A stretch of DNA of 52,869 nt. It comes from Dictyobacter arantiisoli. GTDB taxonomy: Bacteria; Chloroflexota; Ktedonobacteria; Ktedonobacterales; Ktedonobacteraceae. Below are positions 1 through 52,869 of the stretch, one piece after another. The stretch spans positions 1 through 52,869 of the forward strand of contig NZ_BIXY01000049.1 of NCBI RefSeq assembly GCF_008326305.1. Reading direction: 5' to 3'. Numbering within the stretch: the stretch's first letter is position 1; every line of letters starts with the position of its first letter. The notes beneath the pieces are model-generated. The model ran no database searches, was not told the origin of the DNA, and worked only from the letters and a program-made list of their open reading frames with translations. The position numbers and the translations under genes were made by a program.

Positions 1-204
1 AGTTGGCCCGCCCGGGCCAGAGCTGGATAGCTATGTCGAGAAGGGATAAGCGCTGAAGGCATCTAAGCGCGAAGCCGCACCCAAGATAAGTTTTCCCATC
101 TCTTCGTGAGATCAAGATCCCAGGCAGAACACCTGGTTGATAGACGGCACGTGCAAGCCTGGTAACAGGTGCAGCGAAGCCGCCCTAATGATCGTACGGC
201 TTGT
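1..204 (+). rRNA. 23S ribosomal RNA, 3' end (partial)
   Basis: The first ~200 bases match the conserved 3' end of bacterial 23S rRNA: the segment GATAAGCGCTGAAGGCATCT near 46-65, then AAGCGCGAAGCC, CCAAGATAAG and finally CTAATGATCGTACGGCTTG, the usual end of domain VI. The gene enters from outside the window. The exact 3' end is estimated from the last conserved block, so 204 may be off by a few bases. No 5S rRNA follows before the next protein gene. An open frame that starts at 169 inside this RNA is only an upstream extension of the amidohydrolase frame. Confidence 0.9.
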
Positions 205-332
205 TTCACACATTTGTATCTTCATCGTGGCTCTACAATGGATGGCGCGTCGTCTGCTTCAACAAAGCTGACAGGAAAGCGCTCGGCAAAATTGAGGAAA
301 TGCACTTTTCAGTGGTTCAGACCCATACAAGT

Positions 333-361
333 AGGATTTGCTTTTGGCAAGTCCTTTTTTG
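333..361 (+). terminator. rho-independent terminator of the rRNA operon
   Basis: A 9-bp stem (AGGATTTGC at 333-341 with GCAAGTCCT at 347-355, one G-T wobble) is followed by a run of T to 360. It lies about 130 bases after the 23S 3' end and just before the amidohydrolase RBS, so it most likely ends rRNA transcription. Nothing resembling 5S lies between 205 and 332. Confidence 0.75.
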
Positions 362-381
362 TGTTGAAGAGGAGCAGGGAT

Positions 382-1236
382 ATGCTCATTGACTTTCATA
401 CCCATATATTTCCACCAGAAATATGCAAGCACCGCGCTCGTTATTGTGAGCGTGATCCCTGGTTCGCTGCCCTCTATTCTAATCCCAAATCTCGTATGGC
501 CAGCGCGGAAGATCTTGTGACTGAAATGGCTATTTCTGGTGTGGACGCTTCCGTTACTTTTTCCTTTGGCTGGACCGATCCTGCATTAATCGAGGCTACC
601 AATAGCTATGTGATTGATGCCATGCGACGCTATCCTGGTCGCATTTATGGTATGGCGGTTATCCAACCTACGGCAGGAGTACGGGCGCAACATGAATTAG
701 AACGTTGCGCTCAGGCCGGTATGATTGGTCTGGGAGAATTAATGCCACACGGCCAGGGCTATCGTCTCAGTGATATCCCTCTCCTTACTCCTTTGATGGA
801 GATTGTACGCCATTATCAGTTGTTAGTACTCTCCCATTGTAGCGAACCGGTTGGGCATCTCTATCCTGGCAAAGGTGATGTTTCGGTGCAGGATATTGTT
901 ACTTTTCTCACTGCCTTTCCCGATATCCGCTTTATTGCCGCTCATTGGGGAGGCGGGCTGCCATTCTATACGCTGATGCCAGAAATCCAGCGCCTCGCCT
1001 CGCACGTGTGGTATGATACTGCTGCGTCCCCTTATCTCTACCGATCAGATATTTTTAAGTCGGTGGCCCAATTGGTTGGCGCGGAGCGCATTCTTTTCGC
1101 CAGTGATTTTGGATTGCTACGTCAAAAACGTGTGATAGCTCATATTCAACAGACCGGCATAGATACACAGTCGCTGGCAATGATCCTGGGAGGCAACGCT
1201 CAACACCTATTAGGCCTTCACGATCAAAGAAATTGA
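382..1236 (+). CDS. amidohydrolase family protein (TIM-barrel metal hydrolase)
   Basis: A 284-residue protein of the amidohydrolase_2 (ACMSD-like/TatD-like) superfamily. It opens with the metal-binding signature DFHTH at residues 4-8 and carries a central SHCSEP, a later AAHWGGGLPF and FASDFG near the C-terminus. These are the expected His/His/His/Asp ligands of a metal-dependent TIM barrel. The substrate cannot be read from sequence. The start at 382 is chosen because GAGGAG lies 9 bases upstream and the next residues begin the fold; upstream in-frame codons run back into the rRNA and are not real. It stands alone between the rRNA terminator and the MBL gene, with 81 bp to the next start. 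Confidence 0.85.
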   Translation: MLIDFHTHIFPPEICKHRARYCERDPWFAALYSNPKSRMASAEDLVTEMAISGVDASVTFSFGWTDPALIEATNSYVIDAMRRYPGRIYGMAVIQPTAGVRAQHELERCAQAGMIGLGELMPHGQGYRLSDIPLLTPLMEIVRHYQLLVLSHCSEPVGHLYPGKGDVSVQDIVTFLTAFPDIRFIAAHWGGGLPFYTLMPEIQRLASHVWYDTAASPYLYRSDIFKSVAQLVGAERILFASDFGLLRQKRVIAHIQQTGIDTQSLAMILGGNAQHLLGLHDQRN

Positions 1237-1317
1237 CCTCCTGTTCCTAACTAGCAGCCATGGTATATCATTCTAGTATTTCTACTTCTTTTAGTATTGC
1301 AATGAGGTATCTTGATC

Positions 1318-2313
1318 ATGCGTGTTGTCTCTCTCGGAAGTGGTAGTAGTGGTAATGCTTATCTCGTGGAGGCTGGTCCTCAAGGCAGGACCAGGCTTTT
1401 GCTGGATGCGGGTTTAAGCGCACGCATGTTAACAACACGTCTGGCCTCGGTTGGAGTATCGCCATTGCAGCTACAGGGTATTCTGGTTACGCATGAGCAT
1501 AGTGATCATGTACGAGGCATTCCTGTGCTGGTGAAAAATCATTCTTTGCCTGTCATTGCCAATACCCACACATTGAAAGCTATTCAAGAGGGCATTGTCA
1601 CTGGCGTCTGGAGCACTGACTCAGGTAAACTGGTGCCAGCCTATCAAAAGTCTGATACTGACACACAACCTGAAGTCCTGCTGACAAAAAATGGAGCAGA
1701 TACAGCTAATGCTGCGTTATTGGAGAGCCAACCCGGGCAGATAGGCGTAGCGGTAGCGGATGGTGCGTTTTCAACATCGCCAGCTTCTCAATATTTATTT
1801 TCGGCATTGGTCTTTCCCAGCGGTACCCGGCGCATTGTTGGTGATATCACAATCACCTCATTTGCTATCTCGCATGATGCCACTGCCCCTTGTGGTTATC
1901 TATTAGAGGCGGGTGGATGTCGTGTCTGTTTGGTGACGGATAGCGGGGAAGTTACCCTGGCAATGCTTGAACAGATGCAACATGCTGATCTCCTGATTCT
2001 GGAATCTAACCATGACCGGGAGCGCTTGCGGCGTGGCCCCTATCCCTGGATGCTCAAGCGCCGTATTCTCAGTCCTACAGGCCATCTTGCCAACGATCAG
2101 GCAGCCGAAGCTGTGCTGCGTATCTGGCGCGAAGGCGGGATGCGCTGGCTCTGGCTTGCCCATTTAAGCCGTACCAATAATACACCTCAGTTGGCACTGG
2201 AAAATATGCGTCTCTCCTTGTTAGCCGCTCATGTCAATCTCTCCTATATCCAGATTGTCGCCTTACCGCCCACCATGGGGGCCATCTGGGATTCCACACG
2301 CTTATGGCTTTAG
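1318..2313 (+). CDS. MBL-fold metallohydrolase, WalJ/YycJ-like, with a central insertion
   Basis: A 331-residue metallo-beta-lactamase-fold protein. SLGSGSSGN at the N-terminus, DAGLS, the metal motif THEHSDHVRG, FAISHDATAP, VTDSGEVT, ILESNHD and the late GHLAND follow the WalJ/YycJ order. That family acts as a cytoplasmic nuclease/phosphodiesterase linked to cell-wall and DNA-repair control. It is longer than the usual ~260 residues because of a roughly 70-residue insertion (about residues 105-175) before the ISHDA motif. ATG 1318 is preferred over TTG 1312 because GAGG at 1304-1307 is well spaced for the former and only 4 bases from the latter. Its stop codon overlaps the stop of the convergent cyclase gene. 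Confidence 0.85.
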   Translation: MRVVSLGSGSSGNAYLVEAGPQGRTRLLLDAGLSARMLTTRLASVGVSPLQLQGILVTHEHSDHVRGIPVLVKNHSLPVIANTHTLKAIQEGIVTGVWSTDSGKLVPAYQKSDTDTQPEVLLTKNGADTANAALLESQPGQIGVAVADGAFSTSPASQYLFSALVFPSGTRRIVGDITITSFAISHDATAPCGYLLEAGGCRVCLVTDSGEVTLAMLEQMQHADLLILESNHDRERLRRGPYPWMLKRRILSPTGHLANDQAAEAVLRIWREGGMRWLWLAHLSRTNNTPQLALENMRLSLLAAHVNLSYIQIVALPPTMGAIWDSTRLWL

Positions 2314-5300
2314 CCAATGATGTTTTTTTTGTCCAACGCATTCACAGCGGCCAGTTCTTTGCGTACACGTTGTGCTGATGGGGTTGCAGAGAGCGACTCA
2401 TAAAAGCCCAGCGCTTGTTCCAGATAGTAGCATGTCAGATCCAGGTCGCTTTTCCGCAGCTCTCGGGCCTCATCTGTATCCCGTGTATCCGCACGGCATT
2501 TGTAGAATAGACCCAGATAATGCAGTGTATGAGCCCGTTCCCAGGGCAGATCAAGTTTTTCACAATAGTGATTGGAACGTCGTAAATCAGCTTCTGCCTG
2601 TTCCCATTGCTGTTTTTGCAGGGCCAGGCGTCCGCGTGCGCGCAACGCTACCGCGAGACTCTTGTTCGAACCAGCATTTTCACAAAGCGTGACGGCACGA
2701 TCAAACAAATCCTCTTGCTGTTCCGTTTCCTCATTTATTATCAGCAACTCGACTAGCGTCACCAGAATTGCCGGATCGGGAAATGGTTCGCTTTTCTGTA
2801 CTTTATAGCGATAATCCTCCAGAGCTCGCGGCCAATCCTCCTGGGCTAAATGGATGGCATGTATTTTCGTTCCCATACATGGGAGATTGTCATTCGATAT
2901 CCGTTCGCTATTCTGATCAGTCAGCCGTTTATATTGCCGCGTATATTTATCGCCTTCCTCTTGTTGACCACGATGATAGGCGATAGTTGCCAGAGTTTCC
3001 AGTGCCCAGAGCTGGCGTTTTTCATCCTGTTGATACTTCTCAATGAATTGCAGGATCTCGTGTGCCACCTGCTGTGCCTCATCCCAGCGGTTCCAGCGAT
3101 ACCATGTATTCATGCGTCCAACCATACTCGACAAGACCATGGGAGGGCTCTCCATCGCGAGTGCATTACTCCAGGCCTTCCCATAATAGGTTAAAGCGGT
3201 TGCATACTCGGCAATGGTCTGATAAGTGCCTCCTAATGTTATATAGAGATCATACAGTTCTTCTCGATTCGTAATCAGATGTTCCAGTTGCAGGCGACGG
3301 TTCAGGATCTCGCGTGCCTTGCGATAGCGGCGATAGTATTGCGCATAGATAAAGCCCATGGCGTCCAACGTGAGGGAGAGTATGATGGGATCTCCAAGCT
3401 CTTCGGCCATACGTAGTGCCTGCTCACCTTTCTGCAATCCTTGTTCTGCCAGCATGTTTTTTTGCTCGACCGGCGCTTCATCTAATTGAGTAATAAACCA
3501 GAAAACCAGATAGGTAAGAAAGGACACATGTTCACGGCTCGCTGGCATATCTTCAAGCAAGGCCAGGCCAGCATTGACGTAGGACTGTATCTCTTGTGGA
3601 TCTGGTGGACTGTCAAAGAGCGCCAATGAGCGCGTTGCTAATAATGAAAGCTGATTATAGATCTTGAGCAAATAGAACTTATCTGTTTGTGGTGTTGCTG
3701 GCAAGACGAGTTGGAGGGCACGGCGGAATTGAAGCCAGGCGCTATCAAGGTTCCCGCGCTGTGCGTGAGCTTCCCCAATTTTATAGAGCATCTGGCTGCG
3801 TGTATAGGCATCAGCCTGACTCTCATCGAGAAACTCCATGGCATCAGTATAGGCCTGTAAGGCTCTTAGCGCGTAATAGCAGTCCATTGCCTGATCCCCG
3901 GTAATCGTTAAGTAATTGATAGCTTGCGCCCGCAAATCGGCGCGTGTGAGCCGTATGGATTGCGTTGTCGGATATTTCTGTTTAATGATTTCAAGTGTAT
4001 CAATGGTTGCATTAGGCGACCAGGTGGTGAGTGCGCGCTGAAAATGATGGGCAATCAACTCGACAAAGCTTGCTTGCTTGGTGGTGGTATGATCTTCGAG
4101 CCAGAGCGCCATCTGAGTATGTTCGCGTGACCGCCGTTGACGTGGGATATTGTTATAGACGACATCGCGTGTCAGGATATGCTTGAAGATAAAAGTGCGA
4201 TCTGACGTGATAGGGCTGACCATTTTGGTCGTAATCTCGGTGATAAAATCATGGTGCATCAGCGATACCAGCGCATTAATAATGGTATCCGCATTCGTGC
4301 TGGCTCCCAACTCTAACAGGGCTGAAAGCCAGAATGTGCGGCCGATAATAGCGCAGTGCTGCAATATCAATTTATCAGTAGGATTCAGCAGATCCACGCG
4401 TGCCGCCAGTACGCCCTGAATGGTGTCGGGAACGTAGGGTAATGGAAGCAAATAGGGAGAATTGAGCGGCTCTTCCGAATGCAACTCATCGTTTACCAAT
4501 TGGAGCGGCTGGCTAAATTCTCCTGGATAAGTATATTTGGGATAATTGACCATCCAACAATCTTGTCCCCGCTCGGAGCTTTCTCCACGTATCAGAATTT
4601 TCTGATCGATAAACATTCGCACAATCTCTTCCACAAAGAAGGGGTTACCCTCTGAACGGGCCATAATCGTATAGCGTAAGTTTTCTGGCAATTCATTGGT
4701 ATTGAGCAAGGCATCGATAAGATCATTACTCTCTTCACTGGTCAGAGCATCCAGCTCAATCATGGTAAAGTTTCTCTGACCGCTGCCCCAATCGCGGCGG
4801 TGTTCCAGGAAATCCGGTCGGGCGGGACAGAGAATGAGGATGGGGACCGCAGTCACGCGATCTGTAAGATATTCAAAGAGATCCAGTAAAGCTTCGTCCG
4901 CCCATTGCAGGTCATCAATGATAATGATCAGCGGTTGGCGTTCTGCCAGAGCCTCTAAGAGTATGCGCCAGGCCCGCAAGAGCGCGATCGGGGCACAATT
5001 TTGTTTTGATTGTGTTCCCTTTGTAGGTGTCTGTGTCGCTACCTTACCAGGTCTTTCGTAGCCTGACTCATCTTCCCGGCGCTTCTTCCCAATCAAGCCC
5101 TGTCCGATGTGGCGTAGCAACGTCTCCGCGATCTCCTCGGGTACTTCAGAGCGTTGCGCCGCTGTAAATGTGGTACGCAAGAAATCGATGAAGCGCAACT
5201 GAATACTCTCATCGGTATCATCCTCCTGGACATGGAGCATCGAGCGTAGAATTTCGATTAAGGGCCAGTAGGTAATACCTTCGCCATAGGGAGGGCAACG

Positions 5301-6422
5301 TCCTTTAAGGATCAGCGGCGGTACCAGCTCTCCAATGGGTGAGGTACTTTTGACTAATTCTTGTTCACGTGTGATGAATTCACGTACCAGGCGTGTTTTA
5401 CCAATACCGGGCGTACCCAGAATGGTGATGAGATGTGGATGTCGTTCAGTCTGGACACGTGCGTAACTGGCATGGAGTAAGGTCAATTCGAGACCCCGTC
5501 CCACCAGTCTGCTAGCACGGCTGATCAACCCACGCGGATGCTGCTCAATAATGCCGGTGGGTTCACATAGCTTGAGTACCACATAGGCTGTGAGTGGCTC
5601 GGTTTTTCCCTTGACGTGTAAGGGGGCCACGGCTTGAAAATCAAACACTGCGCGGCTGGATAGATAGGTCCGCTCTCCCACCAGGATCGTATCGGGCATT
5701 GCCGTTTGCTGCAAGCGAGCAGCCATATTCACCGCATCGCCCGTGATCAGGAAATCCTGATAGCGTGTCGCAGTGATCCCCGGAGTCGCTACCTCACCCG
5801 TATTGATGCCGATGCGCATCTGGAGTCGAGTCGCCTCAGGATCACGCACCAGGCGCTGTTCATTGAAGAGTGTCAGGGCGGCCTGCATATCCAGCGCGGC
5901 CCGTATCGCGCGGCCAGGATCATCTTCATGCGTGATGGGTGAACCGAACACTGCCATGACCGCATCGCCAATATATTTTTCCACGGTCCCATCGTGTTTA
6001 CGGATCTGTGCGGTCATCAAATTAAAATAACCTGCCAGGATGGCACGCATATCCTCTGGATCGAGTCGATCCGCCAATGGGGTCGAGCCCGTGATATCAG
6101 CAAACATAACCGTCACCACCCGTCGCTCCTCTTCTGCTGTATGTACAACTGTGGGTGGCACTGCCGCTGGCGCTTCAACTATTACAGGTTGTCTGGCTGA
6201 TAATGTATGGAGTGCTTCACTCTCAACGACTGGCTCATAAGCTACCGTAGATGCTTTATCTGCATACTGTTTGGGTAGCAATGAATTTCCGCATTCGATG
6301 CAAAACTTTGCTCCGGTGGGATTAATGGTACCGCAATGAGGACAGGCAGTCAGATTCTTTCCACATTCAAGGCAAAATTTCGCATTCGGTGGGTTTACTG
6401 TCTGGCAATTCAGGCAACGCAT
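2310..6422 (-). CDS. zinc-ribbon / class III adenylate cyclase / AAA ATPase / TPR signalling protein
   Basis: A 1,370-residue multidomain protein. Residues 1-50 hold two zinc ribbons (CLNC...CLEC and CPHC...CIEC). A class III nucleotide cyclase domain follows, with FADITGST and GDAVMAVFGSP supplying the two metal Asp residues, and GDAVNMAARLQ. Next is an AAA/STAND-type ATPase with Walker A GTPGIGKT and Walker B IIIIDDLQWAD, then a long helical TPR-rich C-terminal half. Such proteins are thought to couple cyclic nucleotide synthesis to an unknown signal through the ATPase switch. The start is placed at the first zinc ribbon (MRCLNC); an upstream in-frame extension of 41 residues to 6545 is low-complexity and unlikely. 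The upstream RBS is weak. It is monocistronic and convergent with the WalJ-like gene. Confidence 0.88.
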   Translation of the reverse strand: MRCLNCQTVNPPNAKFCLECGKNLTACPHCGTINPTGAKFCIECGNSLLPKQYADKASTVAYEPVVESEALHTLSARQPVIVEAPAAVPPTVVHTAEEERRVVTVMFADITGSTPLADRLDPEDMRAILAGYFNLMTAQIRKHDGTVEKYIGDAVMAVFGSPITHEDDPGRAIRAALDMQAALTLFNEQRLVRDPEATRLQMRIGINTGEVATPGITATRYQDFLITGDAVNMAARLQQTAMPDTILVGERTYLSSRAVFDFQAVAPLHVKGKTEPLTAYVVLKLCEPTGIIEQHPRGLISRASRLVGRGLELTLLHASYARVQTERHPHLITILGTPGIGKTRLVREFITREQELVKSTSPIGELVPPLILKGRCPPYGEGITYWPLIEILRSMLHVQEDDTDESIQLRFIDFLRTTFTAAQRSEVPEEIAETLLRHIGQGLIGKKRREDESGYERPGKVATQTPTKGTQSKQNCAPIALLRAWRILLEALAERQPLIIIIDDLQWADEALLDLFEYLTDRVTAVPILILCPARPDFLEHRRDWGSGQRNFTMIELDALTSEESNDLIDALLNTNELPENLRYTIMARSEGNPFFVEEIVRMFIDQKILIRGESSERGQDCWMVNYPKYTYPGEFSQPLQLVNDELHSEEPLNSPYLLPLPYVPDTIQGVLAARVDLLNPTDKLILQHCAIIGRTFWLSALLELGASTNADTIINALVSLMHHDFITEITTKMVSPITSDRTFIFKHILTRDVVYNNIPRQRRSREHTQMALWLEDHTTTKQASFVELIAHHFQRALTTWSPNATIDTLEIIKQKYPTTQSIRLTRADLRAQAINYLTITGDQAMDCYYALRALQAYTDAMEFLDESQADAYTRSQMLYKIGEAHAQRGNLDSAWLQFRRALQLVLPATPQTDKFYLLKIYNQLSLLATRSLALFDSPPDPQEIQSYVNAGLALLEDMPASREHVSFLTYLVFWFITQLDEAPVEQKNMLAEQGLQKGEQALRMAEELGDPIILSLTLDAMGFIYAQYYRRYRKAREILNRRLQLEHLITNREELYDLYITLGGTYQTIAEYATALTYYGKAWSNALAMESPPMVLSSMVGRMNTWYRWNRWDEAQQVAHEILQFIEKYQQDEKRQLWALETLATIAYHRGQQEEGDKYTRQYKRLTDQNSERISNDNLPCMGTKIHAIHLAQEDWPRALEDYRYKVQKSEPFPDPAILVTLVELLIINEETEQQEDLFDRAVTLCENAGSNKSLAVALRARGRLALQKQQWEQAEADLRRSNHYCEKLDLPWERAHTLHYLGLFYKCRADTRDTDEARELRKSDLDLTCYYLEQALGFYESLSATPSAQRVRKELAAVNALDKKNIIG

Positions 6423-6737
6423 ACAAATCCATTTTTCTACTGTATGGGATGATGAAATTCTTCTCTGCAATCGTTCTTTATTGTACAACACACCTATGAT
6501 ATTGAATAGCTTTAGAAGAAGAGCTACTCTGTAACGAGATAGCATAACCGTACATGAGAGCCTGGCTATCCTGCCGGTGGGCTGTATTGGATGGATTCAC
6601 GGAGTTGTTTTGTTATGATAGAGATATAATATGGAACAGTTTCTGAGGTTTCGTTTATAAGAGTCGCGGAATACGCAGTTTTTACTTGACGATTTTGCCT
6701 ATATTCCTTACTATAAATAGCGAGAAGGGAGTAATGT
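6423..6737. other. divergent intergenic region, cyclase / DUF402
   Basis: A 315-bp gap between two divergent genes. The plus-strand promoter at 6686-6714 and an RBS (GAAGGGA, 6724-6730) are the only signals called. The minus-strand half has AT-rich stretches but no convincing promoter hexamers or operator. Confidence 0.5.
6686..6714 (+). promoter_or_regulatory. candidate sigma70-type promoter for the DUF402 gene
   Basis: TTGACG at 6686-6691 and TACTAT at 6709-6714 are separated by 17 bp, with an AGAAGGGA RBS a little downstream. The -10 is imperfect (TATAAA lies 3 bases further on). Confidence 0.45.
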
Positions 6738-7298
6738 ATGCAACGTGATTTTAGAGTGGAGTGCCATAGTTATGACAAGTTGTTGCGGGGCTCGTGGAGA
6801 GCGTATAGTATACAGCCGCAGGTTCAACTGGGAACAGAATTATCGTCCGCAGTGACCGATGATTGTGTGCGTTTATGGCTTCCTGCCGGTACCCCTATGA
6901 ATTGGGCCTCAGGGACACGCGATCTGCGCAATAATTGTGTGCAATTTTATTGGCCGGGACGCTGGTTTATGCTCAGTGCCTTCTATAATCAAGATGTCTT
7001 GATTCACACATATGCCAATATTATACAGCCTGCCCACATTGTATTGAATCAACTCTCCTATGTGGATCTGGATTTAAGCATTCTGTTTGAGCCTGATTTA
7101 AATTATGAAGTGCTGACCCAGGCTGAATTTGAGCATATGTCTGCAGTATTAGAGTATGATGAAACTACACGGGTCAGTGCCTTGATGGCGTTACAAACCG
7201 TCACCAGTTTGATCCAGCGTAGCAGCAGTACCGGCCTGTTTGCGGTAGTGCCGCATCGTTTAGATCTGACCAATCTCCATACCGTGGTGGCAAGCTAG
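6738..7298 (+). CDS. DUF402 domain-containing protein
   Basis: A 186-residue protein with the features of the DUF402/FomD-like beta-barrel family: RLWLPAGTPMNW, a Trp/Tyr-rich strand region, the block YVDLDLSILFEPD, and the downstream QAEFEHM. Known relatives are nucleoside di/triphosphatases or RNA-linked hydrolases, but the exact substrate is not inferable here. ATG 6738 has AGAAGGGA 7 bases upstream. It is followed by 44 bp and the epimerase gene on the same strand, so they may be co-transcribed. Confidence 0.75.
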   Translation: MQRDFRVECHSYDKLLRGSWRAYSIQPQVQLGTELSSAVTDDCVRLWLPAGTPMNWASGTRDLRNNCVQFYWPGRWFMLSAFYNQDVLIHTYANIIQPAHIVLNQLSYVDLDLSILFEPDLNYEVLTQAEFEHMSAVLEYDETTRVSALMALQTVTSLIQRSSSTGLFAVVPHRLDLTNLHTVVAS

Positions 7299-7342
7299 CA
7301 CACGCGCTGGCCTGCTATCTGAATGAAAAAGGCAGTGTGAAG

Positions 7343-7756
7343 ATGTCCAGACGTATTGACCATGTAGCGATTCTTGTGCGCGAACTGGAACAAGCGGTCG
7401 CTTTTTATCGAGATACCCTGGGAATTGAGCCAGATGAGATCAGAGAGGTGCCTACGGAACAGATACGTATTGCCTTCTTGTCTCCAGGTGGTCCGCTGGC
7501 TAGCAAGATTGAATTGATCGAGCCGATGACTCCCGATTCAAGTCTGATGCGCTTCCTGGAGAAGCGCGGTGAGGGTATGCATCATATCTGTCTGGAAGTT
7601 GATGATATCGATGCGACCCTGCAGGAGTTGAAGGCGAAAGGTGTCGTCGTTCTTGACCAGCAGCCAAGAATAGCTGCCGAGGGACGCGCCATCTTTCTGC
7701 ATCCCAAAGGCACCAATGGGGTGCTCCTGGAAATGTTGCAGAAAGATGAACATTGA
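7343..7756 (+). CDS. mce: methylmalonyl-CoA epimerase
   Basis: A 137-residue VOC-fold (glyoxalase/bleomycin-resistance) protein. IDHVAILV near the start, GEGMHHICLEVDDID in the middle, LDQQPRI and the terminal HPKGTNGVLLEM are the hallmark order of methylmalonyl-CoA epimerase, with His (start), His (HHI) and the final Glu as cobalt/zinc ligands. It interconverts (R)- and (S)-methylmalonyl-CoA in propionate metabolism, matching the acyl-CoA carboxylase beta subunit encoded at 47072. ATG 7343 is preferred to GTG 7337 because AAGG (7329-7332) is better spaced. Confidence 0.9.
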   Translation: MSRRIDHVAILVRELEQAVAFYRDTLGIEPDEIREVPTEQIRIAFLSPGGPLASKIELIEPMTPDSSLMRFLEKRGEGMHHICLEVDDIDATLQELKAKGVVVLDQQPRIAAEGRAIFLHPKGTNGVLLEMLQKDEH

Positions 7757-7871
7757 TGGCCTTGAGCCTGATCGTTTGACGGTTGGTTTTGCATTCTGAC
7801 CATCACATCTGGTGTACAATATTGATATAATAAAATGAAATTGTTCTGTTGTGATCAGTAGAGAGAGAACC

Positions 7872-8630
7872 GTGATAAACCAGCCCCCTATCAGCCAGGA
7901 AGCGTTAATTGCTGAGAATATTGCCCATGTACGCACTACGATTGCTGAGGCGGCGCGACGTGCTGGACGCTCACCAGAGGAAATTACACTGGTAGCAGTC
8001 TCCAAAACAAAGCCACTCGAATTCATAAAGATAGCGTATAATTTAGGAATGAGAGATTTTGGCGAAAACCGTATCCAGGAAGCCCTGGAAAAGCAGGCTG
8101 CCTTTTGTCCAGCCGATCTCCGCTGGCATATGATCGGGCATGTGCAGACAAACAAAGCCAATAAAGCGGCGGCTTCTTTTGCGTATATTCATAGCATTGA
8201 TAGTTTTCATGCGGCTGAAGCCTTACAGCGTGCCGTGGAAAAAAAGAGCCAGGCCACAGGAGAATCATTACGACAAGCAGTTTTCTTACAGGTAAACATT
8301 TCCGGTGAAGCCAGCAAGGAAGGTATGTCAGCAGCGGATGCTCCTGGTATTGTGCGTCAAATTCTTTCCCTTCCCCAACTGGAGGTGTGTGGATTAATGA
8401 CGGTCGCGCCATTGGTTGAGGATGCCGAGCAGGTTCGTCCAGTCTTTCGCGCCTTGCGTGAATTGCGAGATGAGCTACGCCAACAATTCCCTGCTGTAAA
8501 CTGGGAACATCTTTCGATGGGGATGACTGATGATTATCCCGTTGCCATTGAAGAGGGTGCGACGATTGTACGGGTAGGGCGTGCGATTTTTGGCGAACGA
8601 ATTCAGGTCAAACAACCTCTCGCTTGTTGA
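7872..8630 (+). CDS. yggS: YggS-family pyridoxal-phosphate homeostasis protein
   Basis: A 252-residue PLPBP protein (YlmE in Gram-positives). The PLP lysine sits in LVAVSKTKP, followed by the family blocks GENRIQEA, WHMIGHVQTNK, SIDS, VNISGEASKEG, LMTVAP and LSMGMTDDYPVAIEEGAT. It binds PLP without catalysis and balances vitamin B6 and amino-acid pools. GTG 7872 is chosen because AGAGAGA precedes it at good spacing; GTG 7851 is a possible longer start. It begins a run with DUF6391-like, YggT and YggU genes, the classical yggS/yggT/yggU neighbourhood. Confidence 0.92.
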   Translation: MINQPPISQEALIAENIAHVRTTIAEAARRAGRSPEEITLVAVSKTKPLEFIKIAYNLGMRDFGENRIQEALEKQAAFCPADLRWHMIGHVQTNKANKAAASFAYIHSIDSFHAAEALQRAVEKKSQATGESLRQAVFLQVNISGEASKEGMSAADAPGIVRQILSLPQLEVCGLMTVAPLVEDAEQVRPVFRALRELRDELRQQFPAVNWEHLSMGMTDDYPVAIEEGATIVRVGRAIFGERIQVKQPLAC

Positions 8631-8696
8631 GCGGCTGCGGGTCCAGGCTATCTGACAACTACGGTTGCAGGCTGGCTGTGTGAAAGGAGATCCTTT

Positions 8697-9191
8697 ATGA
8701 AGTTCGATGATTTGTTGTTTAGCCGACGTACCAGGCAAAATCATGCACTAGAGCATGCTACATTTACAATCATGGCGACTATGGATCCATCTTTAAGTGT
8801 CAGCGCCCGTTCAAATAACGATGGTTTTATTATCTTTGGGGATGTCGATCTGGGCCTGTTACGGCGAGCCCTGGATGAGGCTTTACGGCGTCTCCTGGCG
8901 GGTGAAGCTGAACTGGCGATTCACCCCAATTGTGGAACGAATCTGGCCGTGGGTGTCTCAATGGTAACGATTGGGACATTACTGGGTATGGCTTCCAGCA
9001 ATAATCGTACGCGTGTGGCATCGACTGCGGCTTCTTCGGTCGCAGGCTGGATGGCGGCCCGTCCTGTTGGGGAATATGTTCAGAAGCACTTTACGACCTT
9101 GCCCGACGTTACTGGTGTTCGCGTCACCGATATCACTCGTCGTAAGCTCTTTGGGTTTACCTTTATCGAAGTTCGTACTGTTCAGGAGTAA
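8697..9191 (+). CDS. DUF6391-like conserved protein
   Basis: A 164-residue protein carrying TRQNHALEHAT near the N-terminus, GDVDLGLLRRALDEALRRL, then IHPNCGTN and a hydrophobic, Gly/Ala/Ser-rich segment (about residues 85-120) that could be one or two membrane helices. The HALEHAT and HPNCGTN blocks fit the family I remember as DUF6391, known from cyanobacteria and Chloroflexi with no assigned function. AAGGAGA lies 8 bases before ATG 8697. It ends 2 bases before yggT, so translation is probably coupled. Confidence 0.7.
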   Translation: MKFDDLLFSRRTRQNHALEHATFTIMATMDPSLSVSARSNNDGFIIFGDVDLGLLRRALDEALRRLLAGEAELAIHPNCGTNLAVGVSMVTIGTLLGMASSNNRTRVASTAASSVAGWMAARPVGEYVQKHFTTLPDVTGVRVTDITRRKLFGFTFIEVRTVQE

Positions 9192-9193
9192 TT

Positions 9194-9484
9194 ATGTATA
9201 CGCCACCGCCGTTGCCTGTACCCATCTTCACCTATCTGATCAACTATGGTATCAGCTTTTTGATCCTGGCAATGTTGGTCCGGGCTATCGCATCCTGGTT
9301 TCGCATTGACGAGCGCAATGTTTTTATCCGTTTTCTGGCCCGCCTGACCGATCCTTTTATCGTGCCGATCCGGCGTGTGATAGGTCAGATGTGGGTGCTG
9401 GACCTCTCCTTTTTCGTGGCCTGGTTTATGTTGCAAACTGTGCAAATTTTGTTGTTACAAGCTGTCAGACCCCTGGGCTGGTAG
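9194..9484 (+). CDS. yggT: YggT family integral membrane protein
   Basis: A 96-residue protein with two hydrophobic helices (about residues 12-33 and 70-90) and the family blocks RAIASWF and FLARLTDPFIVPIRRVI between them. YggT/YlmG proteins are associated with cell division, osmotic protection and nucleoid or photosynthetic-complex distribution. AGGAGTAATT precedes the ATG. It is 4 bp before the DUF167 gene. Confidence 0.9.
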   Translation: MYTPPPLPVPIFTYLINYGISFLILAMLVRAIASWFRIDERNVFIRFLARLTDPFIVPIRRVIGQMWVLDLSFFVAWFMLQTVQILLLQAVRPLGW

Positions 9485-9488
9485 GCAG

Positions 9489-9740
9489 ATGCTGCTGTCA
9501 GTTCGTGTCATCCCGCGCAGTGGCCGGAACAAATTAGAGTGGGACGGTACTAAAATCAAGGCCCGTCTGACTGCTCCTCCTGTAGATGGCGCAGCCAATG
9601 AGGCGTTGATAGCTCTACTTGCCCAGCAACTCGCGCTTCCCAAACGCTCTATTACCATTGTTCGTGGGGCGACCAGCCGTCACAAAACCGTCGCCATTGA
9701 ACAACTGACCTCCGAGGAACTGAAGCGTTTACTACAATAA
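9489..9740 (+). CDS. yggU: DUF167 / YggU family protein
   Basis: An 83-residue protein with RVIPRSGRNK, KARLTAPPVDGAANEAL and the late SRHKTVAIE, the full DUF167 (UPF0235) signature. The function is unknown; it routinely follows yggS and yggT. It closes the operon and is immediately followed by a large hairpin. Confidence 0.9.
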   Translation: MLLSVRVIPRSGRNKLEWDGTKIKARLTAPPVDGAANEALIALLAQQLALPKRSITIVRGATSRHKTVAIEQLTSEELKRLLQ

Positions 9741-9806
9741 ACAGAACGAGAACGAGAACGAGGGATGCCAGATGACATCCCTCGTTCTCGTTCTCGTTCT
9801 GTTTTC
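9741..9806. terminator. 27-bp perfect hairpin between convergent genes
   Basis: Arms 9741-9767 and 9776-9802 are exact reverse complements (27 bp, 8-base loop) and are followed by TTTT on the plus strand. The arms contain three AACGAG units. It starts at the base after the yggU stop and ends 14 bp before the convergent kinase stop, so it can terminate from the left; on the minus strand it has no T-run. Confidence 0.8.
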
Positions 9807-9816
9807 CTGTCCTGTC

Positions 9817-12699
9817 CTAATGTGCCAGGAATGTTCCACTTCCAAGGTTATTTTCCATGTGAATACGCTGACCTTTGTCAAAAGATAAGATTACAACTGC
9901 TTTATTGACAGGATTTCCATCGGCACCGAAAGTAATCTGTCCACTCACGCCTTGCAGGTTTTTGATCTGAGTTAACGCTGCTTGAAGATCAGTAGCGGTC
10001 AGAGAGGTTCCTCCTCTGATTGCTTGCTTACTTGCTGTGAGCAGGGCAACCATGGCATCGTAGGAAAGTATTGCATTGTTAGTTGGCCGTACATAGCCAT
10101 ACACTGTCGTTGTATTTGCCCCACTAAAGTCCGCTATGTAATTCTGGAAGAAGGCTGGCTTCTGCTTGCTATGACCAAGTACATCCCATTCATCAGGATA
10201 GGCAAAGGCGGTGAAATGTAGACGATAGAGATTAGGACGCGCTTGCTGGGTGTAGCCTCCAAGTTCGTAGAGAGCATCACCTCCTAAAATTTGCGTGTTT
10301 GCCAGTTGTGGCTGATTGGGTAGCCCTGTCAAGAGCGTATCGACATCGTTGGCGTAGCCCGCGAAATAGATCAGTCCCGGATCAGCGGTCAGTTTCTGCA
10401 GACCCATAAGGATAGACTGTTTGTTATTGCGCTGGTAGGGGATGACTTGCGTAATTTGACCACCAATAGTGCTGGCCGTAAAAGAGGACTGGAAGTCATT
10501 GCCCAGGCTCTGACTATAGGAGTCTGAGTCATCCATAAAGATGACGGCTTTTTTCGCGCGCAGTTGATTTTCGGCGTAGGTCGCTGCCACGCTGGCCTCG
10601 GTATTATTAGATGGGGCAACGCGGAAGAAATATGTCGAGCTATTCGTAAGGGCATCACTAGAAGCGGTAGCCGAGACCATGGGAATTTTTGCTCTTGTCA
10701 GGATTGTGGATGCGTTCTCTGCGTGTGCGCTGAATGACCAGCCCATGACTCCCACAATACTATGATCTTTAGCTGCTGCTTGCACAATTTGATTGGCAAC
10801 GGTGGTAGCGTTGGCCTCATTGCTGCCGGTATTAGCGATAATCAGACGGATTTGAAGTTGTCCCAGGGTATGCTGACTATTCCATTCGTGCTGAGCAACA
10901 TAGGCTCCCTGGAGATTATCTGCTCCGGTTCCCGTATTGTTTCCGCTGAGGACGGTGCCTATGACATAGGTGAGATAGGGGCTATTGGAGTTAAGGACGC
11001 GTAGATCTTCTTGATAAATATGTGCCTCAGCATCACCAGAATCCCCGTTGCTTGATTTGCCATTCACGGCGTCCGTCCAGTAGGTTGCTGCCTGACTATC
11101 ATTGTTGTGTTGCATTGCCGCAACGGCTTCTTTTTTATATTGTGCGTTTCTGCGCGAGGTATCAAAGACGAAGTGACCATCACTTAAGCCGATGGGCTCG
11201 CCATTGATCATCGTGACGCTGATAGAATTACTACTGGTTGAGTTGTTGTTGGCGGATGGATTTTTCTGAGTTATCTGGCTGGTATTGCCAATGGGATGGG
11301 CTCCGCCTCCAGGTGGGATGGTTGGTCCTGCATGTAAGCTGAAAAAGAGGAATGCGATGATGACGATGACAATAATCAGGAGCAGCAGGCTCCATAGCAT
11401 ATAGTTGACTTCTTTTTTCTGTTGGCGTGGCGGAAACTGCTGGATTTGCTGTTGATTCCCCCAGCGTCCTCCTGGTCGTTGAGCCTGGTTATTGATGGGA
11501 TAGGGATTGGCAGGAGGTGCAGGTGTGCTTCTGACCGGGCCATAGCCTTGATTATAGGCAGGTTTGGTGGGCGGTGTCGGGGGGGTGGGAGGGGCTGGCA
11601 CCGTCCGCAATGGTGCTGAATTGAGGAGATAACTGCTGTTCTCGCTTGTGGTATGGAAACGATTTTGCAATAGTGCGTCGATCGCACCTTTCATTTCCGC
11701 TGCGTTTTGATAGCGTTTGGTGACATCAATGGTCAATGCGCGTTCAAGAATGCGTTCAAGCTCAGGAGAAACCTGAGGATTGATACTGCGAGCGGGTGGA
11801 TAATTAAACGGTGGATAATTACGCGGATCGCGATTAGTGACCAGATGGTGGAGCGTGGCGGCCAGCGCATAGAGATCCGAACGCGCATCTGCGTTACCCT
11901 GATATTGTTCGGGCGGCGCGTAGCCTGGGGTGCCCAGCGCGGTCGTTTGTTTGCGTTTGGCGTGTTTTGCCTCATCCGCGCGTGCAATGCCGAAGTCTAC
12001 CAGGCGGGCGCGTTTATCGCGCGCGCTAATAATAATGTTCGCTGGTTTAATATCACGATGTACAATAGGAGGCTTTTTCGTTCCCAGATATTCGAGAATA
12101 TCCAATACCTGTGAAATATAGGTAAGTGCTTCAAGTTCAGGCATCGATTTTTGGGTGCGCTCCATATGATCTTCCAGATTTTCGCCTGGAGCATATTCTT
12201 GCACCATATAGTAGCGCGACGCTTCTTGAAAACTATCGGTCACCGTTGGAATCAGAGGATGATCCAGATCTGCCAGCGTATCTACCTCACGCTCGAAATT
12301 ATGGACATCCTCCTGACGTTGTTGCGCATCGCTCTCATCTGAGATTAACTCTTTAATCACGACGCGTTTGTTGGAGACGCGAGTATCACGTGCTAATACC
12401 GCTGCGCCCATACCACCCTGACCCAAAACTTTTTCGACCACATAGCGGCCATTTTGTAACTGTGCATTGGGAGTCAGGGTACTGGAAGTACCTCTACCGC
12501 CTCCATTAGTTGTTGTACCAATTCCACCACTACTACTACTATTCCCCACCTGGCCCGGGCTGGTTACAGGATTATTTGTCGTTGGACTCACTTGCCCAAC
12601 AACGGTTTGCTCATTCACAGATGAGTCCAGGTAACCACCACAATTGGCACAAAAGGTTTCACCGGCCGGATTTACCGTGCCGCAAAAAGGACATTTCAT
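9817..12699 (-). CDS. membrane Ser/Thr kinase fused to an extracellular LivK-type ligand-binding domain (copy 2)
   Basis: A 960-residue protein. Residues 1-23 are a zinc ribbon (CPFC...CANC). A PknB-like kinase spans about 85-350: GQGGMGAAV glycine loop, VVIKEL lysine, HRDIKPAN catalytic loop near 214, DFGIA, APPEQYQGNADARSDLYALA. A Pro-rich linker (about 360-430) leads to one TM helix (433-455). The outside part has a TPR-like stretch and then a Peripla_BP_6/LivK-like periplasmic binding fold (about 600-960), with TVLSGNNTG, GAYVAQHEWN, GVMGWSFSAH, FFRVAPSNNTEA, VIFMDDSDSYS. The active-site residues look intact, so this is probably a one-protein sensor that phosphorylates targets upon binding a small ligand. 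The start is placed at the zinc ribbon, with AGG 8 bases upstream. It follows its paralog by 78 bp. Confidence 0.88.
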   Translation of the reverse strand: MKCPFCGTVNPAGETFCANCGGYLDSSVNEQTVVGQVSPTTNNPVTSPGQVGNSSSSGGIGTTTNGGGRGTSSTLTPNAQLQNGRYVVEKVLGQGGMGAAVLARDTRVSNKRVVIKELISDESDAQQRQEDVHNFEREVDTLADLDHPLIPTVTDSFQEASRYYMVQEYAPGENLEDHMERTQKSMPELEALTYISQVLDILEYLGTKKPPIVHRDIKPANIIISARDKRARLVDFGIARADEAKHAKRKQTTALGTPGYAPPEQYQGNADARSDLYALAATLHHLVTNRDPRNYPPFNYPPARSINPQVSPELERILERALTIDVTKRYQNAAEMKGAIDALLQNRFHTTSENSSYLLNSAPLRTVPAPPTPPTPPTKPAYNQGYGPVRSTPAPPANPYPINNQAQRPGGRWGNQQQIQQFPPRQQKKEVNYMLWSLLLLIIVIVIIAFLFFSLHAGPTIPPGGGAHPIGNTSQITQKNPSANNNSTSSNSISVTMINGEPIGLSDGHFVFDTSRRNAQYKKEAVAAMQHNNDSQAATYWTDAVNGKSSNGDSGDAEAHIYQEDLRVLNSNSPYLTYVIGTVLSGNNTGTGADNLQGAYVAQHEWNSQHTLGQLQIRLIIANTGSNEANATTVANQIVQAAAKDHSIVGVMGWSFSAHAENASTILTRAKIPMVSATASSDALTNSSTYFFRVAPSNNTEASVAATYAENQLRAKKAVIFMDDSDSYSQSLGNDFQSSFTASTIGGQITQVIPYQRNNKQSILMGLQKLTADPGLIYFAGYANDVDTLLTGLPNQPQLANTQILGGDALYELGGYTQQARPNLYRLHFTAFAYPDEWDVLGHSKQKPAFFQNYIADFSGANTTTVYGYVRPTNNAILSYDAMVALLTASKQAIRGGTSLTATDLQAALTQIKNLQGVSGQITFGADGNPVNKAVVILSFDKGQRIHMENNLGSGTFLAH

Positions 12700-12777
12700 A
12701 GTTGTGCCTGTTATTCCAATCTCGTAGTTATCTTGTGTGTAGTGATTATGTATGCTGGCATTATCGCCACACAACCC

Positions 12778-15573
12778 CTACTTTAAAAAGCGTCCCAGAA
12801 GTGTAGGTTCCATATGGATACGTCCCATTGGATCGACATAGAGCACCACAATCGCTTTATCAGTGGGATCTCCATTCGCGCCAAAAGCAATTTGCCCACT
12901 TACTCCCTGGATGGCATTGGTACCGTTGAGCGTATGTAAAGCCTGACGCTCGTCCTCAACGGTTGGATGTTGCTTTCCTGTGTTCAATGCATTATTGTAC
13001 GCAGTTAGCAAGGCAATGGTTGCATCATAGGAGAGAATAACATCATTATCCGCACGCGTAAAGCCATATGAACCTCCAGTATGTGGCCCATAAGCAGTAA
13101 ATGCTGCGGTATATTCCATGAAAAAATCTGGCTTTTGCGCGCTATGGTTTAAGACATCCCATTCATCGGGATAGGCAAAGGCAGTGAAGCGTAAGCGGTT
13201 GAATTTGGCACGGGCACTGCTTTGATAGCCACCTAATTCATAGAGCGCATCTCCCCCCATGACGGGTAAGTTACCGGCTGGGAGATTAGAGAGCAGTGTG
13301 CTTACATCACTGGCATAGCCAGAGAAGTAGATCAAGTCGATATTTTGTCTTAGTGTTTGCTGGACAGCGCTGGAAATGGTATCTGCTTTTCCGATGGTAT
13401 ATTTTTCCTCAACAACCTGATTTTTATCCTGATTCACAAATTGCTGGCGAAAATCCTGTGCCAGACTCTGGCTATAACTATCCTGATCGTCATAGAAAAG
13501 CGCGACCTTTTTCGCATGCAGGTTTTGCTCAGCGTATTTTGCTCCCTGTATTCCCTGTATCTGGTTGGAGGGAACGATCCTGAAAAAGTAAGGAGAGGCA
13601 TTGGTAAGCATATCACTGGAGGATGTCTGGGATACCAATGGAATGTGTGCGTTGCTCAGCGTACTGATAGCGGCCTGTGTTCGTCCACTAAAAGGCCAGC
13701 CCATTACGCCGATTACCGTGGGATCGGATTGCTGCAATTGGACAATTTGTTGCACCACCCTGGGGACATTATAATTGAGGCTGGGATCATGTGGGCTGCC
13801 TGTGTTGGCGATCAATAAACGCACCAGAATCCCACCATGGAGTTTCGATCCATCGTTATATTCTTTTTGTGCCACATAGGCACCTTGAAGATTATCACGT
13901 CCCACCTGTATTTGATCACCGCTGAGCATTGTCGCGATTACCAGTGTCACATATGGCGAGCCAGAAGTGAGCACATGAATATTCTCTTGATAGATCAGTG
14001 CTTCCGCATCGTTCTCATTCTTGCCAAGTGCCTGATTGAGGAGCGAGATCGTCGCATTATAATTGCCATTTGCCTGTTTAAAGGCCTGCGCCGCCTGTAT
14101 CTTGAGTGCACCATCTTCAAGCGTGGTATCGATGGCGGTTGTGCCATCGCTAATGCCGATAGGTTCACCATTGACCATCGTAACGCTCAGCGTGGATGTT
14201 GTCTTTTTCCCCAGGTTAGCGTATATCAACAATGAGCCCCCCGCCAATAGTAAGACCAGCAATACTGTGAGGACAATAATCAGTCCTGTATGGCGGCGTT
14301 TGCGTGCTGGTTGCCACTGTGGTTGGGGCTGTTGAGATGGTTGGGGCTGTTGACCTGCCTGAATCTGGGGATAGACAGGATATGTGGGCGATGATGTATT
14401 CCCAGATGCTACCGGTGCTACTGATGGTAACAGCGTCGGAGGAACAGGTGTTGTTTGCGCCCAGGAGCCTTGGCCCAGTTGTTGTGGTGTCTGTAATGTG
14501 GTTGGAATTGTTCCCTGCTGAGTCACGGCCTGCGCTGGATCCGGTGAGGATACGGTCGAGTTTGTGATTTTTGGTATCTGTCCAGAATTTCCCAGCGTAT
14601 AGCTATCGATATTGCCAGAGACACCAAAACGCTGACGTAGAATGGTATCGATCTCAAACTTCATGGCGGTGGCGCTCTGGTAGCGTTGTTTCATATCGAC
14701 CTGTAATGTTTTCGCCAATACCTGTTCAATTTCAGGTGAGAGGGCGGGGTTGAGCGTGCGCACTAAAGGATATTGGAAGGGCGTTTCACCTCGTGGATCG
14801 CGATTGGTCAGAATATGATGCAATGTGGCGGCCAATGCATAGAGATCTGAGCGCGCATCCGCGTTGCCCTGATATTGTTCAGGTGGTGCGTAGCCTGGCG
14901 TACCCAGTGCTGAGGTTTGTTTGTGTTGCGCATTACGCACCTCATCAGTACGAGCAATGCCAAAATCGACCAGATGGGCCCGGCGATCTTTGGCCCCAAT
15001 AATAACGTTGGCCGGTTTGATATCGCGATGCATGATTGGTGGTACCTGCTGGGCCAGATATTCCAGAATATCGAGAATCTCAGACGCGCAGATCAATGCT
15101 TCTCGCTCGCTGAAAGGCTTTTGGGTCCGTTCCAGACGCTCCTCAAGGTTCTCTCCCTCGATATATTCCTGCACCATGAAGTAGCGTGTACCTTCCTGAA
15201 AGTGGTCGGTCACATTGGGTACCAGAGGATGATCAATATGGGCCAGCGTTGCGACTTCACGCTTAAAATTGCGCACATCTTCCAGGCGGCGCTGTTGATC
15301 AACATTGTCTGAGATCAGTTCCTTGATCACAACAAGCTTACCATCTAAGCGACTATCCGTGGCAAGCAATGCTGTCCCCATGCCTCCCTGACCGAGAATC
15401 TTTTTGATAGCATAGCGATCCCCTTGTAAGTGAGTAGCTGTACTCAGTGAATTTGGTAGCGTGATCCCGCTATTTGAAGGCGTAGCTGTCGAAGCAGCAC
15501 TCACATTATTACCGCAATTCCCACAAAAGCGGACATTATTGCGGAGTTCTGCTCCACAGTAAGGACATTTCAT
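12778..15573 (-). CDS. membrane Ser/Thr kinase fused to an extracellular LivK-type ligand-binding domain (copy 1)
   Basis: A 931-residue paralog of the next gene with the same order: zinc ribbon (residues 3-20), kinase 53-315 (GQGGMGTAL, K84 in VVIKEL, HRDIKPAN 182-189, DFG 203-205, APPEQY), Gln/Pro linker 330-427, TM helix about 429-453, then an extracellular region ending in a branched-chain-amino-acid-type binding fold (TMLSGDQIQ, GAYVAQKEYND, GVMGWPFSGR, FFRIVPSNQ, ALFYDDQDSYS). AGGCAGG lies 8 bases before the ATG. The two genes are a tandem duplication, diverged most in the linkers. The ligand and the phosphorylation targets are unknown. No accessory ABC transporter genes accompany them. 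Confidence 0.88.
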   Translation of the reverse strand: MKCPYCGAELRNNVRFCGNCGNNVSAASTATPSNSGITLPNSLSTATHLQGDRYAIKKILGQGGMGTALLATDSRLDGKLVVIKELISDNVDQQRRLEDVRNFKREVATLAHIDHPLVPNVTDHFQEGTRYFMVQEYIEGENLEERLERTQKPFSEREALICASEILDILEYLAQQVPPIMHRDIKPANVIIGAKDRRAHLVDFGIARTDEVRNAQHKQTSALGTPGYAPPEQYQGNADARSDLYALAATLHHILTNRDPRGETPFQYPLVRTLNPALSPEIEQVLAKTLQVDMKQRYQSATAMKFEIDTILRQRFGVSGNIDSYTLGNSGQIPKITNSTVSSPDPAQAVTQQGTIPTTLQTPQQLGQGSWAQTTPVPPTLLPSVAPVASGNTSSPTYPVYPQIQAGQQPQPSQQPQPQWQPARKRRHTGLIIVLTVLLVLLLAGGSLLIYANLGKKTTSTLSVTMVNGEPIGISDGTTAIDTTLEDGALKIQAAQAFKQANGNYNATISLLNQALGKNENDAEALIYQENIHVLTSGSPYVTLVIATMLSGDQIQVGRDNLQGAYVAQKEYNDGSKLHGGILVRLLIANTGSPHDPSLNYNVPRVVQQIVQLQQSDPTVIGVMGWPFSGRTQAAISTLSNAHIPLVSQTSSSDMLTNASPYFFRIVPSNQIQGIQGAKYAEQNLHAKKVALFYDDQDSYSQSLAQDFRQQFVNQDKNQVVEEKYTIGKADTISSAVQQTLRQNIDLIYFSGYASDVSTLLSNLPAGNLPVMGGDALYELGGYQSSARAKFNRLRFTAFAYPDEWDVLNHSAQKPDFFMEYTAAFTAYGPHTGGSYGFTRADNDVILSYDATIALLTAYNNALNTGKQHPTVEDERQALHTLNGTNAIQGVSGQIAFGANGDPTDKAIVVLYVDPMGRIHMEPTLLGRFLK

Positions 15574-15799
15574 CTTTTTGCCTGCCTTTTAAGACGCATG
15601 TAGCTGATTACGTCTTTCCATGCTATGAATATATGTACAGTGAAAAATCAAAAAATACCTGTACTATATCTAATTACTTGAGCAGGAAAATTATAACTGG
15701 TTTATCTTTGTAAGTCGAGCGCCATTGCTGCACAATTCTTTTATTCTTCTATTACATACGTAATCTTACGCGAAAAGTTAAAACAAGGCAGTGGCCATA

Positions 15800-15845
15800 A
15801 AAAAGGACCCTGTGGGAAGAATATTCCTGACAGGGTCCTTTTTTA
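15800..15845 (-). terminator. rho-independent terminator of the sulfurtransferase gene
   Basis: AAGGACCCTGT (15804-15814) pairs with ACAGGGTCCTT (15831-15841), loop 16 bases. Read on the minus strand the stem is followed by TTTTTT. It lies 24 bp after the minus-strand stop at 15869. Between here and the kinase start at 15573 I see only AT-rich sequence without called signals. Confidence 0.85.
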
Positions 15846-15868
15846 TAATTGTGTTATTTAGCGAATGA

Positions 15869-16711
15869 TTAGCGCTCGATTGGTGAACGTACCAGGCTGC
15901 CCCACTCGGTCCAGGAGCCGTCATAGTTGCGTACATTCTCGTAGCCCAGCAGGCGGGTCAGCACAAACCATGTATGCGCGGAACGCTCGCCGATACGGCA
16001 GTAAGAGATGACATTTTTATCAGGTGTGACATCTTTGGCTGCATAGATATCACGCAGTTCAGCAACTGTTTTGAAGGTGCCATCGGCATTGGCAGTCACA
16101 GCCCAGGGGATATTCTTGGCTCCGGGAATATGTCCGGCGCGCTGTGCGCCCTCCTGAGGATAGTTGACCATATGCAGCAGTTCGCCGCTGTATTCCTGTG
16201 GTGAGCGAACATCGACGAGGCGCAGATTCTCATCTTTCAAGCCAGCGAATACCTGATCGCGGAAGGCGCGGATGCTCTCGTCAGCAGGCTCGGCATGATA
16301 GGTTGTCTCTTCGAAGTGAGGAACCTCTTTTGTGTAAGGACGGCCCTCGGCCTCCCACTTGGCGCGACCACCGTTTAAGAGCACCAGATTTTTATGACCA
16401 TATTGGGTGAACAGCCAGTATGAATAAGCAGCATACCAGTTGTTGCGATCACCATACAGGACAATCGTCGTATCGTTGCTGATGCCCCATTTGGCAAAAA
16501 GTTTCTCAAGCCCTTCTTTAGAAAGAAAGTCGCGGCTCAGTGGATCCTGTACATCGACATGCCAGTCGAGTTTAACAGCTCCAGGGATATGCCCAACTTC
16601 GTATAACAGTACGTCTTCATCGGCTTCAATCAAACGTACATTTGCATCATTGAGATGGTCCGCGACCCAGCTTGAATCGACGAGTGCCTCTGGATGTGCA
16701 TACTCAGACAT
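15869..16711 (-). CDS. sulfurtransferase (two rhodanese domains)
   Basis: A 280-residue tandem rhodanese protein. The N-terminal inactive repeat holds [19 protein letters not shown] and WDVDVQDPL-type blocks; the second repeat holds [21 protein letters not shown] and the catalytic loop YCRIGERS (Cys near residue 238). The CRxGER loop points to thiosulfate rather than 3-mercaptopyruvate as sulfur donor, acting in cyanide detoxification or sulfur transfer. The start is [10 protein letters not shown], with AAGGAGGAC 7 bases upstream; a longer frame to 16807 lacks an RBS and covers the promoter. It is monocistronic. Confidence 0.9.
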
Positions 16712-16767
16712 GTGTCTGTCCTCCTTAGTATTCACCAATTGTTGACTTAGTGGATCAACATTCAAAA

Positions 16768-16807
16768 CTTCTACTGTAGTATAGAAGCTGGACATAGGGG
16801 ATGTCAA
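16768..16807 (-). promoter_or_regulatory. promoter with overlapping palindrome, sulfurtransferase gene
   Basis: On the minus strand TTGACA (complement of 16802-16807) and TATACT (16778-16783) are 18 bp apart. A palindrome CTTCTA-N8-TAGAAG (16768-16787) covers the -10, suggesting a repressor site. This leaves a 5' leader of about 60 bases. The rest of the 300-bp gap to 17012 is AT-rich; GGGGAGTG before 17012 is the RBS of the ABC gene. Confidence 0.65.
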
Positions 16808-17011
16808 GGGAAAATTGTACAGGTTTTGTCTTTTTCTATGTAATTCCTATCCAGGAGTCTTTTCAAGAGTCATTCTTTGTAAGAAGGAGCCATTTTATGA
16901 AGATATTGTAATGTTTTGAAGCTGATATATATAAATATAAATGTGTATACTTTGTTATGTATCTATTCTGTTAGCACTTCTTATTTTATGCAGTATCCCG
17001 GGGAGTGAAGT

Positions 17012-17315
17012 ATGCCTGCTACACGTGTAACCGCCGCAACGGAAGATTCGGAAGAAACCTTTAAGCTCTCGCGCGTCTTTGCAGCCTTCTCTAGTTTGCC
17101 ACGTATCCTGCAACTGGTCTGGTCTGCCAATGCTCCGCTAACGGTTGCCATGGCGGTTATCAGCATCTTGCGTGGCCTGACGCCTGTGGTCTCGGTAACT
17201 ATTTCTCAACTGGTAATTGATAGCGTTGTACGTGGTATACTCATCCATTCAATTGCACCCATCTGGCTGCCGGTTATTCTCCAACTGGTAGTGAGTCTGG
17301 TAGATCGTTGTTTGA
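17012..17315 (+). pseudogene. ABC exporter, 5' fragment, interrupted by IS110-family element
   Basis: The first 101 codons of an ABCB/MsbA-type exporter (fused membrane and ATPase domains). It has a cytosolic start, then RILQLVWSANAPL and a hydrophobic TM1-like segment ending in LVVSLVDRCL. GGGGAGTG lies 6 bases before the ATG. The frame runs on into IS sequence and would end as a 166-residue aberrant product at 17512. Joining 17012-17315 to 19017-20554 gives 1,842 bases, a 613-codon frame plus stop, reading VDRCLNTISQSL across the joint, so the gene was intact before insertion. Confidence 0.9.
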
Positions 17316-17346
17316 CGAATTCTCCTGAAAATAGCCGCTCCACAAA

Positions 17347-17381
17347 AGCAGGCAGCAGAGATCATGCCGTCTCTGCCTGCT
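17347..17381 (-). terminator. terminator of the IS110 transposase
   Basis: On the minus strand AGCAGGCAGAGA pairs with TCTCTGCTGCCTGCT (3-base bulge) and is followed by TTTTG. It overlaps the last codons and stop (17362) of the transposase gene. Confidence 0.6.
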
Positions 17382-18750
17382 GTAATTGGACCTGGTACCC
17401 TAATTGCTCAAGACGGCGAAGCGCTCGACGTTTGGTGGTCTCTCGCTCTTTTTCGCTGGCATACTGCTCTCCCAATTCCCGAAAAGGCTCATCCTCTTTG
17501 AGCACATGGTAAATGGTCAGCAGAATCCGATGAGCTACTGCCACGATGGCCTTTTTTCGGCCCATGCGTTGACACAAGCGTCGATAATACGCTCCCAGGA
17601 ACGTTCCTTTACTGCTGGCTGCTCCTTGTGCGGCTTCAATGAGGGCCGTGCGCAACCATCGATTTCCTTTGGTCGTTTTGCCGCTTAACCGTTTGCCTGC
17701 ACTCACCTTGTTGCCTGGACAGAGTCCGACCCAGGATGCTAATTGCTCCTGGGTCGGAAAACGATCCATCTGGATGCCGATCTCGGCGACCACGACCTCG
17801 GCGGTGCGCAGACTGATCCCCGTAATCGCATCCAGGCGCTCAATGGCTCGTCGAAGATCCTGTCGATGCTCACCCAGACGCCGCGTTTGGCCTTCTTCTT
17901 CCTCGACGATTTCCTCTGACTGAGCATCTTGTAAAGCCTCTTTGGCGGCTTGCTTTGAGGAGGGTGAAGGATCGGGGTCTTCCGGTCCGTTGCCCAGGCC
18001 TAACTGCTCGGCAATTTGCTGATCAAACGCCTCAATCTGTTGGCTTAAAAAGTCCAGGTGAGCCAGATGCTGCGAGAGCACAAAGCGATGATGCGCTCGC
18101 AGCGTTCCTTGAACAGCCTGCGCCAATTGCAGCTGCTTGCTCCGCAGTTTCCCACGTGCCATCCCTGCCAGGGTTTCCAGGTCCTGCTCTCCTTGCAGCA
18201 TCGCATGCAAGATCTGCCGAGCGGTTTTGCCGGTGATATCAGTGACCACCGAAGAGAGTTTGATATTGGCGTCTTCAAGCACCTTCTGGATCCGGTTCAC
18301 GATGCGAGCTCGTTCCTCAATCAGGGTTTTGCGCGTGCGCGTTAATTCCCGTAATTCCCGTTGGGGACGAGGAGGGATAAAGCTGGCGGTGAGTAAGCCA
18401 TGTTGAAGTAAACTGGCAATCCATTCGGCATCCTTCACATCCGTTTTGCGCCCCGGAACCGCTTTGATATGCTGCGCGTTGACCAGCAGCACCTCCATCT
18501 CCCCTTCCAGCACATTGTAGATCGGTTTCCAGAACACCCCTGTGCTCTCCATAGCCACATGAGTGCATCTCGCTCCTTTGAGCCAATCCAACAACTCCAG
18601 TAATCCTGTCGTCATCGTACTAAATGTTCGCGTCTCTTTTTTGAGATGCCCATTGGCTCCTCGAAGAAGCAAACATGCCACGATCATCTTTTTGTGAATG
18701 TCCAATCCACAACAGCGTTCAAAGACCACACTGATGAGATCTTTCTCCAT
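17362..18750 (-). CDS. IS110-family transposase (DEDD recombinase)
   Basis: A 462-residue transposase. The N-terminal RuvC-like DEDD domain has CGLDIHKK, AMESTGVFWKP and GRKTDVKDAEWIA. The C-terminal Transposase_20 domain has LDAITGISLRTAEVVVAEIG, ASWVGLCPGNKVSAGK and SGKTTKGNRWLR, which holds the catalytic serine region. Between them lies a ~45-residue acidic, low-complexity linker (PEDPDPSPSS, SEEIVEEEEGQ) that is longer than in short relatives. It is intact and therefore probably active. GGAGGAAAGC precedes the ATG. Confidence 0.95.
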   Translation of the reverse strand: MEKDLISVVFERCCGLDIHKKMIVACLLLRGANGHLKKETRTFSTMTTGLLELLDWLKGARCTHVAMESTGVFWKPIYNVLEGEMEVLLVNAQHIKAVPGRKTDVKDAEWIASLLQHGLLTASFIPPRPQRELRELTRTRKTLIEERARIVNRIQKVLEDANIKLSSVVTDITGKTARQILHAMLQGEQDLETLAGMARGKLRSKQLQLAQAVQGTLRAHHRFVLSQHLAHLDFLSQQIEAFDQQIAEQLGLGNGPEDPDPSPSSKQAAKEALQDAQSEEIVEEEEGQTRRLGEHRQDLRRAIERLDAITGISLRTAEVVVAEIGIQMDRFPTQEQLASWVGLCPGNKVSAGKRLSGKTTKGNRWLRTALIEAAQGAASSKGTFLGAYYRRLCQRMGRKKAIVAVAHRILLTIYHVLKEDEPFRELGEQYASEKERETTKRRALRRLEQLGYQVQLQQAETA

Positions 18751-19011
18751 GCTTTCCTCCTGGCAAAGGGGCTGCTTTCTTCACGCTCATGCAACCAGTT
18801 TCGCCAAGAGGATACCGTCCCATAAAGAAATTCTCCTTCGTGCTTCCCTCGTCTGGGAGCCACAGTTCTGGGTGCCTACAGGTATCCCGATCATATTTGA
18901 ACCCAGGTTTGTTCCACTAGATAAAATCTCGATCTGTGAATCTTGGCGCTGGTTCACCTCCTATTTTACCTCCTTTTCATGGTTCCGGGTGCTCCGCAGG
19001 AGCATGGACTA
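18751..19011 (-). ncRNA. candidate bridge RNA region of the IS110 element
   Basis: This 260-bp stretch upstream of the transposase has no convincing ORF of its own. On the minus strand it holds, in order, a TGCTCC/GGAGCA hairpin near the element end, a TTCAC/GTGGA stem around 18908-18945 with inner AGAT/ATCT, and a GGATACC/GGTATCC stem enclosing about 64 bases (roughly 18812-18888). Two successive loop-bearing stems match the known plan of target-binding and donor-binding loops. The RNA itself is inferred. An AGATCG in the first loop (complement of 18930-18935) also occurs in the target at 17302-17307. Confidence 0.55.
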
Positions 19012-19016
19012 TTTGA

Positions 19017-20554
19017 ATACTATTTCACAGTCCTTATTACAGGATCAGGTTGCCAATCATATTCAACTCAGCATTCTGCACAAGGCCAATACATTAGATC
19101 TCTCCTTCTTTGAGAACACCGAATTTTATGACAAATTACGTCATGCCCGGGAAGAGACGAATTATAAGCCAGTTATTCTCGTCTCAGAGATTTTCGATAC
19201 AGCACGTACACTAATCACGCTGGTCTCGATGTTAATTTTGTTACTTCAACTGGCCTGGTGGCTTATGCTGGTTGCTTTTATTATTCCGATACCATCTTTT
19301 ATTGCCAGTAGTCGCTATGGCTGGCGGCGCTACCGCAGGATGCGTGCTGAAGCGCCGGAACGGCGGAAGATGTGGTATCTGACTCATGTGTTGACGGTGG
19401 ATGATTATAATAAAGAAGTTAAACTCTTCAATCTGGGTGATTTTTTTATCGCACGCTATGTCTCGTTGATGGAGACCTTCTACGATGAGAATAAGAAGCT
19501 CATCATTCCCCGCAATCTGAGTAATTTTGCCTGGTCAGCCATTACGGTGATTGCCAACTCTTCTATCTATCTCTATGTAGCGCTCCAGGCCGTGCTGGGT
19601 CGTATTAAGTTGGGCGGGCTGGTCAAGTATACACAGGCATCCATTCAGGCCGGTACGAGCTTCCAAAGTGTCCTGGATGGCATTTCAACCATCTACGAAA
19701 ATACCTTGTATGTCAATACACTCTTTGAGTTTATGGAATACCAACCCATAATTGTTTCCCCACCGCAACCTGCTACATTGACCTTCCCGGTAGATGTACA
19801 GGGATTGGATATTGAGTTTCGCGATGTCAGTTTTACTTATCCAGGCAAGACGGAAGCTGCCCTGAGTCATATCAATTTTGTCGTGAAGGCAGGCGAATCC
19901 GTCGCGCTGGTAGGACGCAATGGGGCGGGCAAGACAACATTAGTCAAGCTACTGACGCGCCTGTATGATCCCGATGAAGGAGAAATTCTCATTGGAGGAC
20001 ATTCTATTCGTGATTATAATCTCGAGGATTTGCGTCAGCATGTGGGCGTAATTTTTCAGGATTTTGTACGCTATCATCTTACTGCTAGCGAGAATATTGG
20101 AATCGGGCGACTGGCGGAAATAGAAAACCGAGACTTCATCGAACAGTCTGCTCAAAAGAGCGGCGCGGATGCCGTGATCGAAAAGTTGGACAATGGATAT
20201 GATACGATGCTGGGACGCTGGTTTAAAGAAGGTGCTCAGTTGAGTGGAGGTGAGTGGCAGAAGGTCGCATTGGCTCGGGCATTTATGCGCGATGCTCGTA
20301 TCCTGATTCTGGATGAGCCAACCAGCGCGCTTGATCCTCAATCTGAATACGACGTCTTCACCCGATTTCGGCAGCTCACAACTGGCAAAACCGCCATTTT
20401 CATCAGCCATCGTTTCAGCACCGTACGCCTGGCGGATCGGATTATTGTCATTGAGCATGGCCGGATGCTTGAAATAGGTTCCCATCAAGAGCTTATTGCC
20501 CTGGATGGTCGTTATGCCGAACTCTTCAACCTCCAGGCCGAAGCCTATCGATAG
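19017..20554 (+). pseudogene. ABC exporter, 3' fragment (TM domain remainder and ATPase)
   Basis: The remaining 511 codons of the split exporter. TM helices lie around 19190-19300 and 19530-19590. The nucleotide-binding domain is complete: Walker A GRNGAGKTTL, Q-loop VGVIFQDF, signature LSGGEWQKVALARA, Walker B ILILDEPTSALDP, H-loop ISHRFST. On its own it lacks the first TM helix and a native start. An in-frame extension reaches back to 18698 inside the IS but starts in transposase antisense sequence. It is followed by a 20-bp hairpin. Confidence 0.88.
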
Positions 20555-20639
20555 CATAGCAAGCGGGATTGTAAAGGGCAGCCAGCCCTTTTCGCTGACC
20601 GTCTACCAGCATAAAAAGGTAAAAATCATCAGGCGGCGC

Positions 20640-20685
20640 TAAGAGAGGATTACTAAGGAGTTGCATCCTTAGTAATCCTCTCTTA
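20640..20685. terminator. 20-bp perfect hairpin after the ABC exporter
   Basis: Arms 20640-20659 and 20666-20685 are exact reverse complements with a 6-base loop. No T-run follows on either strand, so it may terminate poorly or act as an RNA-stabilising 3' end. Confidence 0.6.
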
Positions 20686-20700
20686 CATCTTAGTTGCAAA

Positions 20701-20747
20701 TAACACCAAAATAAGCAGGGAAAAGACCCATGTTTATTTTGGTGTTA
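20701..20747 (-). terminator. hairpin at the 3' end of the dipeptide epimerase gene
   Basis: TAACACCAAAATAA (20701-20714) pairs exactly with 20734-20747 (14 bp, 19-base loop). It overlaps the epimerase stop codon. AT-rich, without a clear T-run. Confidence 0.5.
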
Positions 20748-21807
20748 CACCCAAACCACTCGCGGTTTCAGAGAGCTGATAGATCCCCCCTTTTTGTTCA
20801 TAGCCGCCCGTGAAGGGATCTTCTGTGAGGAGCATGGGAGTATCGAGGTCGATAAAGGTGAAGCCGCCCAGGCCAGCGGCAAAATGGGAGGCAGCACTGA
20901 TTGCGAGACGGGATTCGATCATGGCTCCAATCATTAGCTGGGTATGTGAAGCTCGACAGAGGGCCGCAATGTCCAGTGCTTCCACAATGCCTGTTTTCAT
21001 TAACTTGATGTTAATCACCGTAGCGGATTGATTGGCGATGATCTGTGCGACTGCGGCCGCACTACAAGCGCTTTCATCCGCTGCGACAGGAACGGTGGTA
21101 TGTTGTGTCACATAGCGCATGCCGGTAAGATCATCTTTGGGTCCTGGCTGTTCGAGCAGAAGTGGCCGAATATCACGATCATCGAGAGCTTCAAGGCAGA
21201 GCAAGGCTTCATGGGGTGTATAGCCTTGATTGGCATCCAAGGTGATACCAAGATGGGGTGCACCACTGCGTATCGCTTCCACTCGGTTCACATCCTCTCG
21301 TAAATCGCCGCCGACTTTGACCTTGATCGTCTTCATCCCGCGGGCCATAATCTCTTCTGCCAGTTCATAGCCGTGCTCAGGTGTGACCAGAGGAATGCTC
21401 ATATCTGTTTCAATGAATGTACTCGCGCCACCAAAAAATATATAGAGTGGAATACCATAGGAGTGGGTGAGTGCATCCAGGATTGCCATTTCGAGGCCCG
21501 CGCAGACCGTCATTTGTGAAAAATAAAGACTACGTATCAATTTAGAGAGAATACGCCACTGGGCTGCATCTCGTCCTATCAGGAGGTCTATACATCCTGT
21601 AGCCGCTGCCAGAGCTGTGGACTGCGATTCACCTGTACTGGGTGGAAAGGGCGCACACTCACCATAGCCCACACTTCCATCTTGAAGTGTGAGCTTGATG
21701 AGCACGTTCCGCGCTTCCATTACGCTTCCCGTCGCGATAGCAAATGGCTCGCGTAGCGGAATATTGAGCGGTTCAACGGTGATTGAACGAATGGTAGTTT
21801 TGACCAT
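20734..21807 (-). CDS. dipeptide epimerase (L-Ala-D/L-Glu type, enolase superfamily)
   Basis: A 357-residue enolase-superfamily enzyme. GECAPFPPSTGES near the N-terminus, the KVKVGG base pair-lysine motif, LDANQGY and LLEQPGPKDD metal ligands, AADESACS, and KLMKTGI with the second catalytic lysine fit L-Ala-D/L-Glu epimerases, which recycle murein peptides. Start MVKTTIRS is preferred (AAAGGTGTGG upstream); an 11-codon extension to 21840 lacks an RBS. It is 88 bp downstream of ddl on the same strand, consistent with a cell-wall operon. Exact dipeptide specificity is not readable. Confidence 0.88.
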   Translation of the reverse strand: MVKTTIRSITVEPLNIPLREPFAIATGSVMEARNVLIKLTLQDGSVGYGECAPFPPSTGESQSTALAAATGCIDLLIGRDAAQWRILSKLIRSLYFSQMTVCAGLEMAILDALTHSYGIPLYIFFGGASTFIETDMSIPLVTPEHGYELAEEIMARGMKTIKVKVGGDLREDVNRVEAIRSGAPHLGITLDANQGYTPHEALLCLEALDDRDIRPLLLEQPGPKDDLTGMRYVTQHTTVPVAADESACSAAAVAQIIANQSATVINIKLMKTGIVEALDIAALCRASHTQLMIGAMIESRLAISAASHFAAGLGGFTFIDLDTPMLLTEDPFTGGYEQKGGIYQLSETASGLGVTPK

Positions 21808-21895
21808 ATCCACACCTTTGCTTCTCTGCGTCTCGTGCACGCATAGTTGTCGCTATTTGTTGGATGCTATCTTCAGGTTCATCAATACCAGGGCT

Positions 21896-23011
21896 TTAAA
21901 GATTTGTACGATTGTGTTGACGATCCTCATAGCGTTCTTGTGCCAGTTCGATGAGCCGCTCTAAGAGTTCTGAATACGGGATACCGCTGGCCGCCCATAA
22001 TTTAGGATACATGCTGATCTCGGTAAAGCCTGGCAGGGTATTGACCTCATTGATATAGATCTTGCCGCTATCTTTATCCAGAAAGAAGTCAATGCGAGAG
22101 AGTCCGCTAAGATCCAGAGCTTGAAATGCTGCAATTGCATAGCGGCGAATTTCTTCGGTGGTTTGCTGGGGAATGTTCGCTGGAATGACGGCCTGGGATT
22201 GGTTATCGATATATTTGGCGTTGTAATCATAGAATTCATTGCTAGCAATTATTTCGCCGACCACCGAAACAATGGGTTCGTCATTGCCCAGGACCGCACA
22301 CTCGAACTCGCGGCAGTTAATGCCTTGCTCAATAATAATTTTGCGATCATATTCGGCGGCGACATTGATGGCATGTTCCAACTCGGTGCGATTGTGAGCC
22401 TTGTTGATCCCAACGCTAGAGCCCAGATTGACAGGTTTAACGAAGTTTGGATAGCCTAGTTGAGTTTCTATGGCATCTAAAATTGCTTCCGGTGAGCGCG
22501 CCCATTGGTTGCGGCGATAGACCAGATAGTTGACGTTAGGCAAGCCAGCGCTATCGAAGATCATCTTCATCTTCTCTTTATCCATGCCGACAGCCGCACC
22601 CAGCACGCCACAACCGACATAAGGCACATTCGCCATCTCCAGTAATCCCTGTAAGGTTCCATCTTCTCCATACGTGCCATGCAGGACTGGAATGATGACA
22701 TCCAGCGCGCCCTGTTCACCTAGAGCGGAGCCACCTTCGAGTGGGATCAGATGTTTAACTGTAGGATCACCAGTAAAGGTAACACTGCGAAACGTATCAG
22801 CTATCCCACCGTTTGGTTGTTCTGCTGCCAACAAGGTTGCGGGCTCGGTGCCCAGTAACCATTGCCCTGCTTTCGTGATCCCAATAGGTACGACTGCATA
22901 TTTCTCTGGATCAAGGTTTTCCATTACTGCTTTGGCTGAAGCCAGGGAAACTTCATGTTCGCCAGACCTGCCACCAAAAACAACGCCTACGCGGATCTTT
23001 TTGGTTGTCAT
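21896..23011 (-). CDS. ddl: D-alanine--D-alanine ligase
   Basis: A 371-residue ATP-grasp enzyme that joins two D-Ala for peptidoglycan. VVFGGRSGEHEVSLASA, LHGTYGEDGTLQGLLE, VGCGVLGAAVGMDKEKMK, VKPVNLGSSVGINKA and the C-terminal RIDFFLD...YINEVNTLPGFTEISMYPKLW are all in place, including the metal-binding D/E/N residues. The gene follows murF by 28 bp and precedes the dipeptide epimerase. Confidence 0.96.
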   Translation of the reverse strand: MTTKKIRVGVVFGGRSGEHEVSLASAKAVMENLDPEKYAVVPIGITKAGQWLLGTEPATLLAAEQPNGGIADTFRSVTFTGDPTVKHLIPLEGGSALGEQGALDVIIPVLHGTYGEDGTLQGLLEMANVPYVGCGVLGAAVGMDKEKMKMIFDSAGLPNVNYLVYRRNQWARSPEAILDAIETQLGYPNFVKPVNLGSSVGINKAHNRTELEHAINVAAEYDRKIIIEQGINCREFECAVLGNDEPIVSVVGEIIASNEFYDYNAKYIDNQSQAVIPANIPQQTTEEIRRYAIAAFQALDLSGLSRIDFFLDKDSGKIYINEVNTLPGFTEISMYPKLWAASGIPYSELLERLIELAQERYEDRQHNRTNL

Positions 23012-23039
23012 TCGTTTACCTTTCTCGTGTGTTGGATTG

Positions 23040-24470
23040 TTATGCTTGCACCATGGTGAGTAACGTATCCATAGCCAGACCCAGTGATGCCTTCAGCAGC
23101 ACCAGGTCATTGCTTGTTACCTGTTGTTTTAAGAGTTCGGCGGCAGCCTGTTTTGCTGCTTCGAGTTCGACGCGATTTTCTAAGCTGGCGGCGAAATAAT
23201 AAGTGGACTTTTCAGGCATACCTGCCTCAACCGCTCCTGCCACATACTGACGAGCATGCTCGCCAATCGCGACGATGTAATCCACCAGACCTGCCAGGGC
23301 CACGCCTGTCTGATAATGTTCTTCTTCGGCATAACTGCCCAGTTCTAAAATATCACCCAGGACGGCCCAGCGTTTACCATTGGCATCAATGTGCGCCTCA
23401 TGCATGGTATGTGCAATAGCCAGAATTGATTGCCGGTTGGCATTATAGCTATCATCAATCAAGGTACTGCCATTGGGACCTGTCTTAATCTCGCCACGGC
23501 GTTTAAAGGCGGTTAAATCCTCCAGGGCTCCTTTGATATCGGTTAAAGACAGACCTGCGGCCAGTCCCACGGCTGCGGCTGCCAGGGCAATCGTGATGCC
23601 ATGCTCTCCTGGAATATGCAGTTGGACTGGAATCTGCTCTCCTTGATAATGGAGTGTAAAGCTTCGTCCACGGAGCGCATCGCCACCGATTTCACTGGCG
23701 CGTACTCGCGCATCTTCCGAGGTACCATAGGAAAGAATCTGGGCCTGTGTTTTTGTATGCATCGCACGGACATTGGGATCGTCATAGTTCAAGATGGCGA
23801 TACCTTCAGGTGCGAGAGCCTGCACTAATTCGCTTTTGGCCTGCGCCACTCGTTCCTGGCTTCCAAAATATTCAAGGTGTGAAGCTCCAACATTAGTAAT
23901 CAACGACCAATCCGGCGCTTTAATGGTACATAGCCAGGCCAATTCGCCAACCCACTGTGCCCCCATCTCCAGGACCGCATAACGATGCCGGGGTTCCAGG
24001 CGGAGCAGGGTTAAGGGATAACCGATTTCAGTATTATAAGAAGCCAATGTCTTTAAGGTAGGGGCCAGATTACCAAGTACTGTTGCTACTGCCTCCTTGG
24101 TACTGGTCTTGCCATTACTGCCAGTGATACCTATATAGGTTGTTTCTGGCTGACGTTGTGCTCGTGTCCGGGCTGTGGCATGGAGGGCCTCAACCACATC
24201 AGGCACGATAATCTGGATAAAATCAGCCGGTATGTCGTCGGTCACTTCTTGCGTACAGAGTGCGCCAATTGCTCCGGCCTGAGCTGCTGCTGCGATAAAG
24301 CGGTGTCCATCAACTTTGGCCCCTTTGAGCGCGACAAAAAGATCCCCGGGCTCAATTTGACGATTATCATGATGGGCTGAGCGAAAGACGAGTTGTGGAT
24401 CGGGTGTGGAGTGGCTGAGCACGCGAGCCTTTCCAGCAGTACCTTGCAGTATATCATTGAGGGTGAACAT
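23040..24470 (-). CDS. murF: UDP-N-acetylmuramoyl-tripeptide--D-alanyl-D-alanine ligase
   Basis: A 476-residue Mur ligase: SRQ-region DNRQIEPGDLFVALKGAKVDGHRF, P-loop GITGSNGKTSTKE, the middle domain EMGAQWVGE and LITNVGASHLEYFGS, NYDDP, and the C-terminal DDSYNANRQS, ending AVLGDILELGSYAEEEH. It adds D-Ala-D-Ala made by the downstream Ddl to the UDP-MurNAc-tripeptide. The start is MFTLNDILQ with AAAGGATAC upstream; a longer frame to 24545 reaches into the promoter region and is rejected. It is first gene of the murF-ddl-epimerase operon. Confidence 0.95.
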   Translation of the reverse strand: MFTLNDILQGTAGKARVLSHSTPDPQLVFRSAHHDNRQIEPGDLFVALKGAKVDGHRFIAAAAQAGAIGALCTQEVTDDIPADFIQIIVPDVVEALHATARTRAQRQPETTYIGITGSNGKTSTKEAVATVLGNLAPTLKTLASYNTEIGYPLTLLRLEPRHRYAVLEMGAQWVGELAWLCTIKAPDWSLITNVGASHLEYFGSQERVAQAKSELVQALAPEGIAILNYDDPNVRAMHTKTQAQILSYGTSEDARVRASEIGGDALRGRSFTLHYQGEQIPVQLHIPGEHGITIALAAAAVGLAAGLSLTDIKGALEDLTAFKRRGEIKTGPNGSTLIDDSYNANRQSILAIAHTMHEAHIDANGKRWAVLGDILELGSYAEEEHYQTGVALAGLVDYIVAIGEHARQYVAGAVEAGMPEKSTYYFAASLENRVELEAAKQAAAELLKQQVTSNDLVLLKASLGLAMDTLLTMVQA

Positions 24471-24628
24471 GCAGTTGTATCCTTTGCAAATTCTACTGTA
24501 CTTTGTGCTGATTATATCATGGTTACCTATTCTCGTCTTCTTCACGCTGCATAGTAACTATTGCTGTAAAATGAATTTTGCCATTGTTTTGAAATTGGTT
24601 AAAAAACCATAGCATTTATAAAAAAGAT

Positions 24629-24638
24629 ATGGTATAAT
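24629..24638 (+). promoter_or_regulatory. extended -10 promoter of the zinc-ribbon/rpsU operon
   Basis: TATAAT at 24633-24638 is preceded by TGG, an extended -10 (TGnTATAAT). No good -35 sits upstream, which is normal for extended -10 promoters. Transcription would start near 24645, at the foot of a structured leader. Confidence 0.65.
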
Positions 24639-24644
24639 CTCAAG

Positions 24645-24703
24645 ATACTGCTAGGTACTCAGGTGCTCCCAACGGCTGATCCGTGGAAGTAGTACCAGAG
24701 CAG
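24645..24703 (+). promoter_or_regulatory. structured 5' leader of the zinc-ribbon/rpsU operon
   Basis: CTGCT-A-GGTACT (24648-24659) can pair with AGTACC-AG-AGCAG (24691-24703), enclosing a small ACGG/CCGT hairpin (24672-24684). The outer stem begins a few bases after the predicted transcription start. It could be a regulatory leader (cold, ribosomal protein or metal sensing); no known riboswitch motif is recognised. Confidence 0.5.
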
Positions 24704-24752
24704 AAGACAAGCTATATGGGAAAAATTTAGACCCAAGAATTGAGAAGCATTT

Positions 24753-25118
24753 ATGTCATTCACAGACCAGACGTTGATTTGCCGAGACTGCAATCAGGAA
24801 TTTAGTTTTACCGCCGGCGAACAGGAATTTTATGCTAGCCGTGGACTAACAAACAACCCGTCACGTTGCCCATCATGCCGTGCCGCCCGCAAGGCGAACA
24901 TGGGTGATCGCTCACGTTCATCACGTGGCGGCAACGACGGCGGCTATCGTGAGCCACGTCAGATGTATACCGCGATCTGCGCAAGTTGTGGTAATGAAGC
25001 TCAGGTTCCATTCCAACCCCGCGAAGATCGCCCGGTTTATTGCAGTGATTGCTACCAGCCTCGCACCGCCAGCCGCGGTGGCAATGGTGGTGGTGATCGC
25101 CGGTCATCCCGCTGGTAA
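24753..25118 (+). CDS. zinc-ribbon domain protein with two CxxC pairs per half
   Basis: A 121-residue basic protein. The N-terminal half has ICRDCNQEF and RCPSCRAARK, the zf-trcl/probable zinc-ribbon type; the C-terminal half has ICASCGNEA and YCSDCYQ, joined and followed by Arg/Gly/Ser-rich linkers (SRSSRGGNDGG, SRGGNGGGDRR). RGG-like tails suggest RNA binding. It ends 6 bp before rpsU, so the two are probably translated together, hinting at a ribosome-linked role. Confidence 0.8.
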   Translation: MSFTDQTLICRDCNQEFSFTAGEQEFYASRGLTNNPSRCPSCRAARKANMGDRSRSSRGGNDGGYREPRQMYTAICASCGNEAQVPFQPREDRPVYCSDCYQPRTASRGGNGGGDRRSSRW

Positions 25119-25124
25119 TTTCCA

Positions 25125-25310
25125 ATGAGTGAAATTACTATCCAAACCGGTGAATCGTTTGAACTTGCGCTGAAACGATTCAATCGTAAAGTACAAAACG
25201 CGGGTATTCTTGCCGAAGCTCGTCGTCGTCGCTATTACGAGAGTCCACAGTCTCGCCGCAAACGGAAGGCAGAGGCCGCCCGACGTAAACAGCGTCGGTC
25301 CCGTTTCTAG
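25125..25310 (+). CDS. rpsU: 30S ribosomal protein S21
   Basis: A 61-residue basic protein: ESFELALKRFNRKVQ, GILAEARRRRYYESP and a Lys/Arg-rich tail (RRKRKAEAARRKQRR) are the S21 signature. S21 contacts the anti-Shine-Dalgarno region of the 30S subunit during initiation. It shares the structured leader and promoter with the upstream zinc-ribbon gene and is followed by a strong terminator. Confidence 0.93.
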   Translation: MSEITIQTGESFELALKRFNRKVQNAGILAEARRRRYYESPQSRRKRKAEAARRKQRRSRF

Positions 25311-25359
25311 TTTCTGTACGCGTAGATTCCAGCAGTTAACTTGATTCAACGTCAATGAG

Positions 25360-25405
25360 GAGCACATCCGATAGCATCGGCTATTGGATGTGCTCTTTGT
25401 TTTTT
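25360..25405 (+). terminator. rho-independent terminator after rpsU
   Basis: GAGCACATCCGATAGC (25360-25375) pairs with 25380-25395 with one wobble, followed by TTTGTTTTTTG. Confidence 0.9.
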
Positions 25406-25448
25406 GTTTCCTCTTCCCTTTTTATCCAGCTCATTGCAACCACACACA

Positions 25449-25528
25449 TTAGTTTGTTTGCTAATTTTAAATAAGCACCTTGACAAATAGAAGTGTTTAT
25501 GCTATGCTTACGTTAGTAAAGCGACTAA
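25449..25528 (+). promoter_or_regulatory. YceI promoter flanked by two TTAG-N8-CTAA operators
   Basis: TTGACA (25480-25485) and TATGCT (25503-25508) are spaced by 17 bp. Two sites of identical form, TTAG-N8-CTAA, lie at 25449-25464 and 25513-25528, one upstream of the -35 and one at the transcription start; the second extends to GTTAG-N8-CTAAC. This is the style of MarR-family operators. No MarR gene is adjacent, so the regulator would act from elsewhere. Confidence 0.75.
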
Positions 25529-25563
25529 CTTTTTACGGGTTAAATTATTTGGAGGATTCTTTC

Positions 25564-26082
25564 ATGGCTTGGACAATTGATGCTACGCATTCAAATATTG
25601 GTTTCGCTATTCGCCATATGGTGGTTAGCACAACTCGTGGTCATTTCACTGCTGTGAGTGGCACATTAAACATCGACGAGGCAACGCCTGCTAACTCCTG
25701 GGTTCAGGCAGAGGCCGATGTAGCTAGCATCGATACGCATGATGCTAATCGTGACGGGCACCTGCGCTCAGCAGATTTCTTCGATGCCGAGAAGTACCCA
25801 AAAATTACATTCAAGAGCACCAATGTCACAAAAGCTGGCAGTGACTATAAAGTCACCGGTGATTTGACGATCCGCGACGTGACAAAATCTGTCACATTTG
25901 ATGTCGAATATTCTGGTATCATCAAAGATCCCTATGGTCTGCAGCGCACGGGCTTCACTGCCACCACAAAGATCAGCCGCAAAGAATTTGGCCTGGTCTG
26001 GAATGGTCTGCTTGAGACCGGCGGTGCTGTCATTGGTGACGAAGTAAAACTCAACCTGGAATTCGAAGCCACACAGCAATAA
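25564..26082 (+). CDS. YceI family protein
   Basis: A 172-residue lipocalin-like YceI protein: WTIDATHSNIGFAIRHM, the ADVASIDTHDANRDGHLRSADFFD block, FKSTNV, DLTIRDVTKSVTFDVEY and GFTATTKISRKEFGL. Family members bind polyisoprenoids or amphiphilic molecules and respond to stress or acid. There is no signal peptide, so it is cytosolic here. GGAGG lies 8 bases before ATG 25564; the in-frame TTG at 25480 is actually the -35 element. A large hairpin follows. Confidence 0.92.
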   Translation: MAWTIDATHSNIGFAIRHMVVSTTRGHFTAVSGTLNIDEATPANSWVQAEADVASIDTHDANRDGHLRSADFFDAEKYPKITFKSTNVTKAGSDYKVTGDLTIRDVTKSVTFDVEYSGIIKDPYGLQRTGFTATTKISRKEFGLVWNGLLETGGAVIGDEVKLNLEFEATQQ

Positions 26083-26097
26083 TCAGGTATTCCTTTC

Positions 26098-26156
26098 CCA
26101 AAACAATGGTCGGTCGTCTCTTGTTTCAAGCAAGAGACGACCGACCATTGTTTTGG
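26098..26156. terminator. 26-bp perfect hairpin after the YceI gene
   Basis: Arms 26098-26123 and 26131-26156 are exact reverse complements with a 7-base loop. The plus-strand side is followed by TTGTTGG, only a weak T-run. Confidence 0.7.
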
Positions 26157-26269
26157 TTGTTGGCCTCTGGTCAATGTGTCTGTGTCCTTGCGTTGAAGGC
26201 TTTATCATGCATACGATAGGGTTACACTAAAAATCTTTTGTATACTGATAGATAAAGGAGTGTGTTGTT

Positions 26270-27247
26270 ATGCGTGCTGTGGTAATTACCCGCCCCGGTG
26301 GGACGGAAGTATTAGAAATACAGGATGTTGCGCAGCCTGAACCATTTGGAGAATGGGTGCGTGTGCGGGTGCATGCGGCCGGTTTGAATCGGGCGGATCT
26401 GGCGCAGCGAGCTGGATTTTATCCTGCCCCGGCAGGTGTGCCTTCCAATATTCCTGGTATGGAGTTCGCGGGTGAAGTGGATGCTGTCGGTTCACTGGTG
26501 CAGCGCTGGCAACCTGGGCAACGCGTTATGGGTATTGTCGGCGGTGGCGCTCAGGCTGAGTATGTCCTGATCCATGAGGGGATGCTGGTTGAAATTCCAG
26601 AGAATCTGGATTATATTCAGGCGGCGGCGATACCAGAAGTTTTTATGACGGCGCACGATGCTTTGTTTACGCAGGCTAAATTAAAGATGGGGGAACGCTT
26701 GCTGGTGCATGCGGCGGGGAGCGGTGTGGGTACTGCTGCCATTCAACTGGCGAAGGCGGCAGGTGTGACTGTCTATGGTACCTCACGCACAAGCAGCAAG
26801 CTTGAACGCGCCAAAACGCTGGGGTTGGAAGTAGGATTATCGGATCAGAATTTCGCTGCCGATGTGAAGCAGTTGACCAATGGCGAAGGTGTTCACGTGG
26901 TGCTCGATTTTGTGGGAGCCGGGTATATGGCACAGAATCTTGAGGCTCTGACTGCCTGGGGACGCTTAGTATTTCTGGCAACACTGGGTGGCGCTGATGC
27001 ACAGGTGAACCTGGGACTGGTCATGGCGAAACGCTTGCAAATTTTTGGTTGTACGCTGCGTTCACGGACACTTGAAGAGAAGTTGACGGTGACACGCCTC
27101 TTTGCTACCCAGGTGGTCCCGTTGCTGGCAAGTTCTGCCGTGATGCCGATTGTGGAAGAGGTGTTTCCGCTAGCTGAGATTGCTAAGGCCCATACCGTGA
27201 TGGCGGAAAACCGCAATTTTGGCAAATTGATCTTGCAGATCGATTAA
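26270..27247 (+). CDS. NAD(P)H:quinone oxidoreductase (zinc-free MDR family)
   Basis: A 325-residue medium-chain dehydrogenase/reductase. HAAGLNRADLAQRAGFYP, GMEFAGEV, AAIPEVFMTAHDALF, the dinucleotide motif HAAGSGVGTAAIQLAKAAG and the terminal AENRNFGKLIL fit the PIG3/Qor-like quinone reductases, which use NADPH and lack the catalytic zinc ligands. AAAGGAG is 10 bases upstream. It is monocistronic, ending in a hairpin. Confidence 0.9.
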   Translation: MRAVVITRPGGTEVLEIQDVAQPEPFGEWVRVRVHAAGLNRADLAQRAGFYPAPAGVPSNIPGMEFAGEVDAVGSLVQRWQPGQRVMGIVGGGAQAEYVLIHEGMLVEIPENLDYIQAAAIPEVFMTAHDALFTQAKLKMGERLLVHAAGSGVGTAAIQLAKAAGVTVYGTSRTSSKLERAKTLGLEVGLSDQNFAADVKQLTNGEGVHVVLDFVGAGYMAQNLEALTAWGRLVFLATLGGADAQVNLGLVMAKRLQIFGCTLRSRTLEEKLTVTRLFATQVVPLLASSAVMPIVEEVFPLAEIAKAHTVMAENRNFGKLILQID

Positions 27248-27254
27248 TCCATTT

Positions 27255-27302
27255 CAGACCGATCTCACAAGCTTCTACTTGAGCAGAGATCGGTCTGCCT
27301 TT
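27255..27302 (+). terminator. rho-independent terminator after the quinone oxidoreductase
   Basis: CAGACCGATCTC (27255-27266) pairs exactly with GAGATCGGTCTG (27286-27297), followed by CCTTTTG. Confidence 0.8.
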
Positions 27303-27348
27303 TGTGGTTTTTCCAGAGAATGGGGATTTCAGGTCTTTGCATATTTGA

Positions 27349-27885
27349 CTATTTAGACACGAACTTTCCCTGGGGGAAGCCTGGGATTGAATAAGGAAGC
27401 AGAACTTCAGGGTTTGGATTGATTAATGTTTTGGTGATAGTATGCACGATGAGATTATTGCGTTCCTCTCCTTCGGGCAAGGCAGTTGAGATGACACGTA
27501 ATATTTCATAAATATTGAGTTCATTGGCTTCTCTGCGCAATTCTGTGGCATAGTGGTCAGCGCGTTTATTGGCTGCTCTGGTCTGTGCGATGATCAGGTG
27601 CTGCGTGACTCCTGTCACAATGTTTGCGATGGTCAGCGCGAATTTTCCACTTCTCGCTACCAGGATGGACTCATTGAAGAAGAGGAAGAGTAGTATTGTA
27701 CCTAAGATGAACACAGTACCAATAATGGTGACGATGAGGCTGGTGTAGAACCAGCACTGAGCTTCAAAACGACTTTGTTGATACATCTGTACGAGAGCCA
27801 TGCCATCCTCTACAAGACTTGCTTCCACCTCTTTACTTTGGAATTTACGTTGGGAAGATGTTTTTGTCTGGCTTCTTTTTTGCAT
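27349..27885 (-). CDS. two-TM membrane protein, possible TRADD-N-associated membrane family (copy 2)
   Basis: A 178-residue protein with a basic N-terminus, a QMYQQSRFEAQCWFY entry motif, two hydrophobic helices (about residues 49-72 and 80-105), and a charged cytosolic tail (TRAANKRADHYATELRREAN, IYEILRVISTA). The layout YxQxxxxAxxxF then TM-TM then a long helical tail resembles the two-TM domain I recall as TRADD-N-associated in cyanobacteria and other bacteria, linked to conflict and NLR-like systems; this assignment is tentative. It is a divergent paralog of the upstream gene, which begins 48 bp before it. AGGAGGGG lies 13 bases before the chosen ATG. Confidence 0.55.
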   Translation of the reverse strand: MQKRSQTKTSSQRKFQSKEVEASLVEDGMALVQMYQQSRFEAQCWFYTSLIVTIIGTVFILGTILLFLFFNESILVARSGKFALTIANIVTGVTQHLIIAQTRAANKRADHYATELRREANELNIYEILRVISTALPEGEERNNLIVHTITKTLINPNPEVLLPYSIPGFPQGKFVSK

Positions 27886-27933
27886 GTTGCACCCATACCC
27901 CTCCTGACACATCCTGAATATCAGCTATCATCA

Positions 27934-28707
27934 TTACTGTACAGTTGTCCGGGCAGCAAGCTGGTTTTCTAATCCTGGTTTGCTTTGATGATATTCCGCT
28001 CCCCTGGTTGGCGACTGTTCCGAAATGCCGAGCGATGTCGAGACCAGGGTTTTTTGAAGCAGATGTTTGTGGGTATCATCGATTTGTAGCTGGGAAATAA
28101 AGCTGGCAATGTTCGAGAAACTACGAATGTCTGTCAGGCTATGCAGATAGAGATCAACTTGTTGGTTCATTTGTATCGCATGTCGCAGGATCAAAATAGT
28201 GATCACTGCATTGATTATATTAATGGTTACAACTCCCATAAAAACGAAGAGGAGTTGTGCTTCCTGGTGAAAGAGGCGCACTAAGAGGGGCATCATAATG
28301 GATAAGGTGATGACAAAGGCTTCGATAATGGCGATGCGAAAGCTATGCTTGAACCAGCGATACGCATCGCTTCTACTCTCATCGTAGAGCCGCTCGAACA
28401 GATCTATTTTCCGTTGGGCGGCCTCCACAATACGTTGATAGGCTTTTTCTGTTGAGAGCCGAATGAGGCATTGCTGATATTGCGTAGCGGCCATTTTATG
28501 ATCGTTATTCCCATTCCCTCTGACGCTGACCGTGCCCGTTGCATCAATTCCAATGTTGCCAGGTAATGGAGCGATATTTTCATTTTCTACGATTGCATGA
28601 CGAGCGATATCCTGTAATAGATTGGCCTTGTCAACATGCTTCCGACGAGATGTGGATGAACTACGTTTAGTTGCATCTTGCTGCGCATGATATGGGCGGA
28701 AGGTCAT
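27934..28707 (-). CDS. two-TM membrane protein, possible TRADD-N-associated membrane family (copy 1)
   Basis: A 257-residue protein: a ~90-residue basic cytosolic part with GIDATGTVSVRGNGN, a YQRIVEAAQRKIDLFERLY helix, ESRSDAYRWFKHSF leading into two TM helices (about residues 125-145 and 150-175), and a helical tail (SLTDIRSFSNIASFISQL, THKHLLQKTL). Placed beside copy 2 it shares the Y-x2-SR-x2-A-x2-WF entry, the two-TM spacing and the tail. No enzymatic motif is present. AAAGGAGAC is 7 bases before ATG 28707. Family membership is inferred; function unknown. Confidence 0.55.
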   Translation of the reverse strand: MTFRPYHAQQDATKRSSSTSRRKHVDKANLLQDIARHAIVENENIAPLPGNIGIDATGTVSVRGNGNNDHKMAATQYQQCLIRLSTEKAYQRIVEAAQRKIDLFERLYDESRSDAYRWFKHSFRIAIIEAFVITLSIMMPLLVRLFHQEAQLLFVFMGVVTINIINAVITILILRHAIQMNQQVDLYLHSLTDIRSFSNIASFISQLQIDDTHKHLLQKTLVSTSLGISEQSPTRGAEYHQSKPGLENQLAARTTVQ

Positions 28708-29154
28708 TGTTAGTCTCCTTTCAGACTCCCCACATTTCCTTATTGCCCTGCGCCCATCTGTTTGGTATTTTGTTGACATCCAGGAGTTGATGAGTAGACA
28801 AACAGCTATCCTTGTTCATTGCAGAGCATCCCCCCTCACGGAAAAGGGACTATTTGACCATTACATAGACATGATGATTTTGCGATTTTCTATGGAAATC
28901 GTTATTATAGATTATCGCAATTTACATCTGGTAATGAATATCTTATAGCATTTAAAATCCTATTTGTCAAATACAATAAATTATATGCTTCTATTTTATC
29001 ACAAAACATGTAGATTCATTATGTATATTTTGCCTGTACTATGCTATGCAGGCAGGCGTCGACGTATTTCTCGCTGGGGAGGGAAATCGTCGGCGCCTGC
29101 CTGCATAAAAAATGTGAATATGCTCTCGGGATATTGCAGAGCATGTGAGAAAAT
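28708..29154. other. intergenic region between the membrane protein and helical protein genes
   Basis: A 447-bp AT-rich gap. The only structure seen is the hairpin at 29045-29107. No ORF, promoter pair or RNA gene is convincing. Confidence 0.5.
29045..29107 (-). repeat. GC-rich inverted repeat in AT-rich surroundings
   Basis: TATGCAGGCAGGCG (29045-29058) pairs exactly with 29094-29107; pairing continues inward with one wobble and one bulge to about 25 bp. It lies 48 bp downstream of the 29155 stop, so it may end that transcript, although no T-run follows. Confidence 0.65.
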
Positions 29155-29967
29155 TTATGTGTTTTCCTGGTCGTAAAAAGTATTGATCGTTTCGTAATAT
29201 GTTTGTTCAAGCTGGGCTATATTTTTGTGCCACTGGTTATCAAGCAGGAGTACAGGTCGGGCGATGGTTTCTTGCTGTTGCAACAATTGCAGGATTGCTG
29301 GTGGTGTTTCAATTCCGAAGGCCATCAGATTATAGCTGGCGATGGCTTTAGCCTGTTCTTTCCAGGTATCTGTGATCACCTCCCTGATTTCGTGACTGGA
29401 AAAGATACTTTGATTGGGGAGGCCTTGTTTAAATTTGTGCCATAACAGATTAACACGCGAAGCATCCATCAATACATCGGTATGCAGATGCAGGCAGAGC
29501 ATCAGATGTCGCCAGATAGTCTGGCGTTGTAGAACCGCAAAGAGGCGCGCATCCTGATAGATGCTACTGTATTGATCCTGTTGGTTTTGATTAAGAGCGA
29601 CCTTAGCACTTTGGAAGCGTGCATAGCTGAGATGGAGATTGTGGAGGGCGGAGTATAAATAGAGGAGATGTTTTGTGAGATCCTCCAGGACAATTTCAAA
29701 TTCTATCTCGGTCACTGGTAAGGAAATTTGGATCGGCTCGGTAATTGCAATATTGTACATATCCTCCTGTGAAGGATTATTGGCCAGATTGGTATATGCC
29801 TGTGCGATCTGGGCTAACACAGTTGAATTGAGGAGCAGATTAACGCCAGATCCAGTGTTTTCAGCCCCTGCATATATGCACAGGACGCCAGCAGTTGCCA
29901 GTGTGCGAGCCGACGCGGCACTTGCCGCCGCACATTGTTGAAATCGTTCTGGGTCCTGTATTTCCAT
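29155..29967 (-). CDS. unrecognised helical protein
   Basis: A 270-residue protein I do not recognise. It is mostly helical: an Ala-rich N-terminus (AAASAASARTLATAG), a possible shallow hydrophobic patch, then amphipathic segments (FEIVLEDLTKHLLYLYSALHN), a Leu/His cluster (LMLCLHLHTDVLMD) and a Gln-rich C-terminus. No TM helix, signal peptide or catalytic motif stands out. CAGGAGTC is 9 bases before the ATG. It lies between the ComB-like gene and the two-TM membrane genes on the same strand. Confidence 0.6.
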   Translation of the reverse strand: MEIQDPERFQQCAAASAASARTLATAGVLCIYAGAENTGSGVNLLLNSTVLAQIAQAYTNLANNPSQEDMYNIAITEPIQISLPVTEIEFEIVLEDLTKHLLYLYSALHNLHLSYARFQSAKVALNQNQQDQYSSIYQDARLFAVLQRQTIWRHLMLCLHLHTDVLMDASRVNLLWHKFKQGLPNQSIFSSHEIREVITDTWKEQAKAIASYNLMAFGIETPPAILQLLQQQETIARPVLLLDNQWHKNIAQLEQTYYETINTFYDQENT

Positions 29968-30129
29968 TGTTGAGACTCCTGTGCTTCATTTGGGCACCTC
30001 TTTCACATATCGCTTCGGGGAGAGCATAGCACAAAGCATAAAAACGAAACTTCCCCCGAAGGATGGAACTGGCAGGTGGATTTCAGCACTGCTTGTGTTA
30101 TGGATCTTTCCCTCCTGTGTATGATGAAA

Positions 30130-30885
30130 TCAGACTTTATCTGTGAATGGTTCAAGGATTAGTAGACCCGTTTCAGGCTCCTGTCTGATAACCTGTCCAA
30201 TACTGTTACTGCCACTCTGCTGCAGGCATATTTCAATATCCCTGCTCAATCCTGCCTCTACCACTTGCTGGATAGAATGGCTGCACGCCGCCAATCTGGC
30301 AGGTGGATAGAGCTGATAGAGTTCGCTGGCGGTAGAGGCGCTTTCATGACACTGGAGCGCAGGCAATTGTCGCTGGATTTCACGAACCAGATAGCCAGCG
30401 CAGACGGTATCATCGAGTGCGAAATAGCCATTTTCGGCGGCGCAGACAATCTGGATATTGCTTTTTTGTCGCTCAGCCTGTTGGATAGCAGCAGCGGTAA
30501 CAGCTGCTGCATTATAGAAGCAACCTGCCAGACGGATACTCTGTGTGGGACAGGCAAAGAAGGCGCGCGAACCATTGGTGGTAGTCAGGATCAATTCGCG
30601 TTGGCGCAGATCTAGCTGTGCAAACTCGGCGGGCGAATTGCCATAATCAAATCCTGGCAGAGGTAGCGCATGGCGCTCTCCACACAGCAATCTTCCTGGA
30701 GTTCGTTGTGCGGATTGTCTGGCTTGCTCAACCGTATCCGCCGCTAGCACGCGCCGAGCGCCACGATCGAACATCGTCGTCATCGCGGTAGTGGCGCGCA
30801 CAACATCAATCACAATATAAACATCCTCAATCGGCGGTTGGATAGCTGCCACATCCGCCGGACTCATATGCACATACAACTTCAT
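30130..30885 (-). CDS. comB: 2-phosphosulfolactate phosphatase family protein (ComB-like)
   Basis: A 251-residue protein with IDVVRATTAMTTMF, LLCGERHALPLPGFDYGNSP, LTTTNGSRAF and CAAENGYFALDDTVCAG, the ordered blocks of the ComB family. ComB removes phosphate from 2-phosphosulfolactate in coenzyme M synthesis; in bacteria without that pathway the true substrate is unknown. GGAGGGGAC is 5 bases before the ATG. It appears monocistronic. Confidence 0.85.
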   Translation of the reverse strand: MKLYVHMSPADVAAIQPPIEDVYIVIDVVRATTAMTTMFDRGARRVLAADTVEQARQSAQRTPGRLLCGERHALPLPGFDYGNSPAEFAQLDLRQRELILTTTNGSRAFFACPTQSIRLAGCFYNAAAVTAAAIQQAERQKSNIQIVCAAENGYFALDDTVCAGYLVREIQRQLPALQCHESASTASELYQLYPPARLAACSHSIQQVVEAGLSRDIEICLQQSGSNSIGQVIRQEPETGLLILEPFTDKV

Positions 30886-31112
30886 ATGTCCCCTCCTTCT
30901 TTTATCTATGTTTCTGTTCCCTTTACTCTAAGATTGTAGCACTCTCATTGCGAATGTGTACCCAGCAAATGTTATAAAACATATGTGCAGACTGACATCG
31001 CAACGAAACATCACAATTCACATCCTATTATTCAAAAAAACATAAATACATCTTATATTGCTATGCTGGATTATGTAGGCACTCCGTGCGATGCCTACGG
31101 CTCCCATTATAA
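30886..31112. other. intergenic region, nothing assigned
   Basis: AT-rich, with a 7-bp GTAGGCA/TGCCTAC hairpin near 31074-31097. No gene or promoter identified. Confidence 0.4.
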
Positions 31113-31149
31113 AATAGCTACTGATTATTTATACAAATAAGTAGCTATT
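31113..31149 (-). terminator. hairpin terminator of the EccC-like operon
   Basis: AATAGCTAC (31113-31121) pairs exactly with GTAGCTATT (31141-31149), extended inward through AT pairs. On the minus strand it is followed by TTATAATG, a weak T-run. It lies 33 bp past the stop at 31183. Confidence 0.55.
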
Positions 31150-31182
31150 CTTGTGGAGGCTGGTGACAGTATGAGTCAGGTT

Positions 31183-32295
31183 TCAGGCATGGAAATCGTC
31201 TATGAGTTCTGTTTTCAAATGGTGCTCACGTACGTTCTCATCCTTGCCGGCGAGGGGAAGTGCGATTTGTATATGATGAAGCTTGCGATCCGGGGTCTGG
31301 ATGAGTCCACGTCCCGGTACTGGTTCAGGTACAAATGGTATTCTGCCAAAGAGTTCATGGCGTTGTTGCTCGTTGAGGCGCAGTCCAATGCGGGTACTGC
31401 ATTTATTCATGATTTCGGCTGGTAGATAGCGGGTATTGGTTTCGGTTGTGGTAACGATGAGGTAAACACCCATCGCGCGCGCCTCGATCACGCTCTGGGT
31501 GAGCCTTTTTAGGACTATCGTCGCGCTGTGCCGGTCCGAGAAAGTCTGAAAGTTGCTTATAATAATGAGAAGTTGCGGTATCGTGTGTCCCTGGGTCCAG
31601 AGTTGTGAGAGGGTTTGTGTGTTCCAACGCTGGGCGGGAAAGGCATCTCGACGTTGTTGTATTTCGGTATTGATCAGTTTGGCGAAGCGGTTGATCTGCT
31701 CATCTGAACTACCTGTAGTCCAGCAATGTTCATACTGCCTGTTATACATATGAGATAGGGCTTGTAAATGATTGAGTTCGCTGAATGGATCAATGATTGC
31801 GCAATGTAGTTGTTCAGGAAAGAAACGTGAGACTAACCAGAATATCATCGTTTGAAGGGCGGTAGCTTTGCCGCTCTGTTGTGCCCCCACAATCAATAAA
31901 GGGCCTCCGGCCTGTTCGTCCTTCGCACCATGCAGATCTACCAACAAGGTTTCTTGTTTTTGATGTTCGGGATTATCAATCAGGCCGAGTGGAATTTGCA
32001 TGGAGGGCTTGATATTTTCTCGATTCCGGCGTTCAAGCACCTCGCGGCGTGTCATCGGAATGACTGCCAGATAGGGATGCTGATGTACACTTTCCGTTGC
32101 CGGTCGATCAAATTCTCCGGGATGAAAGAGGATCAGTGGATCGGGCAAGAGATGCGAGGGAGTAGGGAGGGGATCAGGCCAGTAATGAATGCCTTCTTGT
32201 CTGGCAGTTTCCTGGCTATAAGCGGCTCTGATCTGTTCAATGGCAACCTCAAACAGGGGCCGGGTTGAGTGTCCCGAATGTAGCAATGACATCAT
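31183..32295 (-). CDS. EccCb-like FtsK/SpoIIIE ATPase domain protein (type VII secretion), reduced
   Basis: A 370-residue protein that reads as the continuation of the upstream ATPase. IPLGLIDNPEHQKQETLLVDL leads to Walker A GAQQSGKATAL near residue 135, IIDPFSELNHLQAL and QLLIIISNFQTF, where the usual Walker B acidic residues are missing. EccC proteins have three FtsK-type domains after the N-terminal part; here only one degenerate domain follows, so the third is absent. The two genes are 2 bp apart, like the eccCa/eccCb split in actinobacterial ESX loci. No WXG100 substrate gene is seen nearby. Confidence 0.72.
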   Translation of the reverse strand: MMSLLHSGHSTRPLFEVAIEQIRAAYSQETARQEGIHYWPDPLPTPSHLLPDPLILFHPGEFDRPATESVHQHPYLAVIPMTRREVLERRNRENIKPSMQIPLGLIDNPEHQKQETLLVDLHGAKDEQAGGPLLIVGAQQSGKATALQTMIFWLVSRFFPEQLHCAIIDPFSELNHLQALSHMYNRQYEHCWTTGSSDEQINRFAKLINTEIQQRRDAFPAQRWNTQTLSQLWTQGHTIPQLLIIISNFQTFSDRHSATIVLKRLTQSVIEARAMGVYLIVTTTETNTRYLPAEIMNKCSTRIGLRLNEQQRHELFGRIPFVPEPVPGRGLIQTPDRKLHHIQIALPLAGKDENVREHHLKTELIDDFHA

Positions 32296-32297
32296 GA

Positions 32298-34736
32298 TTA
32301 CTTTCCTTTAAATGGTAATGAGAGTAGTGCATTGAGTTGAGCCTGACCATCCAGGCTCGTCTCTTGCGCTATGGTGACGGGCACTGGTGTAGTAACTCGT
32401 GCGCATTGAAAGAGATCCAACTGGTTGTCACCATGTAACAGGTAGCCGCGTCCAGGAATACTGGCTGGTAGAGAGGCAGCATCTGGTCGGCGAAGTATTT
32501 CGCGGCTATGCTCGGGTGACGCGCAACGCAGACATAGACGATACTGTACATAGTCGCGTGCCCTGGTACCAATCATGCCCTCAGGACGTTGTGCGACCAG
32601 CAGCAGATGTATATCAGGATCATTTCCTCTCTCTGTGATGGTAAATAATTCCTCGATGAAAGTGCCAATGCGCTTCGCCATCTCAGTGAAGCCTTCAATG
32701 ATGATAATAAGATGGGGCGGCCTCTTTCCTTCTTGCTGCAATTTTTCTCGCCTGCTTATTTCAGCCTGTAACATAGTCATAAAGCGTTGGATCAGGGCGG
32801 GGGATGACGTATTAGGAAGAAAGCCAATGGTATGTGGAAGGCGCTTAAATGGTGCCAATGCCAGCCCTGTTTTATAATCGATCAATAAGAAGTTCACTTC
32901 AGTCGGTCGATAGGTGAATGTGAGAGAAAGCAGAAGTGTTTGTATGAGCTCACTTTTTCCTGAACCTGTCTGTCCGATCAATAATCCATGTGGTCCATCG
33001 TTGATCAGATCTAAATATTGCATTTCATCGCCAATTTTTAATCCAATTGGTATCCGTAGCAAGGGATAAGGGGTCCGAAAAAGTGGATTGTTCCAGCGTT
33101 TGAAGGGATCGTAGTTTGCCATATCAATGGGGAATTCGAAGAGCATACGCAGATCGATCTGTGTTCTCATCTCCAGACGTTTGCTGCTGGCGGCACGCAA
33201 TGATTGCATCCGTAAGGCCAGTGCGCGCAGATCGTCACGTGTAGCACTGTCTATTTGCAGGCATTGGATCGATGGCTGTACTTTATCAGTCAGATTACGA
33301 ACGAGGGCCTGTTGTATAAATGGTGTTGACGCTTGATCCTCTGCCGGGATAGTTTCCGCTCTGGAATGTTTCCGTTTCTTTAAATCTAATAGTGGAGTTC
33401 CTTCTTCTATTATTGGCCTGGGAGGGTGTTCCTCGGTCAGGTCAATCAATAACCGGGTGCTGGGTGGAATAGTAGTGGGATTGGTAGATGTGCAGAGCAC
33501 TGATACTCCTATTGCCGCACCACGACTGATTGCCAGAGCCATTTCTGGACGTTTAAGCGGAGAGATGGAGAGGCGCATGTTGGGATTGGAGGACGGAATA
33601 CCCGCTGCTATACTGGCCTGCATGGGCTGATCAAGATCACCGGGAGCATCAAATTCATCCACAACAATCACTAATTGGGGCAGAATCGTTGTTTGGGAGG
33701 TTTGTCGGTCATCTTCCAGCAGTAATTCACGCCGTCCCAATTCGCGAGAAAGTATGGGTAGCAATTCCATAATCGCCCCGGTGCCGATAGCGCAGGCATG
33801 GATAGTATTTGCCTCATCCAATTGTTCGTTTGTCTGACGAGGATCATAGAGAATGGTATGAGGTAGGATTGTGGCCCATTGCCAGGCTGTTTCCTGTGAA
33901 CGTGGGGCCAGCACGATGATGCGTACATCGGCAGGTGAATGATGATAGACAATCTGGCTGACCATCGCATGCAGTAATCCACGCGCTGCTGGCAATTTCA
34001 TCCCCGGTCCTACAATGGCAATAGGATTTTGTTGTTGAATTGGGATCAACAATGGCGTGTAGAGTTGAGTATAGGTGGTCACCATCCTTCTAGCATAGTC
34101 ATGATAGGCGTCTATACGACTGGATTGTTCAATACGTATCTCATTACTCTCACTCTTATGTACACGGTACGTACTGGGACGCCTCTCGATGCCGATGCGG
34201 ATATGCAGAAAATCCTGGTCCTCTGGTTTCCGTGCCCACAATCCCATATTATATTCATCAAAATTATGCTGTAATAGCGGCTTAATGTCGAGTTGCGCAT
34301 AGAACGGTGACTTAAAATCATATTGTCCCAGGGGTGGATTGAGTTCCATATGGGCTTGCCCTTCGCGCCAGTGGAGCAATCTCAGTTGGGCCTCCGTCTC
34401 TTGCAACTGTTCCTGATAGCGTGTGAGTAGATAGCTACTGCGGCGGTATACCTGTATGTATTGTCCCGCAAATGTGACCAATGTGCTCAGGGCCATAAAT
34501 CCGCTGATAGCAATGAACGGCCAGATGTAGACACTGCTCTGACCTGTATTGAGATGGGTAAACACATAGCCATACACAGCCATACCGGCCAGACTGAAAA
34601 AGATGATGGTGAAGGTAGTGGTTTGTGGTGGGATTGGTAAGACTGGTGGCGTCGGTAACGTGATGGCTTCATCTGGTATATCTGGTTTGATGCGCGCTTT
34701 ACGCGTTATTTCAACAAAAGGCTGTTGATAAGACAT
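32298..34736 (-). CDS. EccCa-like FtsK/SpoIIIE membrane ATPase (type VII secretion)
   Basis: An 812-residue protein: a Pro-rich N-terminus, two TM helices (about residues 40-60 and 68-90), then LWARKPEDQDFLHIRIG, an EccC hallmark, a degenerate ATPase-like region (IAIVGPGMKLPAARGLLHAM...VIVVDEFDAP) and a complete FtsK-type domain with Walker A GLLIGQTGSGKSELIQ (about 590) and HLIIIIEGF Walker B. LLIDYKTGLALAPFKRLPH follows the Walker A as in EccC. It is the motor of ESX/T7-like secretion. GGAGGGGCC is 8 bases before the ATG. No other T7SS components lie within the window. Confidence 0.85.
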   Translation of the reverse strand: MSYQQPFVEITRKARIKPDIPDEAITLPTPPVLPIPPQTTTFTIIFFSLAGMAVYGYVFTHLNTGQSSVYIWPFIAISGFMALSTLVTFAGQYIQVYRRSSYLLTRYQEQLQETEAQLRLLHWREGQAHMELNPPLGQYDFKSPFYAQLDIKPLLQHNFDEYNMGLWARKPEDQDFLHIRIGIERRPSTYRVHKSESNEIRIEQSSRIDAYHDYARRMVTTYTQLYTPLLIPIQQQNPIAIVGPGMKLPAARGLLHAMVSQIVYHHSPADVRIIVLAPRSQETAWQWATILPHTILYDPRQTNEQLDEANTIHACAIGTGAIMELLPILSRELGRRELLLEDDRQTSQTTILPQLVIVVDEFDAPGDLDQPMQASIAAGIPSSNPNMRLSISPLKRPEMALAISRGAAIGVSVLCTSTNPTTIPPSTRLLIDLTEEHPPRPIIEEGTPLLDLKKRKHSRAETIPAEDQASTPFIQQALVRNLTDKVQPSIQCLQIDSATRDDLRALALRMQSLRAASSKRLEMRTQIDLRMLFEFPIDMANYDPFKRWNNPLFRTPYPLLRIPIGLKIGDEMQYLDLINDGPHGLLIGQTGSGKSELIQTLLLSLTFTYRPTEVNFLLIDYKTGLALAPFKRLPHTIGFLPNTSSPALIQRFMTMLQAEISRREKLQQEGKRPPHLIIIIEGFTEMAKRIGTFIEELFTITERGNDPDIHLLLVAQRPEGMIGTRARDYVQYRLCLRCASPEHSREILRRPDAASLPASIPGRGYLLHGDNQLDLFQCARVTTPVPVTIAQETSLDGQAQLNALLSLPFKGK

Positions 34737-35256
34737 GGTGGCCCCTCCTCGACATATCCATTCCCATATATGTATTTGCTAATGAAAAATCGCGCTATCC
34801 CTTTGCGCAAAAGGAATCTTTTCTATCCTATCACAAGCTGTAGCCTGTGACAATGCTATAGTGCTTCTGTCTTACCCTAAACTATCTTTATGCTTGCTTA
34901 CAGGCAGGTGTGGGTACACGGGTAGAGGTTTCTTGGTGACCCACCAGTTCTCCCGGGCCTTCTTTGCCTGGGAAAGTTGGGCGGTTGCCTGAAAACCTCT
35001 ACCTGTAAGGCCAGGCGCGGAGGGGAAAACTCCTATGTAAAGATCACAAAATAAGATGCTACAGAACATAAGCAGAAATAGTGGTAATAAACCTTTTGTT
35101 TGAGATGGTTCTGGTCGATGATAGTTTCTGAAGGGGGAATGTAACAGCATGGCTGTAAGAGCAATATTTCTATTAATGACCTTCAATGCATTTCGTCTGT
35201 GTGTTGTATTATAGGCACCTGTGACAAATGCTAGCAGCAGAAAGAGGAGACACGCG
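34737..35256. other. divergent 520-bp intergenic region
   Basis: Lies between eccCa-like (minus) and the flippase-like gene (plus). It holds the long imperfect hairpin at 34916-35007. An open frame on the minus strand (34872-35285) covers the hairpin and overlaps the start of the plus gene, so I do not accept it. Confidence 0.5.
34916..35007. repeat. long imperfect inverted repeat (~40-bp arms)
   Basis: GGGTAGAGGTTT (34920-34931) pairs with AAACCTCTACCT (34993-35004). Pairing continues inward through wobble-rich segments to CTCCCGGGC/GCCTGGGAA around the centre (34950-34974). The arms pair better as RNA than as DNA, because many positions need G-U. Confidence 0.6.
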
Positions 35257-36312
35257 ATGAGTATTCCCACCTCTTCTGGGGCCATCCCCCCCGATGATAA
35301 TCAATCTCTTCCTGTGGTGCCAGAAAAGAAGCCACAGAGCTTTTTCAGAAAGTATCGAAGCCTCCTGCTACGGTTGGGATGTACCCTTGTTCTGCTCGCG
35401 TTCTTATTGCGATCAGTTTCCTGGGTTGATCTGTTGAGGCAGGCCGCTCATTTAGATCCGGGTATGCTATTGATTGGTATTGCACTTGGTTTCTACGGTA
35501 TCGTTGTCAGTTCCTATCAATGGCAGTCCTTGCTCGATGCAGAGCACATAGTTCTTGATCTGCGCCGTCTGGTCAATCTTTACACGATAGGCATCGCATT
35601 CAACCATTTTCTACCGACGGGTATGGGCGGAGATGTTGTTAAGACCTATTATGTGGCGAAAGAGGGCAGGAATATGGCTGGCTCAGCCAGCGCTGTCTTG
35701 ATGAGTCGTATGACTGGCTTTTTTGCGATGATACTTGCCTCTTTACCAGCCTTTCTGTTCTGGCATATGTTGATAGCGCGACAAATAAAAATTGGCTACA
35801 TCCTGGCGTGTATGGCTATGTTGACCGTATTGGGATTGGCATACCTGCTGGTTGAGTTTTTGCCTCGCTTTTCTCGATTGCGCTGGCTCCCCAGCTGTTT
35901 AATCCCTTCTTTGTTGCAATTGGGACAGGCTTTACGAGCCAGTTTCAGACGCCCTCGCACCCTTGGTATAGCGACACTCTTTGGTTTGCTTTACCACATC
36001 GGCTACATCGTAAACTTTTACATTTATGGTTTGCTCTTACATATCAGCGTGCCGCTCCCTTTCTATATGATCGCGATTCCTCTTGTCTCGATCATCGCAT
36101 TTTTCCCCTTCTCCATCAATGGCTTTGGCGTGCGAGAGGGAGCTTTCGTACTCCTATTCTCAACCGTTCATGTGCCAGTGCCTACGGCAATGTTGCTGAT
36201 TCTTTTGATGGATGCGCAGGTCTTATTATTCGGAATGGTTGGTGGTGTCCTTTATCTTACTTCTGGCTTAAAACACGAGCAGATGGAGATTTCTCTGGGA
36301 ACGGGTGTCTGA
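35257..36312 (+). CDS. lysylphosphatidylglycerol synthase TM region / flippase-like membrane protein
   Basis: A 351-residue polytopic protein with about eight TM helices. NHFLPTGMGGDVVKTYYVAKEGRN is the signature of the UPF0104 / MprF-N / AglD family, and FPFSINGFGVREGAFVLLF its later hallmark. Relatives flip or modify lipids, or support glycolipid synthesis. Start ATG 35257 has AGAGGAG 10 bases upstream; the in-frame start at 35221 has none. It is 35 bp ahead of the lipoprotein gene on the same strand. Confidence 0.85.
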   Translation: MSIPTSSGAIPPDDNQSLPVVPEKKPQSFFRKYRSLLLRLGCTLVLLAFLLRSVSWVDLLRQAAHLDPGMLLIGIALGFYGIVVSSYQWQSLLDAEHIVLDLRRLVNLYTIGIAFNHFLPTGMGGDVVKTYYVAKEGRNMAGSASAVLMSRMTGFFAMILASLPAFLFWHMLIARQIKIGYILACMAMLTVLGLAYLLVEFLPRFSRLRWLPSCLIPSLLQLGQALRASFRRPRTLGIATLFGLLYHIGYIVNFYIYGLLLHISVPLPFYMIAIPLVSIIAFFPFSINGFGVREGAFVLLFSTVHVPVPTAMLLILLMDAQVLLFGMVGGVLYLTSGLKHEQMEISLGTGV

Positions 36313-36347
36313 ATGGGCAAGTTGATATTATAAAAAATGGATGGTGA

Positions 36348-37715
36348 ATGATGTTGCGTTTTCTCAAACCGAGGCTTTTGTGCACATTTTATCTGTGCTG
36401 GTTAGTGCTTTTTATGCTGGCCTGTAGTGATAGAGCACCTGTTGTTCATCATCAGGCGCATAAAACCATCGCGAGTAGAGCGGCTTCCGTTCCTCCTGCT
36501 GGACAATTGGCGGGACAGCGTCAGTGGCAGGATACTATTGGTCAGGATTCACCTGAAATCGATACGCTGGCGCGTCAGGTATTAGCCAATATACGGGCGC
36601 ACGGCTGGAATCCACAGGCGCAGACGAAAGGGATCGTGACTGGAGGACTCTTTATTAACTGGAAAATGGATGATCCCAGGCATACCAACGCCTTGCGTCA
36701 GGGAATGGATGATGCGACCAGTGGCAGCCACGATCCACAGGTTGATCTGTTCTATCTGAATGCGCTGGCTGAATATCAAACTTTGCATCCAAATGACCAT
36801 ACGTTTGTTGCTGAGACACAGAAAGCCTTACATCTGATTCAGCAAGAGTTTGCGCGTTATAGTTTACCCAAAGGTTGGATCTACTTTTATCTGTTGCGGG
36901 ATGGGAAGTTGCTGCATAATGATGAGCTGATTCAAGATGCCCGGGCGGTTGCCAGCAACTACTATACGCGCTGGTATGATCCTACCATCGGAATGGTGTA
37001 TAACCGCGCCCATACGCCAGGAGTCTATGCAAGCGAACATTCTATGACGGCCGGGGCTGCGCTGATCGATGCAGGTACACGCTGGCAGCAATCCGCCTGG
37101 GTGCAGGCCGGTGAGTCAACCATGAAGCAGGTGCTATCCAACGCTTTTAATCGTAGTGCGCATCTGTTCTATAACAATATGACGGTTTTTTCAGCCAGCC
37201 AGCAGCAGCCGATGAATACCCAGGCCAAGCCAGCTACGGAAGGAGCCATTGTAGAGGCGCTGCTCAGGGCGTATAGCGTCGATCATAAGCAGCAATACCT
37301 GGATACAGCTGGTGCGGTGTTGCATAGTCTGTTTCAAAGCAATCTTTTTGATCATCAGAATGGTGGCTTGTTCTTCGCGAAAGATCTGAGCACGGGAATG
37401 CTCCAGGCCAGTTATAAAGAGACGCGCGCCCAGATCCATGTGCTGATTGGACTATTGCACTATAATCAAGCCTTGCAGGCGCTGGGTCAACCCGTACGCT
37501 TTATGGCGGAAGAGCAGCAACTTATCAAACTCTTAGCGACACGTTTCTACCAGCCTACCTATCATGGATACTTTTATCGCATGACGCCTACATTCAAGAT
37601 TTACACGAGTAGTCCAGGGACCGGTATCGGCTACGAAAACTTTTTTACTACCGAGGCAATGGGCCTGGCTTTGGATAGTTTACAGCAGACAGAAGTAGCC
37701 CATCTCACCTGGTAA
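36348..37715 (+). CDS. lipoprotein with a six-hairpin (alpha/alpha toroid) glycosidase-like domain
   Basis: A 455-residue secreted protein. Residues 1-27 form a signal peptide ending in a lipobox-like MLACS. The mature part is a repetitive helical protein rich in Trp/Tyr (GGLFINWKMDD, DLFYLNALAEYQ, YYTRWYDPTIGMVYNRAHTPG, NGGLFFAKDLSTG, YENFFTTEAMGLALDSL) resembling the alpha/alpha-toroid fold of GH76/GH88/AGE-type enzymes. Asp/Glu residues in WKMDD and NEDE-like spots could be catalytic, but I cannot assign a family. Start 36348 is favoured; 36351 is equally possible. Confidence 0.65.
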   Translation: MMLRFLKPRLLCTFYLCWLVLFMLACSDRAPVVHHQAHKTIASRAASVPPAGQLAGQRQWQDTIGQDSPEIDTLARQVLANIRAHGWNPQAQTKGIVTGGLFINWKMDDPRHTNALRQGMDDATSGSHDPQVDLFYLNALAEYQTLHPNDHTFVAETQKALHLIQQEFARYSLPKGWIYFYLLRDGKLLHNDELIQDARAVASNYYTRWYDPTIGMVYNRAHTPGVYASEHSMTAGAALIDAGTRWQQSAWVQAGESTMKQVLSNAFNRSAHLFYNNMTVFSASQQQPMNTQAKPATEGAIVEALLRAYSVDHKQQYLDTAGAVLHSLFQSNLFDHQNGGLFFAKDLSTGMLQASYKETRAQIHVLIGLLHYNQALQALGQPVRFMAEEQQLIKLLATRFYQPTYHGYFYRMTPTFKIYTSSPGTGIGYENFFTTEAMGLALDSLQQTEVAHLTW

Positions 37716-37740
37716 AGAAGATCCGCGTTCATCAGCGTCC

Positions 37741-37773
37741 ACAGGAAAGCTAGCTTCTGGCTGGCTTTCCTGT
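37741..37773. terminator. terminator between convergent genes
   Basis: ACAGGAAAGC (37741-37750) pairs exactly with 37764-37773, loop 13. The minus-strand stop codon at 37750 lies within it. No strong T-run. Confidence 0.55.
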
Positions 37774-39156
37774 CGATGTACGGCGTTTCCTGGTTTTTAC
37801 CACAAGTAGTGGTTCTTTATTGTCTTCTGGTTGTGCACGTGTAACTTTTACACGTGCGATGCGGCGTCCATCCATCTCTTCAACGCGCAACCGATAATTA
37901 TCAAAGAGAACGCTATCGCCAAGCGAGGGCAAGCGATCCAGCTTTTCAAAGATATAGCCAGCGAGCGTGTTCGCATGGATCTTCTCGATATTATCGGTAT
38001 TTTTACCAAATTGATCGGCAAAGCTGGAGAGCGCCATTAAACCATCCACTGAGATTGAGCCATCAGGGAGGTACTCTATTTCATGGCGTACACCCTGTTC
38101 GCTGGTATCAAATTCATCGTGAACCTCGCCGACCAGTTCTTCGATAATATCTTCGAGTGTAATAATGCCAGCGGTCGTGCCGTATTCGTCGATGACGACC
38201 GCCATATGAATACGTTTGTTGCGTATCTGCCCCAAAATAATATCCAGTGCCGATGTCTCTGTAACGTAGAGAACTGGACGCAACATAGTACGCAGCGAGA
38301 AGTTCTGGGCCTGCTGCGTACTATGGGATTGAAAAATATCCTTGATGTGCGCCAGCCCGATAATATTGTCCAATGAGTCCTCGTAGACTGGCAGGCGTGT
38401 ATAGCCCTCACGCGAAAAGGTCTGAATCAATGTCTCGCGTGTGATGGTGATGGGGACTGCGACCACTTCGCTACGAGGTACCATGATTTGCTGAGCCGTC
38501 TTATCGCTAAAGTCAAAAACATGGCGTAGCAAGACCTCTTCCTGCTGTTGGAGTATCCCTGCCTCACGACTTTGCGCCACCAGCATCTCTAATTCCTCTA
38601 CCGAATGCACAGCCGCATGCTCGCTGGTCACTTCCAGACCCAGGGAACGCACCACAAAATTGCCCACACCATTCATCATCATAATACAAGGTCTAAAGAG
38701 TCGCGAGAAGATATAAAGTGGACGCGCTACAAAGAGAGCTGTCCCTTCGGCCCTTTGGAGTGCAATCGATTTGGGAACCAGTTCACCCAGCACAATATGA
38801 AAAATCGTGATCAAAAGAAAGCTGATAATAACTGCAATCGTATGGGTGATGGCTTCAGCAGCGACACCACCCAGCCAGAGGAATAGCGGCTCGATCAAAT
38901 GTGCCAGCGAAGGCTCACCGATCCAACCCAGGGCCAGACTGGCTAACGTAATGCCCAGTTGTGTCGCAGCGATAAAGGTATCTAGATGTTGTACCTGCGC
39001 GCGCACAACCTGAGCCGTCTTATTGCCTTCTGTCACCAGTTGCTCTACACGGGTAGCACGTACCTTCACCAGCGCGAACTCTCCGGCTACAAAAAAGCCA
39101 TTCGCCCCCACCAATGCAAAGACAGCGATCAAACCAACGATTGAACTGACATCCAC
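37750..39156 (-). CDS. CNNM/CorC (HlyC) family transporter
   Basis: A 468-residue protein: a DUF21/CNNM membrane domain with about four TM helices (NGFFVAGEFALVKVRATR, GITLASLALGWIGEP, LGELVPKSIALQ), two CBS domains (IMVPRSEVVAVPIT...YTRLPVYEDSLDNIIGLAHIKD; AVVIDEYGTTAGIITLEDIIEELVGEV) and a C-terminal CorC_HlyC domain. Known members export magnesium or cobalt and respond to nucleotides through CBS. AAAGGGT precedes the ATG at slightly long spacing. It is monocistronic on the minus strand. Confidence 0.93.
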   Translation of the reverse strand: MDVSSIVGLIAVFALVGANGFFVAGEFALVKVRATRVEQLVTEGNKTAQVVRAQVQHLDTFIAATQLGITLASLALGWIGEPSLAHLIEPLFLWLGGVAAEAITHTIAVIISFLLITIFHIVLGELVPKSIALQRAEGTALFVARPLYIFSRLFRPCIMMMNGVGNFVVRSLGLEVTSEHAAVHSVEELEMLVAQSREAGILQQQEEVLLRHVFDFSDKTAQQIMVPRSEVVAVPITITRETLIQTFSREGYTRLPVYEDSLDNIIGLAHIKDIFQSHSTQQAQNFSLRTMLRPVLYVTETSALDIILGQIRNKRIHMAVVIDEYGTTAGIITLEDIIEELVGEVHDEFDTSEQGVRHEIEYLPDGSISVDGLMALSSFADQFGKNTDNIEKIHANTLAGYIFEKLDRLPSLGDSVLFDNYRLRVEEMDGRRIARVKVTRAQPEDNKEPLLVVKTRKRRTSTGKPARS

Positions 39157-39325
39157 GAATGATTACCCTTTCTGCTCACAGTCCTTGATACATGTAAACG
39201 TATGACCAATTCAGGATTCCAATTCCCATCTTCTATTTAGCAGTAACCAACCTGGCGGAGACCCACTAGTAGTATACAATGTTCTGATCCTATGCGCTGT
39301 TCTCTGCTTTGACGTTCTTGAGCAA

Positions 39326-39389
39326 AAAGAGCCAGCGGCGCTCCTTGTTTGCCACTGGACTGGCAAACAAGGAGCGCCGCTGGCTCTTT
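39326..39389 (-). terminator. 29-bp perfect hairpin terminator
   Basis: Arms 39326-39354 and 39361-39389 are exact reverse complements with a 6-base loop. On the minus strand the stem is followed by TTTTT. It lies 22 bp beyond the stop at 39412. The rest of 39157-39325 shows nothing. Confidence 0.85.
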
Positions 39390-39411
39390 CTATTGCTGCA
39401 TGCACGATGTT

Positions 39412-40101
39412 CTATTTTTTGCTGGCTTTTTTGACGACAGCCGCTTCCAGATGCTGAATCTGTGCGGGATGTTTCTGGATGAAGGTCGTGATAGCTGTGG
39501 CACGTTTTTGTGTCAATGTGCCAGCGCTAACGGCCTGCTTGACAACGCTATTGGCGGTATTTTGTACCAGGGTTGTGAGCGCGCTGGTTGAAACATTCTG
39601 AGCCTTAGCGATCTGCTCGAGATTCTTACCAGCCTTAAATTGCGCCAGCAGTTGAGCAGAGGTAAGATGGAGACCCTGTGCCAGCGAACTGGTGATATTG
39701 GTCTGATATTTATTCAGCCATGCGTAAGCATGCTTGTGGGCTGCCGTGATAACTTTAGGACAGGCGGTTCCCTTGCTATTGGCAATGCGTTTCTCAATAG
39801 CGGTAGCGCGGGCCTGTTTTAACTTGCCATCTTTCACCATCTGGTTGATGACATTGGTAATGGCCGCTTTACGATCCTGTGTCAGAGTGCTTACCGGCAC
39901 ATTCAAGCTTTTTGCCAGATTCTGATTATATTGAGCGCAATAGGTATTCCTGGTTGTGGCTGGTGTGCTTGCGTTGTTTCCACTAGCGGCTGAGGCTATC
40001 AGCGGAGCAACAAAAAGAACGCCTGCGAGAATGATGAGCATAGCACATGCACCACCAAGACTGACCAATAACATTTTTCGACGTTGGAAGAAATTTTTCA
40101 T
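39412..40101 (-). CDS. secreted Ala/Thr-rich protein with internal repeats
   Basis: A 229-residue exported protein of unknown function. An uncleaved-looking or signal TM (about residues 8-36) precedes a low-complexity region. Two related repeats follow: LAKSLNVPVSTLTQDRKAAI with LKQARATAIEKRIA, and LAQGLHLTSAQLLAQF with LTQKRATAITTFIQKH. They suggest duplicated helical units, with a Cys in each of the first half blocks (YCAQY, ACPKV). AGGAGATAAAA precedes MKNFFQRRK, so the start is 40101 rather than the upstream in-frame ATG at 40122. A long hairpin terminates it. Confidence 0.7.
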   Translation of the reverse strand: MKNFFQRRKMLLVSLGGACAMLIILAGVLFVAPLIASAASGNNASTPATTRNTYCAQYNQNLAKSLNVPVSTLTQDRKAAITNVINQMVKDGKLKQARATAIEKRIANSKGTACPKVITAAHKHAYAWLNKYQTNITSSLAQGLHLTSAQLLAQFKAGKNLEQIAKAQNVSTSALTTLVQNTANSVVKQAVSAGTLTQKRATAITTFIQKHPAQIQHLEAAVVKKASKK

Positions 40102-40306
40102 TTTTATCTCCTGAACTTTCATTGATTGTTTCTATTTTTGTGATCCGCCGTACATTGCTATCTTATATCTTAAAAGTGAAGATGCCCTCTTGTAAATTTC
40201 AAGAATTCCTCAAGATTGCTATAGGACTGCAAAAGACTATGCTTTTTCTCGTAAGGGTATGCTACTATAAATTTTGAATGATCATGATTCCCCAGGAGTG
40301 CAGTTT

Positions 40307-41062
40307 ATGTCGCAAAAAATTCTGGTTATTGAGGATGAAGAAGGTATTATTCATCTCATCAATCTCTATCTTAAAAATGCGGGCTATACAGTTGTGATCG
40401 CGAAGGACGGAGCGGATGGTTTGGCGCTCCATGCGCGTGAGAAGCCTGATCTGGTGGTGCTGGATATTATGTTGCCAGCCATCGATGGTTTTGAGGTGTG
40501 CCGGCGTATTCGAGCCTGGTCACAAACACCTATTCTGATGCTCACTGCGCGTGGGGATGAAGATGATCGGATCGCTGGTCTGGAGATCGGGGCGGATGAT
40601 TATCTGGTCAAGCCTTTTAGTCCCCGTGAACTGGTGAGCCGTATACGTGCCATCCTGCGCCGTACGGGGAATCAAGGAACCGAGGAGGCGCAGCCTAAGT
40701 CCTCTACTGAGGAGCGTGAACGTGTCAGCGAGGGCATGTTAATTTTTCCGGGGCTGACGATTGATATGCTGGCGCGGCGCGTCGAAGTCAAAGGGCGTGA
40801 AGTTGCGCTGACCCCCACCGAGTTTGATCTCCTGGCTCTCCTGGCCCAATCGCCCAATCGAGTCTTTACCCGTGAGGTTCTGATGAATAAGGTATGGGGA
40901 TATGATTATCTGGGGGATGGGCATACCATTGATGTGCATATGAGCGCGTTGCGTAAGAAGGTCGATGTTGATCCAGGACAACGGTATATTAAAACCGTTT
41001 GGAGTGTAGGCTATCGTTTTGAATTTAAGCTGCCCATACATACAGCTTCACAGGGGAAGTAA
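40307..41062 (+). CDS. OmpR/PhoB-family response regulator
   Basis: A 251-residue two-domain regulator. The receiver has IEDEEG, the phospho-acceptor in VVLDIMLPAIDG (about residue 54) and KPFSPRELVSR. The C-terminal winged helix holds LTPTEFDLLALLAQ, NKVWGYDYLGDGHTIDVHMSALRKK and TVWSVGYRF. It pairs with the histidine kinase whose ATG follows after 2 bp. Start 40307 has CAGGAGTG 7 bases upstream. A ~60-residue linker is longer than usual. Confidence 0.94.
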   Translation: MSQKILVIEDEEGIIHLINLYLKNAGYTVVIAKDGADGLALHAREKPDLVVLDIMLPAIDGFEVCRRIRAWSQTPILMLTARGDEDDRIAGLEIGADDYLVKPFSPRELVSRIRAILRRTGNQGTEEAQPKSSTEERERVSEGMLIFPGLTIDMLARRVEVKGREVALTPTEFDLLALLAQSPNRVFTREVLMNKVWGYDYLGDGHTIDVHMSALRKKVDVDPGQRYIKTVWSVGYRFEFKLPIHTASQGK

Positions 41063-41064
41063 CG

Positions 41065-42681
41065 ATGCGTATTCGCTGGTGGAAAAATATTCGTTGGCGT
41101 CTGGCGCTGGGCTCGGCGCTGATTGCGTTGGTATCAACTGGCCTGTTAGCCCTGACGACCATCCTCGTGATTGAGTATTATTATAGCGTTGATTTGCAAT
41201 CACATCTGGGCTCACTGGTGCAGGATAAAGCGCAAAGCGTCGGTATCCTCTATGAACATAATCACCTGACGCATCCTGAGCGCACTACGTTAGAAAATCT
41301 CAAGCGCTCGGCCAATGGCGTGATGAATGCAAACACAGATAAAATCAGCCATGATCCTGAGCATCTTTATCTCTTTTTGAATGATCAGGGGAGGCTCATT
41401 TATCCACTTGGTATTACCCGCAACAGTGCATTCACAGCTCTGCGCGCCTTCTTTTATCCTTCGGATTTAACCCATCTCAGTGCGGATCAAGCCCGGTTAC
41501 AGAATGCGATCAAAAGTGCATTAAAGGGAACGTCCGCTGATGGGAGCCTGGGTCGGCAAACACCGGTGAATACCTCGTTACCATTTGCCGTGGCTCCAAT
41601 TTTTGGAGGTGGAAGGAATGATGGTTCGAGTGCACCCATCGGGGCTGTGATTGCCACACCCTTTTCCACTGCCATACCAGGTTTTGTGAGTACTGCCGGT
41701 GTCGCGGTGCTGATTGCAACCCCTATTATTGCTTTGTTGGTTGCCGCTGCCGCCATTGCCTATTCTCAGACGATTACCCGGCCTCTGGCAAGGCTCACGC
41801 AGGCATCGCGTGTTCTGGCCGCTGGCGACTATGACACGCAGGTCAGCGTGGATGCGCCGGGCGAACTGGGTGAACTGGCCCATAGTTTTAATGAGATGGC
41901 GACCCAGTTGAAAAGCGATGTCGATGAACTGCATAAGCAGGAAGCCTGGCGGCGTGAACTGATTATGAATATCACACATGATCTGGCGACTCCACTGACC
42001 GCGATTGCAGGACTGGGTGAGGCACTGGTAGATGGTATTGATCAGAGCCATGAGGATTATGAGGCGACGGGTCGCATTATCGTTCGTGAGACATTGCGGT
42101 TGCGCCGCCTGGTCCAGGATCTGCATGTGATGGCGAAAGTAGAGGCCAGAGCATTACAACCCAAATTGAAGCCGCTCCGTCTGGCAGCTCTGATAGATGA
42201 GACATTTGCGACGCTGGCAACCGAGTTTGAGCGCCGCCAGATAGAACCTGTAAATAGCGTTTCTTATAGTTTACCCCTGATCGAGGCTGATCCGGATATG
42301 CTAACCCGCGTCTTCTCGAATCTCTGCAATAATTCTTTCCACTATACGCCAGCAGGTGGTAAGGTGATCATCGATGCGCAGCAGCGCGATAGCTTGTTAG
42401 TTGTCTCTGTGATGGATACAGGCGAAGGTATACCAGAGGATGCATTGCCGCGTGTTTTTGAGCGCTTTTATCGCGTCGATCATGCTCGTCAATCCCATAT
42501 CGGCGGGAGTGGTCTGGGACTGGCGATTGTGCAGGCGATTGTTGAAGTGCATGGCGGGAAGGTCTGGGCCGAAAGCCGACCGGGTATGGGTGCGTGTATC
42601 TCTTTTATCCTGCCATTGCAGACGGTAGATGATACGCAACCTCCCCAACCATTGCTGCAGAGTCAAATGCGTTTGTCGTAA
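41065..42681 (+). CDS. sensor histidine kinase with HAMP domain
   Basis: A 538-residue membrane kinase: TM1 (about 12-34), an extracellular region of about 165 residues, TM2 (about 210-235), HAMP, then HisKA NITHDLATPLTAIAG with the phospho-His, the N-box FSNLCNNSFHYTP, G1 VMDTGEGIPEDALPRVFERFYRVD and G2 GGSGLGLAIVQAIVE. It is the partner of the upstream response regulator. The outside sensor part has no recognised domain. Confidence 0.94.
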   Translation: MRIRWWKNIRWRLALGSALIALVSTGLLALTTILVIEYYYSVDLQSHLGSLVQDKAQSVGILYEHNHLTHPERTTLENLKRSANGVMNANTDKISHDPEHLYLFLNDQGRLIYPLGITRNSAFTALRAFFYPSDLTHLSADQARLQNAIKSALKGTSADGSLGRQTPVNTSLPFAVAPIFGGGRNDGSSAPIGAVIATPFSTAIPGFVSTAGVAVLIATPIIALLVAAAAIAYSQTITRPLARLTQASRVLAAGDYDTQVSVDAPGELGELAHSFNEMATQLKSDVDELHKQEAWRRELIMNITHDLATPLTAIAGLGEALVDGIDQSHEDYEATGRIIVRETLRLRRLVQDLHVMAKVEARALQPKLKPLRLAALIDETFATLATEFERRQIEPVNSVSYSLPLIEADPDMLTRVFSNLCNNSFHYTPAGGKVIIDAQQRDSLLVVSVMDTGEGIPEDALPRVFERFYRVDHARQSHIGGSGLGLAIVQAIVEVHGGKVWAESRPGMGACISFILPLQTVDDTQPPQPLLQSQMRLS

Positions 42682-42822
42682 TTGCATAGCCTATCGGAGC
42701 TGTTCTCTCGACCACATTATACATCAATGATATACTATAACTCATGACGTTCAATAGATACACATGTTTTGTCGATAAGGAAAAGAAAGCTATATTTTTA
42801 GTAGAGAAGTGAAGAGAAGCGG

Positions 42823-44091
42823 ATGAATTCGCATAGTGCATTTGTACATGATTGTAGGTTCCTGGAAAAGGTTCCTGAGTTTTCCAATGATTCATTGCCC
42901 CTACTGCAGGCAGTACAGAAAATTGTGCGGAATGTGAGCGCTTTATTTCCTTCTGCCTGCTGTACTATTGCTCTGCTGGTGCAGTCCGGTACCTCGTTAC
43001 TGTCCTTCTCTTCTACTCAGACCGTCTCTGATGGTTGGCTAGAGGTGCCTTTTCGCTATGGCGAGGGTGTTGCCGGTTGGGTGGTCCAGCATGCGGAGCC
43101 ACTGGCTACCGATGATGCCACCGTGTTGGATGGTTGCGTGACGACCTCTTTATTTGCTGTTCCTTTGTTATATGAGCAGATCTGTATTGGTACTCTGACT
43201 ATTACGTACTCTGACAGGATCGCCTTTGATGCTGCTGCTCGCCAGTTGTTGACTGTGCTGGCAGATCAAGCATCTTTGACCATTTGGAGTGTGCAACAGG
43301 CGAATGCACAGCATATGGCGACACGTTCCAGGGCGAATTTTTTATCGATGCTGACGCATGAATTGCGTTCCCCTCTGAATGCGATCAATGGTTATTTGGA
43401 ATTGACTCTCTCCGGTGTTGGCGGCGATTTAAATGAGCAGCAACGGGACTTTGTGCAGCGTGCGCGTGCCAGTAGCGAGAATCTGTATGCCCTGCTGGAA
43501 GATCTGTTGCTGATTTCGCGCGCCGATGCAGGCCAGATGCGCCTTAATCGCGAAATAATCCGGCTACCAGAGATTATTGAGAACGCGGTTGAAGAGCTAG
43601 AGTTAACGGCAGCAGATAATGGTATTCAAATCCATGTGGCTATTGAGCCAGACTTTCCTCATCTGTATGCTGATGCGGTTCGTTTACAGCAGGTCTTGCG
43701 CAACCTTATCAACAATGGCCTCCAATTTACCTCCGTTGGTGGCGAGGTAACAATTACCGCCTCTGTTATCGAGACAGGACATGCTCTGTCCTCATCATCC
43801 AGATCTGATTTTGCTGCTGAGGATGTCGAGGATGATGACGATAGCATGGAGCGTATGGTCAGATTGCAGGTACAGGATACCGGTTGTGGAATTGCCCCGG
43901 AATTTCAGCAGCAGATCTTTGAGCGCTTCTTTCAAGCTCCCAATGAGCGTGTAGGGCATGCTGGCGGACAGGGCTTAGGGCTGGCAATTATCAAAATGAT
44001 AGTGGAATTACATGGTGGAACTATTTCTGTTGAAAGTGTTGTTGGACAGGGAAGCACCTTTACCTGTCTTTTGCCGTGCCTGTTAAGTTAG
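42823..44091 (+). CDS. GAF-domain histidine kinase (soluble)
   Basis: A 422-residue cytosolic kinase with no TM helix. A GAF domain (about 30-165: GYGEGVAGWVVQHAEPLATDDATV, FAVPLLYEQ) precedes HisKA (SMLTHELRSPLNAINGYL) and the ATPase domain (LRNLINNGLQFT, DTGCGIAPEFQQQIFERFFQAP, GGQGLGLAIIKMIVELHGG). An acidic, Ser-rich insert (SSSSRSDFAAEDVEDDDDS) sits inside the ATPase domain before the G1 box. No response regulator is adjacent, so it may feed the pair upstream or a remote partner. Confidence 0.9.
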   Translation: MNSHSAFVHDCRFLEKVPEFSNDSLPLLQAVQKIVRNVSALFPSACCTIALLVQSGTSLLSFSSTQTVSDGWLEVPFRYGEGVAGWVVQHAEPLATDDATVLDGCVTTSLFAVPLLYEQICIGTLTITYSDRIAFDAAARQLLTVLADQASLTIWSVQQANAQHMATRSRANFLSMLTHELRSPLNAINGYLELTLSGVGGDLNEQQRDFVQRARASSENLYALLEDLLLISRADAGQMRLNREIIRLPEIIENAVEELELTAADNGIQIHVAIEPDFPHLYADAVRLQQVLRNLINNGLQFTSVGGEVTITASVIETGHALSSSSRSDFAAEDVEDDDDSMERMVRLQVQDTGCGIAPEFQQQIFERFFQAPNERVGHAGGQGLGLAIIKMIVELHGGTISVESVVGQGSTFTCLLPCLLS

Positions 44092-44185
44092 ATGTAACCT
44101 CGCGAATCTACTCTTAAATTCACCTCCCTGTTCAATAACCAGAACAGTTTTTCCGATATATTTATGGCTGCTTAATACATTGCCC

Positions 44186-44214
44186 TTGACGCGCTTATGT
44201 TTGCGTGCTATGCT
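44186..44214 (+). promoter_or_regulatory. promoter of the 44315/44577 gene pair
   Basis: TTGACG (44186-44191) and TATGCT (44209-44214) are 17 bp apart, about 100 bp before GTG 44315. The leader has a Shine-Dalgarno GAAGGAGA. Confidence 0.6.
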
Positions 44215-44314
44215 CAAATTGTTCCAATACGTTCCTTGCTGTTGAGAAGCCAGGAAATCGGGCTCGGTAAGGAAGCTTCGATTGAAGCTTTTGTACAGGA
44301 GAAGGAGACAGACT

Positions 44315-44560
44315 GTGGGTATGCTACGAGTCATGTCCCGCCGTGGCGATGATCGGATCACCTGGGATGCCCAGAAAGTGGAGACACACGATCCAGAAGC
44401 GATGGCGGCTATTCACGAGGCTGAGCGCATCTTTATGGACGAGCGCAAAAAAGGGGCCACCGCCTTCAAAGTAGAGCCAGGAAAAACTGTAGAGCGTATC
44501 GACAAGTTTGATCGTACCGCCGAGCAAATTGTCCTCGTCCCTCGCGTTGTCGGTGGGTGA
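44315..44560 (+). CDS. small conserved-looking protein, unknown
   Basis: An 81-residue charged protein with no TM: MLRVMSRRGDDRITWDA, then AAIHEAERIFMDERKKGATAFKV, ending in IVLVPRVVGG. I do not recognise it. GTG 44315 is favoured (GGAG 8 bases upstream); ATG 44321 is 14 bases away. It is 16 bp ahead of the next gene and probably co-transcribed. Confidence 0.6.
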   Translation: MGMLRVMSRRGDDRITWDAQKVETHDPEAMAAIHEAERIFMDERKKGATAFKVEPGKTVERIDKFDRTAEQIVLVPRVVGG

Positions 44561-44576
44561 GGAGTAGAGGCAACCT

Positions 44577-45029
44577 ATGTTGGAAACGCTGAGTTTATTC
44601 CTCGGTATCTGGCTGTTGTTTCTCTTGCTCGCGATTTACTACCTGTCACAATCTCCAGATGGCAGTGTTGGACGTTTACGTGAATCGGTGAGTGAGCACC
44701 TCTCAGCTGAGAGTCGAGCCAAGGCCCTTATGCGCGAGATGCTCTCCGAGAATCAATATCAGCAACTGATCAAGTTCGGATACCTTGAAGTACCGAGTCC
44801 GACAATCGATAGTCGCGTCTATCGCATTCCAGGTGGAGGTGGTCTGGTAAAGGTGTACGAACGCGGCTGCGCAGTAATGGAGCTATGCTTACAGCCCGCT
44901 GAGCCACTTCCTGATGGCGATGTAGTGGTTCTGCATAAGTTGATGATTGAGGCCAACGAGCAAGAGTATTTGCAAAAGGCGAATCATTTTGCCCCTGGTA
45001 TAATTTCACTGCGTTGCCAACATCTGTAA
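44577..45029 (+). CDS. small membrane-anchored protein, unknown
   Basis: A 150-residue protein with one N-terminal TM helix (about 5-24, SLFLGIWLLFLLLAIYYL), then ALMREMLSENQYQQL and a compact folded domain (VPSPTIDSRVYRIPGGGGLVKVYE, MELCLQPAEPLPDGDVVVLHKLM). No function recognised. The RBS is GGAGTAGAGG, about 7 bases upstream. Confidence 0.6.
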   Translation: MLETLSLFLGIWLLFLLLAIYYLSQSPDGSVGRLRESVSEHLSAESRAKALMREMLSENQYQQLIKFGYLEVPSPTIDSRVYRIPGGGGLVKVYERGCAVMELCLQPAEPLPDGDVVVLHKLMIEANEQEYLQKANHFAPGIISLRCQHL

Positions 45030-45180
45030 AAAAATTCTTATGCAAGCTACGGCGCCTGGTCTGAGCTCTGTGTATATAATCTGTTAGGCCGCATGCAGGA
45101 TGATTTCTCTGATGTCATCTCATGTGGCCCTGTCTATTTTTGGATCTGTATGTGATGTCAATGGAGAAATAAAAACAGCA

Positions 45181-45209
45181 TTGACTTATGCACCCAATTA
45201 TGTTAATTT
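45181..45209 (+). promoter_or_regulatory. promoter of the IS607 recombinase gene, probably leaderless
   Basis: TTGACT (45181-45186) and TAATTT (45204-45209) are 17 bp apart. The ATG at 45216 lies 6 bases after the -10, so the transcript would begin at or within a base or two of the start codon; no Shine-Dalgarno is present. Confidence 0.5.
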
Positions 45210-45215
45210 GTGTGC

Positions 45216-45824
45216 ATGTTAAACACATATAATATACAATCGTTTGGGAAACTTATCGGTAAGTCTACCAAAACATTACAGAAGTGGGATCGTGAGGGGA
45301 AGCTGGTTGCTCATCGGTCTCCACAATCTAATCGACGCTACTACACACACGATCAATACCTTGAGTATCGAGGATTGAAAGCGGCTGACAAAGGACAGAC
45401 CATCGTGTATGCCAGAGTATCAGGGGTTGCACAAAAGCCTGATTTGCTCAATCAGGTTGAGGCATTGAAAAGGTATTGCCTGGCGCATCATCTCAAAGTT
45501 GATGAGTGGTTACAGGATATCGGCAGTGGACTTAACTACAAGCGCAAGAACTTTAATTACCTGATGGAACAGGTTGAACTAGGCAATGTCAGGCGGATGG
45601 TGATTGCACATCGTGATCGTTTAGTGCGTTTTGGGTATAGCTACTTTGAGGCATTTTGTGGACGGCACAATTGTGAGATTGTGATAATCAATGGCGATAC
45701 ATTTTCACCTGAGCAGGAAATGGTTCAGGACTTGATCGCTATAACCACTGTATTCTCTGCAAGGCTTCATGGGCTTCGATCCTATAAGCGAGGGATTAAA
45801 GATGCTGCTTTGCACAAAGATTAG
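45216..45824 (+). CDS. IS607 family TnpA serine recombinase
   Basis: A 202-residue protein. The N-terminal MerR-like HTH (GKLIGKSTKTLQKWDREGKLVAHRS...RRYYT) precedes the serine resolvase core, with catalytic Ser in IVYARVSG and VIAHRDRLVRFGY carrying the conserved Arg residues. It is intact. ATG 45216 is preferred to GTG 45210 because alignment to the family starts there. Confidence 0.92.
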   Translation: MLNTYNIQSFGKLIGKSTKTLQKWDREGKLVAHRSPQSNRRYYTHDQYLEYRGLKAADKGQTIVYARVSGVAQKPDLLNQVEALKRYCLAHHLKVDEWLQDIGSGLNYKRKNFNYLMEQVELGNVRRMVIAHRDRLVRFGYSYFEAFCGRHNCEIVIINGDTFSPEQEMVQDLIAITTVFSARLHGLRSYKRGIKDAALHKD

Positions 45825-47043
45825 GCTTGAAGTCTCCGATCAAGATGCTGCAACGCTTGAATTTATGCAAGGAAAATGCCGTGGTCTTTACAATTGGTGG
45901 GTCATGCGGTTGCGCGATGGTGAAAAGTGGAATCTCTACGAAGCCAAAAAGAGCCTCCAAGAGAGCAAACAGCACGATCCTGAGTTACGACAGGTGTACG
46001 GCAAGCTCTTGCACGAAGTGTATTTTCGTCTTGACGGAGCGATGCAAGCCTTTTTCCGTCGCGTCAAGGCAGGTGAAACGCCGGGGTTTCCCAGAGTGCG
46101 ACCGCGGCATAGTTTCTTTACCCTGTGTTATCCAGCCATGTATATCAAAATTGAGGGGAAGGTGATAATTCTGCCTACGGGAGGAAAAGGCAAGAAGAAA
46201 CACTACCCCAACGTTCAAGCTCGATTTACCGAGGAACCGCCTCCAAATTTTAAAGAGGTTGCTATTAGTCGAGATGCCAGAGGAAACTACTCTGCCTCCT
46301 TTGTAGCTGAACAGCCAGAAGAGACCTGCAACACAGATGGTGTTGTTGCCTTTGATTTGGGCATCAAGACGCTGGCAACAGGCGTCAATACCGATGGTAC
46401 GTTTTATCACGTTGGCGGCTTCAAGGGGGGACAGTGGTATAACCGTCAACTCGATAAGATCCGCTCCAAGCGCGACAAATGTAAAAAGAAGTCGAGACGC
46501 TACAAGCATCTGAGTAAGGTGTATAAGCGCGTTTCGCAAAAGAAGCGCGATAAACAGAGGGATAGCCTCCATAAGGCATCCCACCTCGTTGCACGACGAA
46601 TGGTTGAGAGAACCGTCGTCGTGGGTAATCTTTCCCAGAGACAAATGGTCATGAAACAGCATGTCGAGCGCAAGAAGTATCTCAATCGAGCAGTTTTCAA
46701 CGATTGGGGGCTCTCCACCTTTATTGAGATGCTGAAATACAAATGTTCATTGTACGGGAAAGAGCTTCACTTTATAGATGAGCGCAACACTTCGAAAATG
46801 TGCAGCGGGTGTGAGCACCTTCAAGCTATGCCGCTGTGGAAACGGACGTATTGTTGCGTGGAATGTGGACTCGTCATGGATCGAGACGACAATTCTGCCG
46901 TGAACATCCTTACGAGGTTCCTTGCGGGGCTCCCGCCACACACTCCTATTGTGGAGTGCGGTGTATTGCAGGCGGATCAAAACAGCGTAGAAGTCAAAGA
47001 GGCTTCCTGTCCGGTTCAAGTGCAACAACTAAGTATGTTTTAA
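45802..47043 (+). CDS. TnpB RNA-guided nuclease of the IS607 element
   Basis: A 413-residue TnpB. The RuvC catalytic acids are present: Asp in VVAFDLGIKTLATG, Glu in FIDERNTSKMCSGC and Asp in VMDRDDNSAVNIL. The zinc finger is complete (CSGC...CCVEC). It lacks frameshifts and is probably active. ATG 45802 is inside the tnpA 3' end. TnpB normally works with an omega RNA covering the 3' part of its own gene and the element's right end. Confidence 0.93.
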   Translation: MLLCTKIRLEVSDQDAATLEFMQGKCRGLYNWWVMRLRDGEKWNLYEAKKSLQESKQHDPELRQVYGKLLHEVYFRLDGAMQAFFRRVKAGETPGFPRVRPRHSFFTLCYPAMYIKIEGKVIILPTGGKGKKKHYPNVQARFTEEPPPNFKEVAISRDARGNYSASFVAEQPEETCNTDGVVAFDLGIKTLATGVNTDGTFYHVGGFKGGQWYNRQLDKIRSKRDKCKKKSRRYKHLSKVYKRVSQKKRDKQRDSLHKASHLVARRMVERTVVVGNLSQRQMVMKQHVERKKYLNRAVFNDWGLSTFIEMLKYKCSLYGKELHFIDERNTSKMCSGCEHLQAMPLWKRTYCCVECGLVMDRDDNSAVNILTRFLAGLPPHTPIVECGVLQADQNSVEVKEASCPVQVQQLSMF

Positions 47044-47071
47044 CACATTTTAGAAAGCAGATGAGCCTAAG

Positions 47072-48664
47072 ATGACTACGGATGAACGAAGCCCACAGGA
47101 AATGTCTGATGTGAAGAGTACGCAGGAGAAGATTGCTGAATTGCATGCCTTGCGTACGGAAGCGTTACGCGGTGGCGGCGAGAAGCGCATTGCCACTCAA
47201 CATAAAAAGGGAAAATTGACGGCCCGTGAGCGTCTGGATCTCTTACTTGATCCAGGGAGCTTTAATGAACTGGATATGTTTGTGACGCATCGTGCCAGCG
47301 ATTTTGGTCTGGATGCACAACGTATTCCCGGCGATGGTGTGGTGACAGGTTATGGGAAGATCGATGGCCGTCTGGTCTATGTCTTTTCGCAGGACTTTAC
47401 GGTCTTTGGGGGATCACTCTCGGAGGCGCACGCGGAAAAGATTTGCAAGGTGATGGATCTGGCGATGCGCAACGGGGCACCTGTGCTGGGCTTAAACGAT
47501 TCTGGCGGCGCACGTATTCAGGAGGGTGTAGTTAGTCTGGGTGCGTATGCTGATATTTTCTTACGCAATACACTTGCCTCGGGAGTGGTGCCACAGATCT
47601 CAGCGATTATGGGACCCTGCGCGGGTGGCGCGGTCTATTCACCAGCAATCACCGACTTTATTTTTATGGTTGAAGAGACTAGCTATATGTTTGTGACCGG
47701 CCCAAATGTTCTGAAATCAGTCACCCATGAGGATGTCAGTTTCGAGGATCTGGGCGGCGCTCAGGTGCATAATGGTGTCAGTGGGGTGGCCCATTTTGCC
47801 TGTCCCGACGAACCTGCTTGCATGCGTATGATCCGCCAGCTCCTCAGTTATCTACCGTCTAATAATCTCGATGATCCTCCCCGCATCACGCCGACCGATG
47901 TGCCTGATCGGATCGCATCCTCGCTCAATCAAATTATTCCTGACCATCCTGGCAAGCCATACGATATGCAGGAAGTGATTCAACAGATTGTGGATGATGG
48001 CGTCTTCTTTGAGGTTCAGGAACGCTTTGCTCCCAATATCATTGTTGGCTTCGCACGGCTGAATGGTCGCTCGGTGGGTATCATCGCGCAGCAGCCGCGC
48101 TCCCTGGCGGGCGTCCTGGATATCAATGCCTCGGATAAGGCCGCACGCTTTGTACGCTTCTGCGATTGCTTCAATATCCCATTGATCACGCTAGAGGATG
48201 TCCCCGGCTTCTTACCTGGTGTAGGACAGGAACACGCGGGCATTATCCGCCACGGCGCGAAGCTACTCTATGCCTACTGTGAGGCCACGGTGCCCAAGAT
48301 TACGGTGATTACCCGCAAAGCCTACGGCGGTGCCTATGATGTCATGAGTAGCAAACACATTCGCGGCGATATCAATTATGCCTGGCCTACCGCTGAGATA
48401 GCCGTGATGGGTGCGGAAGGCGCGGTCAATATCCTTTTTAAGGATGAGATAGAACGGGCGGCTGATCCTGAATTGCGACGTAAAGAGTTGATTACCGAAT
48501 ACAATGTCAAATTTGCCAATCCCTATATCTCCGCCAGCCGAGGCTATATCGATGAGGTTATTGAGCCTGCCTATACACGCATCAAATTAATCAGCGCGCT
48601 GGAGATGCTCAAGAACAAGCGGGACACCAATCCTCCTAAGAAGCACGGCAACATTCCACTGTAA
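47072..48664 (+). CDS. pccB: acyl-CoA carboxylase beta subunit (propionyl-CoA carboxylase type)
   Basis: A 530-residue carboxyltransferase. [70 protein letters not shown] and [18 protein letters not shown] carry the oxyanion-hole glycines of both subdomains. It transfers CO2 from biotin to propionyl- or acetyl-CoA; with the mce gene at 7343 a propionate-methylmalonate route is plausible. No alpha (biotin carboxylase) subunit lies in the window. The start at 47072 has no clear RBS, possibly because IS607 inserted in front. Confidence 0.93.
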
Positions 48665-48750
48665 TAGCAGGCGTGAGATGAAGCTATACATTTGGTCGCC
48701 TGGCTATGCTGTAATTGAAACCACGCGTGCCCTTAATGCCCATTGCGTAA

Positions 48751-48788
48751 TGCTAGCAAGAGGTCACAATCTTGCTAGCACTTTTTTT
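48751..48788 (+). terminator. rho-independent terminator of the pccB gene
   Basis: TGCTAGCAAG (48751-48760) pairs exactly with CTTGCTAGCA (48771-48780), followed by CTTTTTTTG. Confidence 0.92.
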
Positions 48789-48822
48789 GCTGCTATGGCA
48801 GCATAAATCATAGAGAAGCCAC

Positions 48823-48852
48823 TTGCAATTGCTATCAAAGTTATGGTATGTT
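48823..48852 (+). promoter_or_regulatory. TetR gene promoter, probably leaderless
   Basis: TTGCAA (48823-48828) and TATGTT (48847-48852) are 18 bp apart; ATG 48859 is 6 bases further on. TGCAATT/AATTGCA arms flank the region. GAGCAAGCAA at 48861-48870 repeats half of the palindrome at 49497-49524. Confidence 0.5.
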
Positions 48853-48858
48853 AATTGC

Positions 48859-49479
48859 ATGAGCAAGCAACAAAACAAAACTGACCAATCAGAAGAACTG
48901 CAAATGACCAGGGAGCGCATTATTGCCGCTACCTCTAAGGTGTTGGCCGAAAAAGGATATGATGCGACAACCCTGCGTGAGATCTCGCGTGAGGCCCAAG
49001 CTGCGCCCGGACTGGTGCATTACTACTTCGGTGGTAAGGATCAGTTGCTGGTTGAGGTGTTGCAAGAAGCTGGTCAGCGTTTCAACCAGACGATGAAACT
49101 GCTCGTCCAGGAGGTGCCCGCCGACCAGGCGCTAGATGCTTTTCTGACAAAACTGTATGAGCGTGTTGGTCAGGAACCAAATGTGTATCGCCTGCGCTAC
49201 GAATCGTTCTCGCTTGGCTTACATAATCCACTCATCGAGCCGAAGGTGCGGGAACGGCTGGCACAGCGGCGCGAGGAGATTGGCTCTGTGATGGCGAAAG
49301 TATTGGAGTCTGATACAAAGGGTTCAGCTATCGATCCCAATACCCTGGCGTCTCTGCTGCTCCCTCTCTTTGATGGGCTGGCGTTGCAAAAGATCATGGA
49401 CCCTACCTTCGATCTCGATGCCTCCTATCAATTGCTCGCACGCATGTTGCACAGTTTACTTTCACATGCTGGAGAGTAG
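48859..49479 (+). CDS. TetR/AcrR family transcriptional regulator
   Basis: A 206-residue repressor. The HTH has RERIIAATSKVLAEKGYDATTLREISREA and GLVHYYFGGKDQLL (helix-turn-helix 3). The C-terminal ligand domain is helical. It probably controls itself and the cupin gene 75 bp downstream through the palindrome between them. ATG 48904 (MTRERII) is a shorter alternative start. Confidence 0.9.
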   Translation: MSKQQNKTDQSEELQMTRERIIAATSKVLAEKGYDATTLREISREAQAAPGLVHYYFGGKDQLLVEVLQEAGQRFNQTMKLLVQEVPADQALDAFLTKLYERVGQEPNVYRLRYESFSLGLHNPLIEPKVRERLAQRREEIGSVMAKVLESDTKGSAIDPNTLASLLLPLFDGLALQKIMDPTFDLDASYQLLARMLHSLLSHAGE

Positions 49480-49496
49480 ATACTTTTTTTATAAGT

Positions 49497-49524
49497 CTTA
49501 TTGCTTGCTCGAATAAGCAATAAG
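49497..49524 (+). promoter_or_regulatory. palindromic operator candidate upstream of the cupin gene
   Basis: CTTATTGCTT-N8-AAGCAATAAG with perfect 10-bp arms, 29 bp before the cupin ATG 49554 and just after the TetR gene. A copy of one half-site (GAGCAAGCAA) lies at the TetR gene start. Confidence 0.7.
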
Positions 49525-49553
49525 CATCGATGATTTGGAGAAAGGGAATTTTT

Positions 49554-50003
49554 ATGGATGTTGTGGTACTAAAGGCGGGAGAAGGACGTATTATTCCACT
49601 TGGTCCTATTTAGATGATCGTGCAGGAGGACGGGACGCATACGCGGAGAACATTGGGCATAGCCGAATTTACTATCCCTCCTCATGCTCCAACCCCACCT
49701 CTCCACGTGCATCATGCGCACGAAGAGGTTTTTAATATCCTTGAAGGCGAGTTGGAATTTATGGTTGGGACAGAAAAGCTGCGGGCCAGCCAGGGGGATT
49801 TCATTATGGTCCCCATTGGAGCCATCCATACGTTCGACAATCTAACTAACAAGCCTGCTCGTTTCCTGAACACATTTACACCTCCACTTTATATTGACTA
49901 CTTTGAGGAATTGAGCAAGCTGATGCAGGAATCTACACCCGCTGATCCCAGGCAAATGGTCGAGCTGATGGCCCGCTATCAAACAGAGGTTATTGTGTTG
50001 TAG
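49554..50003 (+). pseudogene. cupin-domain protein, interrupted by in-frame amber codon
   Basis: A frame from ATG 49554 reads MDVVVLKAGEGRIIPLGPI, meets TAG at 49611-49613, then continues in the same frame from ATG 49614 for 129 residues. The whole is typical of the small cupin family: EFTIPPHAPTPPLHVHHAHEEVFNILEGELEFMVG and GDFIMVPIGAIHTFDN carry the two cupin motifs with metal-binding His/Glu. GGAGAAAGGG precedes 49554. The TAG most simply comes from a CAG glutamine. Immediate restart at 49614 could still yield a cupin lacking the first strand, so loss of function is likely but not certain. Confidence 0.85.
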
Positions 50004-50234
50004 GCATTGCACGGAGCGCAGTGTAGGCCAATGCTCCCTTGCTCGTACGATTATCTCACCCCAACGCATCTCGAATGTCCCCAGCACCGATATTGAGGGA
50101 GGAATAGGGGAAATAGAGGAGCGGGAGAGCGCACCTCGGTTGCGACCTCGGCACGCACCTACACTTCTCCATCCTGATTCTCGGTATTTGAGCAGTATTG
50201 TGTGAAAAATGAGGCATTCTTTGCTTGTGGTGTC
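50004..50234. other. intergenic region, cupin to pgeF, nothing assigned
   Basis: 231 bp without a credible ORF, promoter or RNA structure. Confidence 0.4.
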
Positions 50235-51143
50235 TTATGCTTGCTCTGGTGTGAGGGCCATGATGACTACGAAGCGTCCGGTTTTGCCCTGTTCTTTGCG
50301 ATGTGAGAAGAATTGATCGGTATGGCAGCCGGTACAGATATCCATTGTTTCGATATGTTCTGGCAATACTCCAGCTTGTAGTAGTTGTTTGTGATTTGTG
50401 GCCTGCAGGTCAAGTCGCAAGCTGTTGCCGTTGGCCAGGGCCACACGCGAAAAGACGGCGGATGCCTGGACTAATGGACGGTATTCGGGCAGGGTCGGCT
50501 GGGTTGGAAAGTCTTGTCGGCCTAGAAAGATATCCTCGACCTCCTGGGAAACCTCATAGCAGCAAGGTCCGATGGCAGGCGCGATACCGGCATAAATATC
50601 CTCTGGTCGGCAACCAAAGCGTGTTTGCATCTCTTCAATGGTCGCCAGCACAATCCCGCGTGCGGTTCCACGCCATCCTCCATGGGCGATGCCAAAGACG
50701 CGTTTGACGGGATCATAGACGGTGATCGGGGTGCAGTCAGCGAAGGAGAGCGCCATGGCGATATCCTGTTCCTGGCTCAGCAAGGCATCTCCCTGATGGA
50801 TCGTCTCAGCCGTCCAGGGCTGCTCATAATAGGACATATTGGCCCAGTCGGTGCGCCATCCCGCGTGTCGATCAAGGGTAACCACATCAGCACCGTGAAT
50901 TTGCCATAAGGTGACGCTGGGAAGAGTCGACAGATCCAATGCCTGGAGTGCTAACTGGCGGTTCTGGATGGCGTTGGTAAAGCTATCTCCTCCTCCACGT
51001 GGAGGTGCAGAGGTATTCAGGCTGGCATAGGGAGCTTTGCTCACGCCGCCATGGCGGGTAAATACTCCATGGGTAAGTTCTGGAAAGGCCTGGTAGTGGC
51101 TAAATTGCAGATAATGGACGTTCTCGTAGTGTTGCTCGATCAA
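50235..51143 (-). CDS. pgeF: peptidoglycan editing factor PgeF (YfiH/multicopper polyphenol oxidase domain)
   Basis: A 302-residue protein. GVFTRHGGVSKAPYASLN, WQIHGADVV, ADCTPITVYDPVKRVFGIAHGGWRGTARGIV, AGIAPAIGPCCYEV and CTGCHTDQFFSHRKEQGKTGR are the PgeF hallmarks (zinc Cys/His ligands included). It hydrolyses misincorporated UDP-MurNAc-L-Ser and also cleaves purine nucleosides. It starts with TTG 51143, with AAAGGAG 6 bases upstream. Confidence 0.95.
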   Translation of the reverse strand: MIEQHYENVHYLQFSHYQAFPELTHGVFTRHGGVSKAPYASLNTSAPPRGGGDSFTNAIQNRQLALQALDLSTLPSVTLWQIHGADVVTLDRHAGWRTDWANMSYYEQPWTAETIHQGDALLSQEQDIAMALSFADCTPITVYDPVKRVFGIAHGGWRGTARGIVLATIEEMQTRFGCRPEDIYAGIAPAIGPCCYEVSQEVEDIFLGRQDFPTQPTLPEYRPLVQASAVFSRVALANGNSLRLDLQATNHKQLLQAGVLPEHIETMDICTGCHTDQFFSHRKEQGKTGRFVVIMALTPEQA

Positions 51144-51246
51144 AGCGGCTCCTTTGTTACAATCCCAATCCGTTTGGCTAAAAACGCTACCTTTATTGTA
51201 CCATCATAGCTGTTCCAATGGCTTTTCTGTGACAGATCTGCTACCC

Positions 51247-51279
51247 AAAAAGAACTAGCAGGCTCCAGCCCTGCTAGTT
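51247..51279 (-). terminator. terminator downstream of the LCP gene
   Basis: AACTAGCAGG (51253-51262) pairs exactly with CCTGCTAGTT (51270-51279). Read on the minus strand the stem is followed by CTTTTTGG. It lies 33 bp beyond the LCP stop at 51313. Confidence 0.85.
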
Positions 51280-51312
51280 GAATACATGGCCATTTAGGGC
51301 GTCTTGATGGTA

Positions 51313-52092
51313 TCAAGAGCCGTTGACTTTACAGCTCTGCGTGTTGCCAAGGTTGAAAATGCGGTTGATGACAGGCTGGATATTGTCACAATTTGAAATG
51401 ACGATATCCTGATCCGCGCCGGCTGAGGGATCATAAATGGTGGCGAGAGCGCCATAATTTTGATTACCAGTCCCAACGCCTAAGATGAGATGGTCAATGG
51501 GTTGGTTGAGGAGTGTGCGCCCATAATTGGCGAAGGCGAGCATTTCAGTCTCATTGAGATCTGTATAGATGCTTCCAGATACATCATTAAGAAGCTGGGT
51601 GAAATTTTCAATGATTGTAGAGGCATTGATTTTCAATTTGAGCGCTTCCAGCACCTGTTGTTGACGTTGGGTACGTCCAATATCTCCCACCAGATCAGAA
51701 TGGCGGGAGCGCACATATTCCAGGGCTTGCTGACCGGTAAGATGTTGCGGTCCAGGCGTTAGATGGAGGCGTTTATAGGCATAGGTATCCCCGGAGTTGC
51801 TGCCCTTGCCTGCATCATTGGGATAGGCATCATCGACAACAGAATGCTCAACATCAATATCGACACCGCCTAATGTATCAATGATTTTGGAGAAGCCATC
51901 CAGGCCCACCCAGGCATAGCGATCAATGGTGATGCTATAATCCTGTTCGATGGTATCGCGGGCAACACGTACCCCATCATCGAATTTATTTGTTTGTTGG
52001 ACCCCAAGCGAGAATGCTTGATCGATTTTATGCATGCCTATGCCATCCGGCACCGAAACCCAGGAGTCACGTGGAATGGAAACCATGGTCAC
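51313..52092 (-). pseudogene. LytR-CpsA-Psr (LCP) family protein, 5'-truncated
   Basis: The 259 codons left cover the catalytic LCP domain from MVSIPRDSW (the third strand) onward: IDQAFSLG, DGFSKIIDTLGGVDIDV, LTGQQALEYVRSRHSD, GDIGRTQRQQQVLEAL. LCP proteins attach polymers to peptidoglycan and need an N-terminal TM anchor plus about 60-90 residues before this point, both missing. The frame opens on GTG with no RBS and meets IS3 transposase sequence within a few bases upstream, so the gene was broken by a mobile element. It is a likely non-functional remnant. Confidence 0.8.
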
Positions 52093-52094
52093 CT

Positions 52095-52260
52095 TATTGG
52101 CAATGGAAAAAACAAGCCTTAGACAGATTCCTCACGCTGTTCTCAACACGGAGTTCTAGCCAGGAAAAAAGTGAGGAGGATCTCACGGCCACCTTGTATC
52201 AGCAGATTGGTCAGTTAAAAGTGGAGCTGGACTGGTTGAAAAAAGCCGTGCTTGATTGGT
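52095..52260 (+). mobile_element. IS3-family transposase OrfA remnant
   Basis: The plus strand from about 52095 reads YWQWKKQALDRFLTLFS, then LYQQIGQLKVELDWLKK, the C-terminal part of an IS3/IS150-type OrfA including its leucine-zipper-like tail. Homology fades after about 52260, and no OrfB follows, so only a ~165-bp fragment remains. Its left edge abuts the truncated LCP gene. Confidence 0.7.
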
Positions 52261-52510
52261 GGAGTAAGAGAGTTTGTAAAAATGCCTCATACGACCTCTC
52301 TTACTTTGTGTCTTTGTTTGTTTGTATGACCTTTCGCGAGAAGTTCATGTTGTGACAAGAGAAGTGACTAACCAGGATAAGGCTTTCAAGCAGGAAACTG
52401 CTCATAAGCAATCGCGTACTTTAGCGACCATGTGGCAGAATGACTCACCTACTCCAACAAATGAATGGAAAGAGGGAGCATGGGGAACGCCGATGCATCC
52501 GTAGGAGCCA

Positions 52511-52615
52511 CCCTTCACGGGTGGAGGGGCATTGCCATTGCGCCCCAAAGCCGCACCAGAGCAGGCAGGAAGGAGAGCCAGTGCGAGAGGATCGTGGCCC
52601 TCCACCCGTGAAGGG
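52511..52615. repeat. 18-bp inverted repeat with 69-base spacer
   Basis: CCCTTCACGGGTGGAGGG (52511-52528) is exactly complementary to 52598-52615. The spacer has no obvious gene. The repeat sits between the IS3 remnant and an IS4-like transposase and could be a MITE-like remnant. Confidence 0.65.
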
Positions 52616-52638
52616 CAATACCGCTTAAATAACGAGAA

Positions 52639-52700
52639 AAGGAAGTTTCTTTCTGGCATAATAAAAAAAACGTTACATAGATCCAGAAAGAAAATTCCTT
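52639..52700 (+). promoter_or_regulatory. hairpin ending at the transposase start codon
   Basis: AAGGAAGTTTCTTTCTGG (52639-52656) pairs with 52683-52700 at 17 of 18 positions, loop 26. The right arm ends at the base before ATG 52701. In RNA this would fold the initiation region into a stem, as in transposases that block readthrough translation. Confidence 0.6.
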
Positions 52701-52869
52701 ATGCCTTTTAGAATAACGTATCTTCCTGATGATGACAAGCTTTGCCATCACATTTCCTTGCCGATGCTTGAACGTCTCTATCCTCGTGCGTTGGTTTGTG
52801 ATCTCCTGAGCCAGCACCAGCGCTGGTTTTCACGTGAACGCAAGCTCAATGCCGTCGTGATGGTCTATC
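52701..52869 (+). CDS. IS4-like transposase, N-terminal part (runs off the window)
   Basis: The first 56 residues: YLPDDDKLCHHISLPMLERL, ALVCDLLSQHQRW and RERKLNAVVMVY, which resemble the N-terminal domain of IS4-family transposases. The catalytic domain lies beyond the window. No Shine-Dalgarno is clear. Confidence 0.55.
   Translation, partial: MPFRITYLPDDDKLCHHISLPMLERLYPRALVCDLLSQHQRWFSRERKLNAVVMVY

Follow-up and report, generated by a model that had tools for sequence, protein, structure and literature searches.

Two described systems come closest to the locus analysed here. Venus kinase receptors of invertebrates combine a flytrap domain, a transmembrane (TM) helix and a cytosolic kinase, and they are reported to be amino-acid-inducible (PMC3703292). 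For mycobacteria and corynebacteria, two further sources present GlnH-GlnX-PknG as three separate proteins, one of which, the outside solute-binding protein (SBP) GlnH of the polar-amino-acid family, has been put forward as an amino-acid-responsive regulator of a Ser/Thr kinase (PMC6069109, PMC8546545). In mechanism, the products of the tandem genes A and B of Dictyobacter arantiisoli are nearest to these two systems as those texts portray them, and are members of neither. Like Venus kinase receptors (PMC3703292), they have an extracellular flytrap, a TM helix and a cytosolic kinase. Whereas the receptors, as described there, are animal tyrosine kinases with an N-terminal flytrap, A and B are bacterial, PknB-like Ser/Thr kinases with the domain order reversed, the kinase being N-terminal; their zinc ribbon, neck and tandem arrangement also set them apart. 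The likeness is an analogy and not whole-protein homology. In contrast to the separate sensor, membrane protein and soluble kinase of GlnH-GlnX-PknG, each of the two proteins holds sensor, TM helix and kinase in one chain.

PASTA kinases (PknB/StkP/PrkC) carry an N-terminal kinase inside the cell, followed by a long linker, one TM helix and a sensor outside; A and B share this layout, with a LivK-type flytrap instead of PASTA domains. The branched-chain amino acid SBPs LivK and LivJ (3td9, 4gnr) have the same fold and amino-acid-type pocket as A and B, in which, by contrast, the flytrap is fused via a neck and a TM helix to a kinase, and no permease is encoded on the contig. Certain Streptomyces proteins are named by NCBI 'bifunctional serine/threonine-protein kinase/ABC transporter substrate-binding protein', which implies kinase and SBP in one chain, as in A and B; the kinase-SBP fusion is apparently not new to the annotation of other phyla. 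Our literature search, with preprints and most subscription papers outside its coverage, returned no title or abstract describing a kinase-flytrap fusion. A specialist would be surprised that the A/B pair is conserved, that some B genes lack a sensor, and that one sensor goes with several outputs.

The window, i.e. the whole analysed stretch of 52,869 nucleotides (contig NZ_BIXY01000049.1, here C49), contains two consecutive minus-strand ORFs that occupy positions 9817-15573. Their features are:

9748-9795, unstranded: strong inverted repeat with a 20-pair stem and T-rich tails both ways (stem scan)
9817-12699, minus strand: gene B, same domain order as gene A, about 960 residues from the ATG at 12699
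9829-10980, minus strand: two-lobed solute-binding domain of B (PF13458, 71 bits; Z 43.0 to 3td9)
10987-11217, minus strand: neck of B (AF2 model)
11335-11391, minus strand: TM helix of B with RQQKK in front (hydropathy script and sequence)
11647-12444, minus strand: kinase domain of B (Pfam; VVIKE, HRDIKPAN, DFG)
12637-12696, minus strand: zinc ribbon of B, CPFC...CANC (CxxC...CxxC complete; Zn_Ribbon_1 21.7 bits, under the cut-off of 25)
12778-15573, minus strand: gene A, 931 residues; zinc ribbon, Ser/Thr kinase, linker, TM helix, neck, solute-binding domain
12793-13953, minus strand: two-lobed type-I solute-binding (flytrap) domain of A (PF13458, 73 bits; Z 39.0 to 3td9)
13960-14184, minus strand: neck of A with GISDG motif, made of two strands and three helices; one hairpin resembles TPR (AF2 model)
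14224-14280, minus strand: TM helix of A with RKRR in front (hydropathy script and sequence)
14662-15414, minus strand: kinase domain of A (PF00069, residues 54-304; VVIKE, HRDIKPAN, DFG, GTPGYAPPEQ)
15505-15570, minus strand: zinc ribbon of A, CPYC...CGNC (Zn_Ribbon_1 27.1 bits, cut-off 25)
15803-15840, minus strand: 11-bp stem with a 16-nt loop, followed by a T run (read by eye)

In the ORF list, gene B begins with a TTG (12774); the ATG at 12699 (MKCPFCG), 78 nt past the stop of gene A, is likelier. The two proteins are 51% identical overall. The repeat at 9748-9795 is likely a terminator common to gene B and a convergent gene cluster, and the stem at 15803-15840, which is absent from the list of a scanner with a loop limit of 8 nt, is likely the terminator of the upstream rhodanese gene. 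With these two stems, A-B looks like a transcription unit of its own. A DUF6391 gene (8697-9191) adjoins the pair and recurs in 14 of 20 loci, so the site is conserved; the flanking genes common to the loci are, we assume, YggS, YggT and YggU. Elsewhere in the neighbourhood, an IS110-family transposase gene (17362-18750, minus strand) splits an ABC transporter gene (17012-20554), the two pieces of which align with residues 3-108 and 109-620 of the uninterrupted gene in locus L072, and near the kinase pair, at 2310-6545, lies a large signalling fusion, a 1411-residue protein that combines zinc ribbons, AAA_16 and TPR with a guanylate/adenylate cyclase domain.

Both products are Hanks-type Ser/Thr kinases: Pkinase (PF00069) scored 122 bits for A and 131 bits for B (cut-off: 31.7), and the catalytic Lys, HRD and DFG are all present, the HRD within HRDIKPAN, which we take to be a Ser/Thr-type motif. 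A Pro/Gln-rich linker connects the kinase to the single strong hydrophobic segment found by the hydropathy script between kinase and outside domain (residues 432-450 in A and 462-480 in B), and the basic residues ahead of this helix are consistent with the kinase being inside. The NCBIfam PASTA kinase model NF033483 (Stk1/PknB) reached 192 bits with A and 190 bits with B against a cut-off of 450, and the Pfam scan detected no PASTA domain in either protein, in agreement with the earlier proposal that the outside domain is of the transporter-type solute-binding kind and not PASTA.

The outside part of both proteins matched Peripla_BP_6 (PF13458) with 73 bits (A) and 71 bits (B) at a cut-off of 31.7, and the Pfam family ANF_receptor with 59 and 67 bits, respectively. 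AlphaFold modelled it with a pLDDT of 92.2 and a pTM of 0.92 for A (52 rows) and with 89.2 and 0.90 for B (25 rows). In VIA-align, the A model superimposed on LivK (3td9) with Z 39.0, an rmsd of 2.8 and 343 aligned residues, and the B model with Z 43.0, an rmsd of 2.0 and 345 aligned residues; LivJ (4gnr) was matched with Z 37.8 and 40.3, respectively. The PF13458 scores over the cut-off and the two-lobed models place A and B in the type-I solute-binding (LivK) fold. The two-lobed fold, whose absence had been named beforehand as counting against the sequence-only reading, is thus predicted with high confidence in both proteins, and Pfam, hydropathy and the models agree that each protein joins zinc ribbon, kinase, TM helix and LivK-type fold, as that reading had claimed. 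A profile of 52 relatives matched the amino-acid SBPs 4gnr, 4nqr, 4obb and 3td9 as well as mGluR-type flytraps. Missing from the earlier description was the neck, which sits between TM helix and flytrap and consists of two strands and three helices; its part of the profile matched designed TPR proteins, weakly per TPR unit. The neck of gene A has a GISDG motif that most of the A relatives share.

To characterize the pair in relatives, we read 21 arrays: that of the window, plus one locus from each of 20 further genomes of its family, out of 24 searched (G007, G019, G021 and G022 were left out). Two adjacent complete genes were present in seven arrays (the window, L072, L074, L078, L085, L087, L090) and three complete genes in two (L086, L091); four arrays had two neighbours, one of them cut by a contig end (L076, L079, L082, L084). 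In 2/21 arrays (L073, L080), a complete A is accompanied by a B with kinase and TM helix and without sensor. In 3/21 arrays (L075:9602-12372, L081:6729-9592, L089:5941-8723), the reading frame of gene A is interrupted, and one gene only was found in 2/21 (L077, L083) and in L088, on a contig of 3.5 kb; with these cases, the pair is not obligatory everywhere. The frame breaks fall between kinase and TM helix or inside the sensor, and may be sequencing errors or genuine decay. Where measured (10 loci), the gap between A and B was 20-226 nt, and the A/B order is the same across the family of Ktedonobacteria.

A quick tree of 36 kinase proteins (SH-aLRT support, no bootstrap), whose A and B rows were the complete genes plus three sensor-less or cut B genes, with frame-broken and contig-cut A genes left out, recovered three clades: the 17 B rows (SH-aLRT 98), 11 of the 12 A rows (98) and the six Thermogemmatispora rows (95). 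A recent local duplication was rejected, because A and B group apart from each other across genera; judged from the sequences, the duplication is old. Among congeners, dN was about 0.2 and dS was saturated or, in most comparisons, uncomputable. Lys, HRD and DFG are intact in all 29 A and B rows. Thermogemmatispora carries three kinase-flytrap genes in a row (L086:6191-15243, L091:6433-15484). Four of its six kinases are degraded, two per array having lost HRD and/or DFG residues; the activity of every copy is therefore not required there. The sensor-less B genes of L073 and L080 have no sensor remnant downstream; as the two do not group together in the tree, the sensor was likely lost twice.

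We mapped the pocket by sequence alignment to 4gnr, taking the amino acid contacts of LivJ to be Ser79, Thr102, Tyr150, Tyr202 and Glu226. At these positions, the A rows have S, S/T, Y, Y (one H) and, in 13/13, D; the B rows have S, S, Y, Y and, in 11/11, D (groups hand-picked from the 52 rows of A3, with row L079:4638 in no group). The order-level pseudokinase rows kept neither D (0/6) nor Tyr150 (0/6), in a group (pseudo_f1) that includes L097, an HTH-NB-ARC protein and no pseudokinase; the conservation in A and B is hence not automatic. It supports, as far as residue identities can indicate, an alpha-amino-acid-like ligand for both proteins, alike for A and B. Tyr18 of LivJ, presumably a side-chain contact, is by alignment not kept in A and B, so ligand specificity cannot be read from the pocket.

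We consider it the best reading, with a probability of roughly 60%, that A and B are flytrap receptor Ser/Thr kinases that sense an amino-acid-like ligand and work as an A/B complex. The sequence-only reading had explained the pair by two related ligands or by hetero-dimerisation. The latter is favoured by the comparative data, namely the same gene order, the two clades, the conserved adjacency and the sensor-less B kept with intact kinase and TM helix in 2/21 arrays; the former is weakened, since the near-identical pocket residues (13 A and 11 B rows agree at the LivJ-aligned positions, bar neighbouring ones) argue against two different ligands. Two separate homodimeric receptors for different but related ligands, adjacent for co-regulation only, would fit the divergence of A and B to 51% identity and the residue ahead of the T-A-S-S loop, where 10 of 13 A rows have Q and the B rows vary between A, S, G, Q and P; this arrangement is nevertheless unlikely, as the core pocket positions do not differ between A and B and a B that has lost its sensor while keeping kinase and TM helix is left unexplained.

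Less probable still is a flytrap that no longer binds a ligand and has become a docking domain or an envelope anchor. Degenerate pockets do exist in order-level relatives, and the neck looks TPR-like, i.e. like a protein-binding fold, but the pocket residues hardly vary among 24 A and B rows from across the family. We regard it as very improbable that the outside domain still feeds an ABC importer whose transport flux is reported by the kinase: although fold and pocket match importer SBPs, the solute-binding domain lies C-terminal to a TM kinase, and the LivH/LivM-type permease (BPD_transp_2), with which a LivK importer is encoded, had no match on the window contig C49. All 13 matches in the genome are on other contigs, and the permease genes on C82 and C104 are accompanied by SBPs of their own. 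A relic of a LivK importer was likewise rejected, as there is no permease on the contig.

For the flytrap receptor kinases of our preferred reading, fold and pocket suggest that a small molecule outside the cell (probably an amino acid or a close analogue) would be captured. By comparison with how receptor kinases work, the two lobes would close, this shift would be passed on through neck and TM helix, the kinase domains of A and B would be brought together in the hetero-complex, and trans-phosphorylation of the activation loops would be followed by phosphorylation of cytosolic targets. An outside nutrient signal is thus probably turned straight into protein phosphorylation.

The outside module is not limited to this pair. 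A contig scan with A4 yielded 41 loci, all in Ktedonobacteria by their titles, and the module was found at 1e-10 or better in 40 of 41 genomes (the own genome and 40 relatives), weaker matches resembling ordinary SBPs. A search of the phylum (251 genomes) gave a match at 1e-20 in 125; among the matches listed, those containing the neck, above roughly 180 bits, belonged to families f1, f2 and f4 and one f27 genome (G088), and the others were weaker and mostly SBP-sized. G088, one of five phylum places inspected, has a single kinase-TM-neck-flytrap gene with intact HRD and DFG; no kinase was found in the other four. In other genomes of the phylum, two proteins (L175:1575-4178, L176:1605-4172) have two tandem solute-binding domains each. 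A scan of viral contigs found no relative, and tblastn against plasmids no record with 80% of the gene A protein in one place; plasmid searches with the outside module returned mostly ordinary SBPs, together with proteins of Streptantibioticus, Embleya, Streptomyces fungicidicus and cyanobacteria, a similar pre-flytrap segment being visible in those of Streptantibioticus and Planktothrix. The kinase HMM detected no kinase among the ORFs of L112 or L179, and the L180 protein had no Pfam match.

Within the own genome, the module is also joined to a zinc ribbon, a degenerate kinase (23 bits, without HRD or DFG) and a TM helix on C72 (L040), occurs as membrane-anchored modules without kinase on C11 and C78, and follows an N-terminal H-x3-C-x2-C region and TM segments on C73 (L038). 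The C73 protein is anti-sigma-like (zf-HC2 17.1 bits, under the cut-off of 22.2), and its gene overlaps an ECF-type sigma gene (L038:8359-11101; Sigma70_r2 and Sigma70_r4_2, 43 bits each). ECF-type sigma neighbours were identified by Pfam in L092, L095 and L102, and by eye in L093 and L094; the gene pair is conserved in other Dictyobacter loci. In further proteins, the outside flytrap module follows HTH_3, NB-ARC and a TM helix (L097:3128-6256) or AAA_16, TPR and a TM helix (L096:3798-7664); these are possibly outside-sensing STAND proteins. Seen as architecture, a module on several outputs supports a portable sensor. We put forward, tentatively, that neck and amino-acid-type flytrap form a portable Ktedonobacteria sensor with four or more outputs, counting Ser/Thr kinases and degenerate kinases, STAND-type ATPases and an anti-sigma-like protein encoded next to an ECF sigma factor. 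In the kinase version, A and B would form a heteromer, with A as the sensing partner and B reducible to a kinase, and this would be a bacterial parallel to Venus kinase receptors.

Which stimuli activate bacterial Ser/Thr kinases has been called an outstanding question (PMC6069109). Here, sensor and kinase are in one chain and the pocket hints at the ligand class, so that a screen of amino acids and their analogues with the soluble domain could name the stimulus of a kinase. In the genome, 74 kinase matches exceed the Pfam cut-off, and a named ligand would open one entry into this network. One sensor on several outputs, in turn, allows swapping tests and chimeric receptors.

What the first reader, a model, noticed from the sequence alone, without database searches (positions are those of the whole stretch)
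18751..19011. Candidate bridge RNA with two loop-bearing stems
The IS has a long non-coding end upstream of the transposase. Minus-strand folding shows an early TGCTCC/GGAGCA hairpin, a TTCAC/GTGGA stem with an inner loop, and a GGATACC/GGTATCC stem enclosing ~64 bases. In IS110-group elements this end encodes an RNA whose two loops pair with target and donor. The first loop holds AGATCG, which also occurs 4 bases from the TTTGA core in the target (17302-17307). The pairing is partial and could be chance.
Basis: partly seen in the sequence, partly recalled or inferred. Interest (0 to 1): 0.65.

Follow-up and report, generated by a model that had tools for sequence, protein, structure and literature searches.

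The report
Mirror-order bridge RNA in IS110 element
A jumping gene in this bacterium carries a small RNA whose loops spell out both the insertion site and the element's own end, so it almost certainly works as a 'bridge RNA'; its target guides lie in the opposite order to the known IS621 bridge RNA.

Summary
The non-coding left end (LE, minus strand) of an IS110-family element (17322-19011; transposase 17362-18750) encodes a bridge RNA. A covariance model built without the window finds 18796-18936(-), E=4e-10. In 38 relatives 18 of 25 pairs show two-sided changes. One segment (LTG) copies each element's own left flank (7.05/10 matches, swapped pairs 4.15+/-0.20). Another (LDG) copies its right terminus (7.75/8 vs 5.19+/-0.24). 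Fresh genomes repeat the LTG match. The core is AA (AG in most relatives), not TTTGA; AGATCG is the 5' strand of the target-loop stem. Unlike IS621 and ISEc21, the right-target guide lies 5' of the left one, the IS1111 order, although the RNA is in the LE as in IS110. Two bases 3' of the LTG core copy the donor's right side (z=7.3), a mirror of IS621's handshake guide, suggesting (inference) bottom-strand-first exchange. No right-donor guide was found. Verdict: a real bridge RNA by comparison, new variant of a known kind; expression and strand order are untested. About 13 short (~62 bp) copies carry both element ends but no RNA or gene.

The parts
17322..19011 (-). IS110-family element between its two core copies (LE is at 19011, RE at 17322)
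   Evidence: junctions of six other copies; gap-free homologues of the interrupted gene; anchor spacing in relatives
17362..18750 (-). DEDD transposase (recombinase), 462 aa
   Evidence: Pfam PF01548 and PF02371; acidic residues and serine of IS621/ISCro4 have counterparts
19012..19013 (-). core dinucleotide AA at the left junction
17320..17321 (-). core dinucleotide AA at the right junction
19014..19021 (-). left target flank; TTCA next to the core matches the LTG
17308..17319 (-). right target flank (TTCGTC...), poor match to the RTG in this copy
18990..19004 (-). LE hairpin TGCTCC/GGAGCA, five bases plus CA inside the core; also kept in the ~62-bp copies that lack the RNA, so probably an end feature and outside the mature RNA (inference)
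18796..18936 (-). bridge RNA, two-loop part found by covariance model R1
   Evidence: E=4.4e-10, window not in the training set
   Evidence: helix 1
18919..18930 (-). RTG region (GAGATTTTATCT)
   Evidence: complementarity to right flanks in the family, z=5.5, z about 7; examples
18894..18895 (-). TA 3' of the LTG core, equal to the first two LE bases after the core (candidate handshake guide)
   Evidence: family z=7.3
18896..18903 (-). LTG (GGTTCA + core AA)
18889..18892 (-). target-binding loop stem, 3' strand (GATC)
   Evidence: helix 1
18881..18887 (-). donor-binding loop stem, 5' strand (GGATACC)
   Evidence: helix 3
18840..18863 (-). inner hairpin of the donor-binding loop (GTGGCTCCC/GGGAAGCAC)
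   Evidence: helix 4
18831..18838 (-). LDG (AAGGAG + core AA); RE terminus is CAGGAG+AA
18810..18816 (-). donor-binding loop stem, 3' strand (GGTATCC)
   Evidence: helix 3

Best explanation
The left end of this IS110-family element encodes a bridge RNA. Shown by comparison: the first loop holds a left-target guide equal to the left flank plus core (LTG) and, 5' of it, a segment complementary to the right flank (RTG); the second loop holds a guide equal to the element's right terminus plus core (LDG); the fold is conserved. Inferred from IS621: the recombinase binds this RNA, the loops pair with the genomic target and with the circular donor junction (RE-AA-LE), and the DEDD and serine residues exchange strands at the AA core. 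The target loop is mirror-ordered relative to IS621, and two bases 3' of the LTG core read into the donor's right side; I infer that they stabilise the exchanged bottom strand, the mirror of IS621's handshake guides.
For: LTG tracks own left flank: 7.05/10 vs 4.15+/-0.20 for swapped pairs, 40 distinct guides. LDG tracks own right terminus: 7.75/8 vs 5.19+/-0.24, 20 distinct guides. Whole-RNA scans put each signal at a single slot. Structure: 99 two-sided changes vs 26.1+/-4.7 shuffled and 16-31 slid. Model without the window finds it. Out-of-sample RNAs repeat the LTG match. ISEc21 read by the same convention gives the published order LTG then RTG. Bases after the LTG core equal the donor's right side, z=7.3.
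Against: No expression or binding data. The window's own right flank fits the RTG poorly and its left flank fits only seven bases. No right-donor guide was found. Permutation tests do not fully remove shared ancestry, and this matters most for the RTG (z=5.5) and the two-base signal (z=7.3), since many relatives share the same flank types. Five left junctions were set by hand.
Confidence: 0.93

Rival explanations
1. The two bases 3' of the LTG core are not a handshake guide: they lengthen the LTG so that it recognises the left junction (LT-core-LE) of the inserted element during excision. The bridge-RNA reading otherwise stands.
For: They equal LE bases, which adjoin LT-core only in the inserted or exchanged state. 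PMC11187229 reports that the correct target must flank the donor for excision.
Against: Sequence cannot separate the two; both predict the same match. IS621 has analogous bases with a shown role in strand exchange (PMC11208158).
Confidence: 0.4
2. The conserved LE structure is only a cis regulatory leader or attenuator of the transposase gene, and guide matches are inherited coincidence.
For: It lies directly upstream of the gene; structure conservation alone would fit.
Against: A leader would not track the flanking host DNA of each insertion, which changes from element to element, nor the right terminus 1.5 kb away.
Confidence: 0.03
3. The target guide is AGATCG pairing with 17302-17307 and the core is TTTGA.
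For: The hexamer is present at both places.
Against: The position is a conserved stem strand; other copies and gene homologues exclude the TTTGA core.
Confidence: 0.01

Closest known systems
IS621 bridge RNA (PMC11208160, PMC11208158)
   Same: RNA in the left end; two loops, one for target and one for donor; guides include the core dinucleotide; transposase has the same acidic and serine residues; bases beyond one guide read into the other DNA partner.
   Different: IS621 order is LTG then RTG and LDG then RDG; here RTG then LTG, and the only donor guide found lies 3' of its inner hairpin. Core is AA/AG, not CT. The reading-across bases follow the LTG, not the RTG. Transposase is 462 aa, not 326-328.
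ISEc21 seekRNA, IS110 type (PMC11187229; checked here)
   Same: RNA in the non-coding region upstream of the transposase gene.
   Different: ISEc21 has LTG before RTG and LDG before a candidate RDG in my own reading; reversed target guides here.
IS1111-type seekRNAs (ISEc11, ISPa11, ISKpn4; PMC11187229)
   Same: The top-strand complement (right guide) precedes the bottom-strand match (left guide).
   Different: Those RNAs lie downstream of the transposase gene; here the RNA is upstream and the downstream non-coding end is only about 40 bp. Transposases there are 330-350 aa.
Long-transposase subgroup of IS110 (395-455 aa, includes IS110 itself; PMC11187229)
   Same: Upstream non-coding region and long transposase.
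   Different: I found no RNA described for this subgroup in the papers read; whether the window belongs to it was not tested with IS110 itself.

Membership tests
IS110 family (broad) | DEDD (RuvC-like) N-terminal domain and Transposase_20 C-terminal domain with catalytic serine | tested here: met
IS110 family (broad) | no long target duplication; insertion at a short core | tested here: met
   only AA(T) shared, homologues gap-free
IS110 family (broad) | circular intermediate with abutted ends | not testable with these tools
   needs experiment
Bridge RNA | target guides that track the insertion site | tested here: met
   LTG; RTG (weaker)
Bridge RNA | left donor guide that tracks the right terminus | tested here: met
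Bridge RNA | right donor guide that tracks the left terminus | tested here: inconclusive
   no signal in either donor-loop slot; two bases beside the LTG match instead
Bridge RNA | RNA is expressed and bound by the recombinase | not testable with these tools
   needs small-RNA sequencing and pull-down
IS110 group (IS621/ISEc21 type) | RNA in the left end, upstream of the gene | tested here: met
IS110 group (IS621/ISEc21 type) | guide order LTG then RTG | tested here: not met
   control
IS1111 group | RNA in the right end, downstream of the gene | tested here: not met
   right non-coding end is about 40 bp (17322-17361)
IS1111 group | guide order RTG then LTG | tested here: met
IS1111 group | subterminal inverted repeats of 7-17 bp | tested here: inconclusive
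   LE TGAAAA and RE TTTTCA give about 6 bp, far apart from the left tip; both invariant in relatives, so no covariation to judge
IS1111 group | transposase clade | tested here: inconclusive
   tree with few references has very long branches

The most novel reading that the evidence does not exclude
A widespread lineage of LE-type IS110 elements with long transposases carries mirror-image bridge RNAs: target guides reversed, and handshake bases beside the left guide, so that the bottom strand is exchanged first. The right donor side is read by two bases and an LE hairpin instead of a right-donor guide.
Probability: 0.3. Interest if true: 0.75.

Novelty: new variant of a known kind. Interest (0 to 1): 0.55.

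Why it matters
Bridge RNAs are programmable insertion guides. A natural lineage with the target guides in the opposite order from IS621, and with mirrored reading-across bases, gives a direct test of whether guide order sets which DNA strand is exchanged first, and suggests a different scaffold for engineering. The set of elements with read-out guides and flanks is ready for such tests. The guide-free ~62-bp copies suggest that small elements can be moved in trans by a bridge RNA.

Tried and rejected
Rfam scan of the element: nothing above chance. TTTGA/TCAAA core: would remove three residues that homologues keep. Single-sequence folding: weak. Promoter scan of the LE: nothing above chance. 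Right-donor guide on either side of the donor-loop hairpin, with or without a 1-2 nt bulge: no signal; pairings seen by eye in single elements did not hold across the family. The first LDG test failed because the window row was shifted by two columns and the core column was taken from it; redone with the GCAC anchor. Match of the bases after the LDG core to the right target: no signal. Protein tree for group membership: unresolved. The ISEc11 record was not held.

Full report
What is there. On the minus strand, 17362-18750 encodes a 462-aa transposase with Pfam DEDD_Tnp_IS110 and Transposase_20. Aligned to IS621 and ISCro4, the acidic residues (D11, E60, D102, D105 of IS621) and the catalytic serine (S241) have counterparts (the ISCro4 alignment covers the first aspartate). 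The element interrupts an ABC-transporter gene whose halves are read at 17012-17314 and 19013-20554.

Boundaries and core. Six other copies are broken by contig ends, but their junctions can be read. Left junctions read ...TTCAAATAGTCCATGC; four of the six have CAATACGGTTCAAATA there. Right junctions read ...TTTTCAGGAGAATA followed by AAAGGAATG, CCTGGAATG or ATGGGG. Only AAT(A) is common to left end, right end and target. Uninterrupted targets exist: CAATACGGTTCAAATA occurs 26 times with at most one mismatch (interrupted sites included), 0 for the reversed control pattern.

Relatives. One scan of genome contigs gave 80 loci at 45-52% protein identity, mostly Bacillota with some Chloroflexota and others. 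Those with enough upstream sequence have a comparable LE. The core could be anchored without using the RNA: five bases separate it from CATG on the left and from TTTTC on the right in nearly all; a handful of left junctions were set by hand because spacing or motif differed.

Guides. For 40 distinct LTG sequences, 7.05 of 10 positions equal the element's own left flank, against 4.15+/-0.20 for swapped pairs (maximum of 5000 permutations 4.93); the seven positions ending in the core match in 78-98% of cases. For 20 distinct LDG sequences, 7.75 of 8 positions equal the element's own right terminus, against 5.19+/-0.24. A scan over the whole RNA placed the left-flank signal at one slot (z=16.3), the right-terminus signal at another (z=12.7), and complementarity to the right flank 5' of the LTG (z=5.5). 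Examples of the last: L089 AGCTTAACG, L082 AGGAGT, L160 AGAAGG, L111 GACTGCC.

Structure. In 38 sequences RNAalifold found a target loop (stem, RTG, inner hairpin, LTG) and a donor loop (stem, about 17 nt, inner hairpin, LDG). Of 25 pairs counted, 93.1% of cells are paired, and 99 cells change on both sides, against 26.1+/-4.7 in shuffles and 16-31 when partners are slid. A model built from 30 sequences without the window finds 18796-18936(-) at E=4.4e-10 and nothing else in the window, plus three related elements in the same genome, and hits in 11 of 31 genomes, the own one included. In 11 RNAs from those relatives the longest match between guide region and own left end averages 7.7 nt, against 5.0 for swapped pairs; none of 20,000 permutations reached it.

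Order and reading-across bases. ISEc21, read with the same convention, gives LTG at 104 before RTG at 127 and LDG at 194 before a candidate RDG near 218, in line with the published target-guide order (PMC11187229) and with IS621 (PMC11208158). The family here has RTG before LTG, which PMC11187229 reports for IS1111-type RNAs, yet its RNA lies in the left end as in the IS110 group (PMC11208160). The two bases 3' of the LTG core equal the first two LE bases after the core: 1.76 of 2 against 0.95, z=7.3, top of a scan over all columns. In IS621 the analogous bases follow the RTG and meet the left donor after top-strand exchange. The mirrored position suggests, but does not show, bottom-strand-first exchange; recognition of the left junction during excision fits equally.

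This copy. Its LTG matches the genomic repeat target over ten bases (GGTTCAAATA) but its own site over seven (TTCAAAT), and its RTG fits the repeat's TAAAA better than its own right flank TTCGTC. I infer that the window insertion hit an imperfect target. The RTG region differs by one base from the six other copies (ATTTTATC vs ATGTTATC).

Limits. No expression data; no right-donor guide; tree placement unresolved. Permutations do not remove shared ancestry fully. The papers searched are open-licence only, so a description of this guide order elsewhere cannot be excluded.

Noticed in passing
L163-L175 (G000 contigs C35, C114, C55, C1, C26, C80, C17, C171, C4, C41, C30, C61, C46): About 13 short elements (~62 bp when complete, several truncated or rearranged) consist of the LE hairpin region and the RE terminus of this IS family joined together, with no RNA or gene; six follow a CAATAC(C)G-type site like the IS target. 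They look like miniature elements moved in trans; not found in 30 related genomes.
   Followed up: partly
G000, e.g. C26:60087-60102, C42:14175-14190, C107:10841-10856 (L135, L136, L139): The IS target CAATACGGTTCAAATA belongs to a dispersed repeat of unknown nature (26 sites with at most one mismatch), continued by AAAGGAATGATAAAC... or CCTGGAATGATG...; blocks of these repeats and of the short elements are mixed as a mosaic.
   Followed up: partly
L055, L056, L064, L092, L125; also L011 and L013 in the own genome: Several relatives sit directly behind a TTTTCA..GGAG-type right end, and their LTG copies it: they appear to be targeted to the right ends of sister elements.
   Followed up: no
L094 and L131: Two copies with identical RNA in one strain differ in the five bases after the LE core (CCCCC vs CATCC), which speaks against strict recognition of that side by a guide.
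   Followed up: partly
window 17012-17314 and 19013-20554: The IS splits an ABC-transporter gene; the downstream half stays open in frame through the LE from 18698, so a fusion ORF of 618 aa appears in the ORF list.
   Followed up: partly
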